A stretch of 64,000 nt of DNA, taken from Chloroflexota bacterium. GTDB taxonomy: Bacteria > Chloroflexota > Dormibacteria > Dormibacterales > Dormibacteraceae. The notes under the pieces were generated by a model. It did not search any database, was not told where the DNA came from, and saw nothing but the letters and a program-made list of their open reading frames with translations. The DNA lies in the NCBI GenBank assembly GCA_005880915.1, contig VBIW01000045.1:1-64000 (forward strand), in the 5' to 3' direction. The position numbers and the translations under genes were made by a program. Every line of letters begins with the position of its first letter. Position 1 is the stretch's first letter. Shown one piece after another: positions 1-64,000 of this stretch.

Positions 1-2
1 CG

Positions 3-110
3 CACACGTGGTTTGTGCTGCACGAGCTGCTGGGCTACCCGCACGTTCGCAACTACGACGGCTCGTGGACTGAGTGGGGCTCGCTCGTCGGCGTGCCCAT
101 CGAGCGCTGA
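3..110 (+). CDS. Thiosulfate sulfurtransferase (rhodanese), C-terminal end only
   Basis: The window opens inside a gene. Frame 3 reads 35 codons and then TGA at 108-110, and the peptide ([20 protein letters not shown], then [15 protein letters not shown]) is the typical end of two-domain rhodanese or 3-mercaptopyruvate sulfurtransferases, where a WTEWG motif lies just before the C-terminus. Such enzymes move sulfane sulfur from thiosulfate or mercaptopyruvate to cyanide or thiols. The active-site Cys loop lies upstream of the window. The next gene starts two bases later, so this is probably an operon leading to the sulfite-oxidase-like gene. The family call from such a short tail is confident; the exact subfamily is not. 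Confidence 0.8.
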
Positions 111-111
111 G

Positions 112-420
112 ATGATCGCGACTGACACCGTCTACGCATCAGGAACCTGGATCGTGACCAAGGGACGCGAGGAGGAGTTCGTCCGGCGCTGGACCGAATT
201 CTTGCAATGGACCCGATCCACTTTTGACGAGCTCGGCACGGCGCAGCTGATCCGCGATGAGGAAAGCCCCGGGCATTTTGTCTCGTTTGCAACCTGGAAG
301 AGCGTCGAGACGTTGCGTGACTGGCGCTCTCGGCCGGAGTTTGCGGAGCGTCTCGGCGCGTGCCGCGCCCTGTGCGATGAATTCCGCGGCTCGAGCTACA
401 CGCTGGCCGTGGTGGTCTGA
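112..420 (+). CDS. Antibiotic biosynthesis monooxygenase (ABM)-fold protein
   Basis: A 102-residue protein starting at ATG 112, two bases after the rhodanese stop. An in-frame ATG at position 13 is rejected because it lies inside the rhodanese. The pattern (a beta strand with GTWIVTKGREEEFVRRWTEF, then a central helix, then FVSFATWKSVETLRDWR) fits the dimeric alpha-beta ABM / heme-degrading-like fold, where EEF..RW on the first helix and F.SFATW are typical. Family members are small oxygenases or stress proteins and the substrate cannot be read from sequence. It sits between the rhodanese and a sulfite-oxidase-like gene that starts right after its stop codon, so a role in sulfur oxidation is possible but inferred. 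Confidence 0.7.
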   Translation: MIATDTVYASGTWIVTKGREEEFVRRWTEFLQWTRSTFDELGTAQLIRDEESPGHFVSFATWKSVETLRDWRSRPEFAERLGACRALCDEFRGSSYTLAVVV

Positions 421-1425
421 TTGATCGTGGAAAGGCCCGGCGCCGATCTCATCGTGCGCCGGGCCGATCCGCTCAACTGCGAGGTCCGGCTGTCACGGCT
501 GGCGGACGGAGACGTGACGCCGAACGACCGCTTCTACATTCGCAATCACTTTCCGGTTCCGAATATCGACGCGGAGCGCTGGCGGCTGCGTGTGCATGGT
601 CATGTCAAGGAGCCCCTCGACCTTTCATTGCGCGAGCTGAAGCGAATGGCCGCGGCAACGCTTTCTGTAACGCTCGAATGCGCAGGTAACGGACGGATCT
701 TTTTCAATCCGCCGATCGAAGGCGAACCCTGGGTGCTCGGCGCGGTGAGCACCGCAGCTTGGAAAGGAGTCGCGCTTTCGGAGATCCTGGATCGCGCCGG
801 CGTCCGGTTCACAGCCAGGCATTTGATCTTCCGAGGCGCGGACGGCTTTGAGCGCAGCTTGAGCATCGATCAAGCCCGCTTGAGCCCCGTGCTGCTCGCC
901 TATGAGATGAATGGCGAACGCCTTCCGGCGCAGCACGGCCGGCCGCTCCGGGTGCTCGTCCCGTCCTGGTACGCGGTGACCTCGGTCAAGTGGCTGACCG
1001 AGATCGAGGTCAGCGATGAGCCGTCATGCGGCTATTACCAGGTTCAGCGGTACTTCTACGAGAGCGGCGCGCCCGTCCGCGTCATGCGTGTGCGCTCATT
1101 GATCACCGATCCCGAAGAAGGCGCCACGGTCGATGCGGGCGACCTGACCATCCAGGGTTTGGCCTGGTCCGGAAGCGGTCCGATCGTTCGAGTCGATGTT
1201 GCGGTCGGCGACGGAGACTGGTCAGCGGCCGAACTCCTCGGACAACCTGATCGTTACGCCTGGAGGCGTTGGCGGCTGGTGACGCGTATCGAGCGACGTG
1301 GCGAAATTCGGATCCACTCGCGCGCCACCGACTCAAGCGGCCAGACGCAACCCGCGCAGGCGGGCTGGAACCGGCTCGGTTACGGGAACAACGCGATTCA
1401 GACCGTGGCTTTTCGCACGCGCTAG
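421..1425 (+). CDS. Sulfite oxidase-like molybdopterin oxidoreductase
   Basis: A 334-residue protein with a TTG start directly abutting the previous stop. The N-terminal oxidoreductase molybdopterin-binding domain (about residues 25-205) has the family signature FYIRNHFPVP near residue 38 and LECAGNGR, in which Cys87 is at the position of the molybdenum-ligating cysteine of sulfite oxidases. The C-terminal third (about 225-334) matches the Ig-like Mo-co dimerisation domain. There is no Tat or Sec signal, no heme b5 domain and no transmembrane helix, so a cytoplasmic or separately targeted enzyme is likely. Upstream rhodanese and ABM genes suggest a thiosulfate/sulfite oxidation operon. The genuine substrate could be another sulfoxide or oxyanion. 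Confidence 0.85.
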   Translation: MIVERPGADLIVRRADPLNCEVRLSRLADGDVTPNDRFYIRNHFPVPNIDAERWRLRVHGHVKEPLDLSLRELKRMAAATLSVTLECAGNGRIFFNPPIEGEPWVLGAVSTAAWKGVALSEILDRAGVRFTARHLIFRGADGFERSLSIDQARLSPVLLAYEMNGERLPAQHGRPLRVLVPSWYAVTSVKWLTEIEVSDEPSCGYYQVQRYFYESGAPVRVMRVRSLITDPEEGATVDAGDLTIQGLAWSGSGPIVRVDVAVGDGDWSAAELLGQPDRYAWRRWRLVTRIERRGEIRIHSRATDSSGQTQPAQAGWNRLGYGNNAIQTVAFRTR

Positions 1426-1541
1426 CGCCGAGAGGTTGCTCGATCTGACACTAGCCAAGCGCCTCATTGCGTCCTGCGCGCTGAGCTGGGCATTTGGAGC
1501 AGTCGCTTGAGCTGATGTCGCACACGTGCTACGCTACTCAA

Positions 1542-1796
1542 ATGGCGAAGGTGATCACCCAGCGGACGCTTCGGAATGACAGCGGCGAAATCATGCGCGG
1601 CCTCGACCGCGGCGAGTCCTACATCGTCACGCGCAATGGTGTGCCCGTCGGGGAGCTCGTGCCCGTCCGCCGCCGTACGGCAGTGCCAGCCGGGATGCTG
1701 GTGGCCGCGCTCGCCGGCGCACCGCGCATCGATCCGACTAGGTTCCGAAAGGATATTGACGAACTGATCGATCAGGATCCGCGACCGCGTGCCTGA
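1542..1796 (+). CDS. Type II antitoxin, Phd/YefM family
   Basis: An 84-residue protein starting at ATG 1542. Upstream in-frame codons from 1494 add a non-conserved tail. The N-terminal half (MAKVITQRTLRNDSGEIMRGL followed by GESYIVTRNGVPVGELVPV) is the Phd/YefM fold: a short ribbon-helix DNA-binding part that normally autorepresses the operon. The C-terminal part, with RFRKDIDELID near residue 70, is the probable toxin-wrapping tail. The toxin gene overlaps its end by 8 bases, which fits translational coupling. Confidence 0.88.
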   Translation: MAKVITQRTLRNDSGEIMRGLDRGESYIVTRNGVPVGELVPVRRRTAVPAGMLVAALAGAPRIDPTRFRKDIDELIDQDPRPRA

Positions 1797-2199
1797 GCCG
1801 CGGCGTACGCGGGGAATGGTCGACACGTCGGTCTTGATCGACCCTCCACCTGAGTCAGCATTGCCAGAGGAGGCGAGCGTTTCGGCCATTACGCTCGCCG
1901 AGCTGGTCGCGGGCGTCCACGCTACGCACGATCCAAATGAGCGGGCAGCACGACATGATCGTCTGCAACGAGTCCAGGCGACCTTGGACGCCCTCCCCTT
2001 CGACGCTGAAGCGGCGCGAGCTTACGGAAGGGTCTTCGCCGCAATCACAGGCGCGGGACGAAAGGCTCGAGGCAAGCGAGCGATCGACCTCCTGATCGCA
2101 GCCACGGCTCTATCCGTCGGCCTGCCGCTGTATACACGCAACATCGACGACTTCAGCGGACTCGAGCGCGTAGTTGACATCGTGGAAGTCCGGGCCTGA
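1789..2199 (+). CDS. VapC-like PIN-domain ribonuclease toxin
   Basis: A 136-residue PIN-domain protein with a GTG start at 1789, inside the end of the antitoxin gene. The acidic metal-binding quartet of PIN nucleases is visible: Asp12 in VDTSVLID, Glu38 in ITLAELVAG, Asp100 in RAIDLLIAATA, and Asp120/Asp121 in NIDDFSGL. VapC toxins cut tRNA or rRNA with Mg2+ or Mn2+ and are held in check by the cognate antitoxin. The pair with the upstream Phd-type protein is a complete toxin-antitoxin module. The RNA target is unknown. Confidence 0.9.
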   Translation: MPEPRRTRGMVDTSVLIDPPPESALPEEASVSAITLAELVAGVHATHDPNERAARHDRLQRVQATLDALPFDAEAARAYGRVFAAITGAGRKARGKRAIDLLIAATALSVGLPLYTRNIDDFSGLERVVDIVEVRA

Positions 2200-2487
2200 A
2201 TCCAGGGTTCGCGTCCGGTATCGCCATCGCGGTGCCGGCGAAATTCTTACCGACTGGGTCAACCAGGATCTGATCGATGGTGTGGCGAAACGCCAGGCGA
2301 TCAATTGCGGGGATAGCCTTCCGCCGGCTTGGCAGATTGGACTCGACGAGGAGTTCATCGCCGGCGCAACCGAACCAGCCGACAGTGACCGCTCGGCCGA
2401 TCAGCATCTGTGCGCCAGGGCATAAGGATGGTGGGCAGTGATGGGAAGAAATCGGTTCTGGCAGCCCGCGTCTGATCTTGTGAGCAG
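2200..2487. other. Intergenic stretch without a supported gene
   Basis: About 290 bases between the toxin gene and the TraB-like gene. Short ORFs on both strands (for example minus 2153-2407) show no recognisable motif and overlap the toxin end. I see no tRNA, repeat or clear promoter here. Confidence 0.4.
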
Positions 2488-3240
2488 GTGGTGGCGCACC
2501 GAGAACGGGGTCTAACCTCACAATCGTTTCGTGGGCTACCTGTGCAGCTGATCGAGGTAAGCGCAATCGGCGTCCGGGCCGCGATTGTACGAATGACGAG
2601 CCCGGAAGCCAAGCTTGTTTGGCTGATTTTCCCGATGATCCACCTTGGCGAGAGCGCGTACTACGAGCAGGTCGAGCAGAAGATGGGGGAATGTGATCTC
2701 GTCCTAGCTGAAGGCGTCGACTCGCGAATTGTTAGCGCCCTGACATCCTCCTATCGGCTGGCGGCGAACTCTGCCCGAGAGGTTGTGGCGCAGCGTTCGG
2801 AACCTCGCGCGATCGGCCATATGACTGTCCAACAGTCGGACATTAGCGGGACCGAATTCGACGCTGCGTGGGGCAAGATGCCCATCGGCCTGCGGTTGGG
2901 TATACCGCTCTTGGCGCCGCTATACGGCCTCTGGCTGCGCTACGTGGCCAACCCCGACGATTGGCAGACGAAGCTCCAGACCGACGACTTGCCATCAAAC
3001 GAAGAGGTTCTGCTTGAGGGCCAGGAGCCTGCGTTCTTCGAACTGGTGATGCACCAACGAAACGAGCACCTGTTTCACCAGATCCTGGCAGTGCAAGAGC
3101 GATGGGGCGAATTAGGCAAGGTGGTTGGAGTGGCGTGGGGTGCCAAACACATCGGCGCGGTTGTCCACTACCTCAGTGACCGATGGAACTACATTGCTCG
3201 CTCCGGGGAGTGGGTCACCGTTTTCGACTACACGAAATAA
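2488..3240 (+). CDS. TraB/GumN-like (TIKI superfamily) protein
   Basis: Up to 250 residues. Starts possible at GTG 2488, GTG 2542 or ATG 2593; the conserved part begins after residue 36, so the later starts are plausible. Visible motifs are WLIFPMIHLGES (His in the first beta strand), a following LVLAEGVD, and near the C-terminus GVAWGAKHIGAVVHYL, which matches the GxxH element of TraB/PrgY/GumN-like proteins, a superfamily that includes putative metalloproteases. A hydrophobic stretch near residues 130-150 may be one membrane-associated helix. Function is not established; it stands alone next to a toxin-antitoxin pair. Confidence 0.6.
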   Translation: MVAHRERGLTSQSFRGLPVQLIEVSAIGVRAAIVRMTSPEAKLVWLIFPMIHLGESAYYEQVEQKMGECDLVLAEGVDSRIVSALTSSYRLAANSAREVVAQRSEPRAIGHMTVQQSDISGTEFDAAWGKMPIGLRLGIPLLAPLYGLWLRYVANPDDWQTKLQTDDLPSNEEVLLEGQEPAFFELVMHQRNEHLFHQILAVQERWGELGKVVGVAWGAKHIGAVVHYLSDRWNYIARSGEWVTVFDYTK

Positions 3241-3347
3241 CGGCCCAGACGTGAGGAGGGCTTGGCGAACACACCTCCCGACTCGTGTTGTGTCCCTAGG
3301 CGCCTTCGGTTGGCGTTATGCCGCGAGGCGGAACCTATGATCGACCC

Positions 3348-3821
3348 ATGCGGCGGATCCTGATCACAGGCATGTCGGGCGCCGGTAAATCCAGTGTCAT
3401 CCGCGCGCTGGCAGCTCGTGGCGTCAAGGCGATCGATACCGATTGGAATCTTGAGTGGGAGTGCGTCGGCCCCGATGGCGACGAATGGGTTTGGCGGGAG
3501 GATCAGCTTCGCCTGCTGCTTGATGAAGAAGATGCCGACGCCCTGTTCGTGAGCGCTTGCGTCTCGAACCAAGGCAAGTTCTATGACCGCTTCGATCAGG
3601 TCATTCTCCTCAGCGCGCCTGTGTCGGTCACCGTCCAACGGCTGGCGAATCGAACCGACAGCCCCTACGGAAAGCGAGCGGAAGAAGTCGCCGATGTGCT
3701 GCGCTACAAGGCCACCGTCGAACCGATGTTGCGAGAGGCCGCATCCGCTGAGATCGATACGAGCATTCCTCTCGCGGAGGTCGTCACGAAGGTTCTAGAA
3801 ATATCCCTACGGCAGCATTAG
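3348..3821 (+). CDS. Small P-loop NTPase / shikimate-kinase-like protein
   Basis: A 157-residue protein. ATG 3348 is chosen because the core strand (MRRILITG) starts immediately there; a start at 3318 only adds ten unconserved residues. The Walker A motif GMSGAGKSS spans residues 8-16, and a DTDWN element near residue 34 resembles the substrate-side Asp of adenylate/shikimate kinase-like folds. A later R-containing stretch (QRLANRTDSPYGK) may be the lid. Such stand-alone kinases occur in many actinobacterial-type genomes with unknown substrates. The 3' end overlaps the convergent orphan gene by 15 bases. Confidence 0.7.
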   Translation: MRRILITGMSGAGKSSVIRALAARGVKAIDTDWNLEWECVGPDGDEWVWREDQLRLLLDEEDADALFVSACVSNQGKFYDRFDQVILLSAPVSVTVQRLANRTDSPYGKRAEEVADVLRYKATVEPMLREAASAEIDTSIPLAEVVTKVLEISLRQH

Positions 3822-4394
3822 GCAGTAGTGGACCGAGGGTTCCGTAACGCGAACCACGCCATCGCCGTCGTTGGCCCAAGAATCAAACTCGCCCACTAAT
3901 CGACGGTTTACCTTCCTTTCACGCCTACTCAGCCACCGTGTTGAAGTCAAGACGGTTGTGAGCCACGTTAGCAAGCCTACGGCGCATGTAAGCAATGTGG
4001 CGTTTCCCATGCAACCCTCGCCATTTGTCATTGAGTCCCAGGACCATCGCGATTCGCGCGACCGCTGGACGTCAACAGCTGTAGTGGATCCGATGGGCTG
4101 GCCCGGTGGTGGCGGCGGTGGCGGTGGTGGCTGCCCCAAGCGAGCGGCCAACCGGGCTTTCATCGAATAGGCGAGCTCTTCCACCCGTGACTGGTCCACG
4201 AAGACGACCGGCACGTGAGCAACCCGGTCGATCGCCGCTTCGAGGCCGACAACCGACTGCTCAGAATTCGCGAGCAAAGCTTCGGCTTTCGTTGCCCGAC
4301 CCCCAAGTGACTCGCGAGCCATTGCCTGCAACTCGGCCACGAGGGCTGGCCAACCGACTAGCGACTCGGCCGGCGTTTGATCATCTGCCTGCAT
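3807..4394 (-). CDS. Hypothetical protein with proline run and membrane segment
   Basis: A 195-residue reading frame from ATG 4394. The N-terminal 100 residues look helical, with Glu/Ala-rich repeats suggesting a coiled coil, then a run of nine prolines, then a polar linker and one hydrophobic helix (about residues 143-163), and a basic tail. No family is recognised. The nine-proline run is encoded by near-perfect GGT/GGC repeats on the plus strand at about 4104-4130, a likely slippage site. Base composition here is lower in G+C than in neighbouring genes, which fits an accessory region. It may be real, but only the length and the sensible topology support it. Confidence 0.45.
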   Translation of the reverse strand: MQADDQTPAESLVGWPALVAELQAMARESLGGRATKAEALLANSEQSVVGLEAAIDRVAHVPVVFVDQSRVEELAYSMKARLAARLGQPPPPPPPPPGQPIGSTTAVDVQRSRESRWSWDSMTNGEGCMGNATLLTCAVGLLTWLTTVLTSTRWLSRRERKVNRRLVGEFDSWANDGDGVVRVTEPSVHYCLMLP

Positions 4395-4510
4395 AGGTAG
4401 ACCACAAGGTACTACCACTGTGGCAACCAGGGGCCTCCGCACGGCCACCCAAGGTACAGCTCGCGATATCTCCACTTGAAACGCCGTGACGGAGACGAAT
4501 TGAGCTGTTT

Positions 4511-4595
4511 TGGTGGGCGACCCGGGACTCGAACCCGGATGGATTACTCCACACGCCCCTCAAACGTGCGCGTCTACCAGTTCCGCCAGCCGCCC
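4511..4595 (-). tRNA. tRNA-Leu (anticodon GAG)
   Basis: Read on the minus strand, the 7-bp acceptor GGGCGGC pairs with GTCGCCC (one G-T pair), followed by discriminator A and an encoded CCA (4511-4513). The anticodon arm is CACGT-loop-GCGTG with loop TTGAGGG, giving anticodon GAG. A long variable arm and the GGTTCGAGTCC T-arm confirm a class II leucine tRNA. Confidence 0.96.
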
Positions 4596-4674
4596 GGCTG
4601 AAGCCGCTTGATTTTACTGTTCGTTCGCCATGGCCAGCAGAGTCGTCATGTCAACCGGGCGTACGATCCGATCG

Positions 4675-5007
4675 ATGGCAAGCGATCCCCCTCCGACTCA
4701 GCCGCCGGGGCCGCCGCCGGAGCCTGGACCTGGCGCTTCTCGGGACGAGTGGCGTGCCTGGCGCCACCAACAACACGATTACTCGCGCGAGCAGCGGCGC
4801 GCCGGCGGGTGGTACGGGCCTGGCTGGTTCGGGCCCTGGAACTGGTGGGGAGGCAGCTGGTTCTGGGGTGCCGCGCTGGTCGTTGTCGGCGTCTACGTCC
4901 TGCTCCAGAACCTAGGTCTGCTGAAGTGGCTCCCCGGCGACGTGCTGTGGCCTTCGCTGCTCATCCTGCTGGGCGTTTACCTGCTGGTTCGCCGCGCCCG
5001 CACCTGA
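4675..5007 (+). CDS. Small membrane protein with LiaI/LiaF-like transmembrane domain
   Basis: A 110-residue protein from ATG 4675 (ATG 4630 would add 15 residues). It has a proline-rich cytoplasmic N-terminus, an aromatic stretch rich in Trp and Gly (about residues 45-65), and two closely spaced hydrophobic helices, the first ending VLLQNLGLLKWLPGDVLWP and the second LLILLGVYLLV. The 'NLG...W...LWP.LLI..G' pattern is the transmembrane hairpin seen in LiaI/LiaF-type cell-envelope stress proteins and DUF5668-like proteins. No partner two-component system is adjacent, so its role is unknown. Confidence 0.65.
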   Translation: MASDPPPTQPPGPPPEPGPGASRDEWRAWRHQQHDYSREQRRAGGWYGPGWFGPWNWWGGSWFWGAALVVVGVYVLLQNLGLLKWLPGDVLWPSLLILLGVYLLVRRART

Positions 5008-5103
5008 GAACCCTGACCAGGTTGATTGCCGCATTGCGAATTTAAGGTTTGCTCGATTACAGGGATGAATTGACCGTCCGGGCTGCTTAACTTCGCTCGT
5101 CAA

Positions 5104-6270
5104 ATGAGCGCCTGGAAGAACTGGGACAACCGGCAAAGGACCTTCTGGATCGTTGTGGCGACCGTTGCGGTTGCGTCCATCGTCTATGCCATCGACATCC
5201 GATTGTTGCTCCTCGGCCAGCGAGGGGTCACGGCCGTCGACGACATCGGAGAGGCCGTTGCGGCGGCGATCGCCGCGGGTGCATGCGGATGGGCCGCGAC
5301 CCGGGCATCCGGCAGGGATCGCCTCGGCTGGGCTCTGATGGGCATCTCGGCCGGGCTGTGGTCGGCGGGCGAAGTCGTCTGGTCCGTCTACGAGGTCGGC
5401 ATGCGGGTCGCCGTCCCGTACCCTTCGTTCGCAGACGCCGGTTTCCTCGCGGCCGTTCCTTTCGCCGTGGCCGGCATACGAGCGTTCTGGAGCGCCCCGC
5501 GTGGGACGTCATCGCGCTGGCGCGTCTGGTTCGACGGCGTCATCGTCGCCATCGCGCTGACATCGACCGCCTGGGCATTCGGGCTGAAGTCGGTCTGGCT
5601 GTCCAACAGCTCCACCAAGCTTCTTGACCTGGCCTATCCGGTCGGCGACATCCTGGTCGGCACGATCCTGATCCTCGCCATCCGGCGTGCGAGCCAGCAG
5701 CAAGCGGGAAGGATGGCCTTCCTCCTCGCCGGCGTGGCCGCGTATTCAATCTCGGATAGCGCGTTCGCCTACCTCAACGCCCAGGGCGCGTTCGGCAGTG
5801 TTGGCAACGTGGTCGATACCGGATGGTTTGCCGGCTTTTTGCTGATCGCGCTCGCCGCCACATATCCATCCGCAGCGCCCAAAGTGGCGACCCAGCAAGC
5901 TCCCCTGGATTTGTGGCAGCTCGCCCTGCCGTGGATGACATTGCTCCTGGCCTCGGCCGGCGACGTGTATTCGTCGGTGACGGGGCACGACATCGACCTT
6001 TTCATGTCGTCGTGCACCGCCGCGCTGGCCGTGCTCCTGACGGTGAACATGATCCTCGAGCGCAAAGAGTTCCTCGAGATGCTGACCGACATCGAGAAAA
6101 CCCACTCCGTTCTGAACCGTGAGTTCAAGACGGCCTTGGTCGGAATCCAGCAGCTGAGCGAGCAGGTAAAGGACGCGGACCGTGCGTACGACGAAGGCGT
6201 GCGCGTGCTGGCTGCCGACATCCACCACCAGGCCGAGCGGCTCGATCAGCTGGTCGAAGGGATGCTCTAA
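5104..6270 (+). CDS. Multi-pass membrane sensor-like protein with C-terminal coiled coil
   Basis: A 388-residue protein with about nine or ten hydrophobic helices over residues 12-320, followed by a charged heptad-like segment (about 322-388) ending in HHQAERLDQLVEGML. The membrane part, with conserved-looking SFADAGFL, YPVGDILVG and ISDSAFAYL motifs, resembles the uncharacterised N-terminal membrane domain found in front of GGDEF/EAL or histidine-kinase modules. Here no output domain follows: the gene ends after the coiled coil. It could be a stand-alone receptor that signals through a partner. No partner gene is adjacent. Confidence 0.6.
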   Translation: MSAWKNWDNRQRTFWIVVATVAVASIVYAIDIRLLLLGQRGVTAVDDIGEAVAAAIAAGACGWAATRASGRDRLGWALMGISAGLWSAGEVVWSVYEVGMRVAVPYPSFADAGFLAAVPFAVAGIRAFWSAPRGTSSRWRVWFDGVIVAIALTSTAWAFGLKSVWLSNSSTKLLDLAYPVGDILVGTILILAIRRASQQQAGRMAFLLAGVAAYSISDSAFAYLNAQGAFGSVGNVVDTGWFAGFLLIALAATYPSAAPKVATQQAPLDLWQLALPWMTLLLASAGDVYSSVTGHDIDLFMSSCTAALAVLLTVNMILERKEFLEMLTDIEKTHSVLNREFKTALVGIQQLSEQVKDADRAYDEGVRVLAADIHHQAERLDQLVEGML

Positions 6271-6301
6271 CCGGGCGCCGGTCTAGTTAGTGAGCGGGAC
6301 G

Positions 6302-6377
6302 TGGTACCCGCTGCAAGACTCGAACTCGCAACCTCCTGATCCGAAGTCAGGCGCTCTATCCATTGAGCTAAGCGGGC
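6302..6377 (-). tRNA. tRNA-Arg (anticodon TCG)
   Basis: Minus strand. Acceptor GCCCGCT pairs with AGCGGGT (G-T at the first pair), then A and an encoded CCA. Anticodon arm CCTGA/TCAGG encloses loop CTTCGGA, anticodon TCG, for CGA-type arginine codons. D arm TAGCTCAATGGATAGAGC and T-loop TTCGAGT are canonical. Confidence 0.96.
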
Positions 6378-6462
6378 GTATCTACTCGCCTCGTCGTATC
6401 CAACGGAGCGTATCGGGCGCGGGTTTTCGGCTCCGTTGGCGCCACCGAGGCGCCACGTTCGA

Positions 6463-7152
6463 TCAGCCTACCGCGTACCGCTGGTGGTTCAATCCCCAGG
6501 CTGCGTAGCGCACCAGGCCGACCGCCTTGTAGCGCCGCCGGCCCGCGACGGTGGTAGCCGTCACGATCGCCTCGCGGAGCGCGTCGGGCGTCTTGCCCGG
6601 GAACTCGGTGTAGGCGCGGCCCACCGCGTCGAGGATGTGCGCGTCAGACCCGCCCAGCTCGGCCGACCCAAGGCCGAGATTCAGACGCCTGGCCAGTTGA
6701 TTGAAGACGTAGAAGCCCGGGGTGGCGTTCTCCACCTCGATCGCGTCGAACGCGAGCTCGGCCGCCAGCCAGCCGACCCCATGCACCGGACCGCTCCGTG
6801 TCCGCCTTTGCGTGCGCCAAAAAGGATGCACGGCGACGGCGAGGCCGCCCTGGTCGTGGATGGCGTGCACCGTCGCGGCGGCGGACATGCCGGGCCGGAC
6901 CCGCCGTTCGATGAACAGCGCGACGATGTGGCCGTCTCGGCTCGACACCTCCTCGCCGATCACGACCTGGAGCTTCGAGCGGCCGGCGGCGCGGTCCGCG
7001 GCGCGCAGCGCGCCTTCGATTGTGTCGTGGTCTGTAACCGCGATCACATCCAGCGCTGTTGCGCGTGCGTAATCGACGAGCTCGTGCGGTGTCGGCCACC
7101 CATCACTGGCTGTCGTGTGCATGTGCAGGTCAGCCCGACCTCGGGCAGGCAT
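6463..7152 (-). CDS. PHP-domain metal-dependent phosphoesterase
   Basis: A 229-residue protein from ATG 7152; an ATG at 7185 would add eleven residues. All PHP metal-binding motifs are present in order: DLHMHT, TDHDT, a GEE motif, HPF, and GGSDAH. PHP proteins of this size hydrolyse nucleotide or phosphoester bonds (for example 3',5'-nucleoside bisphosphate or RNA oligonucleotides) with two or three metal ions. It is divergent from the acyl-CoA synthetase gene, with about 80 bases between the starts. The precise substrate is not readable. Confidence 0.88.
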   Translation of the reverse strand: MPARGRADLHMHTTASDGWPTPHELVDYARATALDVIAVTDHDTIEGALRAADRAAGRSKLQVVIGEEVSSRDGHIVALFIERRVRPGMSAAATVHAIHDQGGLAVAVHPFWRTQRRTRSGPVHGVGWLAAELAFDAIEVENATPGFYVFNQLARRLNLGLGSAELGGSDAHILDAVGRAYTEFPGKTPDALREAIVTATTVAGRRRYKAVGLVRYAAWGLNHQRYAVG

Positions 7153-7235
7153 GGTTGTGCATCCTACCGCCGCCGGGCTTACCATCGACCCACTAGAACG
7201 AGCCTCTCAAGTAAAGAAAGGTGGAGGTGGCGGTG

Positions 7236-8876
7236 GTGGAAGGCTTGATGCAGGACTACGAGCTCAGCCTGCAGCACGTGCTGTGGCGGATCGAGCGACT
7301 GCACCAGAAGAAAGAAGTGGTCACGAAGCGCGATGAGGGGATTCATCGCACCACCTACGGCGAGATGGTGCCGCGTATCAACCGCCTGGCCGGTGCGCTG
7401 AAGAGGCTTGGCGTCAAGCCGGGCGATCGGGTGGCCACGCTGGCCTGGAACAACAACCGGCATCTCGAGCTCTACTATGCCGTGCCCTGCATGGGGGCTG
7501 TTCTCCACACGCTGAACCTGCGCCTGTTTCCTCAACACCTCGAATTCATCATCAATGACGCGGAAGACAAGGTTTTATTTGTCGATCAGTCGCTTCTTCC
7601 GCTCCTGAAGCCGCTGCTCGGCAAGATCCCGACCGTCGAGACCATCGTCCTCATGGCCGAGGGCCCCGCACCCGCCAGCGAAGGGCTCCCGCAAATGCTC
7701 GACTACGAGAAGCTGCTCGCCGCGGAGAGCGAGAGCTACCCCTGGCCGAAGCTCTCGGAGCGGATGGCCGCGGCCATGTGCTACACGTCCGGCACCACCG
7801 GCAACCCGAAGGGCGTTGTCTACTCGCACCGCTCGCAGTTCATCCACACCATGGGCGTGCTGCAGGGCGACAACCTCGCGCTCCAGGAGAGCGACAGCCT
7901 TCTGCCAGTCGTGCCGATGTTCCACGCCAACAGCTGGGGACTCCCCTACGCAGCCGGAATGGCGGGCTCGAAAGTGGTCTTCGGGGGCCGGTTCTCGGCC
8001 GACCCGAAATCGATCGTCGAGCTTGCGGAGCAGGAAGAGGTCACCTTCCTCGCCGGCGTGCCGACGGTCTGGATCGCCCTGGGCGCCTACCTGCAGGAAA
8101 GCGGCAAGCGGCTGCCCAGGGTCCGCACTGTGGTCTGCGGAGGCTCGGCCGTCCCACAGTCGTTGATGGAGACGATGGATTCGCTTGGACTGAGGATCCT
8201 GCACGCCTGGGGGATGACCGAGACATCGCCGCTCGGCAGCGTCGCCCGTGTCCCGGCCGGCACCAAGCCGGAGGACGAGCTGCGCCTGCGCTTGACACAG
8301 GGCCGGGTCGCCCCCGGGGTCGAGATCCGGATCAGCGATCCCGCCACGGGCGAAGAGCTGCCCTGGGACGGGGTTGCTTTCGGTGAGATCCAGGTCCGCG
8401 GGCCCTGGATCGCCCGTGGCTACCACAACGGTTATGACCCGGGCAAGCTGACCGAGGACGGCTGGTTCCGCACCGGCGACGTGGCCAAGATCACGCCGGA
8501 CGGCTACATCCTGATCGTCGACCGGACGAAGGACGTCATCAAGTCGGGCGGCGAGTGGATCTCGTCAGTCGAGCTGGAGAACGCCGTCATGGCGCACCCC
8601 AAGATCATGGAGGCCGCGGTCATCGGTCTCCCCCACTCGAAGTGGGACGAGCGACCTGTCGTGTACGCCGTGGCCAAGCCTGAATTCAAGGACAAGGTGA
8701 CCCAGGAGGAGATCGTCGAGTTCCTCAAGGACAAGGTCGCGAAATGGTGGCTGCCGGATGAGGTCCGCTTCATCGACGAGGTGCCGAAGACCTCTGTCGG
8801 CAAGTTCGACAAGAAGGTGCTGCGGGCCAGCGCCGTACCGATCAAGGAAGGGGCCGCCCCGGCGGCTCGCAAGTGA
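7236..8876 (+). CDS. Fatty-acid / acyl-CoA synthetase (AMP-forming)
   Basis: About 546 residues. GTG 7236 is preferred because GGAGG at 7223-7227 lies 8 bases upstream and related proteins start close to the LMQDYELSL motif; GTG 7221 and ATG 7248 are alternatives. ANL-superfamily motifs are clear: the P-loop [16 protein letters not shown], the A5-type GMTET, the hinge TGDVAKI...[20 protein letters not shown], and the catalytic Lys in SVGKFDKK near the C-terminus. The enzyme would adenylate a medium- or long-chain fatty acid and load it on CoA. The formamidase gene overlaps its stop by four bases. Confidence 0.92.
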
Positions 8877-9829
8877 GCGCCCGCGCGGGGGTCCGCGAGC
8901 ACAGGATCGGGCGCGAGCAGTTCCACCACAAGTGGGACAACTCGCTGGCGCCCGTGGCCGAGATCGATCCAGGCGACGTGGTCCACTTCGAGACCGAGGA
9001 GGTCACGGCGGGTCAGCTCCAGAAAGGTGACCCCGCCTCCAGGCTCGGCACGCTCGACTTCAACCGGCTGTACCCGCTGGGTGGGCCCGTCTACGTCCGC
9101 GGCGCCGAGCCGGGTGACGCGCTGGAGGTCGAGATCCTCGCCCTGAAGCCGGGAGCGTGGGGTTGGGCGGCGCTCCTGCCCGGGCTCGGCCTGCTCGCCT
9201 CGGACTTCCCCGACCCCTACGTGCGCTACTTCGACCTCGGCGACCGGACCGCGGCCGAGCTGCGGCATGACGTCCACATCCCGATCGCACCTTTCTGCGG
9301 CACGATGGGCGTCGCCACCGACGAGGCCGGACCCCACGACGTGCTGCCTCCGACCAAGGGCGCCGGCAACGTCGACACGCGACACCTCACCGCCGGGACC
9401 AAGCTCTACCTGCCAATTTTTGTGGCGGGGGCGCTGTTTTCGGCCGGCGACTGTCATGCCGCGCAGGGAGACGGCGAAGTCTGCGTTACGGGGATCGAAT
9501 GCCCGATGACGTTCTCACTCCGATTTGGAGTGGTCAAGGGCGGGTCTCCGCGGCCCTGGAGCTACCACTTTGTGACTCCCGCCGCGCCGCTCCAGCCACG
9601 CAGCGATGCTGCCGGCTATCACTCTGTCTGCGCCCTCGGTCCAGACCTGATGGAGAACGCCCGCAACGCGGTGCGGTACACCATCGACTGGCTGCAGGCG
9701 GACCACGGGTTGAGCCGGGAGGACGCTTACATCCTCTGCAGTCTGGCCGGGGACCTGCGGATCAGCCAGATCGTGGACCAGCCCAACTGGGGGGTCTCGT
9801 TCTATCTTCCGCTGAGCGTCTTCAGCTAG
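8873..9829 (+). CDS. Acetamidase/formamidase family amidohydrolase
   Basis: A 318-residue protein whose GTG start overlaps the synthetase stop (GTGA), so the two are probably translated from one message. It matches the FmdA/AmdA family: HHKWDNSLAPVAEIDPGD at the start, the GNVDTRHL motif, the metal-site region SAGDCHAAQGDGEVC, and a C-terminal LAGDLRISQIVD. The family hydrolyses formamide or acetamide to the acid and ammonia. Length is on the short side compared with the roughly 400-residue fungal/Methylophilus enzymes, typical of the compact bacterial branch. No reason for coupling to an acyl-CoA ligase is evident. Confidence 0.88.
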   Translation: MSARAGVREHRIGREQFHHKWDNSLAPVAEIDPGDVVHFETEEVTAGQLQKGDPASRLGTLDFNRLYPLGGPVYVRGAEPGDALEVEILALKPGAWGWAALLPGLGLLASDFPDPYVRYFDLGDRTAAELRHDVHIPIAPFCGTMGVATDEAGPHDVLPPTKGAGNVDTRHLTAGTKLYLPIFVAGALFSAGDCHAAQGDGEVCVTGIECPMTFSLRFGVVKGGSPRPWSYHFVTPAAPLQPRSDAAGYHSVCALGPDLMENARNAVRYTIDWLQADHGLSREDAYILCSLAGDLRISQIVDQPNWGVSFYLPLSVFS

Positions 9830-9834
9830 GCCGG

Positions 9835-9883
9835 CGCCCCCACCCGGCATTCGGCCGACCTCCCCAGCAAGTGGGGAGGTGAA
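9835..9883. repeat. Dispersed palindromic repeat, family B (single degenerate copy)
   Basis: Sequence around GACCTCCCCAGCAAGTGGGG followed by AGGTG. The inner palindrome CCTCCCC/GGGGAGG, preceded by a CCCACCCGG block, is the same unit that is tandemly repeated at 25641-25942. It sits directly after the formamidase stop and could act as a transcript-end hairpin. Confidence 0.75.
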
Positions 9884-9925
9884 TCATGTCCGCTCCGGCA
9901 TACTGACAACCCCATAGACGCCAAG

Positions 9926-12712
9926 GTGAGCACTACACAACTAGGGCGGTACCCGATCGAAGCCGAGCTGGGCCGCGGAGCCATGGGCGTGGTCTACCGG
10001 TCGACGCACCCCCGGCTCGAGATCCCGGTCGCGATCAAGGTCCTGGCGGACCAGTACTCGAGCGACCCGAGCTTCCGCCAGCGCTTCCACCGCGAAGCCG
10101 CCACGGTGGCCTCGCTAAACCACCCGGGCATCGTGCGCGTATACGACTTCGATGAAGACGGGCCGGTCCTCTTCATCGTCATGGAGTGGGTCGACGGGCG
10201 CTCGATGCGGTCGTGGCTCGACGAGTACGGGCGCTTCAGCGTGGACGTCTCAGTCGACCTGATCCAGCAGCTGCTGTCCGCGGTCGGGGTCGCGCACGAC
10301 TACCAGATCGTGCACCGCGACCTGAAGCCGGACAACATCCTGATCTCGAACCGCGGCAAGACCAAGATCCTGGACTTCGGCATCTCCAAGCTGATCGACG
10401 ACAAGCACCGGCTGACCGCAACCGGGAGCATGGTCGGCACACCCGCCTACATGGCGCCGGAGCAGGTCAAGGGCGAGCCCATCGACGCGACCTCGGACAT
10501 CTACTCGCTGGGCATGATCCTTTACGAGCTGCTGCATGGCGAGCCGCCCTTTACCGGGCAGCTGCCCGCGGTGCTGCACTCGCAGGTCTTCGACCGGCCG
10601 CGGGCGTCGACCGCGATCCCGTCGCCGATCATGGAGATCATCTGGAAGGCCACGTCGAAAGACCGCAGCCAGCGTTTCCAGAGCTGCGAGGCATTTGCGG
10701 GCGCGTTTCACTACATGCCGAAGGCCGCGGTGGCGCATCCGCCCGCAGAGGCAATCTCTACGGAGGTCGCCGTCGAGGAGGAGGTCGAGGAGCCGAAACC
10801 TCTTCCCGCCAAGACCGACGGCCGGAAGCCGGCCGGCGTCTGCACGTACAGCGACTGCAATGAGCGGCGCGGGTGGGCATGCGCCTACTCGGACATGACC
10901 GGACGGAAATGCAACAGCTGGTGGTGCCGCCGCCACATCCAGTTCATCGAGCGGACCCCGTTCTGTCCGCGACACGCGAGCGTGATCCGCGCCCTCGCGC
11001 CGACCGCGAACACGATCTTCGAGATCAAGAACCGGCCCGCGGTCGACGACCGTGCGCTGCCGTTGGCTGCGCTGGTCGCGGAGGATGTTGACAAGGACGT
11101 GACCGAGCTGGTGCGCCGCCGCTACCAGAACCGGCAGGACGTGACCATCGCCCGGGACCGGACGGTCCGGCAGACCTGGTCCGGCCGGAACGACGTCGCT
11201 TGGGAGCGCAGCTGGGCCGCGCTGAAGAGCCAGGGCTATCTGATCCGGATCGCGGTGCGCGTCGCGGCCGACGAGCCGGACTTCGTCCAGCTTTTGATCG
11301 GCAACACGGTCGTCTTCAAAGAGGTGCCTGACTGGATCAGCCGCCGGCGCGAGGGCGAGCCGCCGGACCACGGCGACCGCGCCCGCTTCGGCAAGAAGCT
11401 GTTCGCCGCGATTCTCGAGCACGTCGACGCGCCGCGTCCGGTGCCCTCGGCCGTGCCTGCGACGGCCCACCAGATCGAGCCCCCTCCCCCGCCCGAGATC
11501 AACCGGACCTTGATCGAAGGCATGGTCCTGCGGGTCGCAGCTTCGACGACCAAGGTCACCGGCTACGAGGTTGCCGATGTCCTCGCCCTGCCCTTCAATG
11601 CGATCGAACCCATCCTCAAGGCGCTGACCAGCGCGAACTTCCTTGACGCGCTGGGCCTTGCCCAGGAACAGGGTCCGTGGCTCGGCCGGCCGCTGCCCGA
11701 GCGCATGGCCTACACGCTGACCAAGCAGGGCCGGACGCGCAGCGACCAGATCGCCGACGCGAGCACCCGCTACATGGGGCCGGCGCCGGTGTCGGCGGCG
11801 GAGTACCGCGCCGTGCTGGCCGAGGCGGCCAAGCCCGGGACGCTGGACCTGGTCAAGGTCAGCCTCGCGCTGAGCGGGATCGAGCTGGCGCCCGGGGTGA
11901 TGGAGGCGGTGCGCGCGGCGGTCAACTCGCGCTCCTCGATCTTCATCTACGGCGCGCCTGGCAACGGCAAGACCACGCTGGCCCGCCGGATCCCGAGCCT
12001 CCTCGGTGGCCCGATCGTGATTCCTGTCGCGCTCGACGTCGGCGGCGGCGAGGTGATGACGATCTTCGATGGCGCGGTGCACCACCTGGAGCCGAACCAG
12101 CCGGCGGACCGCCGCTGGCGTCGCGTCTCGCGCCCGCTGGTGCAGGTGGGTGGCGAATTTCAGCTCGAGATGTTCGACCCGACGTGGGAAGACGGCAGCC
12201 GGGTTTACGGCGCGCCGCTCCAGGTCCGGGCGAACGGTGGCGTGCTCTTGATCGACGACCTCGGGAGGCAGCGGGTGTCGCCGAAGCAGATCCTGGACCG
12301 CCTCCTTGTGCCTTTGGAGCAGGACACCGATTTCCTGAACCTCACCGCCAGCGGGCGCAAGGTCGAGATCCCGTTTCGCGCCCAGGTCGCCCTGTCGACG
12401 AACCTCAAACCGGTCGAGCTGCTCGACGAGGCCTACCTCCGCCGGCTGGCGTACAAGGTGCTGATGCCCGACCCGACGTGGGAGATGTGGAGCCGGATCT
12501 TCGAGCGCGAGCGGGAGCGGCTGACGATTCCGCCCGAGCCTCAGGCGCTGGAGATGGTCCACACGATGTACGGCGGGCGGCCGACCCGTGGCAACCACCC
12601 GCGGGACCTGCTGGAGCGGTTGGTCGACGTGTCTTCCGCGCGAGGGGTGCGTGCGCAGCTCACACCGGAGCTGATCGAGGCGGCCTGGAACACGCTGTTC
12701 GTCGCGAGCTAG
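9926..12712 (+). CDS. Ser/Thr protein kinase - Cys/His cluster - AAA+ ATPase fusion
   Basis: A 928-residue fusion. Residues 8-265 are a complete Hanks-type kinase: G-loop GRGAMG, Lys38 in VAIK, HRDLKPDN at 130-137, DFG at 150-152, APE at 177-179. An acidic linker leads to a likely zinc-binding cluster with Cys306, Cys311, Cys319, Cys329, Cys334, His337, Cys347 and His350. Residues about 525-605 look like a winged helix, and 655-928 are an AAA+ module: Walker A GAPGNGKTT (676-684), Walker B LLIDD (774-778), sensor-1 STN (824-826) and an Arg pair at 839-840. There is no transmembrane helix. The AAA+ part resembles a bacterial ATPase family of unknown function. Phosphorylation-gated ATP hydrolysis is an inference. 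The gene ends 4 bases inside the convergent kelch lipoprotein gene. Confidence 0.88.
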   Translation: MSTTQLGRYPIEAELGRGAMGVVYRSTHPRLEIPVAIKVLADQYSSDPSFRQRFHREAATVASLNHPGIVRVYDFDEDGPVLFIVMEWVDGRSMRSWLDEYGRFSVDVSVDLIQQLLSAVGVAHDYQIVHRDLKPDNILISNRGKTKILDFGISKLIDDKHRLTATGSMVGTPAYMAPEQVKGEPIDATSDIYSLGMILYELLHGEPPFTGQLPAVLHSQVFDRPRASTAIPSPIMEIIWKATSKDRSQRFQSCEAFAGAFHYMPKAAVAHPPAEAISTEVAVEEEVEEPKPLPAKTDGRKPAGVCTYSDCNERRGWACAYSDMTGRKCNSWWCRRHIQFIERTPFCPRHASVIRALAPTANTIFEIKNRPAVDDRALPLAALVAEDVDKDVTELVRRRYQNRQDVTIARDRTVRQTWSGRNDVAWERSWAALKSQGYLIRIAVRVAADEPDFVQLLIGNTVVFKEVPDWISRRREGEPPDHGDRARFGKKLFAAILEHVDAPRPVPSAVPATAHQIEPPPPPEINRTLIEGMVLRVAASTTKVTGYEVADVLALPFNAIEPILKALTSANFLDALGLAQEQGPWLGRPLPERMAYTLTKQGRTRSDQIADASTRYMGPAPVSAAEYRAVLAEAAKPGTLDLVKVSLALSGIELAPGVMEAVRAAVNSRSSIFIYGAPGNGKTTLARRIPSLLGGPIVIPVALDVGGGEVMTIFDGAVHHLEPNQPADRRWRRVSRPLVQVGGEFQLEMFDPTWEDGSRVYGAPLQVRANGGVLLIDDLGRQRVSPKQILDRLLVPLEQDTDFLNLTASGRKVEIPFRAQVALSTNLKPVELLDEAYLRRLAYKVLMPDPTWEMWSRIFERERERLTIPPEPQALEMVHTMYGGRPTRGNHPRDLLERLVDVSSARGVRAQLTPELIEAAWNTLFVAS

Positions 12713-13719
12713 CAGCCGGACGCGTTCGAGCCGCCGAACACAACGACATTTCCGACCGAGTCCTGAGCCATCGCCGCTCCCCAGCGCGCCGGCACCGCGA
12801 CATCCGGCAGCCTCGACCACTTCGCGCCATCCCACGCCCATGCGGAGGCGATTGGGTTGGGGCAGGCCATCCCGAAGAGGATGAGGACGCGGCGGCTCGT
12901 GGGATCCCAGATCGCACCGCCATTGCCGATCGCTGGGGGGCCGAGAGCCTTGAGCTCGGTCCACGCCCCGTTGTGCAATGTCCAAGCGTCACCCAGTGGA
13001 CGCCCGAGATTTCCGCCTCCGGTTTCTGGCTTGAGCCCTAGGCCTCCGTAGACGAACAGCGAAGAGTCGACCGGGTTCCATTGCGTCGCGGCGCCATTTC
13101 GCCCCTCAGGAGTCGGTCCGTGGTCTACCCGCGTCCAGGTCGTCCCGTCCCAGGTCCAAACGTCGGCCTGGTATGTATCGCTCCTGTCGCGGCCGCCAAA
13201 GAGCAAGACATCACCGTCGGCGGTCACCATACGGGCGCCGTCGCGACCAGCGGGGTCGTCGTTCCTCACGCTCAGTTCGCTCCAGTCGTTCCCATTCCAG
13301 GCCCAGGTATCGGAGTCCGGTGCAGCTTCCGCCTGGTCGAGCACGCGGCCGCCGTACATCAGGACGGCCTGGAGCCGGGGGTCAAACGCCATCGCCGCAG
13401 ATGACCGGGCGCGCGGGCTATGCGCCGGGGTCAGGTGCGTCCAGCGCTTGCCGTCCCACGTCCAGGTTTCGGCGGATGGGCCCTTCGCCGTCAGGCCGCC
13501 GAAAAGCAAGTACTCGTGTCGAGGCGCATCGTAGGCGAGGGTGGCGAAGTAGCGGGCAGAGGGCCCGGCAGAAGCGGCTAGATGCCACTTCGCACCGTCG
13601 CCGACCCACGTGTCGCCGAGCGTCCCCGGCGCTTGGGCAATCGCACTTGGGGATGCGGGACCCGCGGATCCGCTGCACGCGGCCAACAGGAGTAGTACAG
13701 CGAGGCACGAGATTTTCAT
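12709..13719 (-). CDS. Kelch-repeat lipoprotein
   Basis: A 336-residue exported protein. The signal peptide ends in a lipobox (LLAAC, Cys15), so the mature protein is membrane-tethered. The rest contains about six kelch-like blades, each with a GG after a hydrophobic strand (LLFGGL, LMYGGR, LLFGGR, FVYGGL, ILFGM, VVFGGS) and a W-W pair such as TWTWDGKRWTHL. This predicts a beta-propeller, probably for binding of protein or sugar outside the cell. It converges on the kinase-AAA+ gene with a four-base overlap of stops. The partner is unknown. Confidence 0.85.
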   Translation of the reverse strand: MKISCLAVLLLLAACSGSAGPASPSAIAQAPGTLGDTWVGDGAKWHLAASAGPSARYFATLAYDAPRHEYLLFGGLTAKGPSAETWTWDGKRWTHLTPAHSPRARSSAAMAFDPRLQAVLMYGGRVLDQAEAAPDSDTWAWNGNDWSELSVRNDDPAGRDGARMVTADGDVLLFGGRDRSDTYQADVWTWDGTTWTRVDHGPTPEGRNGAATQWNPVDSSLFVYGGLGLKPETGGGNLGRPLGDAWTLHNGAWTELKALGPPAIGNGGAIWDPTSRRVLILFGMACPNPIASAWAWDGAKWSRLPDVAVPARWGAAMAQDSVGNVVVFGGSNASGC

Positions 13720-13792
13720 CGGTCCGCGCGGAGCAGAACCGCGCGAAGGTGCATGTTCAGACGCTGGGTATACTCACGTTTCGCCCCAAACT

Positions 13793-13878
13793 GCGGCGGT
13801 GGCGGAATGGCAGACGCGCTAGTTTCAGGAGCTAGTGTCCGCAAGGACGTGGAGGTTCAACTCCTCTCCGCCGCACCA
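13793..13878 (+). tRNA. tRNA-Leu (anticodon CAG)
   Basis: Acceptor GCGGCGG pairs with CCGCCGC, discriminator A, encoded CCA at 13876-13878. Anticodon arm CTAGT/GCTAG with loop TTCAGGA gives CAG. The long variable arm GTCCGC-AAG-GAC and T-arm GGTTCAACTCC fit class II tRNA-Leu. Its last 22 bases are antisense to the end of the MOSC gene. Confidence 0.96.
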
Positions 13879-14336
13879 CTGACTGAAACAGTCATGGCCA
13901 CCGCGTCGCCGGTCCGGATCGTTCCACCCTTGACGATGCTGGCGCGCAGTCCGGTGTGGACGAGGCCCTTCAGCTTGACGACCTCGGTGCCGATCACGCC
14001 GGCGAGGTGATTGCAGGGCTCGCACCGTTCCTCGCCTTCGCACTCGATCTCGCCGACGGAAAAGCGCCGCCCGATGAACTGACCGAGGTCGACGCCGCGA
14101 ACGACGACCTGGCGGCGAGGGTCGGACTGGCTGAGGTCGAGGGGGTGCTCGGCGTTCTGCCGCTCGATCGCCTCAGCCTCGATCAGGGTGATATCGCACG
14201 CCTCCGCGTCATCGAAATGGCGATCGCCTTCGAGTCCGCGACCAGGGTGCGCCGCCACCGACCGCACCTCGTGGGCCTGCTTGCCGTTTTCGGCAATTAG
14301 AAAGATCGCCTCGACCCTGCCTGATTGGTTGCTCAC
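13857..14336 (-). CDS. MOSC-domain protein
   Basis: A 159-residue protein from GTG 14336, chosen because the domain begins right there (VSNQSGRVEAIFL); the frame stays open far upstream only as antisense to the aminopeptidase gene. Conserved features are HPGRGLEGDRHF, DITLIEAEAIE, VVVRGVDLGQFIGRRFSVGE, and RCEPC with the cysteine typical of MOSC (Moco sulfurase C-terminal) proteins. MOSC proteins handle Moco-bound sulfur or take part in reduction of hydroxylated compounds (YiiM/YcbX type). The window also holds a Moco enzyme and molybdate uptake genes. Its stop lies inside the convergent tRNA-Leu gene. Confidence 0.82.
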   Translation of the reverse strand: MSNQSGRVEAIFLIAENGKQAHEVRSVAAHPGRGLEGDRHFDDAEACDITLIEAEAIERQNAEHPLDLSQSDPRRQVVVRGVDLGQFIGRRFSVGEIECEGEERCEPCNHLAGVIGTEVVKLKGLVHTGLRASIVKGGTIRTGDAVAMTVSVSGAAERS

Positions 14337-14386
14337 CAGTGTTCCGAAAATGCTAGCCGACAGGAGGGGACCTAGCCTTTGCTGAG

Positions 14387-15586
14387 ATGGACGAGCGTCA
14401 ACGCATCGAACGATTGGCACACCTGGCGGTTGAAGTTGGCGCCAACGTGCAGCCGGGCCAGCTCGTCGTGATCGCCGGCCACCTGGCAAACGCTCCTGTG
14501 ATGCGAGAGATCGCCCGGGCCGCATATCGCGCCGGCGCGCGGCGGGTGGAGGCGGAATGGATCGACAGACACATGACGCGTGCCCTGATCGAACTCGGTC
14601 CGGAAGAGTCGCTCGACTATTCCGCTCCATGGCTGCTGAAGTTGATTGAGACGCTGGCCGCCGAGAAAGGCGCCTACATCCAGGTCTCCGGCGACCCCGA
14701 GCCTGAGCTGCTGTCGGACCTCCCAGGCGATCGTGTCGCCAGGGCGCGCCCACGTGAATGGGTTGCGGAATGGGTACGCATGGTCGGCGAAAACGCGGTC
14801 AACTGGACCATCGTCCCGGCGCCGACGCCCGCCTGGGCGCGTCAGGTTTTCGGGAAACCTGACATGGACGCCCTGTGGACCGCGGTCGAAAAGGCGATCC
14901 GGCTCGACCGGGCGGATCCGGTGGCGGCGTGGCGGCAGCATCTCGCGAGGCTGCGGCGCATCGCCGACGCGCTGACTGAGCGGCGCTTTGAGTCGGTGCG
15001 TTACGTCGGCCCAGGGACTGACTTCACGGTCGGGCTCCTGCCCAGCTCGCGATGGAAAGGCGCCGGCACCACGACGAGCTTCGGAGTGGCGTACGTGCCG
15101 AACATGCCGACCGAAGAGGTCTACACATCTCCCGACCGCCGCCGCGCCGAAGGGCGCCTGCGCTCGACGCGCCCGCTGGATATGAGAGGAACCATCGTTC
15201 GCGATCTCGAGCTCGAGTTTCGCGATGGGCGCATCGTGAACGTCAAGGCGAGCAGTGGAGCGGAAGTTGTGAGAGCCGAAGTCGCGGTCGACGAGGGTGC
15301 GAGCAGGCTCGGTGAGGTTTCGCTGGTCGACGGATCGTCTGAGGTCGGCAAGCTTGGCCTGATCTTCTACAACACGCTGTTCGACGAGAACGCAACATCC
15401 CACATCGCGTACGGCGCCGGGTTCGCGAACGCCGTGGAAGATGTGGCCGATCGGGTTGAGGGACTCAACGAGTCGGCGGTGCATACCGACTTCATGGTCG
15501 GGAATCCGGACGTCGAGATCAGCGGCCAGGAACGCGGAGGTGCGTGGGTGCCGATCCTCCGCGACAACGAGTTCCGGCTCGGCTAG
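14387..15586 (+). CDS. M29-family metallo-aminopeptidase
   Basis: A 399-residue cytoplasmic aminopeptidase of the AmpS/thermophilic (M29) family. Visible family elements: NMPTEEVYTSP with the metal-ligand Glu (about residue 249), LGEVSLVD with the catalytic/metal Glu (about 311), ATSHIAYG with His, and SAVHTDFMVGNPDVEISG with His and Asp ligands at the C-terminus. It removes N-terminal residues from short peptides. Its stop overlaps the convergent stop of the small helical protein by four bases. It is divergent from the MOSC gene with about 50 bases between starts. Confidence 0.92.
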   Translation: MDERQRIERLAHLAVEVGANVQPGQLVVIAGHLANAPVMREIARAAYRAGARRVEAEWIDRHMTRALIELGPEESLDYSAPWLLKLIETLAAEKGAYIQVSGDPEPELLSDLPGDRVARARPREWVAEWVRMVGENAVNWTIVPAPTPAWARQVFGKPDMDALWTAVEKAIRLDRADPVAAWRQHLARLRRIADALTERRFESVRYVGPGTDFTVGLLPSSRWKGAGTTTSFGVAYVPNMPTEEVYTSPDRRRAEGRLRSTRPLDMRGTIVRDLELEFRDGRIVNVKASSGAEVVRAEVAVDEGASRLGEVSLVDGSSEVGKLGLIFYNTLFDENATSHIAYGAGFANAVEDVADRVEGLNESAVHTDFMVGNPDVEISGQERGGAWVPILRDNEFRLG

Positions 15587-15909
15587 CGGCTGAGAACTCG
15601 CTCCAGCTGTTCTTTGTTCATGCGGGAGCGGCCTCTGATTCCCCGCTCCTTGGCCTCGTTGCGAAGCTGGTCGTAGGTCCGGCCGCCCGACCCGCGATGC
15701 GAACGCAGGCCGCCACGCCGGCCTGGTGAGAGGTCGTGCATCGAGGTTGGGCTTGCCTCCCGGGCTTCGCCGTGCTGGGCTCGCTCCTTGTTCACCGTGC
15801 GCGCGGCGATCTCTTCAGCCTTGTCCTCACCTGTGCCGCGCTCAAGTAGACCTTCCTTGATGTGCTCGTATTGGCGCTCGCGCTTGTCGCTCCATGCGCG
15901 TTGTGGCAT
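15583..15909 (-). CDS. Small helical protein with C-terminal Rho_N/SAP-like motif
   Basis: A 108-residue basic protein from ATG 15909, supported by a strong GGAGGAG ribosome site just upstream. The N-terminus (PQRAWSDKRERQYEHIKEGL then AEEIAARTVNKERAQHG) is a widespread conserved block often labelled plasmid stabilisation protein. The C-terminus TYDQLRNEAKERGI..RSRMNKEQL resembles the Rho termination factor N-terminal or SAP nucleic-acid-binding helix pair. Nucleic-acid binding is inferred; the biological role is unknown. Confidence 0.75.
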   Translation of the reverse strand: MPQRAWSDKRERQYEHIKEGLLERGTGEDKAEEIAARTVNKERAQHGEAREASPTSMHDLSPGRRGGLRSHRGSGGRTYDQLRNEAKERGIRGRSRMNKEQLERVLSR

Positions 15910-15980
15910 TGGAACTCCTCCTTCGATTTCTTCCTTTCTTTCTTGACAACGCGCGGGCAAATCCATTCGACTGAGCGGGC

Positions 15981-16469
15981 TTGAGCTCCGTCACCTACGA
16001 CCAGCTGCGGATCCTGTACCGGACGCTGCTCGTTTTCGCCACCGTCGGAGTGCTCATCCTGGCCACCGGATTGGTGGAGTTCGCCTACTTCGAGCCACCG
16101 GGACAAACCACCGGCGCGAAAGCGCACATAGTCGGGGTCTTCAGGTTCGATCCGGTCACAAAGCAGACGGTTGGGGCTGACCGGTCGGAGTTCGCGCGCG
16201 ACGAGGAGTTCGCCGCGGTGGTCGACTGGTCGACGATCCCGGCCAACCTCACTGTCGATGCGCGGTGGTATGACGCGTTTGGCTCCATCGACGGACAGGT
16301 CGGGCCGAGCAATCCGCCAGCGCTTGCCAATGACACGGTGATACCGGTGCAGGTGCCGCCGGGCTATCACTACGTGCTCCCGGGCACCTACACCTTTGTC
16401 GTCGAGCGGCTGAAGGACGGGGTGCCCGTGGAGGTTCTCGGGCGCCGCTTCGTCGTGGTCGACCGATGA
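15981..16469 (+). CDS. Hypothetical single-pass membrane protein upstream of PrsW
   Basis: A 162-residue protein with a TTG start, one transmembrane helix (about residues 14-36, TLLVFATVGVLILATGLVEF), and an extracytoplasmic beta-rich domain containing FDPVTKQTVGADRSEF and a final YTFVVERLKDGVPVEVLGRRF. No family is recognised. The following PrsW-type protease gene starts inside its stop codon (ATGA overlap), so the two are very likely co-translated. It could be a substrate or a regulator of that protease. Confidence 0.65.
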   Translation: MSSVTYDQLRILYRTLLVFATVGVLILATGLVEFAYFEPPGQTTGAKAHIVGVFRFDPVTKQTVGADRSEFARDEEFAAVVDWSTIPANLTVDARWYDAFGSIDGQVGPSNPPALANDTVIPVQVPPGYHYVLPGTYTFVVERLKDGVPVEVLGRRFVVVDR

Positions 16470-17845
16470 TCACGTCGACCCATCCGCCCGCGGCGGACCC
16501 GGAGTCGAGGCTCCGGCCGCGTCGTTACGGAATCGCCGTGGCCGTGGCGGCCCTGGTCGTGCTGGCGCTGATCGCGAGCTCGATCCTGAACTACGTCTAC
16601 CTCGACACCATCCCTGGCCGCGCGTCGCTGTACGGCCTGCTCGCGGTCGCGCTAATCACGGTGGGCACCTACATCCTGGTTCGCGCCTTCGACCGCGACC
16701 GCGCGATGCGGCGCAAGCACCTGATCCGCGCCGGCGTGCTGATCGGCCTCGGGGTCCTTCTCTGGCTGCTCGTGATCGACGTGTTCTTGTTCACGCAGTC
16801 CGCTGGACCGGCCGTGGCGGCGGTTTGCGCGCTGGCCTGCCTGCCCACGACCGCTTTTGGGTTGTTCGTGGTCAGGCGCATGGACCGGAACCACAAAGAG
16901 CCGTGGCGTCTCGTCCTGGTCGCGGCGACCTGGGGCGCGATCGTCGCGACGAGTCTTGTGGTTTGGGGCGAGACGATCTGGGAGATATCGGCCCAGCACT
17001 CGCTCGTGCCCGGGCCGGGGCTCGACATCTCGCTCGCCTTCATGGCCGGGATCCTGGAAGAGGTCGCGAAGGGCCTCGCCGTGCTGCTGCTCTTTTTGAT
17101 CATGCGCAACGAGTTCGATGACGTCGTCGATGGAATCGTTTATGGCGCGGCGGTCGGGCTGGGCTTCAACTTCCTGGAATCGATCAGCTACATGACCAAC
17201 GAGTACTCGATCTTTGCGCCCGAGGGGATTGGGGGAGTAGCTGCCGGGATCCAGTGGTACGGCCGGCAGGTGCTGGGCCTGTTCTTCGGCCACGCGACAT
17301 ATACGGCGTACATCGGGGCGGGGGTGGGCATCGCGCGGCAGCTGCCCCAGATGCGGCAGAAGGTGTTCGCCATCGTGGCCGGGTTCATCATCGCCATCGC
17401 GGGTCACTTCTCGTGGGATGCATGGGCCACCATCTTTCCGATCCAGAACACGCTGTTCGGTCTGGTCGAGATCCACCTGCGGACGCTGGTCATGACGGGG
17501 CCGTTCACGGCGGGGGTCATTGCGCTTTTGCTTTTCGGGATTCGCTACGAGGGGCAGAACCTGCTCGACCAGATGCAGAAGGAGGCGGCGACAGGACAGG
17601 GCGCCATCCTCCCCGACGAGGTGCCGGTCCTCGCCAGCCCGTGGCGGCGTCTCCGGCAGAGGCTGCAGGCCTTCAACCGCGCGGGACCGCGCGGCTACCT
17701 GACCGTGTCTCGGCTGCAGACGGCGCAGCTCGACCTGGCGATGGAGCGCTGGCACCGCGAGCGAAAGGAGATCGACACGCCGCTCGAGGCGGAGCAGCAG
17801 CTCAGGAATCGCGTGATGGAGCTGCGACACTGGGTGGCGGCTTAA
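16466..17845 (+). CDS. PrsW-family intramembrane metalloprotease
   Basis: A 459-residue protein with about nine membrane helices. PrsW motifs are present in order: ILEEVAKGL (metal-binding Glu pair), FDDVVDGIVYGAAVGLGF followed by NFLES, the GHATYTAYIGAGVG His motif, and HFSWDA. In Bacillus, PrsW starts regulated intramembrane proteolysis of an anti-sigma factor; no sigma/anti-sigma pair is adjacent here, so the substrate is unknown. The C-terminal 85 residues are charged and cytoplasmic. It overlaps the upstream membrane-protein gene by four bases. Confidence 0.87.
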   Translation: MITSTHPPAADPESRLRPRRYGIAVAVAALVVLALIASSILNYVYLDTIPGRASLYGLLAVALITVGTYILVRAFDRDRAMRRKHLIRAGVLIGLGVLLWLLVIDVFLFTQSAGPAVAAVCALACLPTTAFGLFVVRRMDRNHKEPWRLVLVAATWGAIVATSLVVWGETIWEISAQHSLVPGPGLDISLAFMAGILEEVAKGLAVLLLFLIMRNEFDDVVDGIVYGAAVGLGFNFLESISYMTNEYSIFAPEGIGGVAAGIQWYGRQVLGLFFGHATYTAYIGAGVGIARQLPQMRQKVFAIVAGFIIAIAGHFSWDAWATIFPIQNTLFGLVEIHLRTLVMTGPFTAGVIALLLFGIRYEGQNLLDQMQKEAATGQGAILPDEVPVLASPWRRLRQRLQAFNRAGPRGYLTVSRLQTAQLDLAMERWHRERKEIDTPLEAEQQLRNRVMELRHWVAA

Positions 17846-17960
17846 CAGGCAGGGTTTTCTTTCTCGATTTTTTGCGCTTGACTCGCCAGTCAGGCGAGCC
17901 GGTTGGGGGTGGGCACCGGCGGGAGGAGGGTGGGCCCGCAAAGCGGGCGAAGCGGGCGAA

Positions 17961-18497
17961 TCAGGCCGGAAGGCGGCCTGCCAGAACCCTTACCAGGCCG
18001 AGTGTGAGCAGCGTCGCAGCCGTCCCCCACGTGATCGCGGACACGACCGGGTCGCTGAAGTCCGTGCCGCTCAGCACCGCATGCAGGAAGATGAGCGCGA
18101 ACGCCGCATACGCCAGCCGGTGGACCCACAGCCACAGCTCTTTCGGCATGCGCCGCTTGAGGTAGGCGGTCGCCGTGACGACCAGCAGCACGTCGACGGA
18201 CAGCGCGCCCAGGCCGATGGCCAGGGTGCCGTAGGTCGAGTGAAACGGCACGAAGACGTCGAGAAGCCCGATTCGAGCCGTCGTGTCGAGCAGCAGCGAC
18301 ACCACATGAAGCACAGCGAGCGGAATCCACAGCACGGTCGTGTATTCATGCACCGAGCGGACGAGACGATTGCTGCCCAACCAGTCGAACACCGCGGTGC
18401 GTAGGCCGATGCCGGTGACCAGGGCAATGGCCAGAGCGGCGTATGAGCTGAGGCCGGCGACGCGCGCAAGGACCCAGAAGAACTGATCAGCTGTCAT
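17961..18497 (-). CDS. Ferric-reductase-like transmembrane heme protein
   Basis: A 178-residue protein from ATG 18497, which lies inside the end of the ApbE gene. It has about five membrane helices with histidines spaced as in the ferric-reductase-like domain: VHEYTTVLWIPLAVLHVVSL and LWVHRLAYAAFALIFLHAVL give two helices each with paired His suitable for heme ligation. No FAD/NAD domain is attached. Together with ApbE it suggests transmembrane electron transfer to a flavinylated extracytoplasmic acceptor. Confidence 0.82.
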   Translation of the reverse strand: MTADQFFWVLARVAGLSSYAALAIALVTGIGLRTAVFDWLGSNRLVRSVHEYTTVLWIPLAVLHVVSLLLDTTARIGLLDVFVPFHSTYGTLAIGLGALSVDVLLVVTATAYLKRRMPKELWLWVHRLAYAAFALIFLHAVLSGTDFSDPVVSAITWGTAATLLTLGLVRVLAGRLPA

Positions 18498-19320
18498 GTG
18501 CGCCGCCCAACCACCACGCCATCGCATGCCCCGCGCAATAGATTGGCGCGATCTCTGGACCGAGCAGGAGCGCGGTCTTGGCAATGACCTCGGCCTCGAA
18601 CCCACTCCCGGCGACGACCGACACTTCCTCGAGGCCGGTCTTTGCCGGCAGCCCCGTGCGGGGGTCGATGAGGTGATGCAGATCCCCCCAGCGCCGTCGC
18701 CGCACGCTGCTGGTCGCCGCGCCCTGATCGCGCAGCATGAGAGTTGCGCCGGCGACGCCGACCGGCCACCCCTCGCCGCGCGGCCCGGCTCCGGCGGCCA
18801 TCAGATCACCGCCGAGGTTGGCGAGGGAGTTCGGTCCCAGAACTTCGCACAGCCGATCCGCCATCCAACCCTTCGCGATGCCGCCCAGGTCGAGGCCCGA
18901 TCCGGAGGCAACGCGAGCCTTGCCGTGCCTGACCTCGAGCACGTCGGGCAGCGGCGGCAGCGGCCCAACTCCTTCGGGTGCGGCGGCCACCGGCCCGTCG
19001 GCAAGCGGTCGCGTGTAGCCGACGGCGAGCATTGAAGGAAGCACCGCAGCATTGACCAGTCCGCCGCTCGTCTCGTACGCGGTCAAAGCAAATTGCAGGA
19101 CCGATTCCACCTCGTCGCTGATCTCCATCCACCGGCCCGCTGACGCGTTGAGCTCCGAGAGCTCGCTGTCCGCGGCGAAGCGGGTCAGCCGAGCGCCCAG
19201 CCGGCGGACCCAGAGCTCGCCTTCCACCAGGCGCCCTCTCGATTGGCCGGCCGCAAACGCGCTGCAGTTGGTGCCGAGAGCCTCGAAGTGATGCGACTCG
19301 ACAGCAAGTTCAGGAGGCAT
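18487..19320 (-). CDS. FAD:protein FMN transferase (ApbE-like)
   Basis: A 277-residue ApbE-family protein. Typical motifs are FAADSELSELN in the N-terminal half, GLDLGGIAKGWMAD in the centre, and the C-terminal HHLIDPRTGLPA with the metal-binding region after it. ApbE moves FMN from FAD onto a Ser/Thr of extracytoplasmic flavoproteins. I see no cleavable signal at the start, although these enzymes usually act outside the membrane. The gene overlaps both neighbours by 11 bases in a five-gene minus-strand operon. Confidence 0.87.
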   Translation of the reverse strand: MPPELAVESHHFEALGTNCSAFAAGQSRGRLVEGELWVRRLGARLTRFAADSELSELNASAGRWMEISDEVESVLQFALTAYETSGGLVNAAVLPSMLAVGYTRPLADGPVAAAPEGVGPLPPLPDVLEVRHGKARVASGSGLDLGGIAKGWMADRLCEVLGPNSLANLGGDLMAAGAGPRGEGWPVGVAGATLMLRDQGAATSSVRRRRWGDLHHLIDPRTGLPAKTGLEEVSVVAGSGFEAEVIAKTALLLGPEIAPIYCAGHAMAWWLGGAHDS

Positions 19321-19540
19321 ACGTCGAGGTCATAGGCGCGGCGTTGCTCGGGTGCACCGAAGGTCCCATCGTCAGCGTGCCGTCGAGCGTGGCCGTCGTG
19401 GAGCCGCTGCCCGCGTTGAGCACCGCCGGCTGCAGGGGCGCTGCCGGATTCTTGAGATGGGTGGTCACGAAGACTGCCGACGCGGCGGTCGCGCCGATCG
19501 TCAGCGCCGTGGCCACGGCCTTGATCAGAAAGAGGCGCAT
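19310..19540 (-). CDS. Small secreted or membrane-anchored protein, ApbE operon
   Basis: A 76-residue protein with an N-terminal hydrophobic helix (residues 3-27, ending ASAVFVTTHL) and a Ser/Thr/Pro-rich extracytoplasmic tail ending in MTSTYAS. No family is recognised. It lies 2 bases after the DUF1501 gene and overlaps ApbE by 11 bases. In related operons an FMN-binding-domain protein would be expected as the ApbE target; this short Ser/Thr-rich tail may be a remnant or a minimal acceptor, but the usual flavinylation motif is not obvious. Confidence 0.65.
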   Translation of the reverse strand: MRLFLIKAVATALTIGATAASAVFVTTHLKNPAAPLQPAVLNAGSGSTTATLDGTLTMGPSVHPSNAAPMTSTYAS

Positions 19541-19542
19541 TC

Positions 19543-20838
19543 TCAGACCGCGACCGGTACCTTGAGGAATGGAACTTTGTCAAACGAGGCGCCCAGGATC
19601 TTGGTCGAGTCGGCGCCGAGGTGCCCGCTGAGGATCTCCTGGTACACGGAGCGGAAGTCGACTGCGAACTTCAAGTTGCCGGTGGTGTCGAGGGCCGTCA
19701 GGCTGGGCTCGTCGCCGTAAAGCCCACCGTTGACCGGGTCGCCGATCAGCAGAAGCGGCGCTGCCGCTCCGTGGTCCGTTCCGCCGCTTGCGTTCTCTTT
19801 CGGCCGGCGTCCGAACTCCGACCAGGTCGCGATCAACACCTTGTCGGCCATGTTGTGCGCGGCGAGGTCCTGGTAGAAGGCCGAGACTGCCGAGTCCAGG
19901 TAGCCCATCAGGTCGTCATGACGGTTCAGCTCGGTGTAGTGCGTGTCGAACCCGCCGAGCGTGACGTGCAGGAGCTTGACGCCTGTTCCGGTCACGATCA
20001 GCTCAGCGGCCAGCTGCAGCGCTGCGGCCAACTGGTTCTTGGATGAGTAGACGAGCTGCACCTTGTCCGAGTAGTCGGCCATCGGCTGATAGGTGGCCGC
20101 CGAAGTCCGCAGGGTGGCCATGGTCTCGGTGGCGGTGGCGATCGCCGTGTCGAAGAGCGCGCCGTAGATCCCGGGGGTTCCCTTGTAGAGTGCGCCGACC
20201 GCGGCTTCCACCTCGGTGCCGCCCGTGAAGCCGAACGTCTTCTGGTTCTGGATCACGGTCAGAGTCGCTTGCAGGTCGCGCAGGGCGCCGGGCGCATCTG
20301 TCGCGCCGCAGGCGCATCCCGTCAGCGGATGACCGTTCGAGTCGTAGCTTGTGGCCAGCGTGCGGCCGAGCCATCCGTCGACCTGGCGGCGAGTCGGGTC
20401 ACCCGTCTCCCAGATGCGGATCGACTCGAAATGGGAGAAGGTCGGGTTGGGATAGCCGACACCCTGGACGATGGCCACCTTGCCCTTGTCCCACAGGCCC
20501 TTGATGCCGCCGAGCTTGTGGTTGAGGCCGTACTGCGAGTTCAGGGGTAGGGCTTGCGAGACCATGGGCCCGGCCAGCTTGGGGCGCAGATCGTGCAGCG
20601 CCGGATCGGCCAGCGGGACCAGCGTGCGCAAGCCATCGTTGCCGCCGGCGAGCTGGATCATCACGAGAATGTTGTCGTTGGTCATTCCTTCTTTCTTGGC
20701 CGCGTAGACGGCGCGCGCGAAGGCGTCCGGGACCGCTGCGTATCCGGCCGCCAGGCCCGACGCGCCTGCCCCGAAGACAAGTCCCGCCTTGAGAAAGTCG
20801 CGACGCTTGAGCTGGTTGATGCCGAGTTCCTTGTTCAT
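19543..20838 (-). CDS. DUF1501 family Tat-exported protein
   Basis: A 431-residue protein from ATG 20838; the upstream open frame is antisense noise. The N-terminus carries a twin-arginine signal (KRRDFLKAGLVFGAGASG). DUF1501 landmarks include NILVMIQLAGGNDGL, a GGFDTHYTELNRHDDL stretch and VLIATWSEFGRRPKENASGG, typical of this alkaline-phosphatase-like sulfatase-related family. These proteins are exported folded, probably with a metal cofactor. It follows the DUF1800 gene by 11 bases, the usual pairing. Confidence 0.9.
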   Translation of the reverse strand: MNKELGINQLKRRDFLKAGLVFGAGASGLAAGYAAVPDAFARAVYAAKKEGMTNDNILVMIQLAGGNDGLRTLVPLADPALHDLRPKLAGPMVSQALPLNSQYGLNHKLGGIKGLWDKGKVAIVQGVGYPNPTFSHFESIRIWETGDPTRRQVDGWLGRTLATSYDSNGHPLTGCACGATDAPGALRDLQATLTVIQNQKTFGFTGGTEVEAAVGALYKGTPGIYGALFDTAIATATETMATLRTSAATYQPMADYSDKVQLVYSSKNQLAAALQLAAELIVTGTGVKLLHVTLGGFDTHYTELNRHDDLMGYLDSAVSAFYQDLAAHNMADKVLIATWSEFGRRPKENASGGTDHGAAAPLLLIGDPVNGGLYGDEPSLTALDTTGNLKFAVDFRSVYQEILSGHLGADSTKILGASFDKVPFLKVPVAV

Positions 20839-20849
20839 GCTTCGTCCAC

Positions 20850-22355
20850 CTACTTGAGCTGGAATTCCGGTGAGGCGAGGGTGATGAACCAGCGCGCGCG
20901 GTCGTCCGCGGCCTGGTTGAAAAGGCTTGCGGTTTGCGGGCTCAGGACTCCGTCTAGATGCTTGTGCACGGCATCCGATGCGGGCGGCAACGTTCCCTTG
21001 GCCTGGGCCAGCGCGGAGGTCGTGAAGTTCACGCGCTCGACCACGGTGTTGGACGAAATCCATGATTCGTTGTTCGGCCAGCCATTGACGTCGGGCGGGT
21101 CGAAGAGGCTCTGCCCCATCCCTGAGCCGGCGGCGGTGATCACCTTGGAGATCGACGTCACCCCAAGCGCACGTCCGGTGTGGACCATGAACTCGGTCGG
21201 CGATTTGACCAGGCTGCGGTAGCTCTGGTTGGCGGAGAACTCGGGGCTCGTGAAGACCGCACGCATCAGGGTCTTCATGTCGTAGTTGCTGCGCCGGAAC
21301 GTATCGCCGAGCTTCTTGACGTAAGTAGTGCTCGGGCGAGCGGTCACGAAATGCTGAGCCACCTTGTTCGCGATGAGGGCCGCGGTCGCGGGCTGGGCAA
21401 GGATGCGGTCAATCACGCCCTGGGTGTCCAGCGCACCGGTCTGGCCGAGGTAGGTGACGCTTCCTTTGTAGGCGCGGCGGGCGTTGAAAACCCCGGGCTT
21501 CTGACCTGAATACACGGGCAGCTTTCGCGTGACGTTGTTGGCCTTGTCGACGACCACGGTCGCGTATGTATCGGGCGGTGGGACCTGCCATCCAGCTAGA
21601 GCCTTGGCGCCCTCGCGCACATCGTTCTCTGTGAAGTTGCCGGCGCCCATTGTGAAGAGCTCCATGAGCTCACGCGAGTAGTTCTCGTTGGGACTCTGCC
21701 CGGTTGAGGTGGCCAGGTCGAGATAGCGGAGCATCGCGGGGTCGGCCGTTACCTGCATCAGCATCGACCGCAGGTCGGTCATGGCCATGCGGCGCCACGT
21801 CAGATTCTGCCAGTACATAAAGGTGTCGTCGGCGGCCTTGCGGTAGTCGCTTGTGAAATGGCCGTGCCAGAAGAGCGTCATTCGTTCTGCAAAAGGCGTT
21901 GGTGTCGAGAGCATGTGGTCGATCCACCACTGCTGGAGCTGCTGGATTGGAAACCTGCCGCCGGGTGTGTTTGCTACTGCGAGTGTCGGGGGATCGGCGG
22001 GTTTGGTTTCGATTAGGCGGTCCACCGTTTTGTTGAACCCGTCCGACAGCGCGGCATCGAGCTGCGCTTGCGTGTAGCCGAAGCTCGTGCGCCGGAGCAG
22101 CTGCATGACACGCGCCGATTCCGACCCGAGAGGCGAGATCCAGTCGGTGGTCGTGGCGGTTCGGGGCGACCCGATCTGCTGCATCGATCCGCCGAGGAGG
22201 CGGACGACGCCGACCCCGACGCCCGTGACGACTGCGGCGGCGAGGGCCTGACGGCGGGTGATTCCGCGCTTTGGAGTTGGAGGGAGCGTGACCGGTTGTT
22301 CGATTGGGGCGAGGCTCACGAGCTTCATTGAAGCTTTGGGCGGGTCTGCTGGCAT
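20850..22355 (-). CDS. DUF1800 family exported protein
   Basis: About 501 residues from ATG 22355; ATG 22328 is an alternative, and neither has a strong ribosome site. The N-terminus has a Tat-like RRQALAAAVVTGVGVG segment. Conserved DUF1800 motifs are visible: LLRRTSFGYTQAQLDAAL, MTLFWHGHFTS, NENYSRELMELFTMGAG, and the C-terminal DPPDVNGWPNNESWIS. DUF1800 and DUF1501 genes nearly always occur together and the proteins are thought to work as a pair at the cell surface; the reaction is unknown. It is the first gene of the minus-strand operon that continues to ApbE. Confidence 0.9.
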   Translation of the reverse strand: MPADPPKASMKLVSLAPIEQPVTLPPTPKRGITRRQALAAAVVTGVGVGVVRLLGGSMQQIGSPRTATTTDWISPLGSESARVMQLLRRTSFGYTQAQLDAALSDGFNKTVDRLIETKPADPPTLAVANTPGGRFPIQQLQQWWIDHMLSTPTPFAERMTLFWHGHFTSDYRKAADDTFMYWQNLTWRRMAMTDLRSMLMQVTADPAMLRYLDLATSTGQSPNENYSRELMELFTMGAGNFTENDVREGAKALAGWQVPPPDTYATVVVDKANNVTRKLPVYSGQKPGVFNARRAYKGSVTYLGQTGALDTQGVIDRILAQPATAALIANKVAQHFVTARPSTTYVKKLGDTFRRSNYDMKTLMRAVFTSPEFSANQSYRSLVKSPTEFMVHTGRALGVTSISKVITAAGSGMGQSLFDPPDVNGWPNNESWISSNTVVERVNFTTSALAQAKGTLPPASDAVHKHLDGVLSPQTASLFNQAADDRARWFITLASPEFQLK

Positions 22356-22680
22356 TAGCTGGATGTGAACGTTTCGTAAGGGGGGCGGGGCAGCAGTGCG
22401 GGGTTTTCGCGCGTTAGGTGCCAAACGCTCTATTCGGGGCGCTTCCAAATAAGCGTTTGGCACCAAGCGCGTGGAAACTCGAACACCCGGCGCGAGCCGG
22501 ACCGCTGGTCCCCTTAACAGGCTGAGTTGGCGGGGCGGTAAAGGAGCTCTAGGTTCAGGCGGTACGGTCGGCCGGGCTTGGGGGAGGGAGCCCACGGGAG
22601 AGGGAGGGCCCGCCACAAGAGCGTCCTTGTTTCTAGCGAACTGGGCTTCGTTGCTGGTCGATGCTAGGATTTTTGGCGTA
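22356..22680. other. Divergent intergenic region between DUF1800 operon and molybdate operon
   Basis: About 325 bases without a supported gene. It holds the long inverted repeat at 22417-22464 and G-rich tracts around 22560-22610. No canonical -35/-10 pair is clear for either direction. Confidence 0.5.
22417..22464. repeat. Perfect 13-bp inverted repeat with 22-nt loop
   Basis: Arms GGTGCCAAACGCT (22417-22429) and AGCGTTTGGCACC (22452-22464) are perfect complements, flanked further out by GCGC on both sides. It lies between divergent operons. It could be a bipartite operator or an RNA hairpin in the DUF1800 leader. No T-tract follows, so it is not a standard terminator. Confidence 0.8.
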
Positions 22681-23076
22681 ATGCCTAGTTATCGGCTTGG
22701 ACAGGCGGCCAAGATGCTCGGCGTCAGCGTCGATACAGTGCGCCGGATGGTCGATGACGGCCGGCTGGTCGCGGTGCGCAGCTCGGGCGGGCAGCGCCTC
22801 ATCGATGGCGAGTCCCTCGCGGCGATCGCCAAGCCCAAGCGCGCCGGCCGGCGCGACGCATCGGTCAAACAATCCGCCCGCAATCGCTTCCCCGGCATCA
22901 TCACGCGCGTCATCAAGGACCGCGTCGCGGCCCAGGTCGAGATTCAGGCCGGGCCCTACCGCCTGGTGTCACTCATCACCCGTGATGCAGTCGATGAGCT
23001 CGACCTCAAGCCCGGCATGCCTGCGGTCGCAGTGGTGAAGGCGACCAATGTCCACGTGGAGCTGCCCCGTGATTAG
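22681..23076 (+). CDS. Molybdate-responsive regulator: HTH plus TOBE/Mop domain
   Basis: A 131-residue protein from ATG 22681; the longer open frame upstream lacks conserved sequence. Residues 1-48 are an excisionase/MerR-type helix-turn-helix (YRLGQAAKMLGVSVDTVRRM), and residues about 65-131 are a single TOBE/Mop domain (ARNRFPGIITRVIKDRVAAQ, ending in VVKATNVHVEL) that binds molybdate. It precedes modABC and the next start lies inside its stop, so it probably senses molybdate and regulates this operon. It is analogous to ModE but has a different DNA-binding fold. Confidence 0.85.
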   Translation: MPSYRLGQAAKMLGVSVDTVRRMVDDGRLVAVRSSGGQRLIDGESLAAIAKPKRAGRRDASVKQSARNRFPGIITRVIKDRVAAQVEIQAGPYRLVSLITRDAVDELDLKPGMPAVAVVKATNVHVELPRD

Positions 23077-23827
23077 GCGGCTCGCGACGCTGTTCATGCT
23101 GTTTGCCGTCAGCTGCGGTGGAGCTTCGGGGGGCCACGTCGATGCCGGAGTGGCGGCTCCAACGAATCTGACCGTGTTTGCTGCCGCGTCGCTCCAGACC
23201 GCCTTCGACAAGGTCGCAACTCAGCTCAATAGACAGGACAACATCACGACCACCTTCAACTACGCGGGCACGCAGACCCTGACCGCGCAGCTCACTCAGG
23301 GCGCGCCGGCTGATGTCTTCGCTTCCGCTGACGTCGCGCACATGACCACTGCCCAGAACGCCGGTTTGATCGCCGGCACGCCCACGGTCTTTGCTCACAA
23401 CAAACTTGAGATTGCCGTCGAGCGCGGCAACCCAAAAGGCATTCACACCCTGGCGGACCTCGGGCGCAGCGGACTCGTCGTCGTTCTGGCCGACCCCTCG
23501 GTGCCCGCGGGCAAATACGCGCAGCAGGTCCTGACCAAAGCCGGGGTCACCGTCCATCCCGCCAGCCTCGAGCCACAGGTCACGGGCGTGCTCACCAAAG
23601 TGGCGTTCGGTGAGGCCGACGCGGGCATCGTCTACGTCAGCGACATCGTGAGCAGCGGCAAGGTGACCGGCATCGCGATCCCCGATGCCCAGAACGTGAT
23701 CGCCGAATATCCCATCGCCACTCTCAAAGCCGGGCAAAACAAGACTGGAGCCGACACGTTCATCAAGTACGTGCTGTCGAGTCAGGGACAGGCGATCCTC
23801 TTCGGCGCCGGTTTCGAGGGGGCTTGA
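23069..23827 (+). CDS. modA: Molybdate ABC transporter, substrate-binding lipoprotein
   Basis: A 252-residue protein from GTG 23069, overlapping the regulator stop. The signal peptide ends in a lipobox-like AVSCGG (Cys15). ModA motifs include LTVFAAASLQTAFDKVA, GAPADVFASADVAHM and GEADAGIVYVSD, the residues lining the oxyanion pocket. It would bind molybdate or tungstate outside the membrane and deliver it to the permease encoded immediately downstream (four-base TTGA overlap). Confidence 0.93.
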   Translation: MIRRLATLFMLFAVSCGGASGGHVDAGVAAPTNLTVFAAASLQTAFDKVATQLNRQDNITTTFNYAGTQTLTAQLTQGAPADVFASADVAHMTTAQNAGLIAGTPTVFAHNKLEIAVERGNPKGIHTLADLGRSGLVVVLADPSVPAGKYAQQVLTKAGVTVHPASLEPQVTGVLTKVAFGEADAGIVYVSDIVSSGKVTGIAIPDAQNVIAEYPIATLKAGQNKTGADTFIKYVLSSQGQAILFGAGFEGA

Positions 23828-24612
23828 GCCAGGCCAGGATTCCAGCTCCGTTGATGGTGCTGGCCGCGGCGGGGCTTCTTCTCTTCCTCCTCCCCCTTGC
23901 CGGACTGGTCGTACGCGCCCCGTGGAACCAGGTCGGTCCGGCGTTGATCGCACCCGAGACCGCAACCGCCCTCGGGCTCTCCCTTTTCTGCTCGCTGTCA
24001 GCGACAGCGGTCGCGCTTGTTCTCGGCATCCCGCTGGCGCTTCTTCTTGCCCGAACGACCGGAACTGTGCGCGCCGTCCTCCGCGCCCTGACCACGCTGC
24101 CTATGGTGCTGCCTCCTGTCGTCGGCGGCGTGGCTCTGCTCCTTGCCTTCGGCCGCCGCGACGGACTGGTCGGCGCGCCGCTGTACAGCGCGTTCGGCAT
24201 TCAGATCCCGTTCACGACCGCGGCCGCGGTCATCGCCGAGACGTTCGTCGCGATGCCGTTTCTCGTCATCGCGGTGGAGGGCGGCTTGCGCTCGCTCGAT
24301 CCGCGATATGAAGAAGCGGCGCGCGCGCTCGGCGCCACAGGTTGGAGGGTGTTCGCGCGCGTCACGCTTCCTCTGCTGCGGCCGGCGATATTTTCTGGCG
24401 CGGTGCTGTGCTGGGCTCGCGCCCTGGGCGAGTTCGGCGCGACCATCACCTTCGCCGGCAACCTGCCCGGCCGTACGCAGACGATGCCTCTCGCGGTTTA
24501 CGTCGCGAACGAAACGCGGCCCGAGAGTGCCATCGCCCTGAGCCTCATCCTGCTCGCGGTGTCGCTCGCGATCCTAATCGGCATGCGGGACCGGTGGCTG
24601 GGTTCGTTGTGA
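23824..24612 (+). CDS. modB: Molybdate ABC transporter, permease
   Basis: A 262-residue protein with a TTG start overlapping the ModA stop. About six membrane helices are visible, with the binding-protein-dependent permease EAA-type loop: YEEAARALGATGWRVFARVT followed by LPLLRPAIFSG, and then ALGEFGATITFAGN, characteristic of ModB/CysT permeases. The C-terminus overlaps the start of the ATPase gene by four bases. Confidence 0.93.
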   Translation: MSQARIPAPLMVLAAAGLLLFLLPLAGLVVRAPWNQVGPALIAPETATALGLSLFCSLSATAVALVLGIPLALLLARTTGTVRAVLRALTTLPMVLPPVVGGVALLLAFGRRDGLVGAPLYSAFGIQIPFTTAAAVIAETFVAMPFLVIAVEGGLRSLDPRYEEAARALGATGWRVFARVTLPLLRPAIFSGAVLCWARALGEFGATITFAGNLPGRTQTMPLAVYVANETRPESAIALSLILLAVSLAILIGMRDRWLGSL

Positions 24613-25640
24613 GCCTCGACGCCACGATCCGATTCAAGCGCGACGGATTCGCCCTCGACGTGCAGCTCACCGTGAGCGCCGGCGAGACCGTCGCTGTCCT
24701 CGGACCCAACGGCGCAGGCAAGACCACGCTGCTCCGCGCGCTCGCCGGACTGGTTCCGATCGACGGTCGCGTCGAGCTCGACGGCCAGGTGCTCGACGAT
24801 TCAGCCACCGGCCGGCATGTCCCGACCGAACGGCGCCGCGTCGGTCTTGTCTTCCAGGACCACGTCCTGTTCCCGCATATGACGGTCCTCGACAACGTGG
24901 CCTTTGGGTTGCGGCACGAGGCATCGCGGACCGCACGCGCGTGGCTCGATCGTGCTGGACTTGGCGAACGGGCCGGAGCGATGCCTCGCGAGCTGTCTGG
25001 GGGACAGGCCCAGAGGGTCGCGCTCATTCGCACGCTGGCCACCGAGCCGCGCCTGCTCCTCCTCGATGAACCGCTGTCCGCCCTCGACGTCACCATCCGC
25101 GCCGAGGTTCGGCGCGACCTGTCGCGCCAGCTGGCCGGGTTCCAGGGCGTCCGCATCCTGGTCACCCACGACCCGCTCGAGGCGATCGCCCTTGCCGACC
25201 GGCTCGTCGTGCTCGAGCACGGCAAGGTGGTGCAGAGCGGATCGCCGGCAGAAGTCACGGCGCGGCCCCGATCGCGCTTCGTCGCCGACCTGGCCGGCGT
25301 CAACTTGCTGCGCGGCCAAGGGCGCGGCGATCACATCGAGCTCGCGGGCGGAACAGCCGTGGCCACTCCGGACGCAGGCGACGGTGACGTCTTCGCCGTC
25401 ATCCATCCGCGCGCGGTTGCTCTGTACACATCTCGGCCCGAGGGCACGCCGCGCAACGTCTGGCGCGGCCGGGCCGAGGACCTCGACCTCCACGGTGAGC
25501 GGGTCAGGGTCCGCCTCAGCGGCGCTGTGCCGCTCGTCGCCGAGGTCACACCGTCAGCGGTCCGCGAGCTGCATCTCGACGCGGGTGCCGAGGTGTGGAT
25601 CGCGGTCAAGGCGACCGAGGTTTCCGTTTATCCGGCGTAG
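24609..25640 (+). CDS. modC: Molybdate ABC transporter, ATP-binding protein
   Basis: A 343-residue protein from GTG 24609 inside the permease stop; the frame open upstream is antisense or shadow. Walker A GPNGAGKTT, Q-loop VFQDH, signature LSGGQAQRVALIRTLA, Walker B LLLLDEPLSALD and switch VTHDPLEA are all intact. The last about 100 residues form a TOBE/OB-like domain used in ModC for molybdate-dependent trans-inhibition. The stop is immediately followed by the 79-bp tandem repeat array. Confidence 0.93.
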   Translation: MSLDATIRFKRDGFALDVQLTVSAGETVAVLGPNGAGKTTLLRALAGLVPIDGRVELDGQVLDDSATGRHVPTERRRVGLVFQDHVLFPHMTVLDNVAFGLRHEASRTARAWLDRAGLGERAGAMPRELSGGQAQRVALIRTLATEPRLLLLDEPLSALDVTIRAEVRRDLSRQLAGFQGVRILVTHDPLEAIALADRLVVLEHGKVVQSGSPAEVTARPRSRFVADLAGVNLLRGQGRGDHIELAGGTAVATPDAGDGDVFAVIHPRAVALYTSRPEGTPRNVWRGRAEDLDLHGERVRVRLSGAVPLVAEVTPSAVRELHLDAGAEVWIAVKATEVSVYPA

Positions 25641-25942
25641 CAAATCTGAACCTCCCCACCCGGCGGCTGCGCCGCCGACCTCCCCGGCGAGCGGGGAGGT
25701 GAAGCGCTCGATCGCGTAGCAAATCTGAACCTCCCCACCCGGCGGCTGCGCCGCCGACCTCCCCGGCGAGCGGGGAGGTGAAGCGATCGACCGCATAGCA
25801 AATCTGAACCTCCCCACCCGGCGGCTGCGCCGCCGACCTCCCCGGCGAGCGGGGAGGTGAAGCGATCGACCGCATAGCAAATCTGAACCTCCCCACCCGG
25901 CGCTTCCGCCGCCGACCTCCCGGCGAGCGGGGAGGTGACGTT
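25641..25942. repeat. Tandem array, four copies of a 79-bp family B repeat
   Basis: Unit starts (CAAATCTGAACCTCC) fall at 25641, 25720, 25799 and 25878, exactly 79 bases apart; the last copy is diverged and shortened. Each unit has a GGCGGCTGCGCCGCC hairpin followed by CCTCCCCGG...GGGGAGG, so the transcript can form paired stems. The array fills the gap between modC and the HtrA gene. The unit carries the modC stop-proximal bases (TAGCAAATCTG) in each copy, so the duplication captured flanking sequence. Confidence 0.92.
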
Positions 25943-25983
25943 GATGTTTAGCCGATCTGTTACTTGGTAATCTTGTAAGCACC

Positions 25984-26931
25984 ATGGTCGAGACAGCGAC
26001 CGAGAGCGAGGCCCTCGACGCTTATTCGTCGATCGTCACCACCGTCGCGGAGAAGGTTCTCCCGTCGGTCGCCAGCCTGCGCATCGGGCGGGGCGGCCGC
26101 GGTTTCGGCGGTGCCGGTTCGGGCGTCGTCATCACCCCGGACGGCTTCCTTGTCACCTCGGCCCACGTCGTGGCCGCGGGTGGCGCCGCGAGCGCGTCGT
26201 TCATCGACGGCAGCGAGTTCGACGTTGACGTTGTCGGCGCTGATCCCCTTTCCGACCTCGCCGTGGCGCGCGCCCGAGCCGATGGCTTGCAGCCCGCGCG
26301 GGTCGGCAACGCGGACCAGCTGCGCGTCGGCCAGCTCGTGGTCGCGATCGGAAACCCGATGGGGTTTGCGGGCTCCGTCACTTCCGGGGTAGTCAGCGGG
26401 TTAGGCCGCTCGCTGGCGACCGCGGACGGTAACGGACACCGCCGCTTCATCGAAGACGTCATCCAGACCGACGCTGCGTTGAACCCGGGCAACTCGGGCG
26501 GAGCGCTTGCGGACTCGCAAGCCCGATTGATCGGCGTCAACACCGCGGTCGCCGGGATGGGCCTCGGCCTGGCCGTGCCGATGAACGGGACGACGCAGGC
26601 GATCCTGGCCGCGCTCATGCGGAGCGGCCGCGTGCGCCGCGCATATCTCGGCATCGCCGGGGGAACGCGACCTCTCACGCCGGCGCTGGCGCAGCGAATC
26701 GGCCGCAAGGCCGGCGTCGAGGTGCACGAGGTGGTCGGCGGCAGCCCGGCGGCGGGCGGCAAGCTGCGCGCGGGCGACGTGATCGTCTCGGTCGGGGACG
26801 TCGGCGTGACCAAGGCCGGCGACCTGCAGCGTCTGATGGTCGAAGCCAAGATCGGCTCGAGGCTCACGCTTTCGATCCTGCGCGGCGACCAGATGCTGAA
26901 CCTCGACGTCGTCCCAACCGAGCTGGCCTAA
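25984..26931 (+). CDS. HtrA/DegP-like serine protease with PDZ domain, no signal peptide
   Basis: A 315-residue S1C protease. The catalytic triad is His61 (LVTSAHVV), Asp91 (LSDLAVAR) and Ser171 (NPGNSGGAL). A PDZ domain spans about residues 225-310 (AYLGIAGG ... GDVIVSVGDVGV). Unlike classical HtrA/DegP there is no signal peptide or membrane anchor; the protein starts with an acidic MVETATESEALDAY, so a cytoplasmic location is predicted unless a start far upstream is used, which the tandem repeat makes unlikely. Two short helices at the start may affect oligomerisation. Confidence 0.88.
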   Translation: MVETATESEALDAYSSIVTTVAEKVLPSVASLRIGRGGRGFGGAGSGVVITPDGFLVTSAHVVAAGGAASASFIDGSEFDVDVVGADPLSDLAVARARADGLQPARVGNADQLRVGQLVVAIGNPMGFAGSVTSGVVSGLGRSLATADGNGHRRFIEDVIQTDAALNPGNSGGALADSQARLIGVNTAVAGMGLGLAVPMNGTTQAILAALMRSGRVRRAYLGIAGGTRPLTPALAQRIGRKAGVEVHEVVGGSPAAGGKLRAGDVIVSVGDVGVTKAGDLQRLMVEAKIGSRLTLSILRGDQMLNLDVVPTELA

Positions 26932-26951
26932 GAACACCTAGACTCGCGGCC

Positions 26952-27785
26952 GTGGCCAAGCGAGAGGTCCGCGATTTGCTCCGGGCGCAGGTGACCGATG
27001 GTCGATTCCGCATGGTCGATGTGGACCCCGCCTCTCGCCCCGGCCTCAAGGGCGGCAAGAGCCGCGCGCTGAAAGACATCACGAAGAACCAGGACGTGCT
27101 TTTCGAGTGGCACGAGCGCCTCTACGCGGAGCACAAGCGCTCCCTGCTCGTCGTCCTTCAGGGCATGGACACGAGCGGCAAGGACGGCACGATCACCCAC
27201 GTGGTGAGGAACTTCAACCCGCAGGGAGTCATGATCACGCCCTTCAAGGCGCCCACACCCGAGGAGAAGCGGCACGGATTTCTGTGGCGCATCCGGCGGC
27301 GGGTGCCCGTTCCCGGCGACATCGGAATCTTCAACCGATCGCACTACGAAGACGTGCTGGTCGCGCGTGTGCACGGCCTGGCGACGCCGGCTGTGATCGA
27401 GCGTCGCTACGACCAGATCAATGAGTTCGAGAAGCAGCTGGTCAAGGACGGCACCACGGTCGTGAAGCTCTGCCTGGATATCTCGTTCGTGGAACAGCGC
27501 AAGCGAATCGCCGATCGCCTCAAAGATCCCGACAAGCAGTGGAAGTTCAACCCGAACGACATCGACGAGCGAGCTTATTGGGACGACTACATGAGCGCTT
27601 ACGGATTGGCCATCACGCGCTGCTCGACCAGGTGGGCGCCCTGGTACGTCATCCCCGCCAACGACAAGGTCTATCGGAACTGGGCGGTGACCATGATCCT
27701 GGCCGAGACGCTGCGGGAGATGAACCCTCAGTACCCGCATCCGAAGCTCGACGTCCCGCGCCTGCTGAAGCGCCTAAAGGCGTAG
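26952..27785 (+). CDS. Polyphosphate kinase 2 (PPK2) family protein
   Basis: A 277-residue protein with a GTG start. PPK2 landmarks are the Walker A-like LQGMDTSGKDGTI, the following RNFNPQGV, the lid region GFLWRIRRRVPVPGDIGIFN and RSHYEDVL, and WAPWYVIPANDK near the end. PPK2 enzymes phosphorylate nucleoside mono- or diphosphates with polyphosphate. One-domain length indicates a class I or III type enzyme. It lies 20 bases after the HtrA gene and may be co-transcribed with it. Confidence 0.92.
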   Translation: MAKREVRDLLRAQVTDGRFRMVDVDPASRPGLKGGKSRALKDITKNQDVLFEWHERLYAEHKRSLLVVLQGMDTSGKDGTITHVVRNFNPQGVMITPFKAPTPEEKRHGFLWRIRRRVPVPGDIGIFNRSHYEDVLVARVHGLATPAVIERRYDQINEFEKQLVKDGTTVVKLCLDISFVEQRKRIADRLKDPDKQWKFNPNDIDERAYWDDYMSAYGLAITRCSTRWAPWYVIPANDKVYRNWAVTMILAETLREMNPQYPHPKLDVPRLLKRLKA

Positions 27786-27841
27786 CGACGACCGCAGGTT
27801 TGATAAGTTAAAGAATCACTAAGTTTCGTCTGGAGGGTGAG

Positions 27842-29059
27842 ATGTCGAGGATTCGCCTCGCCGGCTGGCTGGTGGCAACCTTCCTGGTCGCCGCGTGCGG
27901 GTCCAGCGGAGGCGGGAACAATGGCGCGAGCAACTCTTACGCCGGTAAGACGATCAAGATCGGAGCCGTCCTTTCGATCACCGGCGCGGGCGGCGTTTAC
28001 GGCCCCCAGAGCCGCGATGGCGCAAAGCTCGCGATGAAGCAGATCAACGCCTCGGGCGGGGTCAACGGGGCCATGATCGACATCACGTTCGAGGACGACG
28101 CCTCGGACAAGGCGACGTCGCAGGCGAAGGCCCAGACGCTGATCGAGCAGAACCAGGTCCTGGCCCTGCTCGGACCGACGCTGTCGAACTCAGCGGTTGC
28201 GGTTCACCCGCTGGCCGAGAGCCTGAAGACCCCGGTCCTGGCGGTGAGCACGACCGGCATCCACATCGTCCCGGACTGCAACTGGACCGCCGCGAACCCC
28301 AACACGACGCCGTGCAAGTACGTGTTTCGCGACAGCCTTGGCGAGCAAACCGCGATCCCCGACAACATCAAGTCCTACTCCAGCGACGCGCATCCCAAGA
28401 CGGGCGTCCTCCTGGTCGCGCAGGACGACAAGTTCTCGAGCGATGGCGGCAAGATCGTGCAGGACACGGTCGGCACCTATGGCATCCAGCTGCTCAAGTC
28501 GATCCCGTTCAGCAAGGCCGAAGCGGACCTGACCCCGTATGTCACCCAGGCGGTGCAGCTGAAACCGGACGTGATATTCATCACGTCGCTCGGCGGCATC
28601 CCGGCGAAGATCATGACCGCGGCCCGCAACCAGGGCTGGCAGGGCCAGTTCCTTGGCGGCAACGGCTTCAACACTGCGACGGTGTCGGCGCAAGCCGGAG
28701 CCGCGGGCAAGGGCGCGCGCAGCGCGAGCGCGTGGTACATCGGCAACACGTTCCCCTCCAATGCCGACTTCGTGAGCGCGTACAAGGCCGAATACAACAA
28801 GGACCCGGACCAGTTCGCGGCCCAGGGCTACACGGGGATCAAGATCCTCGCCGACGCGGCCAAGCGGGGCAACCTGACATTCACCGACATGCCCGGAGAT
28901 CGCGACAAGATGCGCACTGCGATGGAAAGCGTGAACATCCAGACGCCGCTCGGGCCGTTCCAGTTCACCTCGGACCACGACGTCAAGCAGACGGTGTGGG
29001 TCATCGAGATGGACGGCAACGGCGGCTTCAAGCTCGACCACCAGATCCCAGCCAGCTAA
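27842..29059 (+). CDS. livK: Branched-chain amino-acid ABC transporter, substrate-binding lipoprotein
   Basis: A 405-residue lipoprotein with a GGAGGG ribosome site before ATG 27842. The signal ends VAACGS (lipobox Cys). The periplasmic-binding type 1 fold is clear: KIGAVLSITGAGGVYGPQ, ASGGVNGAMIDITFEDD, LALLGPTLSNSA, and a C-terminal GPFQFTSDHD. It would bind leucine/valine-type amino acids or a related carboxylate. A hairpin terminator separates it from livH, a common way to make more binding protein than permease. Confidence 0.9.
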   Translation: MSRIRLAGWLVATFLVAACGSSGGGNNGASNSYAGKTIKIGAVLSITGAGGVYGPQSRDGAKLAMKQINASGGVNGAMIDITFEDDASDKATSQAKAQTLIEQNQVLALLGPTLSNSAVAVHPLAESLKTPVLAVSTTGIHIVPDCNWTAANPNTTPCKYVFRDSLGEQTAIPDNIKSYSSDAHPKTGVLLVAQDDKFSSDGGKIVQDTVGTYGIQLLKSIPFSKAEADLTPYVTQAVQLKPDVIFITSLGGIPAKIMTAARNQGWQGQFLGGNGFNTATVSAQAGAAGKGARSASAWYIGNTFPSNADFVSAYKAEYNKDPDQFAAQGYTGIKILADAAKRGNLTFTDMPGDRDKMRTAMESVNIQTPLGPFQFTSDHDVKQTVWVIEMDGNGGFKLDHQIPAS

Positions 29060-29072
29060 CAGACTGATGATC

Positions 29073-29109
29073 AAGGGGGAGCACTCGTCCGCTCCCCCTT
29101 CCTCTTTTA
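29073..29109 (+). terminator. Hairpin terminator/attenuator between livK and livH
   Basis: Stem AAGGGGGAGC (29073-29082) and GCTCCCCCTT (29091-29100) with an 8-base loop, followed by CCTCTTTT. It is a plausible partial intrinsic terminator inside the liv operon. Confidence 0.8.
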
Positions 29110-29123
29110 ATGTGACGCGCTAG

Positions 29124-30047
29124 ATGGATCAGCAGATCGTCAACGCGATCTTCATCGGCTCCATCTACGCCCTGTTCGCGGTGGGCTACACCCTGGTCTT
29201 CGGCATCCTGGACATCCTCAACCTGGCCCACAGCGCCGTGTTCATGCTTGCCGCAGCAGTCACCTACTCGTTGGTGGTCAACCACGGCCAGTCATTTGTC
29301 GTGGCCGTCATCGGCGGCCTCGTAGTGGCCGCGCTGATGGGCCTTGTCATCGAGCACGTGTGTCTTCGCCCGCTGCGTCGAAGGCAGGCGCCGCCCATCG
29401 CGGCGCTCATCTCCACCATCGGCCTGGCACTTGTCATCGTGGCGGCGGTGGAGCAGGGCAGGCCGGGCACATTCTTCGCCTGGCTCTGGGTCGACGGCGC
29501 CAACTCGGTTGCGTTTCCGAGAGGCACGTTTCCCAGCCCCATCTGGCACATCGGCGACCTGACCCTCGAGGCGGCGAAGGTCGTGATCATCCCGGTCTCG
29601 ATCGCGCTGATGCTCGTCCTCGGCTATGTGATGCGCTATACGCAGGTGGGCCGCGGCCTGCGGGCGGTGGCGGAGAATCCCCGCGCCGCCCGCTTGATGG
29701 GTCTCGACGTCGACCGCATGATCTCGCTGACGCTCGTCATCTCGTCCGCGCTGGGCGGCGTCGCGGGGATCCTGTTCGGTGTTGCGCTGGGCGACATCAG
29801 CCCCTACATCGGGCGCGACAACGTCGAGGTTCGCGGCCTGGCGGTGATCGTCCTGGGGGGTATGGGCAGCATCCCCGGCGCCGTTTTCGGAGGCTACCTG
29901 CTTGGACTGATCGAGGTCCTCGCCCTTGTCGCCGGCGGCACGTTTGGCAGCAACCTCCGCAGCGGGGTCGCCTTCGCCGCGCTGTTTCTCATGCTCGTGC
30001 TGAGGCCACAGGGCATATTCGGCACGCGCTTGCGAGAGCGGCTCTAG
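29124..30047 (+). CDS. livH: Branched-chain amino-acid ABC transporter, permease LivH
   Basis: A 307-residue membrane protein with about eight helices. The LivH pattern is present: NAIFIGSIYALFAVGYTLVF near the N-terminus, VAENPRAARLMGLDVDRMISL (the EAA-type cytoplasmic loop) and VIVLGGMGSIPGAVFGGYLLG near the end. It would form half of the transmembrane channel with LivM, which starts 3 bases after its stop. Confidence 0.92.
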   Translation: MDQQIVNAIFIGSIYALFAVGYTLVFGILDILNLAHSAVFMLAAAVTYSLVVNHGQSFVVAVIGGLVVAALMGLVIEHVCLRPLRRRQAPPIAALISTIGLALVIVAAVEQGRPGTFFAWLWVDGANSVAFPRGTFPSPIWHIGDLTLEAAKVVIIPVSIALMLVLGYVMRYTQVGRGLRAVAENPRAARLMGLDVDRMISLTLVISSALGGVAGILFGVALGDISPYIGRDNVEVRGLAVIVLGGMGSIPGAVFGGYLLGLIEVLALVAGGTFGSNLRSGVAFAALFLMLVLRPQGIFGTRLRERL

Positions 30048-30050
30048 AAA

Positions 30051-30959
30051 GTGGACCTGCTCTTCACCGATCCGATCGCCTGGTGGAATGCACACTCGAT
30101 CCTGTTCTCGTTGATCGGGGTCAACGGGATCGCCGCCACGTCGATATTCCTTGTCCTCTACTCGGGGCAGCTGTCACTGGCCGCTCCCGGCTTCATGGCA
30201 GTCGGTGCCTATATCTCGGTGCTGATGGAGCTTTACTGGCGCACGCCATTTGTCCTCAACATCGCCGCCGGCGTCGTGGCCGCGGGCGCGGTCGGCCTGC
30301 TGGTTGGCCTGCCCGTGCTGCGACTGCGCGGCGTGTTCCTCGCCATCGCGACGATCGGGTTCATCGAGGCCCTACGCCTCGGTGTGGTCCCCAACGTGCC
30401 GATCACGGGCGAGGGGCTGGGACTCAAGCACGTGGCCGACCCGCTGGGCGGCGTGCCACTGATCCTTATCTCCCTGGTCGTGATCGTGTTTCTCGCCTGG
30501 CGTCTCACCAAAGGGCGGCTGGGCAGCGCATGGTCTGCGATCCGGCAGGACGAGATCGCCGCCCTGAGCCAGGGCATCGACGTCGCGCGCTACAAGATGG
30601 TCGCGTTCGTCCTCAGCGCTCTTATCGCCGGCTACGCCGGGGCAGTCGAGGCGCACCTGAACTTCTTCGTCGAACCGGGTGACGCGCAGTATGGCGTCAC
30701 ACGTGCGGTGCAGATCCTCACGTTTGCGGTTCTTGGCGGCAGCGGATTCGTGCTCGGCCCGGTGGTGGGAGCACTCGTGATCACGCTGCTCCCCTACGTC
30801 TTCTCGAGCGCCGGGGATTACATCAACATCCTCAGCGGCGCCTTCCTCATCGCGGTCATCGTCTTCCGGCCGCAGGGAATCGTGGGCCGCGGCGGTCTGG
30901 CCATCGTGCGGCCGGCGTGGTGGCCGCGAGCCCGAGTCCGTGCTGCTTCGCCTGGATGA
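30051..30959 (+). CDS. livM: Branched-chain amino-acid ABC transporter, permease LivM
   Basis: A 302-residue protein with a GTG start and about nine membrane helices. LivM features: VLYSGQLSLAAPGFMAVGAY, the loop AIRQDEIAALSQGIDVARYK, and FAVLGGSGFVLGPVVGALVI. The next gene starts 20 bases before its stop. Confidence 0.92.
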   Translation: MDLLFTDPIAWWNAHSILFSLIGVNGIAATSIFLVLYSGQLSLAAPGFMAVGAYISVLMELYWRTPFVLNIAAGVVAAGAVGLLVGLPVLRLRGVFLAIATIGFIEALRLGVVPNVPITGEGLGLKHVADPLGGVPLILISLVVIVFLAWRLTKGRLGSAWSAIRQDEIAALSQGIDVARYKMVAFVLSALIAGYAGAVEAHLNFFVEPGDAQYGVTRAVQILTFAVLGGSGFVLGPVVGALVITLLPYVFSSAGDYINILSGAFLIAVIVFRPQGIVGRGGLAIVRPAWWPRARVRAASPG

Positions 30960-32505
30960 CGTCCAGCGGCACTTCGGAGGCGTGCGTGCCGTCGATGGGG
31001 TGTCGCTGGAGGTGGAGCAGGGATCGATCCAGGGCCTGATCGGCCCCAACGGCGCGGGCAAGACCACGCTCGTGAACGTCATCACGGGCTACGTGCGATT
31101 TCAGTCGGGCAGGGCGTGGCTCGAATCGGACGAGCTGACCGGTCTGTCGGCGCACCGCATCGCGGCACACGGCGTCGCGCGGACGTTTCAAAACATCCGG
31201 CTGTTCAAAGATTTGACCGCGATCGAAAACGTGATGATCGGAATGCACGCGCGGCGGCGCGACGACACTCTCGCACAGCTGGCCACGCTGCCCTTTTTTC
31301 GCACTGTTGAAAAGAGTCGAGTCAAAGACGCTTTCGCGCTGCTCGAAAGCGTGGGCCTGCCCGAGTCGGTCGGCCGGCGGCAGGCCTCCACCCTTCCGTA
31401 TGGCGACCAGCGGCGGCTGGAGATCGCTCGTGCGCTCGCCCTCAAGCCTCGGCTGCTCATCCTCGATGAGCCGGCGGCGGGCATGAACCCGTCGGAGAAG
31501 CAGGGAATCCGCGAGCTGATCGAGCGCCTCAACCGGGATGGGCTGACGGTGCTCTTGATCGACCACGACATGCGGCTTGTGATGGGCGTCTGCCAGCGCG
31601 TAGCGGTGCTGAACTTCGGCAAGAAGATCGCGGACGGAACACCTGAGGAAGTTTCGACCGACCCCACGGTGATCAAGGCGTACCTCGGGACCGGAGGCGA
31701 GCGCGAGGTGACGAGCGCGCCCGGCGCGAGCGGTGTCGATGAGGAGACGGAGGTCGAGGAGGCCGCGATCGCGACCAGGGCGGTGCGCGAGCCCGACAAG
31801 CCGATCCTCAATGTCGAGGACCTTACAGTCAGCTATGGGGCAATCGTCGCGGTTCGCGGCGTCTCGTTTCGCGTTGGCACGGGCGAGGTCGTCGCGCTCA
31901 TCGGCGCCAATGGGGCCGGCAAGTCGACGATCCTCAACTCGCTGTCGGGCCTTATCAAGCCGCAGTCGGGGACGGCGATGTTCGACGGCCTCGACCTCAC
32001 CATCGCGAAGGCGTCGGCGATCGTCCGGCACGGGCTGATCCAGGTGCCGGAGGGGCGAGAGATCCTGGCCCGGCAAACGGTGCTCGAGAACCTCGAGCTC
32101 GCGACGTGGGGGCGGCGCAATGGCGGCACGAAGGCCCAGATCGATGGGGTCATGAAGCGGTTTCCGATCCTGGGCGAGCGGAGAAACCTGAGGGCGGGAT
32201 CGCTGTCCGGGGGTGAGCAGCAGATGTTGGCGATCGCGCGGGGGCTGCTGGCCAAGCCGCGCCTTCTCCTTCTTGACGAGCCGTCGCTCGGGCTTGCGCC
32301 GCAGATGGTGGATGAGGTGTTCCGCGCCATAGCGGAGATCCACCAGGAGGGAACGACCATCCTGCTGGTCGAGCAGAACGCGCTGCGGGCGCTGGCGATC
32401 GCGGACCGGGCCTATGTGATCGAAACGGGGCGGATCCTGCTCACCGGGTCTGGGGATGACCTGCTGCACAACCCGGCGGTTCGAAGGGCGTATCTGGGCG
32501 GGTAA
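30940..32505 (+). CDS. Fused LivG-LivF ATP-binding protein
   Basis: A 521-residue protein with a GTG start. Residues 1-250 are LivG: Walker A GPNGAGKTT, LivG-specific RTFQNIRLF, Walker B LLILDEPAAGMNP and switch IDHDMRLV. The ABC signature reads LPYGDQRR rather than LSGGQ, normal for LivG. After an acidic linker (about 255-283, DEETEVEEAA) residues 284-521 are LivF: Walker A GANGAGKST, VPEGREI, LSGGEQQMLAIARGL, Walker B LLLLDEPSLGLAP. These are normally two genes. The fusion gives a covalently paired ATPase dimer for the transporter. Confidence 0.93.
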   Translation: MLLRLDDVQRHFGGVRAVDGVSLEVEQGSIQGLIGPNGAGKTTLVNVITGYVRFQSGRAWLESDELTGLSAHRIAAHGVARTFQNIRLFKDLTAIENVMIGMHARRRDDTLAQLATLPFFRTVEKSRVKDAFALLESVGLPESVGRRQASTLPYGDQRRLEIARALALKPRLLILDEPAAGMNPSEKQGIRELIERLNRDGLTVLLIDHDMRLVMGVCQRVAVLNFGKKIADGTPEEVSTDPTVIKAYLGTGGEREVTSAPGASGVDEETEVEEAAIATRAVREPDKPILNVEDLTVSYGAIVAVRGVSFRVGTGEVVALIGANGAGKSTILNSLSGLIKPQSGTAMFDGLDLTIAKASAIVRHGLIQVPEGREILARQTVLENLELATWGRRNGGTKAQIDGVMKRFPILGERRNLRAGSLSGGEQQMLAIARGLLAKPRLLLLDEPSLGLAPQMVDEVFRAIAEIHQEGTTILLVEQNALRALAIADRAYVIETGRILLTGSGDDLLHNPAVRRAYLGG

Positions 32506-32511
32506 CTCCAC

Positions 32512-32600
32512 GAGCCCCTCCGGCGCTGCCCCATCCCCGCCGCAAGCGGCGGTACTTCCCCACTGCGTGGGGAAGAGCCACCTCCCCATAAATGGGGAGG
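32512..32600. repeat. 89-bp composite repeat, family A with three nested palindromes
   Basis: Contains CCGCCGCAAGCGGCGG, CTTCCCCACTGCGTGGGGAA and CCTCCCCATAAATGGGGAGG in a row. It is the reverse complement of 63466-63555 with one base inserted, 31 kb away. It begins 6 bases after the livGF stop. Confidence 0.9.
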
Positions 32601-32640
32601 ACCCAGGATCTGTGAATTGGCACCCTTTTGTTCAGCAATA

Positions 32641-32672
32641 AAAAAGCCCCGAGCTTTCGCTCGGGGCTTTTC
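32641..32672. terminator. Bidirectional intrinsic terminator
   Basis: A 13-bp perfect stem (AAAAGCCCCGAGC with GCTCGGGGCTTTT) closed by a TTTC loop, with T-tracts on both strands. It separates the plus-strand liv operon from the minus-strand cold-shock gene and can end both transcripts. Confidence 0.92.
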
Positions 32673-32684
32673 TGGTTGTCGGAC

Positions 32685-32882
32685 TTAGGCTACGCGGACG
32701 CTCTTGGCGCGCGGGCCCTTCGGGCTCGACTCGATTTCGAACGAAACCTTCTCGCCACCCTGCAGTCCGTCGAAGTCACCTTCGGTTCCACTGCGGTGGA
32801 AAAAGTATTCCTGTCCGTCCTCGGCCTTGATAAATCCAAAGCCACGATCCGAAACCAGCTTCTTGATGGTGCCTGTGGGCAT
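32685..32882 (-). CDS. Cold-shock domain protein (CspA family)
   Basis: A 65-residue single CSD protein. ATG 32882 is chosen over 32888 because the ribosome site TAGGAG lies 7 bases before it and would touch the earlier ATG. RNP1-type GFGFIKAEDG and RNP2-type YFFHRS motifs bind single-stranded RNA/DNA. It acts as an RNA chaperone. The 5' leader contains a long inverted repeat (32897-32939), as often seen in regulated cold-shock transcripts. Confidence 0.93.
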   Translation of the reverse strand: MPTGTIKKLVSDRGFGFIKAEDGQEYFFHRSGTEGDFDGLQGGEKVSFEIESSPKGPRAKSVRVA

Positions 32883-32896
32883 TTCCATCTCCTATC

Positions 32897-32939
32897 TCTC
32901 GAACGGCGGGGCCTACTCAACTAGCGGGCCCGTTCGAGA
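32897..32939 (-). promoter_or_regulatory. Inverted repeat in cold-shock gene leader
   Basis: Arms TCTCGAACGG (32897-32906) and CCGTTCGAGA (32930-32939) are perfect complements, with partly complementary ATCT/AGAT outside. In the minus-strand message the hairpin ends close to the ribosome site of the cold-shock gene, so it could be a temperature-sensitive leader element. It is also possible that it is a DNA operator. Confidence 0.65.
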
Positions 32940-33008
32940 AGATAGAAGCCTGCGGTGAGCGCCGGCGCTTCGCCAGCTGCCCATGAGTATACCCGGAATC
33001 CGGCGGGG

Positions 33009-34844
33009 CTAACCTCGGGCCGCTTCGGCCACCCGCCGGGCCCTGGATTGGTCCACCTCGGTGAGATGGCGCTTGCGCAGCCGCAGGTGCTTCGGCGTGA
33101 CCTCCAGCAGCTCGTCGTCGGCGAGGAAGTCCAGCGACTGCTCGAGGCTCAACTTCGAGGCCGGCGTGAGCCGGACGGAGATGTCCGAGGTGGACGAGCG
33201 AATGTTGGACTGCTTCTTCTCGCGGCAGACGTTGACGCGGATGTCGCCAGGCCGCTTCTGGATCCCCACGATCATCCCCTCGTAGACCTCTTCGCCCGGT
33301 TCGATGAAGGTGGTCCCCCGCTCCTGCGCCCCCGCCAGACCAAACGCCAGCGACTTGCCTGCTGATGACGCCGTCAGGGCGCCGTTGCGCTGCTCGCGAA
33401 ACTCGCCCACCCATGGCCGGTAACCGATCCCGATCGAGCCCATCAAACCCGTACCCGCGGTCAGCGTGAGGAAGGTGTTGCGGAAACCGATCAGGCCTCG
33501 CGTCGGGATCATGTATTCGAGGCGCACTCCGCCCTTCTTGTCGTAGGTGATCTCGATCATCTCGCCGCGGCGCTTGCCGAGCGCTTCCGTCACCCCGCCG
33601 ACGTTCTCTTCGCGCACGTCGACGGTCAGATGTTCGACCGGCTCCATGCGCTGGCCGTTGATGACCTTGATGATGGCCTCGGGCCGCGACACCTCGAACT
33701 CGTAGCCCTCGCGCCGCATCGTCTCGATCAAAACCGCCAAGTGCAGCTCGCCGCGGCCGCTGAGCAGGAATCGCTCCGCGACGTCGGTGTCCGAGACGTG
33801 CAGGCCGAGGTTGGTGTCGAGCTCCTTGTATAGGCGCGCGCGCAGCTGGCGCGTCGTGGAGAACTTGCCCTCACGTCCGGCAAACGGCGACGTGTTGACG
33901 CCAAACGTCATCCGCACGGTCGGCTCCTCGATCTCGATCCGAGGCAGTGCGTCGGGCGCCTCCGGGTCGGCGAGCGTGTCGCCGATCGCAACATCCTCCA
34001 TACCCGTCAAGAGCACGATGTCGCCCGCGCTCGCCTGCGGAACGGCGACTCGATCCAGGCCGCGGTACATCAAAACCTGGACGACCTTGACGCGGCGTGA
34101 CTCGCCCTCGCCCAGGACCGCGACGGCGTCCCCGGCGGCGACGGAGCCGCGAGAGATTCGCCCGATCGACATCGTGCCTGTGTAGTCGTCGTACGCACGG
34201 TTGGCGACCAGCATCTGAAAACCACCCGGCTCGGTGACCGGCGGCGGCACGAAATCGATGATCGTCTTGAAGAGCGGTTCGAGATCCGGGCCGAGCTCGT
34301 CAGGCGAGAGTCCCGCCCGACCTTCCTTCGCGATCGAGTAGATCACCGGAGCCTCGAGCTGATCGGCGTCCTCCGCCAGCTCGAGGAACAGGTCGTGCAC
34401 CCGCTCGAGCGTCTTCGCCGGGTCGGCATTGGCGCGGTCGACCTTGTTGATCACGATGATGATCCGCAGCCCCGCCTCGAAAGCCTTGCGCAGCACAAAG
34501 CGCGTCTGCGCCATCGGACCCTCCGCCGCGTCCACCAAAAGCAGACAGCCGTCGGCCATGTTCACGACGCGCTCGACCTCGCCGCCGAAGTCGGCATGGC
34601 CAGGCGTGTCGATGATGTTGATCGTCACGTCGCCGTGGCGGACCGACGTGTTCTTGGCCAGGATCGTGATCCCCTTTTCCCGCTCCAGGTCGTTGCTGTC
34701 CATGATCAAAGTCCCCACCTCCTGGTTGTCGCGGAAGGTGTGGCTCTGCTTCAGCAGGGCGTCGACCAGCGTGGTCTTACCGTGGTCGACGTGGGCGATG
34801 ATGGCCACGTTGCGGATGTCGCGCCGAAGGTTGGCTGAAGTCAT
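33009..34844 (-). CDS. typA: GTP-binding ribosome-associated protein TypA/BipA
   Basis: A 611-residue translational GTPase from ATG 34844; the frame open beyond it is antisense to the DUF2207 gene. G1 AHVDHGKTT, the switch region EREKGITI, G3 [16 protein letters not shown]4 NKVD are present, followed by domain II, an EF-G-like domain III/V ([20 protein letters not shown]) and the BipA-specific C-terminal domain ([13 protein letters not shown], then [10 protein letters not shown]). It binds the ribosome in stress and low temperature. The neighbouring cold-shock gene is on the same strand downstream. Confidence 0.96.
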
Positions 34845-34874
34845 AGGGGCAGCAAGGCAATATACGGGCTGCCG

Positions 34875-36659
34875 ATGAAAACCACCGCCGCCAGGCTCGT
34901 GATCGGAGCCTACGCGGCCGCGTTCGCGATCGTACTGGCGGCTACCCCGGCGCACGCCGACGAGGGCTGGGTCATCACCTCGTTCCACGCCGACATCAAC
35001 ATCACGACCAGCTTCGTCCTGAACATCGTCGAGGACATTCGGGTGGACTTCGGCGGCCTGCAGAAGCACGGGATCTTTCGCACGATCCCGGTTCGCTACT
35101 CGTACGACAGCACCCGCGACCGCTACTACACACTCACCGTCAACTCCGTCGGCGACGGCTCGAGGGTCGTCCCGTACACCGTTTCCAATGCCGGGAACGA
35201 TGAGGTGATCAAGATCGGCGATCCGAACCGGACGGTCAGCGGCCCGAACCGCTACATCATCACCTACGACGTCGCGGGCGTGATGAACGAATTCTCCGAC
35301 CACAACGAGCTGTACTGGAACGTCGACGGCGGCGCCTGGCCCGTGGCGAAGAAGTCGGTGACCGCGAGGGTGACGTTTCCCAACGGTTCCTTCCAGAAGT
35401 CCGCCTGCTACCAGGGCCCGACCGGATCGCACGAGACGTGCAACTTCGCGAACGGCGCCTCCGACGCCACGTACACGTCCACCCGACAGCTCGGCTCCGG
35501 CGAGCAGATGTCGATCGTCACAGCGCTGAACAAAGGCGCTGTGGCAGTGCCCGCGCCGATGCTCGAGCCGAGACAGCGCGCCTTTCCCCAAGACGCCTTC
35601 GACGTCAACCTGGCGACTGTCAGCGTGAGCGCGCTGATCCTGCTCGTATGCCTCGCGCTGATCGCGCGCTTCTGGTGGCAGCACGGCCGCGATCGCGCCT
35701 ACCTGACTCAGTACTACCTGACCAACGATCCCCGTGACGCTCCCGAAGCGCCGTTCCAGCACGAGCCCGTGGTCGTCGAGTTCAACCCGCCGCAAAACCT
35801 GCGCCCGGCCCAGCTCGGCCTGATCCTCGACGAAAGCGCGGACACGAAGGACGTGACCGCGACGATCGTCGACCTCGCCGTGCGTGGGTTCTTGACGATC
35901 AACGAGGTTCCTGGCCAGAAGGACTGGCTCCTCGTATGGAAGCCCGGCGCCGCCGCCTCGGCTCTTCTGCCCTATGAAAAGACGCTCCTCGATGGACTGT
36001 TCGCCGGGCGCCAGCAGGTGAAGATCTCCGAGCTCAAGGGCACGTTCCAGACGACGCTGCGCTCTGCCGAGAGCGAGGTCTACGCCGACGCGATGTCGCG
36101 CAAGCTCTTCCGTTTCCGCCCCGATTACATGCGCGGGATCGCAGTCTTCATCGCGATCCTCGGCATCCTGGCCGGGGCCGGCCTCAGCTATGCGCTCGGC
36201 ATGCTGTTCGGATGGGGCCTCGTAGGAATCGCGCCAATCCTCGCGGGCCTCGTGCTGCTCGTCACGCACCGTGCCCTCTCGACCCGCACCGCCGCCGGCC
36301 GCGACTTGATGCAGCACTCGCTCGGGTTTCGCCTCTACATGACAACCGCGGAGAAATACCGCCAGCAGTTCGCGGAGAAAGCGGAGATCTTCACGCAACT
36401 TCTGCCTTACGCCATCGTCTTCGGCTGCGTCAGCCGCTGGGCGAAGGCCTTCGAAGGCATCGATACGAGCCCGTCGACCGGCTGGTATTCGGGTGGCCGG
36501 CCTTTCCAGGCCGCGTTTCTGGCGAGCAACCTGGAGACGATGGACTCCACCCTCGGCGGCGCGATCTCCTCGACGCCGGCATCAAGCGGCTCGAGCGGAT
36601 TCGGCGGCGGCGGCTTCTCGGGCGGTGGCGGTGGAGGCGGCGGCGGCGGCTCCTGGTAG
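34875..36659 (+). CDS. DUF2207 family membrane protein
   Basis: A 594-residue protein with a cleavable signal peptide (ATPAHADEG), an extracytoplasmic beta-rich DUF2207 domain (about residues 30-230, containing [20 protein letters not shown]), a membrane helix near 255, a cytoplasmic part, two more helices (about 420-465) and a glycine-rich tail ending in a run of ten glycines before SW. This architecture is the YciQ/DUF2207 family, whose function is unknown. It is divergent from typA with 30 bases between starts. Confidence 0.88.
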
Positions 36660-36747
36660 GAATCAGGCCCCGAACTTGCAAACCGAGCCCAGTTCGGATT
36701 GAATTGAGTCTCGGCTACGGCGGCCTGTCGTTCTACGGGGGAAGGCG

Positions 36748-38670
36748 ATGGGGATCCTGCTGGCGTTTCACCAGTCGTACCAGCCGGTGCTGGGCAGCCT
36801 TTTCTGGTCTGCCCTTTTTGCCGGCCTCCCGCTCTACGTCCTGTTCGTCATGCTGGCGATCCTGCGCCTGCCGGCCTGGCTGTGCGCCCTGGCCGCGGTC
36901 CTCGCCGCCTTCATCCTCGGGTGGCTGGTCTGGGGCATGCCCTTCTCGATCGCGGCGGGAGCCGCCACCGAGGGCTTCGCCTTTGGCCTGTGGCCGATCA
37001 GCTGGATCGTGCTGAACGCCGTCTTCTTCCACAACCTGACCGTGGCGAGCGGCGACTTCGACATCATCAAACGGTCGCTCGCCCGGCTGACCACCGACCG
37101 CCGCCTCCAGGCCCTCCTCGTCGCGTTCAGCTTCGGCGCCCTGATCGAGGGCATCGCGGGGTTCGGAGCTCCCGTCGCCATCTCGGCCTCCATCCTCGCC
37201 AGCCTCGGCTTCGAACCTGTGACCGCGGCCGTCCTCGCCCTCCTCGCCAACACCGCCCCGGTGGCGTTCGGCTCGATCGGAATCCCCGTGGTGACCCTCG
37301 GGCGGCTCGTCGCTCCGATCCTGGGCCACCCCACCGACCCGACGTCCACCACCCTCGCCCTCTCGGCGATGGTCGGCCGCCAGCTGCCGATCTTCTCGAT
37401 CATCATCCCCGCGTACCTGATCACGGTCCTGGCGGGCTGGAAGAAGATGACCCAGATCCTCCCGGCGGTTCTGGTGACCGGCGTCTCCTTCGCCATCGTC
37501 CAGTTCCTGGTTTCGAACTTTGTCGGCCCCGAGCTGACCGACATCCTGGCCGCCCTCGTCTCCATGGGATGCCTGGCGGTCCTGCTGCGCTTCTGGCAGC
37601 CACGCGAGGTCTGGCAGTTCGCCCACGAGACGGCCGCCGCAACAACCGGCGGACGGCGCATCGCCGGCGACCCCGACCTGCCCGGCCGCGCCGCCTCGGC
37701 GCCACGCAGCTCGGCATTCGACGCCATCGACCCGCCGGCCCGCATCGTCCGCGCTTTTGCGATGTACATCGTGCTGGTCCTGGTGATCCTCATCGGCCAG
37801 ATGGGCAACCTGCCGTGGTGGTCAGGCCACCCGGTCAACGACCCGAAGACCGCGCTTCACTCACCCGCCAACATCACCGCCGACCTGAAGTGCGGCTCGC
37901 CCGCCTTCCTGCTATGCCCGCAGCCTTGGGTGGGCCCTCTGCCGACCAAGGACAGGCAGGCTTTCAAGTTCCCGTACTGGAGCTTCTTCTGGCCGGGCAC
38001 ATACGACGTGAACGCGAAGGGGCTGCCGGTTTCGAACGTCCTTCAGGAAAAGCCGATCGTGGCCAAGGAGACCGCCTACAACAACCCGTTCAACTGGGAC
38101 TTCCTCGCAGCCGCCGGGTCGCTCGTGCTGTACGCCGCGCTGATCGCATATCTGCTCATGCGTCTTGGGGGCGCGAAGGTGAACTTCTTCGCCGTCTATG
38201 GACGCACCGTCCGCCAGCTTGCCCTGCCCATCGTGACGATCTCGATGATCCTCGGGATCGCGTACATCATGAACTTCGGCGGCATGACCTCGAGCCTCGC
38301 GCTCGCGCTTTCGAAGACGGGTTTCATCTTCCCGTTCGTCGCCGCGTTCCTGGGTTGGCTCGGTGTCTTTTTGACCGGCAGTGACACTTCATCCAACACG
38401 CTGTTCGGCGCACTGCAGGCGCAGACCGCGCAGCAGCTCCACAACGTGAGCCCGATCCTGACAGCCGCCACCAACTCCTCGGGTGGTGTCATGGGCAAGA
38501 TGATCAGCCCGCAGAACCTGTCGGTCGGCGCGGCGGGAGTGAACAAGGTCGGCGCCGAAGGCGACATCTTCCGGCGCGTGATCGGCTACAGCCTCATCCT
38601 CACGAGCGCCATGGGAATCCTGGCCATGATCGAGGCCTACGTGATCCCGGGAATCGTCCCCTCGCCGTAA
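36748..38670 (+). CDS. L-lactate permease (LctP family)
   Basis: A 640-residue protein with about 13-14 membrane helices. LctP motifs: FGALIEGIAGFGAPVAISAS, NTAPVAFGSIGIPVVTLG, and in the C-terminal half GGMTSSLALALSKTG, GVFLTGSDTSSNTLFGALQ and ISPQNLSVGAAG. It imports lactate (or glycolate) with protons. An unusually long periplasmic insertion (about residues 360-440, with three Cys) is present. A LUD-domain lactate-utilisation-type gene occurs 16 kb away. Confidence 0.92.
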   Translation: MGILLAFHQSYQPVLGSLFWSALFAGLPLYVLFVMLAILRLPAWLCALAAVLAAFILGWLVWGMPFSIAAGAATEGFAFGLWPISWIVLNAVFFHNLTVASGDFDIIKRSLARLTTDRRLQALLVAFSFGALIEGIAGFGAPVAISASILASLGFEPVTAAVLALLANTAPVAFGSIGIPVVTLGRLVAPILGHPTDPTSTTLALSAMVGRQLPIFSIIIPAYLITVLAGWKKMTQILPAVLVTGVSFAIVQFLVSNFVGPELTDILAALVSMGCLAVLLRFWQPREVWQFAHETAAATTGGRRIAGDPDLPGRAASAPRSSAFDAIDPPARIVRAFAMYIVLVLVILIGQMGNLPWWSGHPVNDPKTALHSPANITADLKCGSPAFLLCPQPWVGPLPTKDRQAFKFPYWSFFWPGTYDVNAKGLPVSNVLQEKPIVAKETAYNNPFNWDFLAAAGSLVLYAALIAYLLMRLGGAKVNFFAVYGRTVRQLALPIVTISMILGIAYIMNFGGMTSSLALALSKTGFIFPFVAAFLGWLGVFLTGSDTSSNTLFGALQAQTAQQLHNVSPILTAATNSSGGVMGKMISPQNLSVGAAGVNKVGAEGDIFRRVIGYSLILTSAMGILAMIEAYVIPGIVPSP

Positions 38671-38703
38671 CCCGCCAGGCCGACGCCCCCGTTCTACCCC
38701 GCA

Positions 38704-38790
38704 TGGTGCCGAGACCGGGAGTCGAACCCGGACGTCCTTGCGGACATCGGTTTTTGAGACCGACGCGTCTGCCAGTTCCGCCACCTCGGC
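38704..38790 (-). tRNA. tRNA-Leu (anticodon CAA)
   Basis: Minus strand. Acceptor GCCGAGG pairs with TCTCGGC, then A and an encoded CCA. Anticodon arm TCGGT/ACCGA with loop CTCAAAA, anticodon CAA. Long variable arm TGTCCGCAAGGACG and T-arm GGGTTCGACTCCC are typical. Confidence 0.96.
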
Positions 38791-38825
38791 GCTTCCCAGG
38801 GGGGCCTCGACCATATCATTCGGCC

Positions 38826-39428
38826 GTGCGCATCGCTCTCGTCCTGGCCGCCGTCTCGCTCGTGGCGGCCTGCGCGCCCAGCTTCACCCCCAGCGCGTCG
38901 GTGAGCCCGGACGCCGGCGGCAGCGCGGCGGCCATCGCCTCCGGACCTCGCGTCCAGCCACCGCCGGTCACGCCCCCGACCCCACCCGGGACGAACATCC
39001 CCGACTTCGCGTGCTCCGACCTGTCGGGCGGCAAGACCGGCGTCGCCAACACGATCGCCGCGCGCGTCGGCGAGGTGCAGGCCTACGACCGGTTCGTGCT
39101 CCAGTTCGAGTCGATCGTCCCCACCTATAGCGTCAAACGGCAGGCCAAGCCCGTCTTTCCGCTCGGGGCCAGCGGCCCGAACGTCACGCTCGCGGGCACC
39201 ACAGGAGTGCTGGTCACCGTCCACTCCGCGACCGGCGCGACCACGTTCCAGGGCGAGCGCGATATCGTCCACCCCGAGTTCCAGGTGCTGAAGGAGGCGC
39301 GCGAGACCCAGGACTTCGAGGGCTACGTGTCCTGGGGCCTCGGCCTGAGCAAATCCGCCTGCATGCGCGCGTTCGTCCTCAACGATCCGGCGCGTTTAGT
39401 CGTCGATTTCCAGATCACTACAAGCTAA
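38826..39428 (+). CDS. Lipoprotein with AMIN-like domain
   Basis: A 200-residue protein from GTG 38826. The signal ends VAACAPS (lipobox Cys16). After a Pro/Ala-rich linker, residues about 60-200 contain ARVGEVQAYDRFVLQFES and a final RAFVLNDPARLVVDFQI, which resembles the AMIN-like beta domain found in peptidoglycan-associated envelope proteins. A cell-wall-binding role is inferred. It precedes two FecR-type genes by only 11 bases. Confidence 0.78.
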   Translation: MRIALVLAAVSLVAACAPSFTPSASVSPDAGGSAAAIASGPRVQPPPVTPPTPPGTNIPDFACSDLSGGKTGVANTIAARVGEVQAYDRFVLQFESIVPTYSVKRQAKPVFPLGASGPNVTLAGTTGVLVTVHSATGATTFQGERDIVHPEFQVLKEARETQDFEGYVSWGLGLSKSACMRAFVLNDPARLVVDFQITTS

Positions 39429-39439
39429 TCTCCCCCGCG

Positions 39440-40858
39440 ATGGCGATCCAGTCGCCGCCGCCCGCGCCGGTCTTGCAGCAAGCAGTCCCTCCGACCACGC
39501 CCCAGAAGTCCAGCTGTTTCGGGCGCGGCTGCGGCTGCGGCCTGGGCGGATGCCTGGTGGTGGTGATCCTGGCGGTGCTGCTGGTGGGTGGCGGCGGCTA
39601 CTGGTTTTTCGTCGTCCAGGCCTCGGCCGCCGTCACCGCGCCGGCGACGCTGATCCTGTTCAACCAACCCGTCACCGTCAACTCCAACCCGGGCACACCC
39701 GGAGAGTCGCTGAATGCCAACGACACAGTCGCCACGCAGGCGGCAGGCCACGCCTCGATCCAGTTTCCGGACGGCTCCTACATCCGGATGTCGCCCCAGA
39801 CGACCGTCCAGATCACGAGCATCCAGCTCCAGAAGGCCGGCAACGTGCAGGCGATAGAGGCGCTGCAGAAGACCGGCCGCACGCTGGTCAACGTCCAGCA
39901 CCTGGCGAACGGGGCGACCTTCAAGGTCAACGGGCATGCGGTCAGCGCCGCCGTGCGTGGCACGCAGTTCGAGATGCTGGTCCGCCCCAACAACACAAAC
40001 CTGATCAAGGTGTTCGACGGGACGGTCCGCGTCTCCGGCCAGACCATCGTCAACGTCACGGCCGGCAACGAGGTCGAGGTCGACGCCAACGGGAAGCTGT
40101 CCGCCGTGCGCCCGATCCAGCGCGACACGCAGGATCCTTATCCGCTGGCCACCCAGTGCTCGAGGGCCGTGTCGGGCGGGACGACCGCGGGCACCGCGCA
40201 GACCTCGACCGGCGATTCGCTCTCGACCGGTGAGACGGCCGAGGTCGGTTATGACTCACCGGGCGGCGTCGTGAACGTCGCGCTCTGCTACCCGGGAAGC
40301 ACGATGACGCTTTCCGTCTTCGACCCCAACGGCACTGAGCATCAGCTGCGCGGCGGCCAGTCGTCGGTCTCGGGACCGGCCGGCCATTACCGCGCGATCG
40401 TCCACGCGGTCAACGTGTCCCCGGCCGAGGCCTACGCCGTTTCGTTCGCCAGCAACGCGCCGTGCGACGCAGCCAACGTCGACAGCGGCGGCGTCGTCCG
40501 CGAGACCCTCAGCAACTCGCAGATCGCCACCGCGCTGGCGGAGTCGGGCACCTCCGGCGTGACCATCTACGTCGACGGCACCTCCCCCACCGGGGCGCGG
40601 ATCGTCTACTACTCGAACATCGGCGGGATGCCCATCTCGTGGACCGTCGACTTCTACGCCGCGACGCCCAACCTCGGCGCGGTCATCACCCAGGTCACTG
40701 TCCGCGGCATCAACGTGACGACCCAGGTCGTCACCAATCTGAGCTCCTTCGGCGGCCACTCGATCAGCTCGATTCCGTCGGGCTTCATCGTCGACCGCGT
40801 TTACTCGTGCGCCGCGCTGACCGGCGACAAGATGATGGTCGTCGAGGGACACCGCTAG
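39440..40858 (+). CDS. FecR-domain membrane protein, copy 1
   Basis: A 472-residue protein with a Cys/Gly-rich juxtamembrane segment (CFGRGCGCGLGGC) and one membrane helix (about residues 38-60), then an extracytoplasmic FecR beta domain (about 75-215: GHASIQFPDGSYIRMSPQT, then AAVRGTQFEMLV and VFDGTVRVSGQ). The C-terminal half has a PPC-like beta domain and a unique end with two Cys. No sigma factor or TonB receptor is adjacent, so a FecI-type signalling role is unlikely. A paralogue follows. Confidence 0.82.
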   Translation: MAIQSPPPAPVLQQAVPPTTPQKSSCFGRGCGCGLGGCLVVVILAVLLVGGGGYWFFVVQASAAVTAPATLILFNQPVTVNSNPGTPGESLNANDTVATQAAGHASIQFPDGSYIRMSPQTTVQITSIQLQKAGNVQAIEALQKTGRTLVNVQHLANGATFKVNGHAVSAAVRGTQFEMLVRPNNTNLIKVFDGTVRVSGQTIVNVTAGNEVEVDANGKLSAVRPIQRDTQDPYPLATQCSRAVSGGTTAGTAQTSTGDSLSTGETAEVGYDSPGGVVNVALCYPGSTMTLSVFDPNGTEHQLRGGQSSVSGPAGHYRAIVHAVNVSPAEAYAVSFASNAPCDAANVDSGGVVRETLSNSQIATALAESGTSGVTIYVDGTSPTGARIVYYSNIGGMPISWTVDFYAATPNLGAVITQVTVRGINVTTQVVTNLSSFGGHSISSIPSGFIVDRVYSCAALTGDKMMVVEGHR

Positions 40859-40927
40859 CCGGGCCCCGAAGCAAGGACGGTAAGCGGGGGTCGTTAGACA
40901 ACCATTGAGCTATCTTTCCCGGGCAGC

Positions 40928-42319
40928 ATGGCAACCGTAGCCGCCACGACGCTTCGCAAACCCCGCCGCAGCGGCCGCCGTTTTCTGATCGTCCTGGCCA
41001 TCCTGGTCCTCGTCGTAGCGGGCGTTCTCGTCTGGCTGAACGTCGCGGCCCAGGCCCAGGTCAACGCCTCGGGGATGCTGACCGTTTACCTGCCGAGCGC
41101 GTCGATCGCGCACGGCTCGGGCGCGGCAGGCGCGGCGACCACGGGCGCCGTCGTCCGCGCCGGCGACACCGTCTCCACCGACACCAAAGGCCGGGCCGGA
41201 GTTGGCCTGCCCGACGGCACGCTCACCCGCCTGGCCAGCGACACGACGGTCACGTTTGACTCCGCCCACTACACAAAGGGCGGCAACCTCCACGACGTAT
41301 CGCTGACCCAGCAGGTCGGCCGCACGTTCACCAACGTGCAGCACCTCGTGACCGGAACCGCGTTCGACGTCCACGGGAAGGCCGCCACCGCAAGCGTGCG
41401 CGGGACCAAGTTTGAGGTCCTGATCCTGGCGGACGGCACGATGACGGTGAAGGTCTTCCAGGGCACGGTGGCCCTGCACAACTCCACCGGCTCCATCACC
41501 ATCAACGCCGGTCAGCAGGCGACGGCCAGCCCGAACGGCACCCTCAGCGGGCCCATCCCCATCGCGCCGGACCCCAATGATCCGTTCGGTCCTGCGCTGG
41601 ACGCGTCAAACGCGGTTGCCGCCAACACGACGCCTGGCACCGAGCAAGACTTCATCGGCGCTCCGCTGCATAACGGTGAGCAGCAGCAATACAAATACAG
41701 CTACGCCGGCGGAAGCCTGGTGAAGGCGTCGGTCGGCTATCCGGGAAGCGCGATGAAGCTGACCGTCCGCGCGCCGGACGGACAGCAGTATTTCGGGTCC
41801 GGCAAATTGCCTGTCGTCACGGTCAACAACGCCCCCGCCGGGATCTACACGATCTTCGTCGACGGCGTCAGCGGCCTGGGCGTCGCGGGTGAGGAACCGT
41901 TCGTCGCGGTGGCTTCAGTCGAGGCATGCCAGAGCGCTGACACCGAGGGCAACGGCGCGGTGCATCGCGGCTACACGGCGCAGGACCTCGTCACCGCGGT
42001 GCAGCAATCGGGTGCGGGCCTGTCGAACCTGAAGCTCACGATCAGCCAGGACTCGGCGGCCGGTGCAATCATCAACGGCAGTGGCACATACAACGGCGTC
42101 AGCTGGAGCGGATCGGTCGTCCTCGTCGCGCACAACGGCGTCCTCGACATCATGCCGACCGGCGGCAACGTGTTCGGGATGAGCGTGCCTGCGCAGCAGG
42201 TCGTGCAGCAGATCGCCGCGGCGATCGGCCAGGACCCGTCCAACGTGAGTCCCGGATTCATGGTCGACCGGCTCTTCACCTGCCACTCGGTGATGATCGT
42301 GGACGGAAGAACAGGCTAA
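40928..42319 (+). CDS. FecR-domain membrane protein, copy 2
   Basis: A 463-residue paralogue of the previous gene, with the same order: basic N-terminus, one helix (about residues 19-42), FecR domain (RAGVGLPDGTLTRLASDTT, ASVRGTKFEVLIL, VKVFQGTVAL), a beta domain and a C-terminal region ending in PGFMVDRLFTCHSVMIVDG, parallel to the SGFIVDRVYSCAALT end of copy 1. This shows tandem duplication, followed by strong divergence. It lacks the Cys-rich juxtamembrane motif of copy 1. Confidence 0.82.
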   Translation: MATVAATTLRKPRRSGRRFLIVLAILVLVVAGVLVWLNVAAQAQVNASGMLTVYLPSASIAHGSGAAGAATTGAVVRAGDTVSTDTKGRAGVGLPDGTLTRLASDTTVTFDSAHYTKGGNLHDVSLTQQVGRTFTNVQHLVTGTAFDVHGKAATASVRGTKFEVLILADGTMTVKVFQGTVALHNSTGSITINAGQQATASPNGTLSGPIPIAPDPNDPFGPALDASNAVAANTTPGTEQDFIGAPLHNGEQQQYKYSYAGGSLVKASVGYPGSAMKLTVRAPDGQQYFGSGKLPVVTVNNAPAGIYTIFVDGVSGLGVAGEEPFVAVASVEACQSADTEGNGAVHRGYTAQDLVTAVQQSGAGLSNLKLTISQDSAAGAIINGSGTYNGVSWSGSVVLVAHNGVLDIMPTGGNVFGMSVPAQQVVQQIAAAIGQDPSNVSPGFMVDRLFTCHSVMIVDGRTG

Positions 42320-42401
42320 GTATGAGAGAGAACCCGGATGGTTCCCTTTCCGCACCAGGCGCGGGCAGGACCCGATACTGATTGCATCGGGAGGCGGCAT
42401 C

Positions 42402-42602
42402 CTAGTGGTGCCAGAGCCCAAGAACGAGGGCTACAAGGATCAGGACCCCGAATATTCCTACGCCCCATAGGAACAGTTCCGCCTCGAACTTCATAAAGGG
42501 ACGAAGCTGCCTGGGATACAAAAGCCAAACCCGGACTCCAAATCTTCGCGCCTTCTCGAACGGCGACGGAGGCTTGCTCCCACGGCGCCGGGCTTCACCC
42601 AC
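42402..42602 (-). CDS. Small single-pass membrane protein, hypothetical
   Basis: A 66-residue frame with GTG start at 42602: a basic N-terminus, then one hydrophobic helix (LWGVGIFGVLILVALVLGLW) ending in two His. The topology is sensible for a tail-anchored small protein, but no family is recognised and there is no strong ribosome site. Confidence 0.45.
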   Translation of the reverse strand: MGEARRRGSKPPSPFEKARRFGVRVWLLYPRQLRPFMKFEAELFLWGVGIFGVLILVALVLGLWHH

Positions 42603-42641
42603 GGTGATCAGAGCTTACTGCTGCCGTCGCCGAACTCCAAA

Positions 42642-42893
42642 ATGGTCTCGGTGGCTCGGTTCCGAAGGATCAAATTGGACTCAGACGAACGCAGGGAATT
42701 AGCCAGCCTAGATGCGCTGTCGCGACAGTCAGTTGGCTCTGGCCAGCCACGGGAGAGCCTTCGTGAATCGGTCGTTTTCCTCAAGAGGGTTGCAGCAAAG
42801 CGTGGTCTGGACCCATTTAGGTGCACGATCGCCTCCGATTGGCGCGGCCTGCACGTGAGGTACTCCGAAGAGAGCGCCAACCGAGCGGATTAG
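42642..42893 (+). CDS. Hypothetical small basic protein
   Basis: An 83-residue frame from ATG 42642 in a locally lower-GC segment. The sequence is charged, predicted helical (VARFRRIKLDSDERRELASL), with no recognised domain. A minus-strand frame covers the same bases (42608-42880), and I cannot decide between them with confidence. Either, or neither, may be real. Confidence 0.3.
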   Translation: MVSVARFRRIKLDSDERRELASLDALSRQSVGSGQPRESLRESVVFLKRVAAKRGLDPFRCTIASDWRGLHVRYSEESANRAD

Positions 42894-42928
42894 CTGGCAG
42901 CGGTAGAAGGTAAGAAGAGCGGTTTCGC

Positions 42929-43969
42929 TTAGCCCAATCCAAATAGGCGGTGCGCCGCGCGCGTCACCAGCGACAGTCCTGATCCTTCGAGCAGCCACGC
43001 CACCTCCGCCGCACCTACGACGACGACCAGGACGGCGCTCAAGCCGATGCCTCCGCCGCGCATCACCGGCTGCAGCCAGTGCACGCCGCCGTCGACTGTG
43101 CGGTTGGGCGAAGTGATCGCCGACTCGAGGCGGTCGAGCAGCTCACCCGCGGTCGCGGGCCGGTGGTTGGGATCGCGGTCCATCGCCTGCTGGAGCACAG
43201 TCGCGAACGACGGAGGAATGTCGGGCGCGACCTCGCGGACGTTGGGCGGCGGCTCGTACAGGCGGCGGCTCAGCGTTTCGATCCAGCTCTTGGAGTTGAA
43301 AGGACGGCGACCTGTCGTGGCCTCGAAGATGACCGCGGCCAGAGAGTAGACGTCCGCCCGTCCGTCGACCTCGCGTCCGACCAGCCGCTCCGGCGCGACG
43401 TAATCGGGCGCGACTGCACCGCTCGCACCCGGCCCGGTGTTGAACGATGCGACCGTGCCCAGGCCAAAACCTGTGAGCAGCGTGCGGCCGTCGTCGGCGA
43501 GCAGGATGTTGGCCGGCTTGACGTCGCGGTGAATCGTCGCGCGCGAGTGCGCGTAATCGAGCGCGCTGGCGATTGGCTGCAGGAGCGCAACGATGCCGAG
43601 AGGTTCGTAGCGCTGACCATCGCCCATCAGCTTGTCGAGCGTGTTGCCCTCGACGAGCTCGGTCACGAGGTAGGGCGACTCGCCCTCATAAGCGAGCTCG
43701 TAGAGGCGCGGGATCGCTTCATGCTCGAGCGCCGTGTACGACCGCAGCTCGAGGAGGAAGCGGCGGGAGAAGCTGACGTCACGCGCGACGCCACTGCCGA
43801 TGGTCCGCACCGCGACACGGCGGTGCAGGCGTGGATGCTCGGCCTCGTAGACCGAGCCGAGGCTGTCGGTGTCGAGCTCGCGCAGAAGCCGGTAGCCGCC
43901 GACGTCCTGGTGGCCGTTTGTCTCCGGTTTCGGCCGCGAGCCGTTCTCGGGCGGGGCCTCTTGTCCCAC
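42929..43969 (-). CDS. Predicted membrane-anchored pseudokinase (Ser/Thr kinase fold)
   Basis: A 346-residue protein with a kinase fold (about residues 25-295) and one C-terminal membrane helix (about 312-335). The HRDVKPAN catalytic-loop motif at 147-154 is kept and APE is present, but the glycine loop reads ELDTDSLGSV instead of GxGxxG, the VAIK lysine is Arg55 (VAVR), and DFG is GFG at 167-169, so the metal-binding Asp is missing. Catalysis is therefore improbable, and a scaffold or sensor role is predicted. No PASTA domain; only about ten residues follow the helix. It is separate from the active-looking kinase at 9926. Confidence 0.85.
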   Translation of the reverse strand: MGQEAPPENGSRPKPETNGHQDVGGYRLLRELDTDSLGSVYEAEHPRLHRRVAVRTIGSGVARDVSFSRRFLLELRSYTALEHEAIPRLYELAYEGESPYLVTELVEGNTLDKLMGDGQRYEPLGIVALLQPIASALDYAHSRATIHRDVKPANILLADDGRTLLTGFGLGTVASFNTGPGASGAVAPDYVAPERLVGREVDGRADVYSLAAVIFEATTGRRPFNSKSWIETLSRRLYEPPPNVREVAPDIPPSFATVLQQAMDRDPNHRPATAGELLDRLESAITSPNRTVDGGVHWLQPVMRGGGIGLSAVLVVVVGAAEVAWLLEGSGLSLVTRAAHRLFGLG

Positions 43970-44031
43970 GAAAACTGAACTTTAGGCCACCCGGCCCGAT
44001 CCGAGGACATTCATCGAACGGAAATTCGGCC

Positions 44032-44055
44032 GGGGGCCCGGTAGTCCGGGCCCCC
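44032..44055. terminator. GC-rich hairpin after the secreted-protein gene
   Basis: Stem GGGGGCCCGG / CCGGGCCCCC with a 4-base loop, just past the stop of the 44070-44612 gene on the minus strand. It lacks a T-tract, so it may be a weak or Rho-assisted terminator or an mRNA-stabilising hairpin. Confidence 0.6.
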
Positions 44056-44069
44056 AACCAGGTCTTACG

Positions 44070-44612
44070 TCAGGAGCAGCTGACGTTCTGGAACTGATGC
44101 GTGATGACGGGAGGGCTCGTCGGCGTCGGCGGCGTCGCCTGAATGTGATCGACCATGTGGAAGGTGATCGCCTGCCCGCTGCTGGTAGTCACCTGCGCGT
44201 TCACCGCGTCATGCAAGACAACATTCTTCAGGTTGAAGGATTCTCCGAACCAGTCGGCCACGTGGCCTTGTGCTGACGGTCGGCCCGAAAGCGTATCCGG
44301 AACCCAGGCGGTGGGGTTTCCCATGCTGTCGAAGGCAGTTGGGATCACCGGATGGATCTGAATGTCGCCCTCGTAGGTGCCAGTCACCCAGAACCCGTTT
44401 GCGTTGCCCGCGAAATGGAACACACCGTTGCCGCTGTCTTCATCGATCTCGTTCCAACCCGCCAGTGAAGAGCACGGTAAGGGTACGGCGAACGGCGGAT
44501 TCGCCGTGAAGTGCATCGTCTGTGTGGTAGTAGGCCCGCCGGCCGACACCGGGACAGCGGCCGCGATTGCAGCGGCGAGCACGGCAAAGAGAACGAATAG
44601 GCGTCTGACCAT
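44070..44612 (-). CDS. Secreted hypothetical protein
   Basis: A 180-residue protein with a clear signal peptide (LFVLFAVLAAAIAAAVPVSA then GG). The mature part is beta-rich (FHFAGNANGFWVTGTYEGDI) and holds two Cys near the start and one at the very end (NVSCS), perhaps a disulfide-stabilised fold. No family recognised. It is followed by a GC hairpin. A similar layout is seen in small secreted actinobacterial-type proteins of unknown function. Confidence 0.7.
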   Translation of the reverse strand: MVRRLFVLFAVLAAAIAAAVPVSAGGPTTTQTMHFTANPPFAVPLPCSSLAGWNEIDEDSGNGVFHFAGNANGFWVTGTYEGDIQIHPVIPTAFDSMGNPTAWVPDTLSGRPSAQGHVADWFGESFNLKNVVLHDAVNAQVTTSSGQAITFHMVDHIQATPPTPTSPPVITHQFQNVSCS

Positions 44613-44702
44613 CGATTTGACCTCCGAAATTAAGCCGGACTAACGAAGCCGGCTGAATATGGGTCCCACATCTCCCCCTGTCAATGCACGATGTTCTTTA
44701 CG

Positions 44703-44788
44703 TGGTGTCGGCGAGAGGATTTGAACCTCCACGCCCTTTCGGGCACCAGCTCCTAAGGCTGGCGCGTCTGCCATTCCGCCACGCCGAC
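44703..44788 (-). tRNA. tRNA-Leu (anticodon TAG)
   Basis: Minus strand. Acceptor GTCGGCG pairs with CGCCGAC, then A and an encoded CCA. Anticodon arm CCAGC/GCTGG with loop CTTAGGA, anticodon TAG. Long variable arm TGCCCGAAAGGGCG supports class II. Confidence 0.96.
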
Positions 44789-44813
44789 TGACGCAACGAT
44801 AAGCAACCGCCCG

Positions 44814-46751
44814 TTAGAAGTTCTCGATCTCCACCGGCTCGATCCCATCCGCCACTTCGAAGCCGAAGATCCTCGACAGGAAGTACAGCTCGCCCTCGAA
44901 GGCGCGGCGGATGTTCCTGGCCTGCCGAAACCCGTGCTGCTCACCCTCGAAGGCGACATAGGCGTAGGGCAGCCCTTTGGTCTTACACACCTCGACAAAG
45001 GTCTCGGCCTGGCTCGGCGGGACGATCTTGTCCTCGAGTCCCTGGAACAGGATCACCGGACATTTCAGGTTGTGGGCGAAATAGATCGCGGAGCGGTCCC
45101 GATACAGGTCCGCGCGCTCCGGATACGGACCGATCAACCTGTCGCAATAGTGAGCCTCGAACTTGTGCGTCTCCTTGATGAACAGCTCGAGGTCGCCGAT
45201 CCCGTAATGGCTCGCGCCCGCGTCATAGAAATCGCGCTTGGTGAGCGAAAGCAGGACCGTATAGCCGCCTGCCGATCCGCCAGTGATCGATACGCGGTCG
45301 GGGTCCACCAGGCCCTGCTCGACGAGGTGACGCGCGGCGTTGATGCAGTCGTCGACGTCGACCACGCCCCACTGTCCGTTCAGCCGCGTGCGGTACGCGC
45401 GCCCGTAACCGGCCGACCCGCCGTAGTTCACGTCGACCAGCGCGAAACCGCGGCTGGTCCAGTACTGATACTCGAACGGATAGGTCGGACCCGCCGAGCC
45501 GGTCGGACCGCCGTGGCAGTGCACGACCAGCGGCGGCTTCTCACCCTGCGACGCCTCGTAATCGTGGTTGCGCGGCGGGTAGTAGAAAGCGTGCGCGGTC
45601 AAACCGTTCTCGGTCGGAAACTCGATCGGCTTCGGGATGCTGAAGTAGCCCGATTCGATATGCGCCGGGTTGGCCACCCTCACGACCTGTTCGGCCAGCG
45701 TGTCGAGGTCGAGCACGAGCACGCGCTCGGCCAGCGTGGGCGACGTGGCATACATCGCGGCCTTGTTCCCGGACAGCTGGAGGTTGAACAGGGTGCTGTA
45801 GAAGAGCTCGATGCGCTGCAGGTGTCCTGTGTCGAGGTCGATGCGGCCGAGCCTGCTTCCACCTGGCTCCGAGTACAGGCACACGATCTCGTCGGGGCCG
45901 TTGAAGTCATACCAGCGCTGGCCGAACTGCCACTGCGGCGCGCCGAATTCCGCGGCGCGGTGGCACACAGGCTCGTCGCCTTCGCCCCGCGCGCGGTAGA
46001 TGTTCCACCAGTCGCTGCGGTCCGAGATGAAGTAGAGCTCGCCTGACGGCGACCACTCCGGCTCGAGCACCGACTCGTTCAGGCCGCCGGCGACCTTGCG
46101 CGACGACGTGAGGTTGCCGTCGCGGTCGAGCTCTCCGATCCAGAGCTCGCTGCCATCCCACGGCATGTTGGGGTGGTTCCACGTCTGCCACGCGATGCGG
46201 CTTCCGTCGGGGCTCAGCTTCGGGGAGGCGTAGAAGTCGTTGCCGGACGCGATGGTGATCGGTTCGCGCCGGCCATCGGCGTCGATGGCGACGATGGTGT
46301 TGACCGGCTCACGAGCGCCGGTCGTGTGGTCCTCGCGGACCGCGATCACGCGACCACGCGGTGTGTCGATGAGCATGTCGGCGTGGCGGATGTCGGCGTC
46401 GGGCGTGATGGCGCGCGGCGCGCCGCCGGCGTCCTGGCGGTAGAGGCGCTGGTCCTTGTAGTTGGTGAAGAAGACCGTCCCGTCTTTGACCGCGAAGTGG
46501 CCGCCGCCGTACTCATGGACGCGGCTGCGGGCGTTGAATCCCTGCGGCGTCACGTCGCTCGTCGTGCCGTCCGCGCTGCGCTTGCACACGACGATCCGCC
46601 CCGCCTCGAATGGCCGCAGCTCCGACCAGTACAGGTTCTCGCCGTCCCAGCGCAGCATCTGGTTGCGCATCTGCACCGTGCCGTTGAGAAGGAGGTCGGC
46701 CGAGATGGGCGAAGCCCAGGAGCCGTAAGGTGCGGTCTTCTTGCCGCTCAC
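44814..46751 (-). CDS. S9 prolyl-oligopeptidase family peptidase
   Basis: A 645-residue protein. The N-terminal 400 residues look like a beta-propeller with repeated DG/D.S motifs (SPDGSRIAWQTW, PEWSPSGELYFISDR). The C-terminal alpha/beta hydrolase domain has the nucleophile elbow GGSAGGY (Ser in ITGGSAGGYTVL), the Asp in FQGLEDKIVPPSQ, and the His in FEGEQHGFR. No signal peptide, so it is cytoplasmic. Such enzymes trim short peptides or acylated residues. Confidence 0.92.
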   Translation of the reverse strand: MSGKKTAPYGSWASPISADLLLNGTVQMRNQMLRWDGENLYWSELRPFEAGRIVVCKRSADGTTSDVTPQGFNARSRVHEYGGGHFAVKDGTVFFTNYKDQRLYRQDAGGAPRAITPDADIRHADMLIDTPRGRVIAVREDHTTGAREPVNTIVAIDADGRREPITIASGNDFYASPKLSPDGSRIAWQTWNHPNMPWDGSELWIGELDRDGNLTSSRKVAGGLNESVLEPEWSPSGELYFISDRSDWWNIYRARGEGDEPVCHRAAEFGAPQWQFGQRWYDFNGPDEIVCLYSEPGGSRLGRIDLDTGHLQRIELFYSTLFNLQLSGNKAAMYATSPTLAERVLVLDLDTLAEQVVRVANPAHIESGYFSIPKPIEFPTENGLTAHAFYYPPRNHDYEASQGEKPPLVVHCHGGPTGSAGPTYPFEYQYWTSRGFALVDVNYGGSAGYGRAYRTRLNGQWGVVDVDDCINAARHLVEQGLVDPDRVSITGGSAGGYTVLLSLTKRDFYDAGASHYGIGDLELFIKETHKFEAHYCDRLIGPYPERADLYRDRSAIYFAHNLKCPVILFQGLEDKIVPPSQAETFVEVCKTKGLPYAYVAFEGEQHGFRQARNIRRAFEGELYFLSRIFGFEVADGIEPVEIENF

Positions 46752-46836
46752 TGAATCAATCGACGCGCTCGCCCGCTACTATCACTGCGGCCACAAACCC
46801 AGTGTATTCCGGGCTGGAAAGGTCACCAAATAAGGG

Positions 46837-47421
46837 ATGAGGAACGCGCTGCTCGTTGTCGATGTCCAGTCGGACTTCGTGGAAGGCGGCAGCCTGGGGG
46901 TCACGGGGGGGCTGGCTGTCGCGGCCATGATCGCCCGCCACATCCGGCATTTCAGGTACGAGTACCAGTTCGTCGTGGCGTCCCGGGATTACCACGAGGA
47001 AGCGCCCGACCATATCTCGGCCACGCCCGACTTCGTCAACACGTGGCCGCCCCACTGCATGGTCGGCACGCCCGGGGCCATGTTCGTGCCCGCGATCCAG
47101 AATCTGGTCCGCGAGAAGATGATCCAGGAGGTCGTGACCAAAGGCCGCCACGCCGCCGCCTATTCGGCGTTCGAGGGGCTCGACCCGCGCGGCCACTACC
47201 TGCTCGACGTGCTGAAAGAGAACCGGGTCGACCACATCGACGTGTGCGGCATCGCGACCGACTACTGCGTCCGCGCAAGCGCGCTGGACGCGCGGAAAAA
47301 CCAGTACCAGGTCCGCGTCCTGGTCAACCTGTGCGCAGCGGTGAAAGAAGAAACGGGCGCCCAGGCCCTGGAAGAGATGAAAGCCGCAGGCGTCCAGCTA
47401 CAGGCAGCCACAGCGCCTTAG
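46837..47421 (+). CDS. Nicotinamidase / isochorismatase-family hydrolase
   Basis: A 194-residue protein. The catalytic triad of nicotinamidases is seen as Asp9 (LLVVDVQSDF), Lys102 (VVTKGR) and Cys144 (TDYCVRAS). Metal ligands Asp51, His53 (SRDYHEE) and His73 (WPPHCM) are at PncA-like positions, which favours nicotinamide deamidation to nicotinate in NAD salvage over the other isochorismatase activities. It is divergent from the S9 peptidase and followed by the 86-bp repeats. Confidence 0.88.
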   Translation: MRNALLVVDVQSDFVEGGSLGVTGGLAVAAMIARHIRHFRYEYQFVVASRDYHEEAPDHISATPDFVNTWPPHCMVGTPGAMFVPAIQNLVREKMIQEVVTKGRHAAAYSAFEGLDPRGHYLLDVLKENRVDHIDVCGIATDYCVRASALDARKNQYQVRVLVNLCAAVKEETGAQALEEMKAAGVQLQAATAP

Positions 47422-47429
47422 TTCGCGGC

Positions 47430-47620
47430 TTCCTACCGCTTCTTCGCTTATTGAACGGCTCCTCCCCATTTATGGGGAGGTGGCGCGCAGCGCGGGAGGG
47501 GCTGTTCCGAACCCCTTCTTACCGCTTCTTCGCTTATTGAACGGCTCCTCCCCATTTATGGGGAGGTGGCGCGCAGCGCCGGAGGGGCTGTTCCGAACCC
47601 CTTCCTACCGCTTCTTCGCT
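47430..47620. repeat. Two 86-bp tandem units plus boundary, family A, with captured gene end
   Basis: The string TTCCTACCGCTTCTTCGCT (or TTCTTACCG...) occurs at 47430, 47516 and 47602, 86 bases apart. The third occurrence is the true 3' end of the dodecin gene (codons AKKR-stop). Each unit between also has CCTCCCCATTTATGGGGAGG and a GTGGCGCGCAGCGC element. The dodecin tail was thus duplicated with the palindrome. Confidence 0.9.
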
Positions 47621-47847
47621 CGAGCCCTTGGCGCTGCTTCCGGGACGTACTTGAACGACACGTTGAGCTTCACCCGGTAGCTCGTTACCTTGCCGTTCTC
47701 GATCGTCATGTCCTGTTCGACGACCTCGGCCACGCGAAGGTCGCGGAGCGACCTGGCCGCGGTCTCCACCGCGTTCTTGGCCGCCGCCTCCCATGACTGG
47801 CCGCTGGTCCCAATCAGCTCGGTGACTCGATAAACGCTGTCAGCCAT
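47605..47847 (-). CDS. Dodecin family flavin-binding protein
   Basis: An 80-residue protein from ATG 47847, with an AAAGGAGG ribosome site. The fold VYRVTELIGTSGQSWEAAAK..AVETAARSLRDLR, then VAEVVEQDMTIENG and YRVKLNVSFKY is the classical dodecin beta-alpha-beta-beta pattern; the Trp in QSWE stacks on the flavin in dodecamers. It stores or buffers flavins. The C-terminus is basic (RARAKKR), and its last codons have been copied into the 86-bp repeat array. Confidence 0.92.
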   Translation of the reverse strand: MADSVYRVTELIGTSGQSWEAAAKNAVETAARSLRDLRVAEVVEQDMTIENGKVTSYRVKLNVSFKYVPEAAPRARAKKR

Positions 47848-47865
47848 GACAACCTCCTTTGAACG

Positions 47866-47902
47866 CCCCTCTCCCTGAACCCTCTCCCCTGTGGGGAGAG
47901 GG
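47866..47902. repeat. Short palindromic repeat, family C
   Basis: CCCTCTCCC...GGGAGAGGG palindrome (CCCTCTCCCCTGTGGGGAGA then GGG) between the dodecin gene and the SRPBCC gene. It is related in style to the other repeats, but has the core CTCTCC/GGAGAG. Confidence 0.7.
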
Positions 47903-47906
47903 ACAA

Positions 47907-48383
47907 CTATTGTCGCGCAGCCAACAGGTGCGCGAGCTTTTCCAGCTCGCTCTCCCGCCCGAGGGTCGCCATCTTGGTCCAGTGCTCGTCGTGCATCGCG
48001 TCGAAGGTCAGGACCATGCGCACGCCGTCCTCGACCTCGGTGAGGTCGAGCACCGTCTCGACCTGGTAGGGCTCGACGCCCGGGACGAAATCCGCGAGGT
48101 CCTTGTAGACCAGGCGGTGTGGCGGATCGACCTGCTCGAAAGTGAGCCGCTGCACGGTGAGTAGCGGCATGCCGGCCTGGGTCATGTACTCGATCTGATC
48201 CGTTCCGTTCGCGGTCATCTCGTAGACCAGCTCGCCGCCCGGGCGGAGATCCAGGTCGCGCACCGCGACGCTGAATCCCTCCGGGCCCCACCACGACTCG
48301 ATCCCATCGCGCGTGGTGCAGAGCTCCCACACATCGTCGATGGACGCGTCGAAGGTGCGCTCGAGCTTGAGCTTAGGCCGCAC
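47907..48383 (-). CDS. SRPBCC / AHSA1-like protein
   Basis: A 158-residue START-like domain (Activator of Hsp90 ATPase homologue 1-like). Signature residues: ERTFDASIDDVWELCTTRDG, then WWGPEGFSV, and a final GRESELEKLAHLL. These proteins bind hydrophobic ligands. Its start overlaps the VOC gene by 11 bases in the ArsR operon, the well-known ArsR-SRPBCC arrangement. Confidence 0.88.
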   Translation of the reverse strand: MRPKLKLERTFDASIDDVWELCTTRDGIESWWGPEGFSVAVRDLDLRPGGELVYEMTANGTDQIEYMTQAGMPLLTVQRLTFEQVDPPHRLVYKDLADFVPGVEPYQVETVLDLTEVEDGVRMVLTFDAMHDEHWTKMATLGRESELEKLAHLLAARQ

Positions 48384-48828
48384 TCGCGTAGGCCTTCTTC
48401 AAAGCCGCAATGTCGAGCTTCTTCATCTTCAACATCGCCTGCAGCGCCGCCGCCGAGTTGCCCGACTTTCCGTCCGACAGCATCTGCATGAGCGCGTTGG
48501 GCACGATCTGCCACGAAACGCCGAATTGGTCCTTGAGCCAACCGCATTGGCCCTCTTCCCCGCCGCCCTCGATCAGCTTGCTCCAGTAGCGGTCAACCTC
48601 CTCCTGCGTCTCGCAGTTGACCATCATGGAGATGCCCTCGGCGAATTTGAAGGTCGGGCCGCCGTCGAACGCGAGGAATTCTCTGCCGTCGAGCTCGAAC
48701 GTGGCGCCGAGCACCTTGCCCTCATCAGTGCGCTGGATGCTCAGCACTTTCGAGTTGGGCAGGATGGAGACGTAGAGGTTGATCGCCTCCTCGCAGCGGT
48801 CGGCGTAGACGATGCATGGTCGGATCAT
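48373..48828 (-). CDS. VOC superfamily (PhnB-like / glyoxalase-fold) protein
   Basis: A 151-residue protein with the PhnB-like pattern: IRPCIVYADRCEEAINLYVS, then FELDGREFLAFDGGP, then DRYWSKL..GGGEEGQCGWLKD, FGVSWQIVP. The C-terminal AALQAMLKMKKLDIAALKKA is usual for this branch. Function is unassigned; members bind small metabolites or metal. It overlaps both neighbours by a few bases within the operon. Confidence 0.88.
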   Translation of the reverse strand: MIRPCIVYADRCEEAINLYVSILPNSKVLSIQRTDEGKVLGATFELDGREFLAFDGGPTFKFAEGISMMVNCETQEEVDRYWSKLIEGGGEEGQCGWLKDQFGVSWQIVPNALMQMLSDGKSGNSAAALQAMLKMKKLDIAALKKAYASAA

Positions 48829-49160
48829 GGTCGCTTCTCCTTTCTATCTTTGCTCTTCCGCCGTCTTTCGAGCTCGGCGGCAAACCTGTCGAGACGCCCT
48901 TCCCAGATGGTTCGGTACGCGGTGACGAACTGCGACAGCTCCTGGAACGGCTCCGGGCGCAGCGCGTACAGACGCCGCCGGCCTTCCGGCCGGACGACTA
49001 CGAAGTTGGCTTCCTCGAGGATCGCCAGCTGCCGCGAGACGCCGGGCTGGCCGATGTCGACGACCTCGACCAGCTCGTTGACCGAGCGCTCGCCGCCGCG
49101 CAACGCGTCGACGATGCGGCGCCTGGTCGGGTCGGCCAGGACCTGGAACACATCGGGCAC
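48825..49160 (-). CDS. ArsR-family transcriptional regulator
   Basis: A 111-residue winged-helix repressor from GTG 49160. FQVLADPTRRRIVDALRGGE, a recognition helix region GQPGVSRQLAILEEANFV and the wing VVVRPEGRRRLYAL are typical. There are no Cys metal ligands in the helix-3 position, so it belongs to the non-metal ArsR branch linked with SRPBCC genes. It is the first gene of a three-gene operon. Its promoter has a consensus -35/-10 and apparently starts transcription at or next to the GTG, so it may be leaderless. Confidence 0.9.
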   Translation of the reverse strand: MPDVFQVLADPTRRRIVDALRGGERSVNELVEVVDIGQPGVSRQLAILEEANFVVVRPEGRRRLYALRPEPFQELSQFVTAYRTIWEGRLDRFAAELERRRKSKDRKEKRP

Positions 49161-49162
49161 GC

Positions 49163-49196
49163 CGACATATTACTGCAGCGACATATATCGTGTCAA
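49163..49196 (-). promoter_or_regulatory. Sigma-70-type promoter of arsR-VOC-SRPBCC operon with direct-repeat operator
   Basis: On the minus strand, -35 TTGACA (49196-49191), 18-base spacer, -10 TAATAT (49172-49167). The -10 ends only six bases from the GTG at 49160. A CGACATAT direct repeat (49163-49170 and 49179-49186 on the plus strand) overlaps both elements and is a likely site for the ArsR protein. Confidence 0.8.
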
Positions 49197-49206
49197 CAAT
49201 ATTTCG

Positions 49207-50067
49207 TCAGGAGCGGATCGGAGCGAGCTGCCTCAGGTCCGGCAGCAACTCGGCGACCTTCTCGCCCAGCTTCTCCGGCTCCTCGCCGCGCAGGTAGATG
49301 ACCTGCTCGGTTACGCCCAGCTCGAGGAACTTGCCGGACAGCTGGAGCAGCTCATCGCGCGAGGCCCCATCCCATCCGAACTGGATGGAGTGGCGGATGT
49401 CTTTCGGGTCACGGCCGACGGCGCCGCATGCCTCATCGAGCATCGCCGTCAGCTCCCCGACCTTTTCCGGATCTCCGCCGGCGATGTTCCACACGTCGGC
49501 ATGACGGGCGACGAGCCGGAGCACAGTCGGGCCGGAGCCGCCGATCCAGAGCGGCGGATGCGGCCTCTGCAGCGGCTTGGGGTTGGCGATCGCGTCCTTG
49601 AAGTGGTAGTAGCGGCCCTCGAAGGTCGTGCGCTCCGCGGTGAACAGCGACTTCATGATCTGCAGCGACTCGCTGAGGCGGCCGACGCGGTGGTCCAGGC
49701 CCTCGATGCCGTACATCTCATGCTCGATCTCCGCCCAGGCCGCACCGATGCCGAATTCCAGGCGGCCGCCAGAGAGATGGTCCACCGTGACGGCGAGCTT
49801 GGCCAGGAGCGCCGGGTTGCGATAGGTGTTGCCGGTGACCAGGCAGCCGATGCGGACACGCCTGGTGGCCTGGGCCATCGCGGCCTGGAGCGCCCAGCCC
49901 TCGTAGATGGGCCGGTCGGGGCCGCCGGGCCCGATCGACGCGAGGTGGTCGAAGTCCCACAGGTGGTCGAAGCCCGCCTCGTCGGCGATCCGCCACACGG
50001 CGCGCAGCGCCTCGATCGAGATGTCCTGGCCCGAAGCCTTCAGCCCGAAACGGAGGGGATGCGCCAC
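49207..50067 (-). CDS. LLM-class F420-dependent oxidoreductase
   Basis: A 286-residue TIM-barrel flavin/F420 enzyme from GTG 50067; the open frame upstream belongs to the next gene's antisense. Markers: LRFGLKASGQD, WDFDHLASI, VRIGCLVTGNTYRNPALLAK, GRLEFGIGAAWAEIEHEMYG, HPPLWIGGSG. TIGR-like members use coenzyme F420. It is preceded by a PPOX-type protein with a one-base overlap, so both may act with F420. Confidence 0.88.
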   Translation of the reverse strand: MAHPLRFGLKASGQDISIEALRAVWRIADEAGFDHLWDFDHLASIGPGGPDRPIYEGWALQAAMAQATRRVRIGCLVTGNTYRNPALLAKLAVTVDHLSGGRLEFGIGAAWAEIEHEMYGIEGLDHRVGRLSESLQIMKSLFTAERTTFEGRYYHFKDAIANPKPLQRPHPPLWIGGSGPTVLRLVARHADVWNIAGGDPEKVGELTAMLDEACGAVGRDPKDIRHSIQFGWDGASRDELLQLSGKFLELGVTEQVIYLRGEEPEKLGEKVAELLPDLRQLAPIRS

Positions 50068-50456
50068 TAGTGAAACCTCAGCTTGCGGACTCGGATGGCG
50101 AAGGGATAGCGCCTGGAGAACTCCTCCGGTGTCCACCCGAAGCCCTTGAGGTCGGCTCGGTACTTGCGCACGTAGGCGGGAACCTTGTAGGCAGGTGCCT
50201 GCGACTTCGAGAGCGTCGCTTCGCCTGCGACGCGGACGACGACGTCGCCGTTCTCGTCCGTGTTCGTGTGAAGCTCGACATGGGGGTTGGACCGGATGTG
50301 CCGCACCTTGATCCCAGGCTGCGCATATATAAGGAATGACCTGCCGTCCCACAGGAACCAGACCGGGACGGCCTGGGGCCGGCGATCCCGGCCCGCGGTG
50401 ACGAGCCAGATCACCGCCGCCCGCTTCAGCCTCGAATCGACTTGTCGGCTCGGCAC
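50067..50456 (-). CDS. PPOX-class F420-dependent protein
   Basis: A 129-residue split-barrel protein: AVIWLVTAGRDRRPQAVPVW, FLWDGRSFLIYAQPGIKVRH, IRSNPHVELHTNTDENGDVV, with a C-terminal FAIRVRKLRFH. The pattern fits the Rv3369-type branch of pyridoxamine-phosphate-oxidase-like proteins that bind F420 or FMN. It is the upstream partner of the LLM gene. Confidence 0.87.
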   Translation of the reverse strand: MPSRQVDSRLKRAAVIWLVTAGRDRRPQAVPVWFLWDGRSFLIYAQPGIKVRHIRSNPHVELHTNTDENGDVVVRVAGEATLSKSQAPAYKVPAYVRKYRADLKGFGWTPEEFSRRYPFAIRVRKLRFH

Positions 50457-50466
50457 GACTTCTAGG

Positions 50467-51675
50467 TTAGAAGGTGAAGCACTCCATCAAGTTGCCGATG
50501 CTCGGGTTGGCATCGCGCGGCGGCGCGGGCGGGCCGACCGGGCCGGTGGCAGCTTGATAGTTGCCTCCGCTCGGCGTGCCTGCATCGAAGAGGTGGTTCG
50601 CCGATGCGAGGGTGGGCAGGTTGTAAACGGCCTCGATGAACTTCAGCGTCGACGTGTGCTCGTACACGGTCGGCTCGAGGTGCGCGGGTTTGGCAAAGGG
50701 CGAGATGATCCAGGTCGGCACGCGGATGCCGAGCCCGAACGCATCGACCTGCGGCGGCCGTGCGTGGTCGAAGTAACCTCCGGCCTCGTCGTAGGTGTGA
50801 ATGTAGGCAGAGGTCGCCCAGGCCGACGAGTTGCGCAGCCCGTCGACCAGCTCCTGAACGATCCCCATCCCGACCGAGATGTCCGCTGGTGGATGTTCAT
50901 CCCAGCCGCGCGCGAAGCTTGGAATGATCCACGAGACATTGGGCAGCGTGCCCTGGTTCAGGTCGGTGAAGAAGTCCTGCTTGTTCGCGTGAGCCCGCAT
51001 GTCGTGCGCGAACCGCTTCCAGAAAAAGAAGACGTTGTCGGTGTTGCCGAACGGAACGCTGTCCATCCCGACGTTGTAGACCTTCCAGGTGATGTGGGCG
51101 TCGTCGAGCAGGTCGAGGATGATCGGGTAGTCGAAGACGCCGTAGCCCCACACGCCGTTGGTCGTGATCCCGCCGGACGTGCCGGCCGCGGTGTAGAAGC
51201 GGTTGGGCCAGGTCGGGCCGAGCTGCGAGCAGAAGTAGTTCGTGCACAGGGTCGACGTGTCGTGGAGGCTGTAGTAGAAGGGGAGGTCGCCGGCGGTGTA
51301 GTACCCCATGCAGTTGATGCCGTCGGTCGTGTAGAAGCCGTCCATCGCACCGCCGTCGTACTCCGCGTGGGTGGCCGACCAGCTGTGGCCGATGTCCGGT
51401 GTCGTGAGACTGGTGAAGTGATACGGCGCGACAGTTCCGCCTTTTCCGTCCGGCTGCGTGTAGCCGGCGGGCACGCCGTACCGACCGGCGAATGAGGAGA
51501 AGCCGTAGTAGTGGTCGAAGGAGCGGTTCTCCTGGAGGTCGACGATGACGTGCTGGAGTGGGATGCGACCCTTGAGGAAGCTCGCGGCCGCGCCGGGCAC
51601 GATCGGCGTGACCAGGCTCGCGAGTCCAAGCGCACCGGCGCCTTTGAGGAACGTGCGGCGATCGATCTGCGACAT
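50467..51675 (-). CDS. Tat-exported phosphoesterase (phospholipase C / acid phosphatase family)
   Basis: A 402-residue protein with a Tat signal ([18 protein letters not shown]). The phosphoesterase core has [15 protein letters not shown], a metal-site Glu-Asn pair common to phospholipase C and AcpA, then GHSW and a later [16 protein letters not shown], where Asp/Glu/His ligate metal. It would hydrolyse phosphate esters outside the cell after folded export. Confidence 0.9.
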
Positions 51676-51729
51676 CTCTTCACCCCCCGAGATGGTTTGG
51701 CCGTCGGGACCTCAGGGCAAATTAGCACT

Positions 51730-52119
51730 GTGAAGACAAAGACGGAGGCGGACTGGAAGCGCGACCTGACGCCAACGCAGTACCACGTCCTGCGCGAGAA
51801 GGGCACCGAGCGACCCTTCACCGGTGAGTACTGGGACACCAAGACTCCGGGCGCGTACCTGTGCGCCGGTTGTGGGGCCAAGCTGTTCGAGTCGGAGACG
51901 AAGTTCGACGCACACTGCGGCTGGCCGAGCTTCTACGCCCCGGCGGATGGCGCGCCCATCGAAGAGACGACGGACGACTCGCTTTTCATGGTCCGGACCG
52001 AGGTCAACTGCGCGAACTGCGGCGGGCACCTGGGCCACGTCTTCGACGACGGCCCGAACCCCACAGGCCTGCGCTACTGCATCAACAGCGCGTCAATCAA
52101 GCTGGACCCGAAACCGTAA
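51730..52119 (+). CDS. msrB: Peptide methionine (R)-S-oxide reductase
   Basis: A 129-residue protein from GTG 51730. Two zinc CxxC motifs (LCAGCG and NCANCG), [21 protein letters not shown] and the catalytic Cys in RYCINSASI are all present. It repairs methionine-R-sulfoxide. Its end overlaps the DUF559 frame on the opposite strand by 23 bases, and the 57-bp repeat array starts just after its stop. Confidence 0.95.
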
Positions 52120-52753
52120 GAGACTGGTCCTCCCCATTTATGGGGAGGTGGCCTAAAAGGCCGGAGGGGCTGGTCGGGAGAGGGTCCTCCCCATTCATGG
52201 GGAGGTGGCCTGAAAGGCCGGAGGGGCTGGTCGGGAGAGGGTCCTCCCCATTCATGGGGAGGTGGCCTGAAAGGCCGGAGGGGCTGGTCGGGAGAGGGTC
52301 CTCCCCATTCATGGGGAGGTGGCCTGAAAGGCCGGAGGGGCTGGTGGATCTGGAAGGGCGTCGCCCAAACCCAACCTTCTCGCGCTCCTCGAGCTCATAA
52401 CGAATCGAATCGATTACGCCTTCAACCTCGTCATCGATGTCATAGACCGGGAACCGGACGACCTTGTACCCCTCGGCTTCCAACCAGGCTTGCCGGCGGA
52501 CGTCGTACGCGGCCCCCTCATCGCTGTGGCTCGGGCCATCAATCTCAATTACGAGTTTCGCTGCGGGACAGTAGAAGTCGACGTAATACGGTCCGATAGG
52601 CTGCTGGCGCCGGAATTTCCATCCGTCGAGCTTTCGACCTCGCAGACGAATCCAGACCCGCAGTTCTGTCCCGCTCATCGAGGTTCGCAGTCGTCGCGAA
52701 GCGGCCGTTCGGAGCGAGCGCATTCCCGAACCATCGCTCGCCGCGGGTCGCAC
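52097..52753 (-). CDS. DUF559 (PD-(D/E)xK-type) endonuclease-like protein with repeat-encoded tail
   Basis: A 218-residue frame; ATG 52753, 52723 or 52675 are possible starts. Residues about 20-125 are a DUF559 domain: [38 protein letters not shown], then [11 protein letters not shown]; Asp59, Glu70 and Asp72 fit the nuclease site. Residues from about 136 to 208 are four translated copies of a 19-residue unit ([16 protein letters not shown]) encoded by the 57-bp tandem repeats. The gene is bounded by the same repeat type on both sides, suggesting a repeat-nuclease unit. Related in fold to Vsr-like nucleases. Confidence 0.82.
52128..52346. repeat. Tandem array, four copies of a 57-bp family A repeat
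   Basis: Units start at 52128, 52185, 52242 and 52299 (TCCTCCCCAT), 57 bases apart, nearly identical. Each contains CCTCCCCATTCATGGGGAGG, GGCCTGAAAGGCC and CGGAGGGGCTGGTCGGGAGA. The period is a multiple of three, so the minus-strand DUF559 frame passes through every copy. Confidence 0.95.
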
Positions 52754-52782
52754 TCCAACTCAGGCTGTTAAGGGTTCGCGTC

Positions 52783-52829
52783 AGCCCCTCCGTCGGCTGC
52801 GCCGACACCTCCCCATGAATGGGGAGGAG
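52783..52829. repeat. Dispersed palindromic repeat, family A, upstream of DUF559 gene
   Basis: AGCCCCTCCGTCGGCTGCGC then CGACACCTCCCCATGAATGG GGAGG: the same element as at 54596-54641, in the opposite orientation to the 57-bp array. Together they bracket the DUF559 gene. Confidence 0.88.
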
Positions 52830-52840
52830 CCTCCAGCCCG

Positions 52841-53455
52841 TCAGACCCCGACCGGTTCGCGGACCAGGATGATCGTCGTGCGGCCGGGAAAATAGTCCCG
52901 CTCCACGATCAGGGTCCGACCGACCTTCAACACACCCGGCGCAACATTGTTCCGCGCCTCCTCGTACGGAACGACGTACTCGTGGATGCGGCGGAATGCC
53001 GTGTCCAGGTCTGGCACGATCTTCTGGCTGCCGATCACCAGGATCAGCTTTCCAGCCCCATAGGCGACCGGGCCGATCTGGCTGCCGGTGGCTGACGTGA
53101 TCACCAGCTGGCCGGCTTCAGTGACCGCGTGCACGCTGTTGAGCATCACGTCAGGCGCCGCGCCCGCCTTGCGCATCTCGTCGCGCTGCGTGACCCGGTC
53201 CATCTTCAACGTCCGCTTGCGCACGAAGTCGTGGGTCTCGCTCTCCATCAACTCGTCGAACACGCCGATGTCCTCGAACGTCTTCGATTTGCCCGAATGG
53301 ACCACCGAACCGGCGGGAAGGCGCTTCATGACCTCCGCCCGCGCCTCCTTCCCGTCCTGCACGATCAGGACCTCGAAGTTCCGCTCGCGCAGTCGCTCGG
53401 CCAGGACCTCCAGGTCCGCCTCGCTCGCGGGCGCCTCGAAATCAACAGCGTTCAT
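52841..53455 (-). CDS. LUD-domain (LutC/YkgG-like) protein
   Basis: A 204-residue protein from ATG 53455; GTG 53461 is possible and the ribosome site AAGGAGAAGG lies upstream. The LUD/DUF162 pattern is clear: VVHSGKSKTFEDIGVFDEL, MLNSVHAVTEAGQLVITSAT followed by GSQIGPVAYGAGKLILVIGS, and KIVPDLDTAFRRIHEYVVPY. LutC-type proteins belong to the lactate-oxidation complex, but stand-alone relatives like this one have unknown roles. It is divergent from a MarR regulator with a palindromic operator between. Confidence 0.85.
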   Translation of the reverse strand: MNAVDFEAPASEADLEVLAERLRERNFEVLIVQDGKEARAEVMKRLPAGSVVHSGKSKTFEDIGVFDELMESETHDFVRKRTLKMDRVTQRDEMRKAGAAPDVMLNSVHAVTEAGQLVITSATGSQIGPVAYGAGKLILVIGSQKIVPDLDTAFRRIHEYVVPYEEARNNVAPGVLKVGRTLIVERDYFPGRTTIILVREPVGV

Positions 53456-53482
53456 GACCACGTCCAAATCCTTCTCCTTACA

Positions 53483-53502
53483 ATAGTTGCATTGACAACT
53501 AT
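53483..53502. promoter_or_regulatory. Palindromic operator in LUD/marR divergent region
   Basis: Perfect 7-bp arms ATAGTTG and CAACTAT with a six-base spacer. It lies 28 bases from the LUD start and 40 from the marR start. This is the shape and size of a MarR-family site, and it contains a TTGACA box (53492-53497). Confidence 0.85.
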
Positions 53503-53542
53503 AGAAGGAACAAGCTTGGCAGGTCAGACTATTCCAGTAGCC

Positions 53543-54037
53543 ATGAGCGAGCTGAAGGTCAAAGCACCAGCGCCGAGTCAGGACCAGGTCTCGGCCTGGA
53601 TCAACCTGCGCCAGGCCGGCCACGTGATCCAGAACCGGCTGGAAGAGCGGCTACAAAAGGAAGCCGACCTCTCCTGGGCCGAGTTCGAGCTCCTCATGCG
53701 ACTCCGGGTCTCGGCCGCCCACCCGCTCCAGATGAGCGAGATCGCGGCTCAGCTGGTCGGCAGCCCCAGCGGCACGACCCGAATCGCGGACCGCCTGGTA
53801 CGCGACGGCCTGATCGTCCGGGAGACGCCTCGCGAGAATCGGCGGATCGTTCGCGTCCAGCTCACCGACCGCGGCCGCGAGGTGCTGAGCAAGGCGGACG
53901 AGGTCATCAAGACCAACGTGCAGGAGGTCCTGGGCGACCACCTCACCGAGACCGAGGTGACCGAGCTGCGCGCCCTGCTCCGCAAGCTGCTCGAAAGCAA
54001 CGGGGCCTGGCAGGACGCGCGCTGCGCCCCGCTCTAG
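53543..54037 (+). CDS. MarR-family transcriptional regulator
   Basis: A 164-residue protein from ATG 53543; the frame open upstream overlaps the LUD gene and is rejected. A MarR winged helix is seen: LSWAEFELLMRLRVSAAHPL, QMSEIAAQLVGSPSGTTRIA recognition helix, RLVRDGLIVRETPRENRRIV wing. It probably represses itself and the LUD gene through the adjacent palindrome, relieved by a small-molecule ligand. Its stop overlaps the convergent dihydrofolate-reductase-like gene. Confidence 0.9.
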   Translation: MSELKVKAPAPSQDQVSAWINLRQAGHVIQNRLEERLQKEADLSWAEFELLMRLRVSAAHPLQMSEIAAQLVGSPSGTTRIADRLVRDGLIVRETPRENRRIVRVQLTDRGREVLSKADEVIKTNVQEVLGDHLTETEVTELRALLRKLLESNGAWQDARCAPL

Positions 54038-54594
54038 GCTCTCCGGCGGTAGTGGAGGTGCACGGCGCCACCACGAAAACGGCGCTCCTCAACCAGCTCG
54101 AGCTCGAGGTGGACATCATCCGGTAGGGCGCGGTTGCCCCCTCCCACCACTACGGGATAGACGATGAAGTGGTACTCGTCGACCAGCCCGGCCCTCATCG
54201 CCTCCGCGGCCAGGTGCGGCCCGCCGACTGTCATGTCGCGACTCGCCGCGGCCTTCATCCGCCTCGCCGCCTCCGGGTCGAACTCTCGCTCGATCCGCGT
54301 TCTCGCGGTGGACGCCTTCTCCAGCTTCTTCGAATAAACGATCTTGTCGGCGCCGGCCCAGATGGCCGCGAAGTCCTGGATGACGGGCGGCTGGTCGGCC
54401 AGCTCAGGCGGCTTCTCCCAATACGCGAGCACCTCGTACATGCGACGGCCGAGCAGGTAGGTGCCGACCGGCCTTTCAAGGTCGTTGACGAAGGCATGCA
54501 CCTCCTCATCGGGCATGGCCCAGTCGAAGTTGCCCTCCTGGTCCGCGACGTAGCCGTCGAGCGACATGATGGGCGCATAGATCAGATTTGCCAC
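54034..54594 (-). CDS. Dihydrofolate reductase family (RibD C-terminal-like) protein
   Basis: A 186-residue protein from GTG 54594. Markers: LIYAPIMSLDGYVADQEGNF, a YLLGRRMYEVLAYW, DMTVGGPHLAAEAMRAGLVD, and YPVVVGGGNRAL. The fold is that of DHFR / RibD reductase; these stand-alone actinobacterial-type proteins have unknown substrates. A family A repeat sits immediately before the start, and reading through it would add nine residues (MSAQPTEGL). Confidence 0.85.
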   Translation of the reverse strand: MANLIYAPIMSLDGYVADQEGNFDWAMPDEEVHAFVNDLERPVGTYLLGRRMYEVLAYWEKPPELADQPPVIQDFAAIWAGADKIVYSKKLEKASTARTRIEREFDPEAARRMKAAASRDMTVGGPHLAAEAMRAGLVDEYHFIVYPVVVGGGNRALPDDVHLELELVEERRFRGGAVHLHYRRRA

Positions 54595-54595
54595 C

Positions 54596-54641
54596 AGCCC
54601 CTCCGTCGGCTGCGCCGACACCTCCCCATAAATGGGGAGGA
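54596..54641. repeat. Dispersed palindromic repeat, family A, abutting a start codon
   Basis: AGCCCCTCCGTCGGCTGCGC, CGACACC and CCTCCCCATAAATGGGGAGG. It ends two bases from the GTG of the DHFR-like gene and lies between it and the GrdB-like gene. Confidence 0.88.
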
Positions 54642-54646
54642 GCTGG

Positions 54647-55507
54647 CTAGCCTTGCGATTGGCGCGCCTCTAGCATCTTTCTCACGATCGGGCTCGGCAC
54701 CTTCGGCTGCCACGCGCGGTAGGCCTCGCGCAGGGGCACCGGCCACTCGACGTCGAGGTCGACGCGCGTGCCAAACACCGGTGCTCCGGCCAGCACCCGC
54801 AGCGCGAGCTCGAGCGTGCGCCTCTGCATGGCCTTGTTGAGCGGCATCCCAAATGCGTGGCCGAAAGGAAACTCCACGCCGACGACGCGCGGCGCCCGGC
54901 GCTCCTCAGCGACCGCGGGCATCATCGTCACGACCACGGTCGGAATTCCCGCCGCCTCGATGCACCGTGCCAGCACGGGCACGTTCGAGCAGCAGTCGGG
55001 TCAAGCCGGCGCGAGGATGAGCGCGTCGGCGCCCTGCTCGCGCAGGTGCGCGGCGACCTGCGGCGCGGTCGCAGCACGCCAGTCGGAAAGCCCGAGGTCC
55101 TGGTATCCCATCACCGCGACGTGGTTCGCCACCGCGCCACCGACAACACCTTCGCGCGCGAGGTCGGCCAGCGAATGCATCGGCAAAGCGATCTCTGGAT
55201 CGGCCAGCACGTCCTCGTCATTTATATGTAGGTGCGCAACGCCGATGTCCGAAGCCGCCGTGGCCGAAGGAATCGAGCGCCACGTCGGGTCGCCCCAATC
55301 CGGCTGCGCCTGCTCGCGATCGAGGTCGAACGGCTGCTGGCTCCCCTTCAAATAAAGGCCGGCTGAAGTGAGCAGCGCGATGCGCGCGTCCGAAAGCCGC
55401 TTCTCGAACGGCGCCCACACGGGCGCCTCTTCGCCGGGAAACGCGCCGCGCCCCTCATATAAAGGACGGAAGCTTCGCGGCAGGAACTTGTAGCTGTCGA
55501 CGACCAC
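54647..55507 (-). CDS. GrdB-family selenoprotein candidate with in-frame UGA (Sec169)
   Basis: One 286-residue gene from GTG 55507, if TGA at 55003-55001 is read as selenocysteine. The N-terminal part (VDSYKFLPRSFRPLYEGRG, ARIALLTSAGLYLKGSQQPF, VAHLHINDEDVLADPEIALP, DALILAPA) and the C-terminal part (CIEAAGIPTVVVTMMPAV, RVVGVEFPFGHAFGMPLN) both match the glycine/betaine/sarcosine/D-proline reductase selenoprotein B-type family and are in the same frame. The site reads U-P-D-C-C, where homologues have U or C in a U/C-P-x-C motif. A SECIS-like hairpin follows. Family reductases use the Sec to attack C-N or similar bonds; substrate here is unknown. No sel genes in this window. Confidence 0.82.
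54966..54983 (-). promoter_or_regulatory. SECIS-like hairpin downstream of the UGA
   Basis: On the minus strand CGTGCC pairs with GGCACG around a 6-base loop CGTGCT. It starts 18 bases after the UGA, and a G is second in the loop, 25 bases from the UGA, matching the usual bacterial SECIS layout (loop 16-37 bases downstream with an early G). Confidence 0.7.
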
Positions 55508-55603
55508 ACGAAGAGTGTGGCATTGACTGTTCCCCGGATAGGTGACATGGTCTGGGCGATCCGGTAAGGGGCCCCCAGTGGGCGATCACCAGGAGGTGAC
55601 GCG

Positions 55604-55927
55604 ATGGTCAAATTGACCGTTCTGTACGACCAGCCCGAAGATCCAGCCGCGTTCGAGAAGTACTACTGGGAGACTCATGTCCCAGACCACGGGCAAATGA
55701 TTCCGAACGTGATCAAGCTCGAGGCCAACAAGGCTGTGGGCGAAAACCCGCCCTTCTATCGCTCGGCCGACCTCTACTTCGAGAACATGGCGTCTCTTCA
55801 AGCGGCGCTCGAACATCCGGTCGGCCAGGCCGCCGTCGCCGACCTGGACACCTTCGCGAAGGACCGCTACAAGGTCTTGATCACCGAGATCCAGCCTGTG
55901 AAGTCCCTCGCCACCGCTAAGGCGTAG
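55604..55927 (+). CDS. EthD family small protein
   Basis: A 107-residue protein with AGGAGGTGACG before ATG 55604. The sequence KLTVLYDQPEDPAAFEKYYW, then ETHVPDHGQMIPNVIKLEAN and a Phe/Leu-rich second half (SLQAALEHPVGQAAVADL) match the EthD / stress-responsive alpha-beta-barrel-like fold. Some members help degrade ethers; most are unassigned. Confidence 0.88.
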   Translation: MVKLTVLYDQPEDPAAFEKYYWETHVPDHGQMIPNVIKLEANKAVGENPPFYRSADLYFENMASLQAALEHPVGQAAVADLDTFAKDRYKVLITEIQPVKSLATAKA

Positions 55928-55930
55928 CGC

Positions 55931-56809
55931 CTAGAGCAGCTCGCCTTTCAGCACCGGCATCACCGAGCCGCCGACCTCGATGCGGCTCGGGATGTCGGGC
56001 GACTCGCCGTACTCCAGCTCGATGTGGATGAAGCTCTGCCGCCCCATCTTTGTGCCCTGCTCGCTGACGATCGACACCTTCGGCGCGCGCTCGACCAGCC
56101 CGTACTTCACCGCGTAACCGCCCAGCGGACCGCTGGCGGATCCAGTTGCGGGGTCTTCGGGAATGTCGGGCGCAAACATTCGGCTGTACAGGCGATGAGA
56201 GCCGACCCGCGCGAAAAGAAAGAGCCCATGCGCGTGGTCGCGAAGCAGGTTCTGCAGCCGCGCCTGGTCGGAGACCGCCGAGTCGACGGCGCGCTCATCA
56301 CGCAGCGCTGCGAACAAGAACGGATTGCCTGTGTTCGCGATCTGGGCCGGAGCGTCGGATACAAAAGCCGAGTCGTCAACGCCGATCGCGGACGCGACAT
56401 GTGCGTGGGGGAAGACCTCACCGAAGGTCATCTGTGGGTGTGTCATCCAGAACATGACCCGGCCGTTTTGCTTGACACCGCGCACGCTCACCGGACCGAC
56501 GCCCTCCTCCAGGACGAATTCGAGCGCGCCATCCGGCACCAGCCCTTCGTCGGCGAGGACCCACGCGGTGCCGACGGTCGGATGGCCCGCGAACTTCAAC
56601 TCGCTGAACGGCGTGAAGATGCGCACCTTCGCCGCATGGGCAGGATTCTCGGCCGGCAGGACGAACGTCGTCTCCGAGAAGTTCATCTCACGCGCGATGC
56701 GCTGCATCTCTTCGGTCCGGAGATCACGACCGTCGAGCACCACCGCGAGCTGGTTGCCCGCAAGCGGCTTCTCGGTAAAAACATCGACGATCCGCAAGGT
56801 CCTCCCCAT
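55931..56809 (-). CDS. PhzF family isomerase/epimerase
   Basis: A 292-residue protein with two similar hotdog-like halves. PhzF elements: RIVDVFTEKPLAGNQLAVVL, the acid-base Glu in REMNFSETTFVLP, FAGHPTVGTAWVL, and later DPATGSASGPLGGYAVKYG. It may isomerise small phenazine- or amino-acid-type metabolites. The ATG (56809-56807) falls on the CCTCCCCAT arm of a family A repeat, so the first residues MGR are repeat-derived; TTG four codons later is an alternative. Confidence 0.9.
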   Translation of the reverse strand: MGRTLRIVDVFTEKPLAGNQLAVVLDGRDLRTEEMQRIAREMNFSETTFVLPAENPAHAAKVRIFTPFSELKFAGHPTVGTAWVLADEGLVPDGALEFVLEEGVGPVSVRGVKQNGRVMFWMTHPQMTFGEVFPHAHVASAIGVDDSAFVSDAPAQIANTGNPFLFAALRDERAVDSAVSDQARLQNLLRDHAHGLFLFARVGSHRLYSRMFAPDIPEDPATGSASGPLGGYAVKYGLVERAPKVSIVSEQGTKMGRQSFIHIELEYGESPDIPSRIEVGGSVMPVLKGELL

Positions 56810-56937
56810 TTAAAAGAGTGTCCTCCCCATTGATAAAAGGACTGTCCTCCCCATTAAAAGAGTGTCCTGCCCATTGATGAAAGGACTGTCCTCCCCATTT
56901 ATGGGGAGGTGGCGCGAAGCGCCGGAGGGGCTGGTGA
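56797..56937. repeat. Degenerate tandem family A repeats
   Basis: Four decaying half-copies (CCTCCCCATT, with AAAAGAGTGT and GATAAAAGGACTGT spacers) and one full CCTCCCCATTTATGGGGAGG GTGGCGCGAAGCGC CGGAGGGGCTGG unit. It provides the PhzF start and the last codons of the thioesterase gene. Confidence 0.88.
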
Positions 56938-57426
56938 TATCAAGCAGGTGGTCGTCCCATGTGCCAGCAGCTTGCCAGTGGACACCGCGGTCAGCTTTCC
57001 TTCTGCCGTCGCGATAGTCGACCCGCGGTGGATGACAGTGCCCTCGGCCCGGACGCGGCCTGTGTCGAGGGTGATAGGCCGCACGAAGTTGATCTTCGCC
57101 TCGAGGGTGGTGTAGCGCTCGCCCACCCCAAGCAGGGTGTGCACCGCCACGCTCATGCATGAATCGAGCAGCGTCATCGCGTAACCGCCGTGGACCACGC
57201 CGATCGGGTTGTACAGATACTCGCCCGCCTCGCCCTCGAACACGGCCCGGCCTTCATCAAATGAGATTCCGGTGAAACCCATCGTATGCGCGATCGGTGG
57301 CGCAGGCAACCGGCCGGCAGCCAGCTCGCGCAGCAGCTCGAGCCCGGTCCGCCCAGGCGCGGCCCGCATGATCTCGAACGGGTCCTCCCACGTGATCGTG
57401 CGCGAGCGCTTCTTCTGCGTCTCCAT
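56899..57426 (-). CDS. PaaI-type thioesterase
   Basis: A 175-residue hotdog protein from ATG 57426. Motifs: IGVVHGGYAMTLLDSCMSVA (HGG loop), LEAKINFVRPI, VIHRGSTIATAEG. It would hydrolyse small acyl- or aryl-CoA esters. Its normal end is near HGTTTC; the last about 12 residues (SPAPPALRATSP) come from the family A repeat. Confidence 0.88.
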   Translation of the reverse strand: METQKKRSRTITWEDPFEIMRAAPGRTGLELLRELAAGRLPAPPIAHTMGFTGISFDEGRAVFEGEAGEYLYNPIGVVHGGYAMTLLDSCMSVAVHTLLGVGERYTTLEAKINFVRPITLDTGRVRAEGTVIHRGSTIATAEGKLTAVSTGKLLAHGTTTCLISPAPPALRATSP

Positions 57427-57428
57427 CC

Positions 57429-58049
57429 TCAACCTGAAAAGGCCGAAACGACGGCCAAAATTCCGAGCACCGCGATCGCCAGGCCGCTGAACGTGCTGAT
57501 CCCGCGCACCACGCCCGGCGTCAGGCGCGCCCGCAGCAGCGAGGCCCCGACCACAAGGATGCACCACCACGCGGCCGAGCCGAGCAGCACCCCGGCCACG
57601 ACAGACGCCGGACGGACCACCGATCCGCCCGTGCCAAAGCCGAGCGTCGCGGCCAGCGCCGCAAACGAGACGATCGTCGTCGGGTTGGTGATGGTCAACC
57701 CGAGCGTCGACGCGTAGGCCCACGCGAGGCCGCGCCCCGTGGTCGCGGCGGCGGGCTCGGCAGGACGCGCCCGCTCGATGAGAATGCGCAGTCCCAGCAC
57801 GACCAGCACCGACCCGCCCACCAGCGCCAGCGGCCGCCGCCCGGCGACGAAAGCCGTGGTCAGCGCCGCGACGCCGAATGTCGCGATGGCGGCGTAGAAA
57901 CCGTCCGCGGTGGCGACTCCGAAGCCGGAGAACAGGCCGGCGAGCCGGCCCTGGACCAGCGTGCGCCTAACGCACAGAAAGAAGATCGGCCCGGGCGACG
58001 CGGCGATGGCAAAACCCAGGGCGAAGCCCCGGAGCAGCAGGCTGAACAC
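57429..58049 (-). CDS. LysE-family transporter
   Basis: A 206-residue protein with about six helices: FALGFAIAASPGPIFFLCVR at the start, GFGVATADGFYAAIATFGVA, and LGLTITNPTTIVSFAAL containing the NP motif. The LysE/RhtB family exports amino acids or small metabolites. It is separated from the thioesterase by two bases (same operon). Confidence 0.9.
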   Translation of the reverse strand: MFSLLLRGFALGFAIAASPGPIFFLCVRRTLVQGRLAGLFSGFGVATADGFYAAIATFGVAALTTAFVAGRRPLALVGGSVLVVLGLRILIERARPAEPAAATTGRGLAWAYASTLGLTITNPTTIVSFAALAATLGFGTGGSVVRPASVVAGVLLGSAAWWCILVVGASLLRARLTPGVVRGISTFSGLAIAVLGILAVVSAFSG

Positions 58050-58116
58050 CGCATCCCCTCATGGCGACGCCAATTCTATTGGGAAGTGGTGCCCCATCTG
58101 GTATACCGCCGCCAGC

Positions 58117-58584
58117 ATGTTGAGGGACACAGGCAAGTGGATCGCCATGACGGTCGCCGCGCTGCTGGCCCTCTTCATCGTGCACAACATCTTCGGCACC
58201 ACGTGGAGCAACCAGTGCGACCCCGGCAACCAGCAGTTCCTCCTGATGAAGGACGACCCCATCACGAGCTTCAGCCCGCAGGGCCGGCTGTTCACGTGGG
58301 AGAACGACGGCCCGGACAACAGCTGGCTGTGCTCCGACGCAAGCCTCTCGCTGAGCCACGTCGGTCCCGACGTCAACGCGATGTTCGACTCGACACGAGC
58401 CGAGATGACGCGCAACGGTTGGAGCGAGCTGGCGCCCTCGCCGGAGAGCGACTTCGCGGTGTATCAAAAGGACGTGAGCGGCGTGAGGATCGATGCGATC
58501 GTGCGCAAGCAGCCCTTGTGGGTGGAGGTGGACATGAACGTCCCCGGCCTCCACCCTGGCGAGTTCGGCTTCAGCAGCCCTTAA
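58117..58584 (+). CDS. Hypothetical signal-anchored protein
   Basis: A 155-residue protein from ATG 58117, with one N-terminal helix (WIAMTVAALLALFIVHNIFG) and an extracytoplasmic domain containing Cys residues (NQCDPG, SWLCSD) that may form a disulfide. No family recognised. It is divergent from LysE and upstream of an ABC exporter but 72 bases away. Confidence 0.65.
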   Translation: MLRDTGKWIAMTVAALLALFIVHNIFGTTWSNQCDPGNQQFLLMKDDPITSFSPQGRLFTWENDGPDNSWLCSDASLSLSHVGPDVNAMFDSTRAEMTRNGWSELAPSPESDFAVYQKDVSGVRIDAIVRKQPLWVEVDMNVPGLHPGEFGFSSP

Positions 58585-58656
58585 GCGAATCTTCGGGTCG
58601 CGGCCGATCCTTTACCCGCCTTTCGCCCGCCCAGCCGTATCCTCAACACCGCCCCC

Positions 58657-59856
58657 ATGGAGATCATCCGCAACGTCGCCCGCCACAAGCTGCGCAGCTT
58701 CCTGACCATCTCGGGCATCCTCATCGGAGTCCTCGCCCTCACGACGATGGGCGCGCTCGCCGAGAACTTCAACGCCCTGCTCGACGGCGGCGTGAAGTAC
58801 TACGGCGGCAGCATCCAGGTGGGTCCGCCGGACGGCCAGGCCGCGTCGCTTCTCGCCCTCAGCAAGATCGACGAGATCAAGCAGGTCCCCGGAGTGAAGG
58901 TCGCGTTTCCCGCCTACCAGTTCTCGGTCAAGCCAGGCCAGATCACCGCGGTGAGCTTCGGCATCCCCGACCTGATCATCGCCGGCGACCCCACGGAAAA
59001 CGCGTGGAGCTCGCTCAAGACGACCTACGCGCAGGGCCACAACATCGACGCCGACTCGCTGGGTCAGGTCGTGCTCGGCTCGACCATCGACAAGGAGTTC
59101 AACAAGAAGATCGGCGACACGATCGACCTGCCGGTCAAGCCACCCGACGCCAAGCCCGACTTCGTCAATCACCCCTTCAAGGTGATCGGCATCCTCAACC
59201 CCACCCGCACCGCGCCCGACACCTTCGCCTACATCGGCATCGCCGATGGGCAGATGCTGCTGAAGGACAGCCTGCCGGCCGCGATCCGCGACCAGATCGA
59301 CGTCACGCAGATCACCGAGGCCATCGACGTGTACGGCGCGCCGGGCGCATCGACCGCTGACCTGGACAAGATCTCCGACCAGATCAACGCCCAGGTCGGC
59401 GGGGTCAAGGCGATCCGGCCCAGCACGCTGGTCAACAGCTTCAAGTCCGGCGGCGCGATCTTCACCGCGATCACGACCGCGGCGGCGCTGCTCGCGCTGA
59501 TCATCGGAGGCCTGTCGGTCGTGAACACGATGTTCATGGCGGTGGCCGAGCGCGTCCGCGAGATCGGCTTGAAGAAGGCGGTCGGCGCGACGACGATCGA
59601 CGTGATGGGCGAGTTCCTGCTCGAAGCAACCCTCATCGGGCTCATCGGAGGCTTGCTGGGCTATGGCATCGGGGCGGCGATCACGATCGTCATCAATGCC
59701 ACCACGCCCGCAGGCCAATCGACGCTGTTCCTGATCACGCCCAACCTGACCCTCCTCGCGATCGGGTTCGCCACCGCGCTCGGCGCGGTCGCGGGCGTCC
59801 TGCCGGCGTGGCGCGCGGCGCGAATGGACCCGGTCATCGCGCTGAGGACCGACTGA
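58657..59856 (+). CDS. ABC transporter permease, MacB/FtsX-like
   Basis: A 399-residue protein. An N-terminal helix (HKLRSFLTISGILIGVLALT) is followed by a long extracytoplasmic MacB-type domain (about 40-265) and three C-terminal helices with the FtsX motif (VNTMFMAVAERVREIGLKKA VGATT). It forms an exporter of the mechanotransmission type with the ATPase that starts in its stop (TGATG). Confidence 0.9.
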   Translation: MEIIRNVARHKLRSFLTISGILIGVLALTTMGALAENFNALLDGGVKYYGGSIQVGPPDGQAASLLALSKIDEIKQVPGVKVAFPAYQFSVKPGQITAVSFGIPDLIIAGDPTENAWSSLKTTYAQGHNIDADSLGQVVLGSTIDKEFNKKIGDTIDLPVKPPDAKPDFVNHPFKVIGILNPTRTAPDTFAYIGIADGQMLLKDSLPAAIRDQIDVTQITEAIDVYGAPGASTADLDKISDQINAQVGGVKAIRPSTLVNSFKSGGAIFTAITTAAALLALIIGGLSVVNTMFMAVAERVREIGLKKAVGATTIDVMGEFLLEATLIGLIGGLLGYGIGAAITIVINATTPAGQSTLFLITPNLTLLAIGFATALGAVAGVLPAWRAARMDPVIALRTD

Positions 59857-60557
59857 TGGCGAACGTGCGCCTGGTCGAGCTGACCAAGAACTACAAGCGC
59901 GGCTCGGAGATCATCCACGCCGTCGACGGCGTGACGCTCGACATAGATAAAGGTGAGTTCGTCGCGGTGGTCGGGCGGTCCGGCAGCGGCAAGACGACGA
60001 TGCTCGACCTGCTGGGCCTCCTGCTCAAGCCCACCGCCGGCAGCCTGTTCATCGACGACGTCGACACCGCCAGGCTCAACGATCGCGACCGCGCGCACAT
60101 GCGGGCGCGGCGTGTCGGTTTCGTCTTCCAGGAGTACAACCTGCTGTCCGGCCTGAACGTGCTCGAGAACGTCATGCTGCCGCTGCGCTACGTGAAGGAC
60201 GGCAAGGCGGGCCGGCAGCGCGCGCTCGAGCTCATCGAACGCGTCGGCTTGACGAACCGCATCAAGCACCGGCCGACAGAGCTGTCCGGCGGCCAGATGC
60301 AGCGCGTCGCCATCGCGCGCTCGATGGTCAACAGCCCGTCGCTCATCCTGCTCGACGAGCCGACCGGCGCGGTGGACACCGAGACGGCGCAGCAGCTGGT
60401 CGACCTGCTGAAGAAGCTGAACAGCGAGGACAAGGTCACGATCGTGCTCGTCACTCACGACCTCGACGTCGCCGCCCAGGCGCGGCGTGAGATCAGGTTG
60501 AAAGACGGCAAGGTCCTGTCCGACGAGAAAGTCAAGGAGACGGTTCCGGTAGGTTAG
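59856..60557 (+). CDS. ABC transporter ATP-binding protein, LolD/MacB-like
   Basis: A 233-residue ATPase. Walker A GRSGSGKTT, Q-loop FVFQEYNLL, signature LSGGQMQRVAIARSM, Walker B LILLDEPTGAVD and switch LVTHDLDVA are intact. It overlaps the permease stop. Confidence 0.93.
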   Translation: MANVRLVELTKNYKRGSEIIHAVDGVTLDIDKGEFVAVVGRSGSGKTTMLDLLGLLLKPTAGSLFIDDVDTARLNDRDRAHMRARRVGFVFQEYNLLSGLNVLENVMLPLRYVKDGKAGRQRALELIERVGLTNRIKHRPTELSGGQMQRVAIARSMVNSPSLILLDEPTGAVDTETAQQLVDLLKKLNSEDKVTIVLVTHDLDVAAQARREIRLKDGKVLSDEKVKETVPVG

Positions 60558-60562
60558 GAAGC

Positions 60563-61420
60563 CTGAAGATCGGACTCGGGCTTCCCAACGCGGACAAGAG
60601 CCTCCACGACGGCCGGCTCCTGGTCGAGATCGCGCGGCGCGCGGAGGCGCTCGGCTTTTCGACCCTGGGCACCATCGGGCGCGTCTCCTATCCCAACTTC
60701 GAGGAGCTCGTCACCCTGGGCGCGGCCGCGGGGGCGACCGAGCGCATCGGCCTGATGACCGACATCCTGCTCGCCACCGTGCGCGAGCCGGTCCTGCTGG
60801 CCAAGCAGGCCGCGACGCTGGACCAGGTCTCGGGCGGCCGGTTCGTGCTTGGCGTCGGGGTGGGCGGGCGGCCGGACGACTTCACCGTGACGGGGTTCAA
60901 CCCCCACGACCGCGGCAAGCGCATGGATGCGGCGCTCGACCTGATGCACCAGGCCTGGCGGGGCGAGCCGGTGCCGGGCACCACCCAGCCCGTGACGCCG
61001 CGGCCGGTCAACGGCCACTCGGTGCCGGTCATGATCGGCGGCCATACCGAGAAGGCGATGGCGCGGATCGGCAAGTACGGGATCGGCTACACCCTGGGCG
61101 GCGGGACGCCCGAGCAGCTGCGCGGGGTGATCGAACAGGTCACCTCGATCTGGAACGGGGCCGGCAGGCCGGGCAAACCGGAGTTCCGGGCGCTCGGCTA
61201 TTTCGCCCTGGGCGACGAGGTGGCGGGCGAGGCCGAAGGCAACTTGAAGGACTACTACGGCGACTACGGGCCCAGGGTCTGGGCGGGCGCGGTCAAGACG
61301 GCGGAGGAGGCGTGGCAGAGGGTCAGCGCGTTCGAGCAGGCGGGCTGCGACGAGCTGATCCTGTTCATGGCCGCCCCAGCAATCGAACAAGCAGAACGCC
61401 TGGCCAAGGCCGTCCTCTAA
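60563..61420 (+). CDS. LLM-class F420-dependent oxidoreductase, apparent CTG start
   Basis: A 285-residue TIM-barrel enzyme. The family start IGLGLPNADKSLHDGRLL lies well upstream of the first in-frame ATG (60755). There is no ATG, GTG or TTG between the beginning of the conserved region and a long way upstream, and CTG 60563 is the natural start. Other motifs: RIGLMTDILLATVREPVLLA, GRFVLGVGVGGRPDDF, PVMIGGHTEKAMARIGKYG. An F420-linked reduction is likely. Confidence 0.85.
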   Translation: MKIGLGLPNADKSLHDGRLLVEIARRAEALGFSTLGTIGRVSYPNFEELVTLGAAAGATERIGLMTDILLATVREPVLLAKQAATLDQVSGGRFVLGVGVGGRPDDFTVTGFNPHDRGKRMDAALDLMHQAWRGEPVPGTTQPVTPRPVNGHSVPVMIGGHTEKAMARIGKYGIGYTLGGGTPEQLRGVIEQVTSIWNGAGRPGKPEFRALGYFALGDEVAGEAEGNLKDYYGDYGPRVWAGAVKTAEEAWQRVSAFEQAGCDELILFMAAPAIEQAERLAKAVL

Positions 61421-61428
61421 GGAAGAGG

Positions 61429-61530
61429 TAGGTCGGCGGCGAAGCCGCCGGGTGGGGATGCGGAACCGGAAGGGCCCGCTTCACCTCCCCGCTTGCCGGG
61501 GAGGTCGGCGGCGAAGCCGCCGGGTGGGGA
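61429..61530. repeat. Family B repeats, one and a half copies
   Basis: GGTCGGCGGCGAAGCCGCCG then GGTGGGGA twice, with CACCTCCCCGCTTGCCGGGG AGG between. It is the reverse complement of the modC-side units at 25641-25942, with slightly changed spacing. Confidence 0.85.
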
Positions 61531-61587
61531 CGTGGAGCCAGAAGGGCTGAACCAATACCCCCTCCCCTTATCCTTCGTTAACCAACC

Positions 61588-62079
61588 ATGGGTCTCCGCC
61601 TGTTCACCCTCCTCGGCGTCTTCGCCGGCCTGATCGTCGCCGCCGTCGTGGCGGCGGGCGCCTACACCGCTCTGAAGACGCCGCTGCAGGCCAGCCCGAA
61701 CAGCAACCTGGCGCTGGAGAACTGCACGCCGGGACCGTGCAAGGACCTCAACGGCTACACGATCTGGGTCTCCAACGTGCGCCTCGACAACGACGTGGTG
61801 CGGATGACCCTGAAGTTCAAGAACTCGAGCCCGTCCACCCACGCCTCGCCGGAGGATGTGCAGTTGATCGACGCGAGCCGCCGCGGGTCGCCTCTGATCA
61901 CCGATGCCAGCGGATGCAACACGTGGACGCGCCACGAGTTCACCAAGAAGGGCGACACATTTGGACCGGTCAACATCTGCTTCCGCGTGGCGAACACCAC
62001 GCAACCCTTTCTCCTGCGCTGGGCGCCGGACGAGGGCGCGTTCTGCTGCGAGACCGAGCTCAAGATCTATCTCTCCTGA
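61588..62079 (+). CDS. Hypothetical signal-anchored protein
   Basis: A 163-residue protein with one N-terminal helix (FTLLGVFAGLIVAAVVAAGA) and an extracytoplasmic Ig/DUF4352-like beta domain: GYTIWVSNVRLDNDVVRMTL, FKNSSPSTHASPEDVQLID, and GDTFGPVNICFRV. Six Cys suggest disulfides. It overlaps the convergent GDPD gene by 20 bases. Confidence 0.65.
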   Translation: MGLRLFTLLGVFAGLIVAAVVAAGAYTALKTPLQASPNSNLALENCTPGPCKDLNGYTIWVSNVRLDNDVVRMTLKFKNSSPSTHASPEDVQLIDASRRGSPLITDASGCNTWTRHEFTKKGDTFGPVNICFRVANTTQPFLLRWAPDEGAFCCETELKIYLS

Positions 62080-62617
62080 GCCTTAGCGCCAGGTCGGGCC
62101 GGTTGGTGATGATCCCAGCAATCCGCCCGTCTTTGATAAAGCGCACCATCAGCTTTCGCTCGTCCACGGTCCAGACCCACACCGGGATGGCGTAGCGCGC
62201 ACAGAAATCGAGCGCCTCGTCAGTCGCGTACCGCTGGTCGAGCGCGATGAAGTCGGCATCGGTCTCTTCGACGTGCTGGCGGGTGAGACCTGCTCTGACG
62301 TCGGGAAATCGGTCCTTGATCGCACGGACCGATTCGTAGAAAGGTGATGTGACCGCGAGCCTGCTGGCCGGATACTTCGCGAGCGCGGCCTGGACGACGT
62401 CGAGGTCGTGGCCGGTCTCCTTCAGGTCCAGCTGGACACCGACTCGCCCGGTCGCGGCGTCGAGGACCTCATCGAGAGTCGGATGCTTGCCGCCAGGCTG
62501 CAGCTCGTCGTGTGAGATGACATACACGCCATCGGAGTTGCGACGCACATCGACCTCGATGAAATCGGCGCCGCTGTCGACCCAGCGCGGAAAGCCCCGA
62601 TGCGCAGATACGATCAA
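62060..62617 (-). CDS. Glycerophosphodiester phosphodiesterase family protein
   Basis: A 185-residue TIM-barrel-like protein. TTG 62617 fits because the conserved LIVSAHRG begins here; ATG 62644 would overlap the divergent SDR gene. Active-site residues HRG, IEVDVRRN (Glu-Asp) and the His in ISHDE are present. A shorter-than-usual variant (about 185 versus 240 residues). It hydrolyses glycerophosphodiesters to glycerol-3-phosphate. Confidence 0.86.
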   Translation of the reverse strand: MIVSAHRGFPRWVDSGADFIEVDVRRNSDGVYVISHDELQPGGKHPTLDEVLDAATGRVGVQLDLKETGHDLDVVQAALAKYPASRLAVTSPFYESVRAIKDRFPDVRAGLTRQHVEETDADFIALDQRYATDEALDFCARYAIPVWVWTVDERKLMVRFIKDGRIAGIITNRPDLALRLRRDRS

Positions 62618-62626
62618 TACGAATAG

Positions 62627-63394
62627 ATGATGGCGGTGCGGCATCCGACGGTTGTGGTGACCGGAGCGAGCGGAGCGATAGGCTCGGCCACAGTCGAAGC
62701 TCTCCAACGGCGGCGCGTGCAGGTCATCGAGCTGACTCGACCGTCGCTCGACCTTTCGTCGATGGCCTCGGTGCGCGCCACCGCGCGCGAGCTGAACCGC
62801 ACCGCGGGCCATATCGACGCGCTGCTGAACATCGCGGCCACCTTCACGACGAGATATCAGAAAACGAAGGAAGGGTTCGAGACGATGCTCGCGACGAATC
62901 ACCTGGGCCCGTTTCTACTGACCAACCTGCTGCGCGACCGGCTGACGCCGGGCGGTAGGGTGATCACGGTCACGGCGCCATCGACCACGCGAGTCGACAT
63001 GGACCGGCTGCAGGACCGCGAGCGCTTCAACGCGATGCACACGTTCGGCGCGACGAAGGCGGCGAACCTGATGTTCACGTTCGAGCTGGCGCGGCGGGCC
63101 AAGCGCTGGGAAATCCGGGCGAACGCGTTCTACCCGGGCCTGGTGCGCTCGGAGCTGATGCGCGAAGCGCCGCGAGTGGTGCGTCTCGCGGCGCGCCTGG
63201 TCTCGAGGAGCCCAGACCGAGCGGCGCACGACCTGGCCGACCTGGCCCTATCCCCCGCCCACGCAGGCACAACAGGATGGCTGTTCAAAGGAACCCGCCA
63301 CATAGACGCCCCACGCGCCACCCAAGACATAGGCCAACAAAGCAAGCTGTGGCAAAAAACCACCGACCTGGTGGAACTAGAAGGAGGCTTCTAA
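62627..63394 (+). CDS. Atypical short-chain dehydrogenase/reductase
   Basis: A 255-residue Rossmann protein. The cofactor motif TGASGAIG is good, but the usual NAG motif reads NIAA, and the catalytic YxxxK is FGATK, with Phe140 in place of the Tyr, while Lys144 is kept. It resembles the retinol-dehydrogenase-like branch (LATNHLGPFLLTNLL). With the proton donor lost, activity is doubtful, so a binding or regulatory role is possible. It is divergent from the GDPD gene with only 9 bases between the preferred starts. Confidence 0.85.
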   Translation: MMAVRHPTVVVTGASGAIGSATVEALQRRRVQVIELTRPSLDLSSMASVRATARELNRTAGHIDALLNIAATFTTRYQKTKEGFETMLATNHLGPFLLTNLLRDRLTPGGRVITVTAPSTTRVDMDRLQDRERFNAMHTFGATKAANLMFTFELARRAKRWEIRANAFYPGLVRSELMREAPRVVRLAARLVSRSPDRAAHDLADLALSPAHAGTTGWLFKGTRHIDAPRATQDIGQQSKLWQKTTDLVELEGGF

Positions 63395-63465
63395 CCTCCG
63401 TTTGAGGGAGCTGGAAGGCGGCTTCTGAGAGGTTAGGTAGAGATGGGTGAGGTGGGAGAGATTGC

Positions 63466-63616
63466 TCCTCCCCATTTATGGGGAGGTGGCTCTTCCCCAC
63501 GCAGTGGGGAAGTACCGCCGCTTGCGGCGGGGATGGGGCAGCCGCCGGAGGGGCTCGCGGATCTGGATCTTCACCTCCCCGCTAGCCGGGGAGGTCGGCC
63601 GCAGGCCGGGTGGGGA
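63466..63616. repeat. Composite family A and B repeats
   Basis: The first 90 bases are the inverted near-identical copy of 32512-32600. A family B unit CACCTCCCCGCTAGCCGGGG AGG then follows. Confidence 0.9.
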
Positions 63617-63649
63617 GCTCCGAATCTCCATCCCCGCCACTCAACCCAT

Positions 63650-63670
63650 TCACAACTCCCTCACAACTCC
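63650..63670 (+). promoter_or_regulatory. Direct repeat upstream of the last gene
   Basis: TCACAACTCC occurs at 63650-63659 and 63661-63670, an 11-base period, one helical turn, as is usual for OmpR-type response-regulator sites. It lies about 60-80 bases before the start at 63729. Confidence 0.6.
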
Positions 63671-63728
63671 AGGGAAGGATGGGAGGTGCTGCAAGCAAAC
63701 CTCGTTCATCACAAAGGAGTGACTCGAC

Positions 63729-64000
63729 ATGAGACGCGGATTCGGTTTGATCGGGCTGCTGGTGACGGCAATCGTGCTGGTCATCGTCGGCGCGATCGCA
63801 TACAACATCGGATGGTCGGACGGGGTAGCCACCCACCTGCCGGCCAACGCCGTCGCCACCGACGGCGCGCCCTACTACTACGGCCAGCACTGGGGCGGCC
63901 CAGGCTTCGGCCTGTTCGGAATCTTCTGGTTCCTGCTGATCCTGTTCGGCCTGTTCTGGCTGTTCCGCATCGCCTTCTTCGGCTTCGGAATGCGCCGCTG
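63729..64000 (+). CDS. Membrane protein, 3' end beyond the window
   Basis: Partial gene; 90 codons are visible and no stop is reached. ATG 63729 has AAAGGAG at spacing 9. One N-terminal helix (FGLIGLLVTAIVLVIVGAIA), a short extracytoplasmic section with YYYGQHWGGPGFG, and a second helix rich in Phe and Leu (FGIFWFLLILFGLFWLFRIA). Similar small membrane proteins are placed next to two-component regulators in Chloroflexota-like genomes, which would suit the direct repeats upstream. Not otherwise recognised. Confidence 0.7.
   Translation, partial: MRRGFGLIGLLVTAIVLVIVGAIAYNIGWSDGVATHLPANAVATDGAPYYYGQHWGGPGFGLFGIFWFLLILFGLFWLFRIAFFGFGMRR

Follow-up and report, generated by a model that had tools for sequence, protein, structure and literature searches.

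The minus-strand interval 55507-54647 of the 64,000-nucleotide stretch of Chloroflexota DNA analyzed here (hereafter, the window) is, with high confidence, a single selenoprotein gene whose in-frame UGA is decoded as selenocysteine (Sec). Judged by comparison with its relatives, Sec decoding is near certain, and decoding in vivo is what we infer from it. At this comparative level, the continuity of the gene, the Sec column, a downstream hairpin, the Sec machinery and the missing partner family can all be regarded as established. When the TGA is taken as a residue, the interval yields one frame of 286 residues with a single internal TGA, which runs from a GTG start at 55507, aligned with GTG, ATG or TTG codons at 15 same-family loci, to a TAG stop at 54649-54647. 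The original prediction, made from the window sequence, had described two minus-strand frames in the same phase, parted only by the TGA at 55003-55001 and with conserved-looking protein on both sides. The frame is indeed continuous, and both sides of the TGA are conserved in 22/22 full-length same-order orthologues. The UGA codon (55001-55003, minus strand) encodes residue 169, the first residue of a U-P-D-C-C motif (54989-55003, minus strand); as had been noted, P-D-C-C follows the TGA directly in the window. The motif contains Sec169 and Cys172, arranged as UxxC, and Cys173, and both cysteines are invariant in an alignment of 71 sequences. Standard ORF calling splits the gene, as had been anticipated for automatic gene callers, into two ORFs at 55507-55001 and 54982-54647 (168 and 111 residues). 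Because only two fragments are returned, a whole redox enzyme of this kind could go unseen in metagenome-assembled genomes (MAGs) such as this one.

The distribution of the gene within its order is patchy, since 18 of the 42 order genomes gave no match in a search at E ≤1e-20 and the other 24 did. Twenty-two of the matching genomes carry a full-length orthologue, with TGA in the Sec column in all 22; of the remaining two, one (G024) has a TGA paralogue and the other (G020) a disrupted copy. This disrupted orthologue (L047:703-1009) has lost the part that carries the Sec site, with only residues 1-48 and 232-283 still recognisable. A scan of named genomes, queried with the stretch downstream of the Sec codon, returned 75 relatives, all of them covering the column: 74 have TGA, one has TAG and none has Cys. 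When Cys was placed in the Sec column of the search pattern, the same scan found no relatives. The 75 named relatives belong to Chloroflexota, to Actinomycetota and to single MAGs labelled Acidobacteria, Alphaproteobacteria and Bacillota; several contigs are common to these loci and to the order search, so that the two counts are not independent. Across the phylum, matches at E ≤1e-12 came from 93 of the 400 genomes sampled. Twenty distant homologues were chosen from these matches and read, 16 of them having been picked for the lack of a listed stop; within this chosen set, 18 have Cys in the column (CPLCH type) and two have TGA. The question raised beforehand, whether Sec or Cys occupies column 169, was therefore answered by TGA, TAG or Cys in all homologues read, and the members found of the U-P-D-C-C clade appear, from their sequences, to use Sec codons only. 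One of the two distant homologues with TGA (L082:1021-1692) has a second in-frame TGA and reads U-P-I-U; its two Sec residues could possibly form a diselenide pair.

Downstream of the UGA lies a SECIS-type hairpin (54966-54983, minus strand; stem CGUGCC/GGCACG, loop CGUGCU). Its 6-bp stem is formed by 54983-54978 and 54971-54966, with the loop at 54977-54972, and it begins at the 18th base past the UGA; this position and the G at the second place of the loop agree with the original description, and its SECIS-type character is borne out by conservation. Among 74 distinct clade sequences, all six pairs are kept in 73 and GU is found at loop positions 2-3 in 74. Taken alone, the window hairpin is not clearly beyond chance, as a fold at least as good was obtained with 20 of 300 synonymous recodings, whereas across the relatives it is. 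The synonymous codons across the hairpin are frozen. In 25 orthologues (the 22 of the order plus L048-L050), codons +6 to +10 read AAC GTG CCC GTG CTG, each in 25/25, and codon +11 is restricted to GCA and GCG, which can both pair. The mean codon entropy in these orthologues was 0.33 for the seven helix codons versus 1.08 for 77 other conserved positions, and none of 20,000 amino-acid-matched draws was as low as the helix codons. Seventeen distinct TGA paralogues have a different, 7-bp stem, with the loop six bases closer to the UGA; all pairs are present in 12 of them, at most one break occurs in 15, GU is kept in 16, and at least one pair is broken in five. In the Cys homologues, a stem at either of the two places tested was found in none of 16 distinct sequences. 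The synonymous-recoding control was run on 15 sequences in total. For four other clade members the outcome was modest (29, 4, 26 and 1 of 300 recodings as good). Five of six paralogues gave a strong result (0 to 6 of 300), the sixth, L062, having no good hairpin by this measure (111/300), and the four Cys homologues were unremarkable (41 to 300 of 300). A search of Rfam in E-value mode with 181 bases around the hairpin gave eight matches, all under their gathering scores.

The MAG to which the window belongs, as contig C171, has 4.13 Mb in 228 contigs and is 96.03% complete and 8.59% contaminated. All four components that the original prediction had proposed to look for are present in it: tRNA-Sec with anticodon UCA (72.4 bits, cut-off 47), selA (497.2 bits, cut-off 267.9) and the adjoining selB (334.2 bits, cut-off 242.25) on contig C48, and selD (337.5 bits, cut-off 125). 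Given the contamination and the number of contigs, some of the sel genes, which lie on contigs other than that of the window, might come from another organism. The selD gene is itself a selenoprotein gene, with Sec at GAG-U-ACK (L021:1501-2412, contig C220). The same MAG carries a second PrdB-like selenoprotein gene, 36% identical (L012:8279-8971, contig C214, plus strand), with a U-T-T-C motif and the other, paralogue type of hairpin. Within the order, selA scores over the cut-off in 36/42 genomes; it was not found over the cut-off in G005 (95% complete) and G007 (80%), though both have the orthologue. Altogether, the machinery, the occupancy of the column by TGA, TAG or Cys and the conserved hairpin support the prediction of a 286-residue selenoprotein in which UGA would stand for Sec.

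Two explanations would leave no Sec in the protein. If the UGA were a real stop, the interval would hold a disrupted gene or two independent ones, much as ORF calling lists it, and one relative, L047, is truly disrupted, its first frame not running into the second. Nevertheless, the frame past the UGA is conserved in 22/22 full-length orthologues, the UGA column varies solely to TAG among the clade members read, and a frozen codon together with a hairpin is unexpected of a decaying gene; on the conservation of downstream frame, column and hairpin, we discarded this explanation as highly improbable. A sequencing or assembly error over a true Cys or Trp codon could also be imagined, since TGA lies one base from the Cys codons and the window comes from a MAG, but the identical TGA in 74/75 named loci, drawn from many record sets, and in 22/22 order orthologues puts it practically out of the question.

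The selenoprotein reading has a further, natural test in a swap from UGA to UAG at the same column. The lone TAG among the 75 named relatives belongs to Geodermatophilus chilensis (L185; genome G418), whose tRNA-Sec (65.1 bits) has the anticodon CUA and is named tRNA-Pyl by ARAGORN. The U-P-D-C-C copy of this species matches only from residue 139, its 5' part being missing. Homologues were found in 7 of 112 genomes of the G. chilensis family. TAG occupies the Sec column in seven genes from five genomes (G418, G447, G449, G459 and G522), with a hairpin after each, and TGA occupies it in two MAGs of the same family, G419 and G420. Anticodons of tRNA-Sec were read in three genomes (G000, G418 and G420); G420, with its TGA gene, has tRNA-Sec(UCA). 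In G419 no tRNA-Sec over the cut-off was found. One PrdB-like gene of this family (L202, from G522) has both an internal TAG and an internal TGA, the TAG being at the Sec column. Sec-UAG selenoproteins of Geodermatophilaceae were reportedly described by Mukai in 2016.

Regarding the family, the best profile for the window protein is TIGR04483 (PrdB), matched over residues 28-254 with 132.8 bits versus a cut-off of 300, which is thus missed. The same profile is matched by 71/71 members of the full-length alignment (E ≤0.001), the comparison of score with cut-off referring to the window protein only. None of the GrdB-type profiles, at 33.8 to 41.9 bits, reached its cut-off; among them, TIGR01917 (GrdB) reached 40.1 bits versus 602.2 and was matched at profile positions 219-420 of 431, short of both cut-off and full length. 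PF07355 (GRDB superfamily) just passed its gathering cut-off (23.5 versus 22 bits, residues 35-166). The GrdB-family label originally given to the gene is therefore better refined to PrdB-like (132.8 versus 40.1 bits). PrdA and GrdE form the pyruvoyl group. Their family, PF09338, was found in 0/42 same-order genomes; as it was found in 9/400 genomes of the phylum, the search is able to detect it. With cut-offs missed and the partner not found, we did not classify the protein as a true PrdB or GrdB and regard it as a variant of the PrdB type that lacks a partner like PrdA.

A tree of 46 proteins was built. Besides the window protein it took in 45 selected loci: 19 clade members, 12 of the 17 paralogues, 8 of the 18 Cys forms, 5 of the 7 TAG genes and one GrdB-type. 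With the root at the midpoint, the U-P-D-C-C proteins group together as a single clade (support 96/99), and the Cys forms are placed among the Sec paralogues. A Sec form, L083 (U-P-L-C), is nested within the Cys clade, so the exchange between Sec and Cys may have gone back and forth. The AlphaFold2 model obtained with the 71-sequence alignment (mean pLDDT 94.5, pTM 0.93) places residue 169 between a strand (162-166) and a helix (170-185). Foldseek against the PDB with this model gave no match at E ≤0.001, and the one match that a sequence search of solved structures returned, a designed protein, was poor (E 0.023). A suspected kinship with the Asp/Glu racemase fold was not seen among the 50 Foldseek matches listed.

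The gene neighbourhood was compared at 15 of the 22 order loci, which are the 15 same-family loci mentioned above. In the window, a PhzF-family isomerase-like gene (55931-56809, minus strand; TIGR00654, 190.7 bits, cut-off 76.2) is separated from the selenoprotein gene by a divergent EthD-family gene (55604-55927, plus strand; TIGR02118, 71.8 bits, cut-off 30.5), and a RibD_C (DHFR-like) gene lies downstream (54034-54621, minus strand; PF01872, 66.6 bits, cut-off 24.1). The original prediction had named the EthD gene upstream and the DHFR-like gene downstream and had seen no hint of a substrate in them. This stands for these two genes, yet the neighbourhood of the relatives leads to PhzF, which is found upstream on the same strand in 15/15 same-family loci, with -4 to +10 nt between its stop and the start of the selenoprotein gene in 14 of the 15. 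Only one of these loci, L084, matches the window, with EthD between the two genes (gap 1603) and RibD_C downstream; for this reason, EthD and RibD_C were rejected as functional clues. On the other side, a gene for MsrB lies downstream on the opposite strand, within ~3.2 kb (centre to centre), in 15/15 loci, often parted from the selenoprotein gene by others, as by DUF559, LUD, MarR and RibD_C genes in the window. PhzF was not found near L098 and L099, the two more distant clade members whose upstream side was covered; the sequence of L102 starts inside the gene. Among the 22 largest clusters listed for the distant named loci, none with PhzF is common to them; one cluster of 11 loci does span distant members, and by eye it resembles a CoA-transferase. 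As its orientation and distance vary, it was not counted as a conserved neighbour. The window also contains a repeat, CCGACGGAGGGGCT, exact at 52783-52796 and 54596-54609 and weaker at five other places. Against 1.75 expected, seven places were counted (≤2 mismatches), a total reached by 1 of 100 shuffles; one copy sits a short way past the 3' end of the selenoprotein gene.

PhzF has the same fold as proline racemase and DapF. By analogy, PhzF and the selenoprotein could couple a racemase-like step to a reductive one, in the manner of D-proline reduction. We lean slightly against counting on a functional link between the two proteins. The spacing of PhzF does offer a tangible starting point for finding the substrate.

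What the enzyme does could be read in other ways. A genuine PrdB or GrdB at work in a Stickland-type fermentation would fit the ranking of the profiles, PrdB first and GrdB-type next, and the UxxC motif, which a 2026 review lists for both D-proline reductase and GrdB (PMC13188914). However, the NCBIfam cut-offs are missed by both models, the GrdB model is matched only in part, and PF09338 is missing from the order although the search works elsewhere in the phylum, so we hold this to be very unlikely. A peroxidase- or disulfide-reductase-like antioxidant selenoprotein, as opposed to a reductase cleaving C-N or C-X bonds, is less far-fetched. Several families of selenoproteins use UxxC as a thiol-redox motif (PMC1088965), and MsrB is near in 15/15 same-family loci. 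But MsrB is on the opposite strand and frequently behind other genes, and it may be close by simply because gene order is conserved in the lineage, since PhzF and LysE are conserved along with it. Furthermore, no thioredoxin-fold match was found, Thioredoxin_9 reaching only E 0.029 and 14.7 bits versus a cut-off of 25, and we consider an antioxidant role unlikely.

We favor instead a PrdB-like reductase working in the following way. SelB and tRNA-Sec(UCA) would decode the UGA at 55003-55001, directed by the downstream hairpin. Sec169 would then act as nucleophile or reductant and attack a small substrate, Cys172 of the UxxC motif would resolve it as a selenenyl sulfide, and a thiol donor would recycle Sec169; the closely spaced PhzF-family isomerase would probably supply or remove the substrate in this lineage. 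The redox cycle of Sec169, Cys172 and thiol donor seems to us likely, and that the enzyme is a stand-alone reductase is a somewhat weaker preference. The pyruvoyl-based activation of D-proline and glycine reductases is probably not used, since a PrdA/GrdE-type partner was not found in the order. It is tempting to speculate, though we would sooner doubt it than rely on it, that a PrdA-independent PrdB-type selenoreductase and a PhzF-fold isomerase make up a two-gene pathway in Chloroflexota, with a clade that reaches Actinomycetota and whose UGA has been re-coded to UAG in Geodermatophilus. If true, such a pathway would be the counterpart of proline racemase plus D-proline reductase for a new substrate. 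In any case, a clade found with Sec only, for which neither a PrdA/GrdE-type partner in its order nor a solved relative was found, hints at selenium-dependent chemistry outside Stickland fermentation.

Compared with known systems, the protein resembles PrdB (TIGR04483) in the single Sec of a UxxC motif, in a similar length (the model has 238 positions) and in the existence of Cys homologues. It differs from PrdB in the extra invariant Cys of U-P-D-C-C, in extra residues flanking the matched stretch at both ends, in its score below the cut-off, in the PF09338 partner not being found in the order and in the PhzF neighbour of its relatives. With GrdB, GrdF and GrdH (PF07355) it shares UxxC, and it is weakly homologous to their models in the C-terminal half; in contrast, it has 286 residues versus 431-435 in those models, lies far under the NCBIfam cut-offs and has no GrdE partner found. 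Other substrates, such as monofluoroacetate, have been suggested for selenoproteins resembling GrdB (PMC10838667), and the stem "chloroflex" is absent from the main text of the 2026 review (PMC13188914). The marine PrdB selenoproteins are also alike, by description only: two papers report 42 Sec UxxC proteins called PrdB by homology in the Sargasso Sea set (PMC1088965) and 235 Sec and 110 Cys forms of PrdB in the GOS data (PMC2398784). Finally, Sec-UAG with tRNA-Sec(CUA) is known in Geodermatophilaceae from the Secmarker paper of 2017 (PMC5330540), whose main text does not contain "PrdB" or "proline reductase". The likeness with that system lies in the CUA tRNA-Sec and in the UAG at the Sec site; the difference lies in the proteins, which in the main text of that paper are formate dehydrogenase, a UGSC protein and AhpC, whereas here they are PrdB-like.
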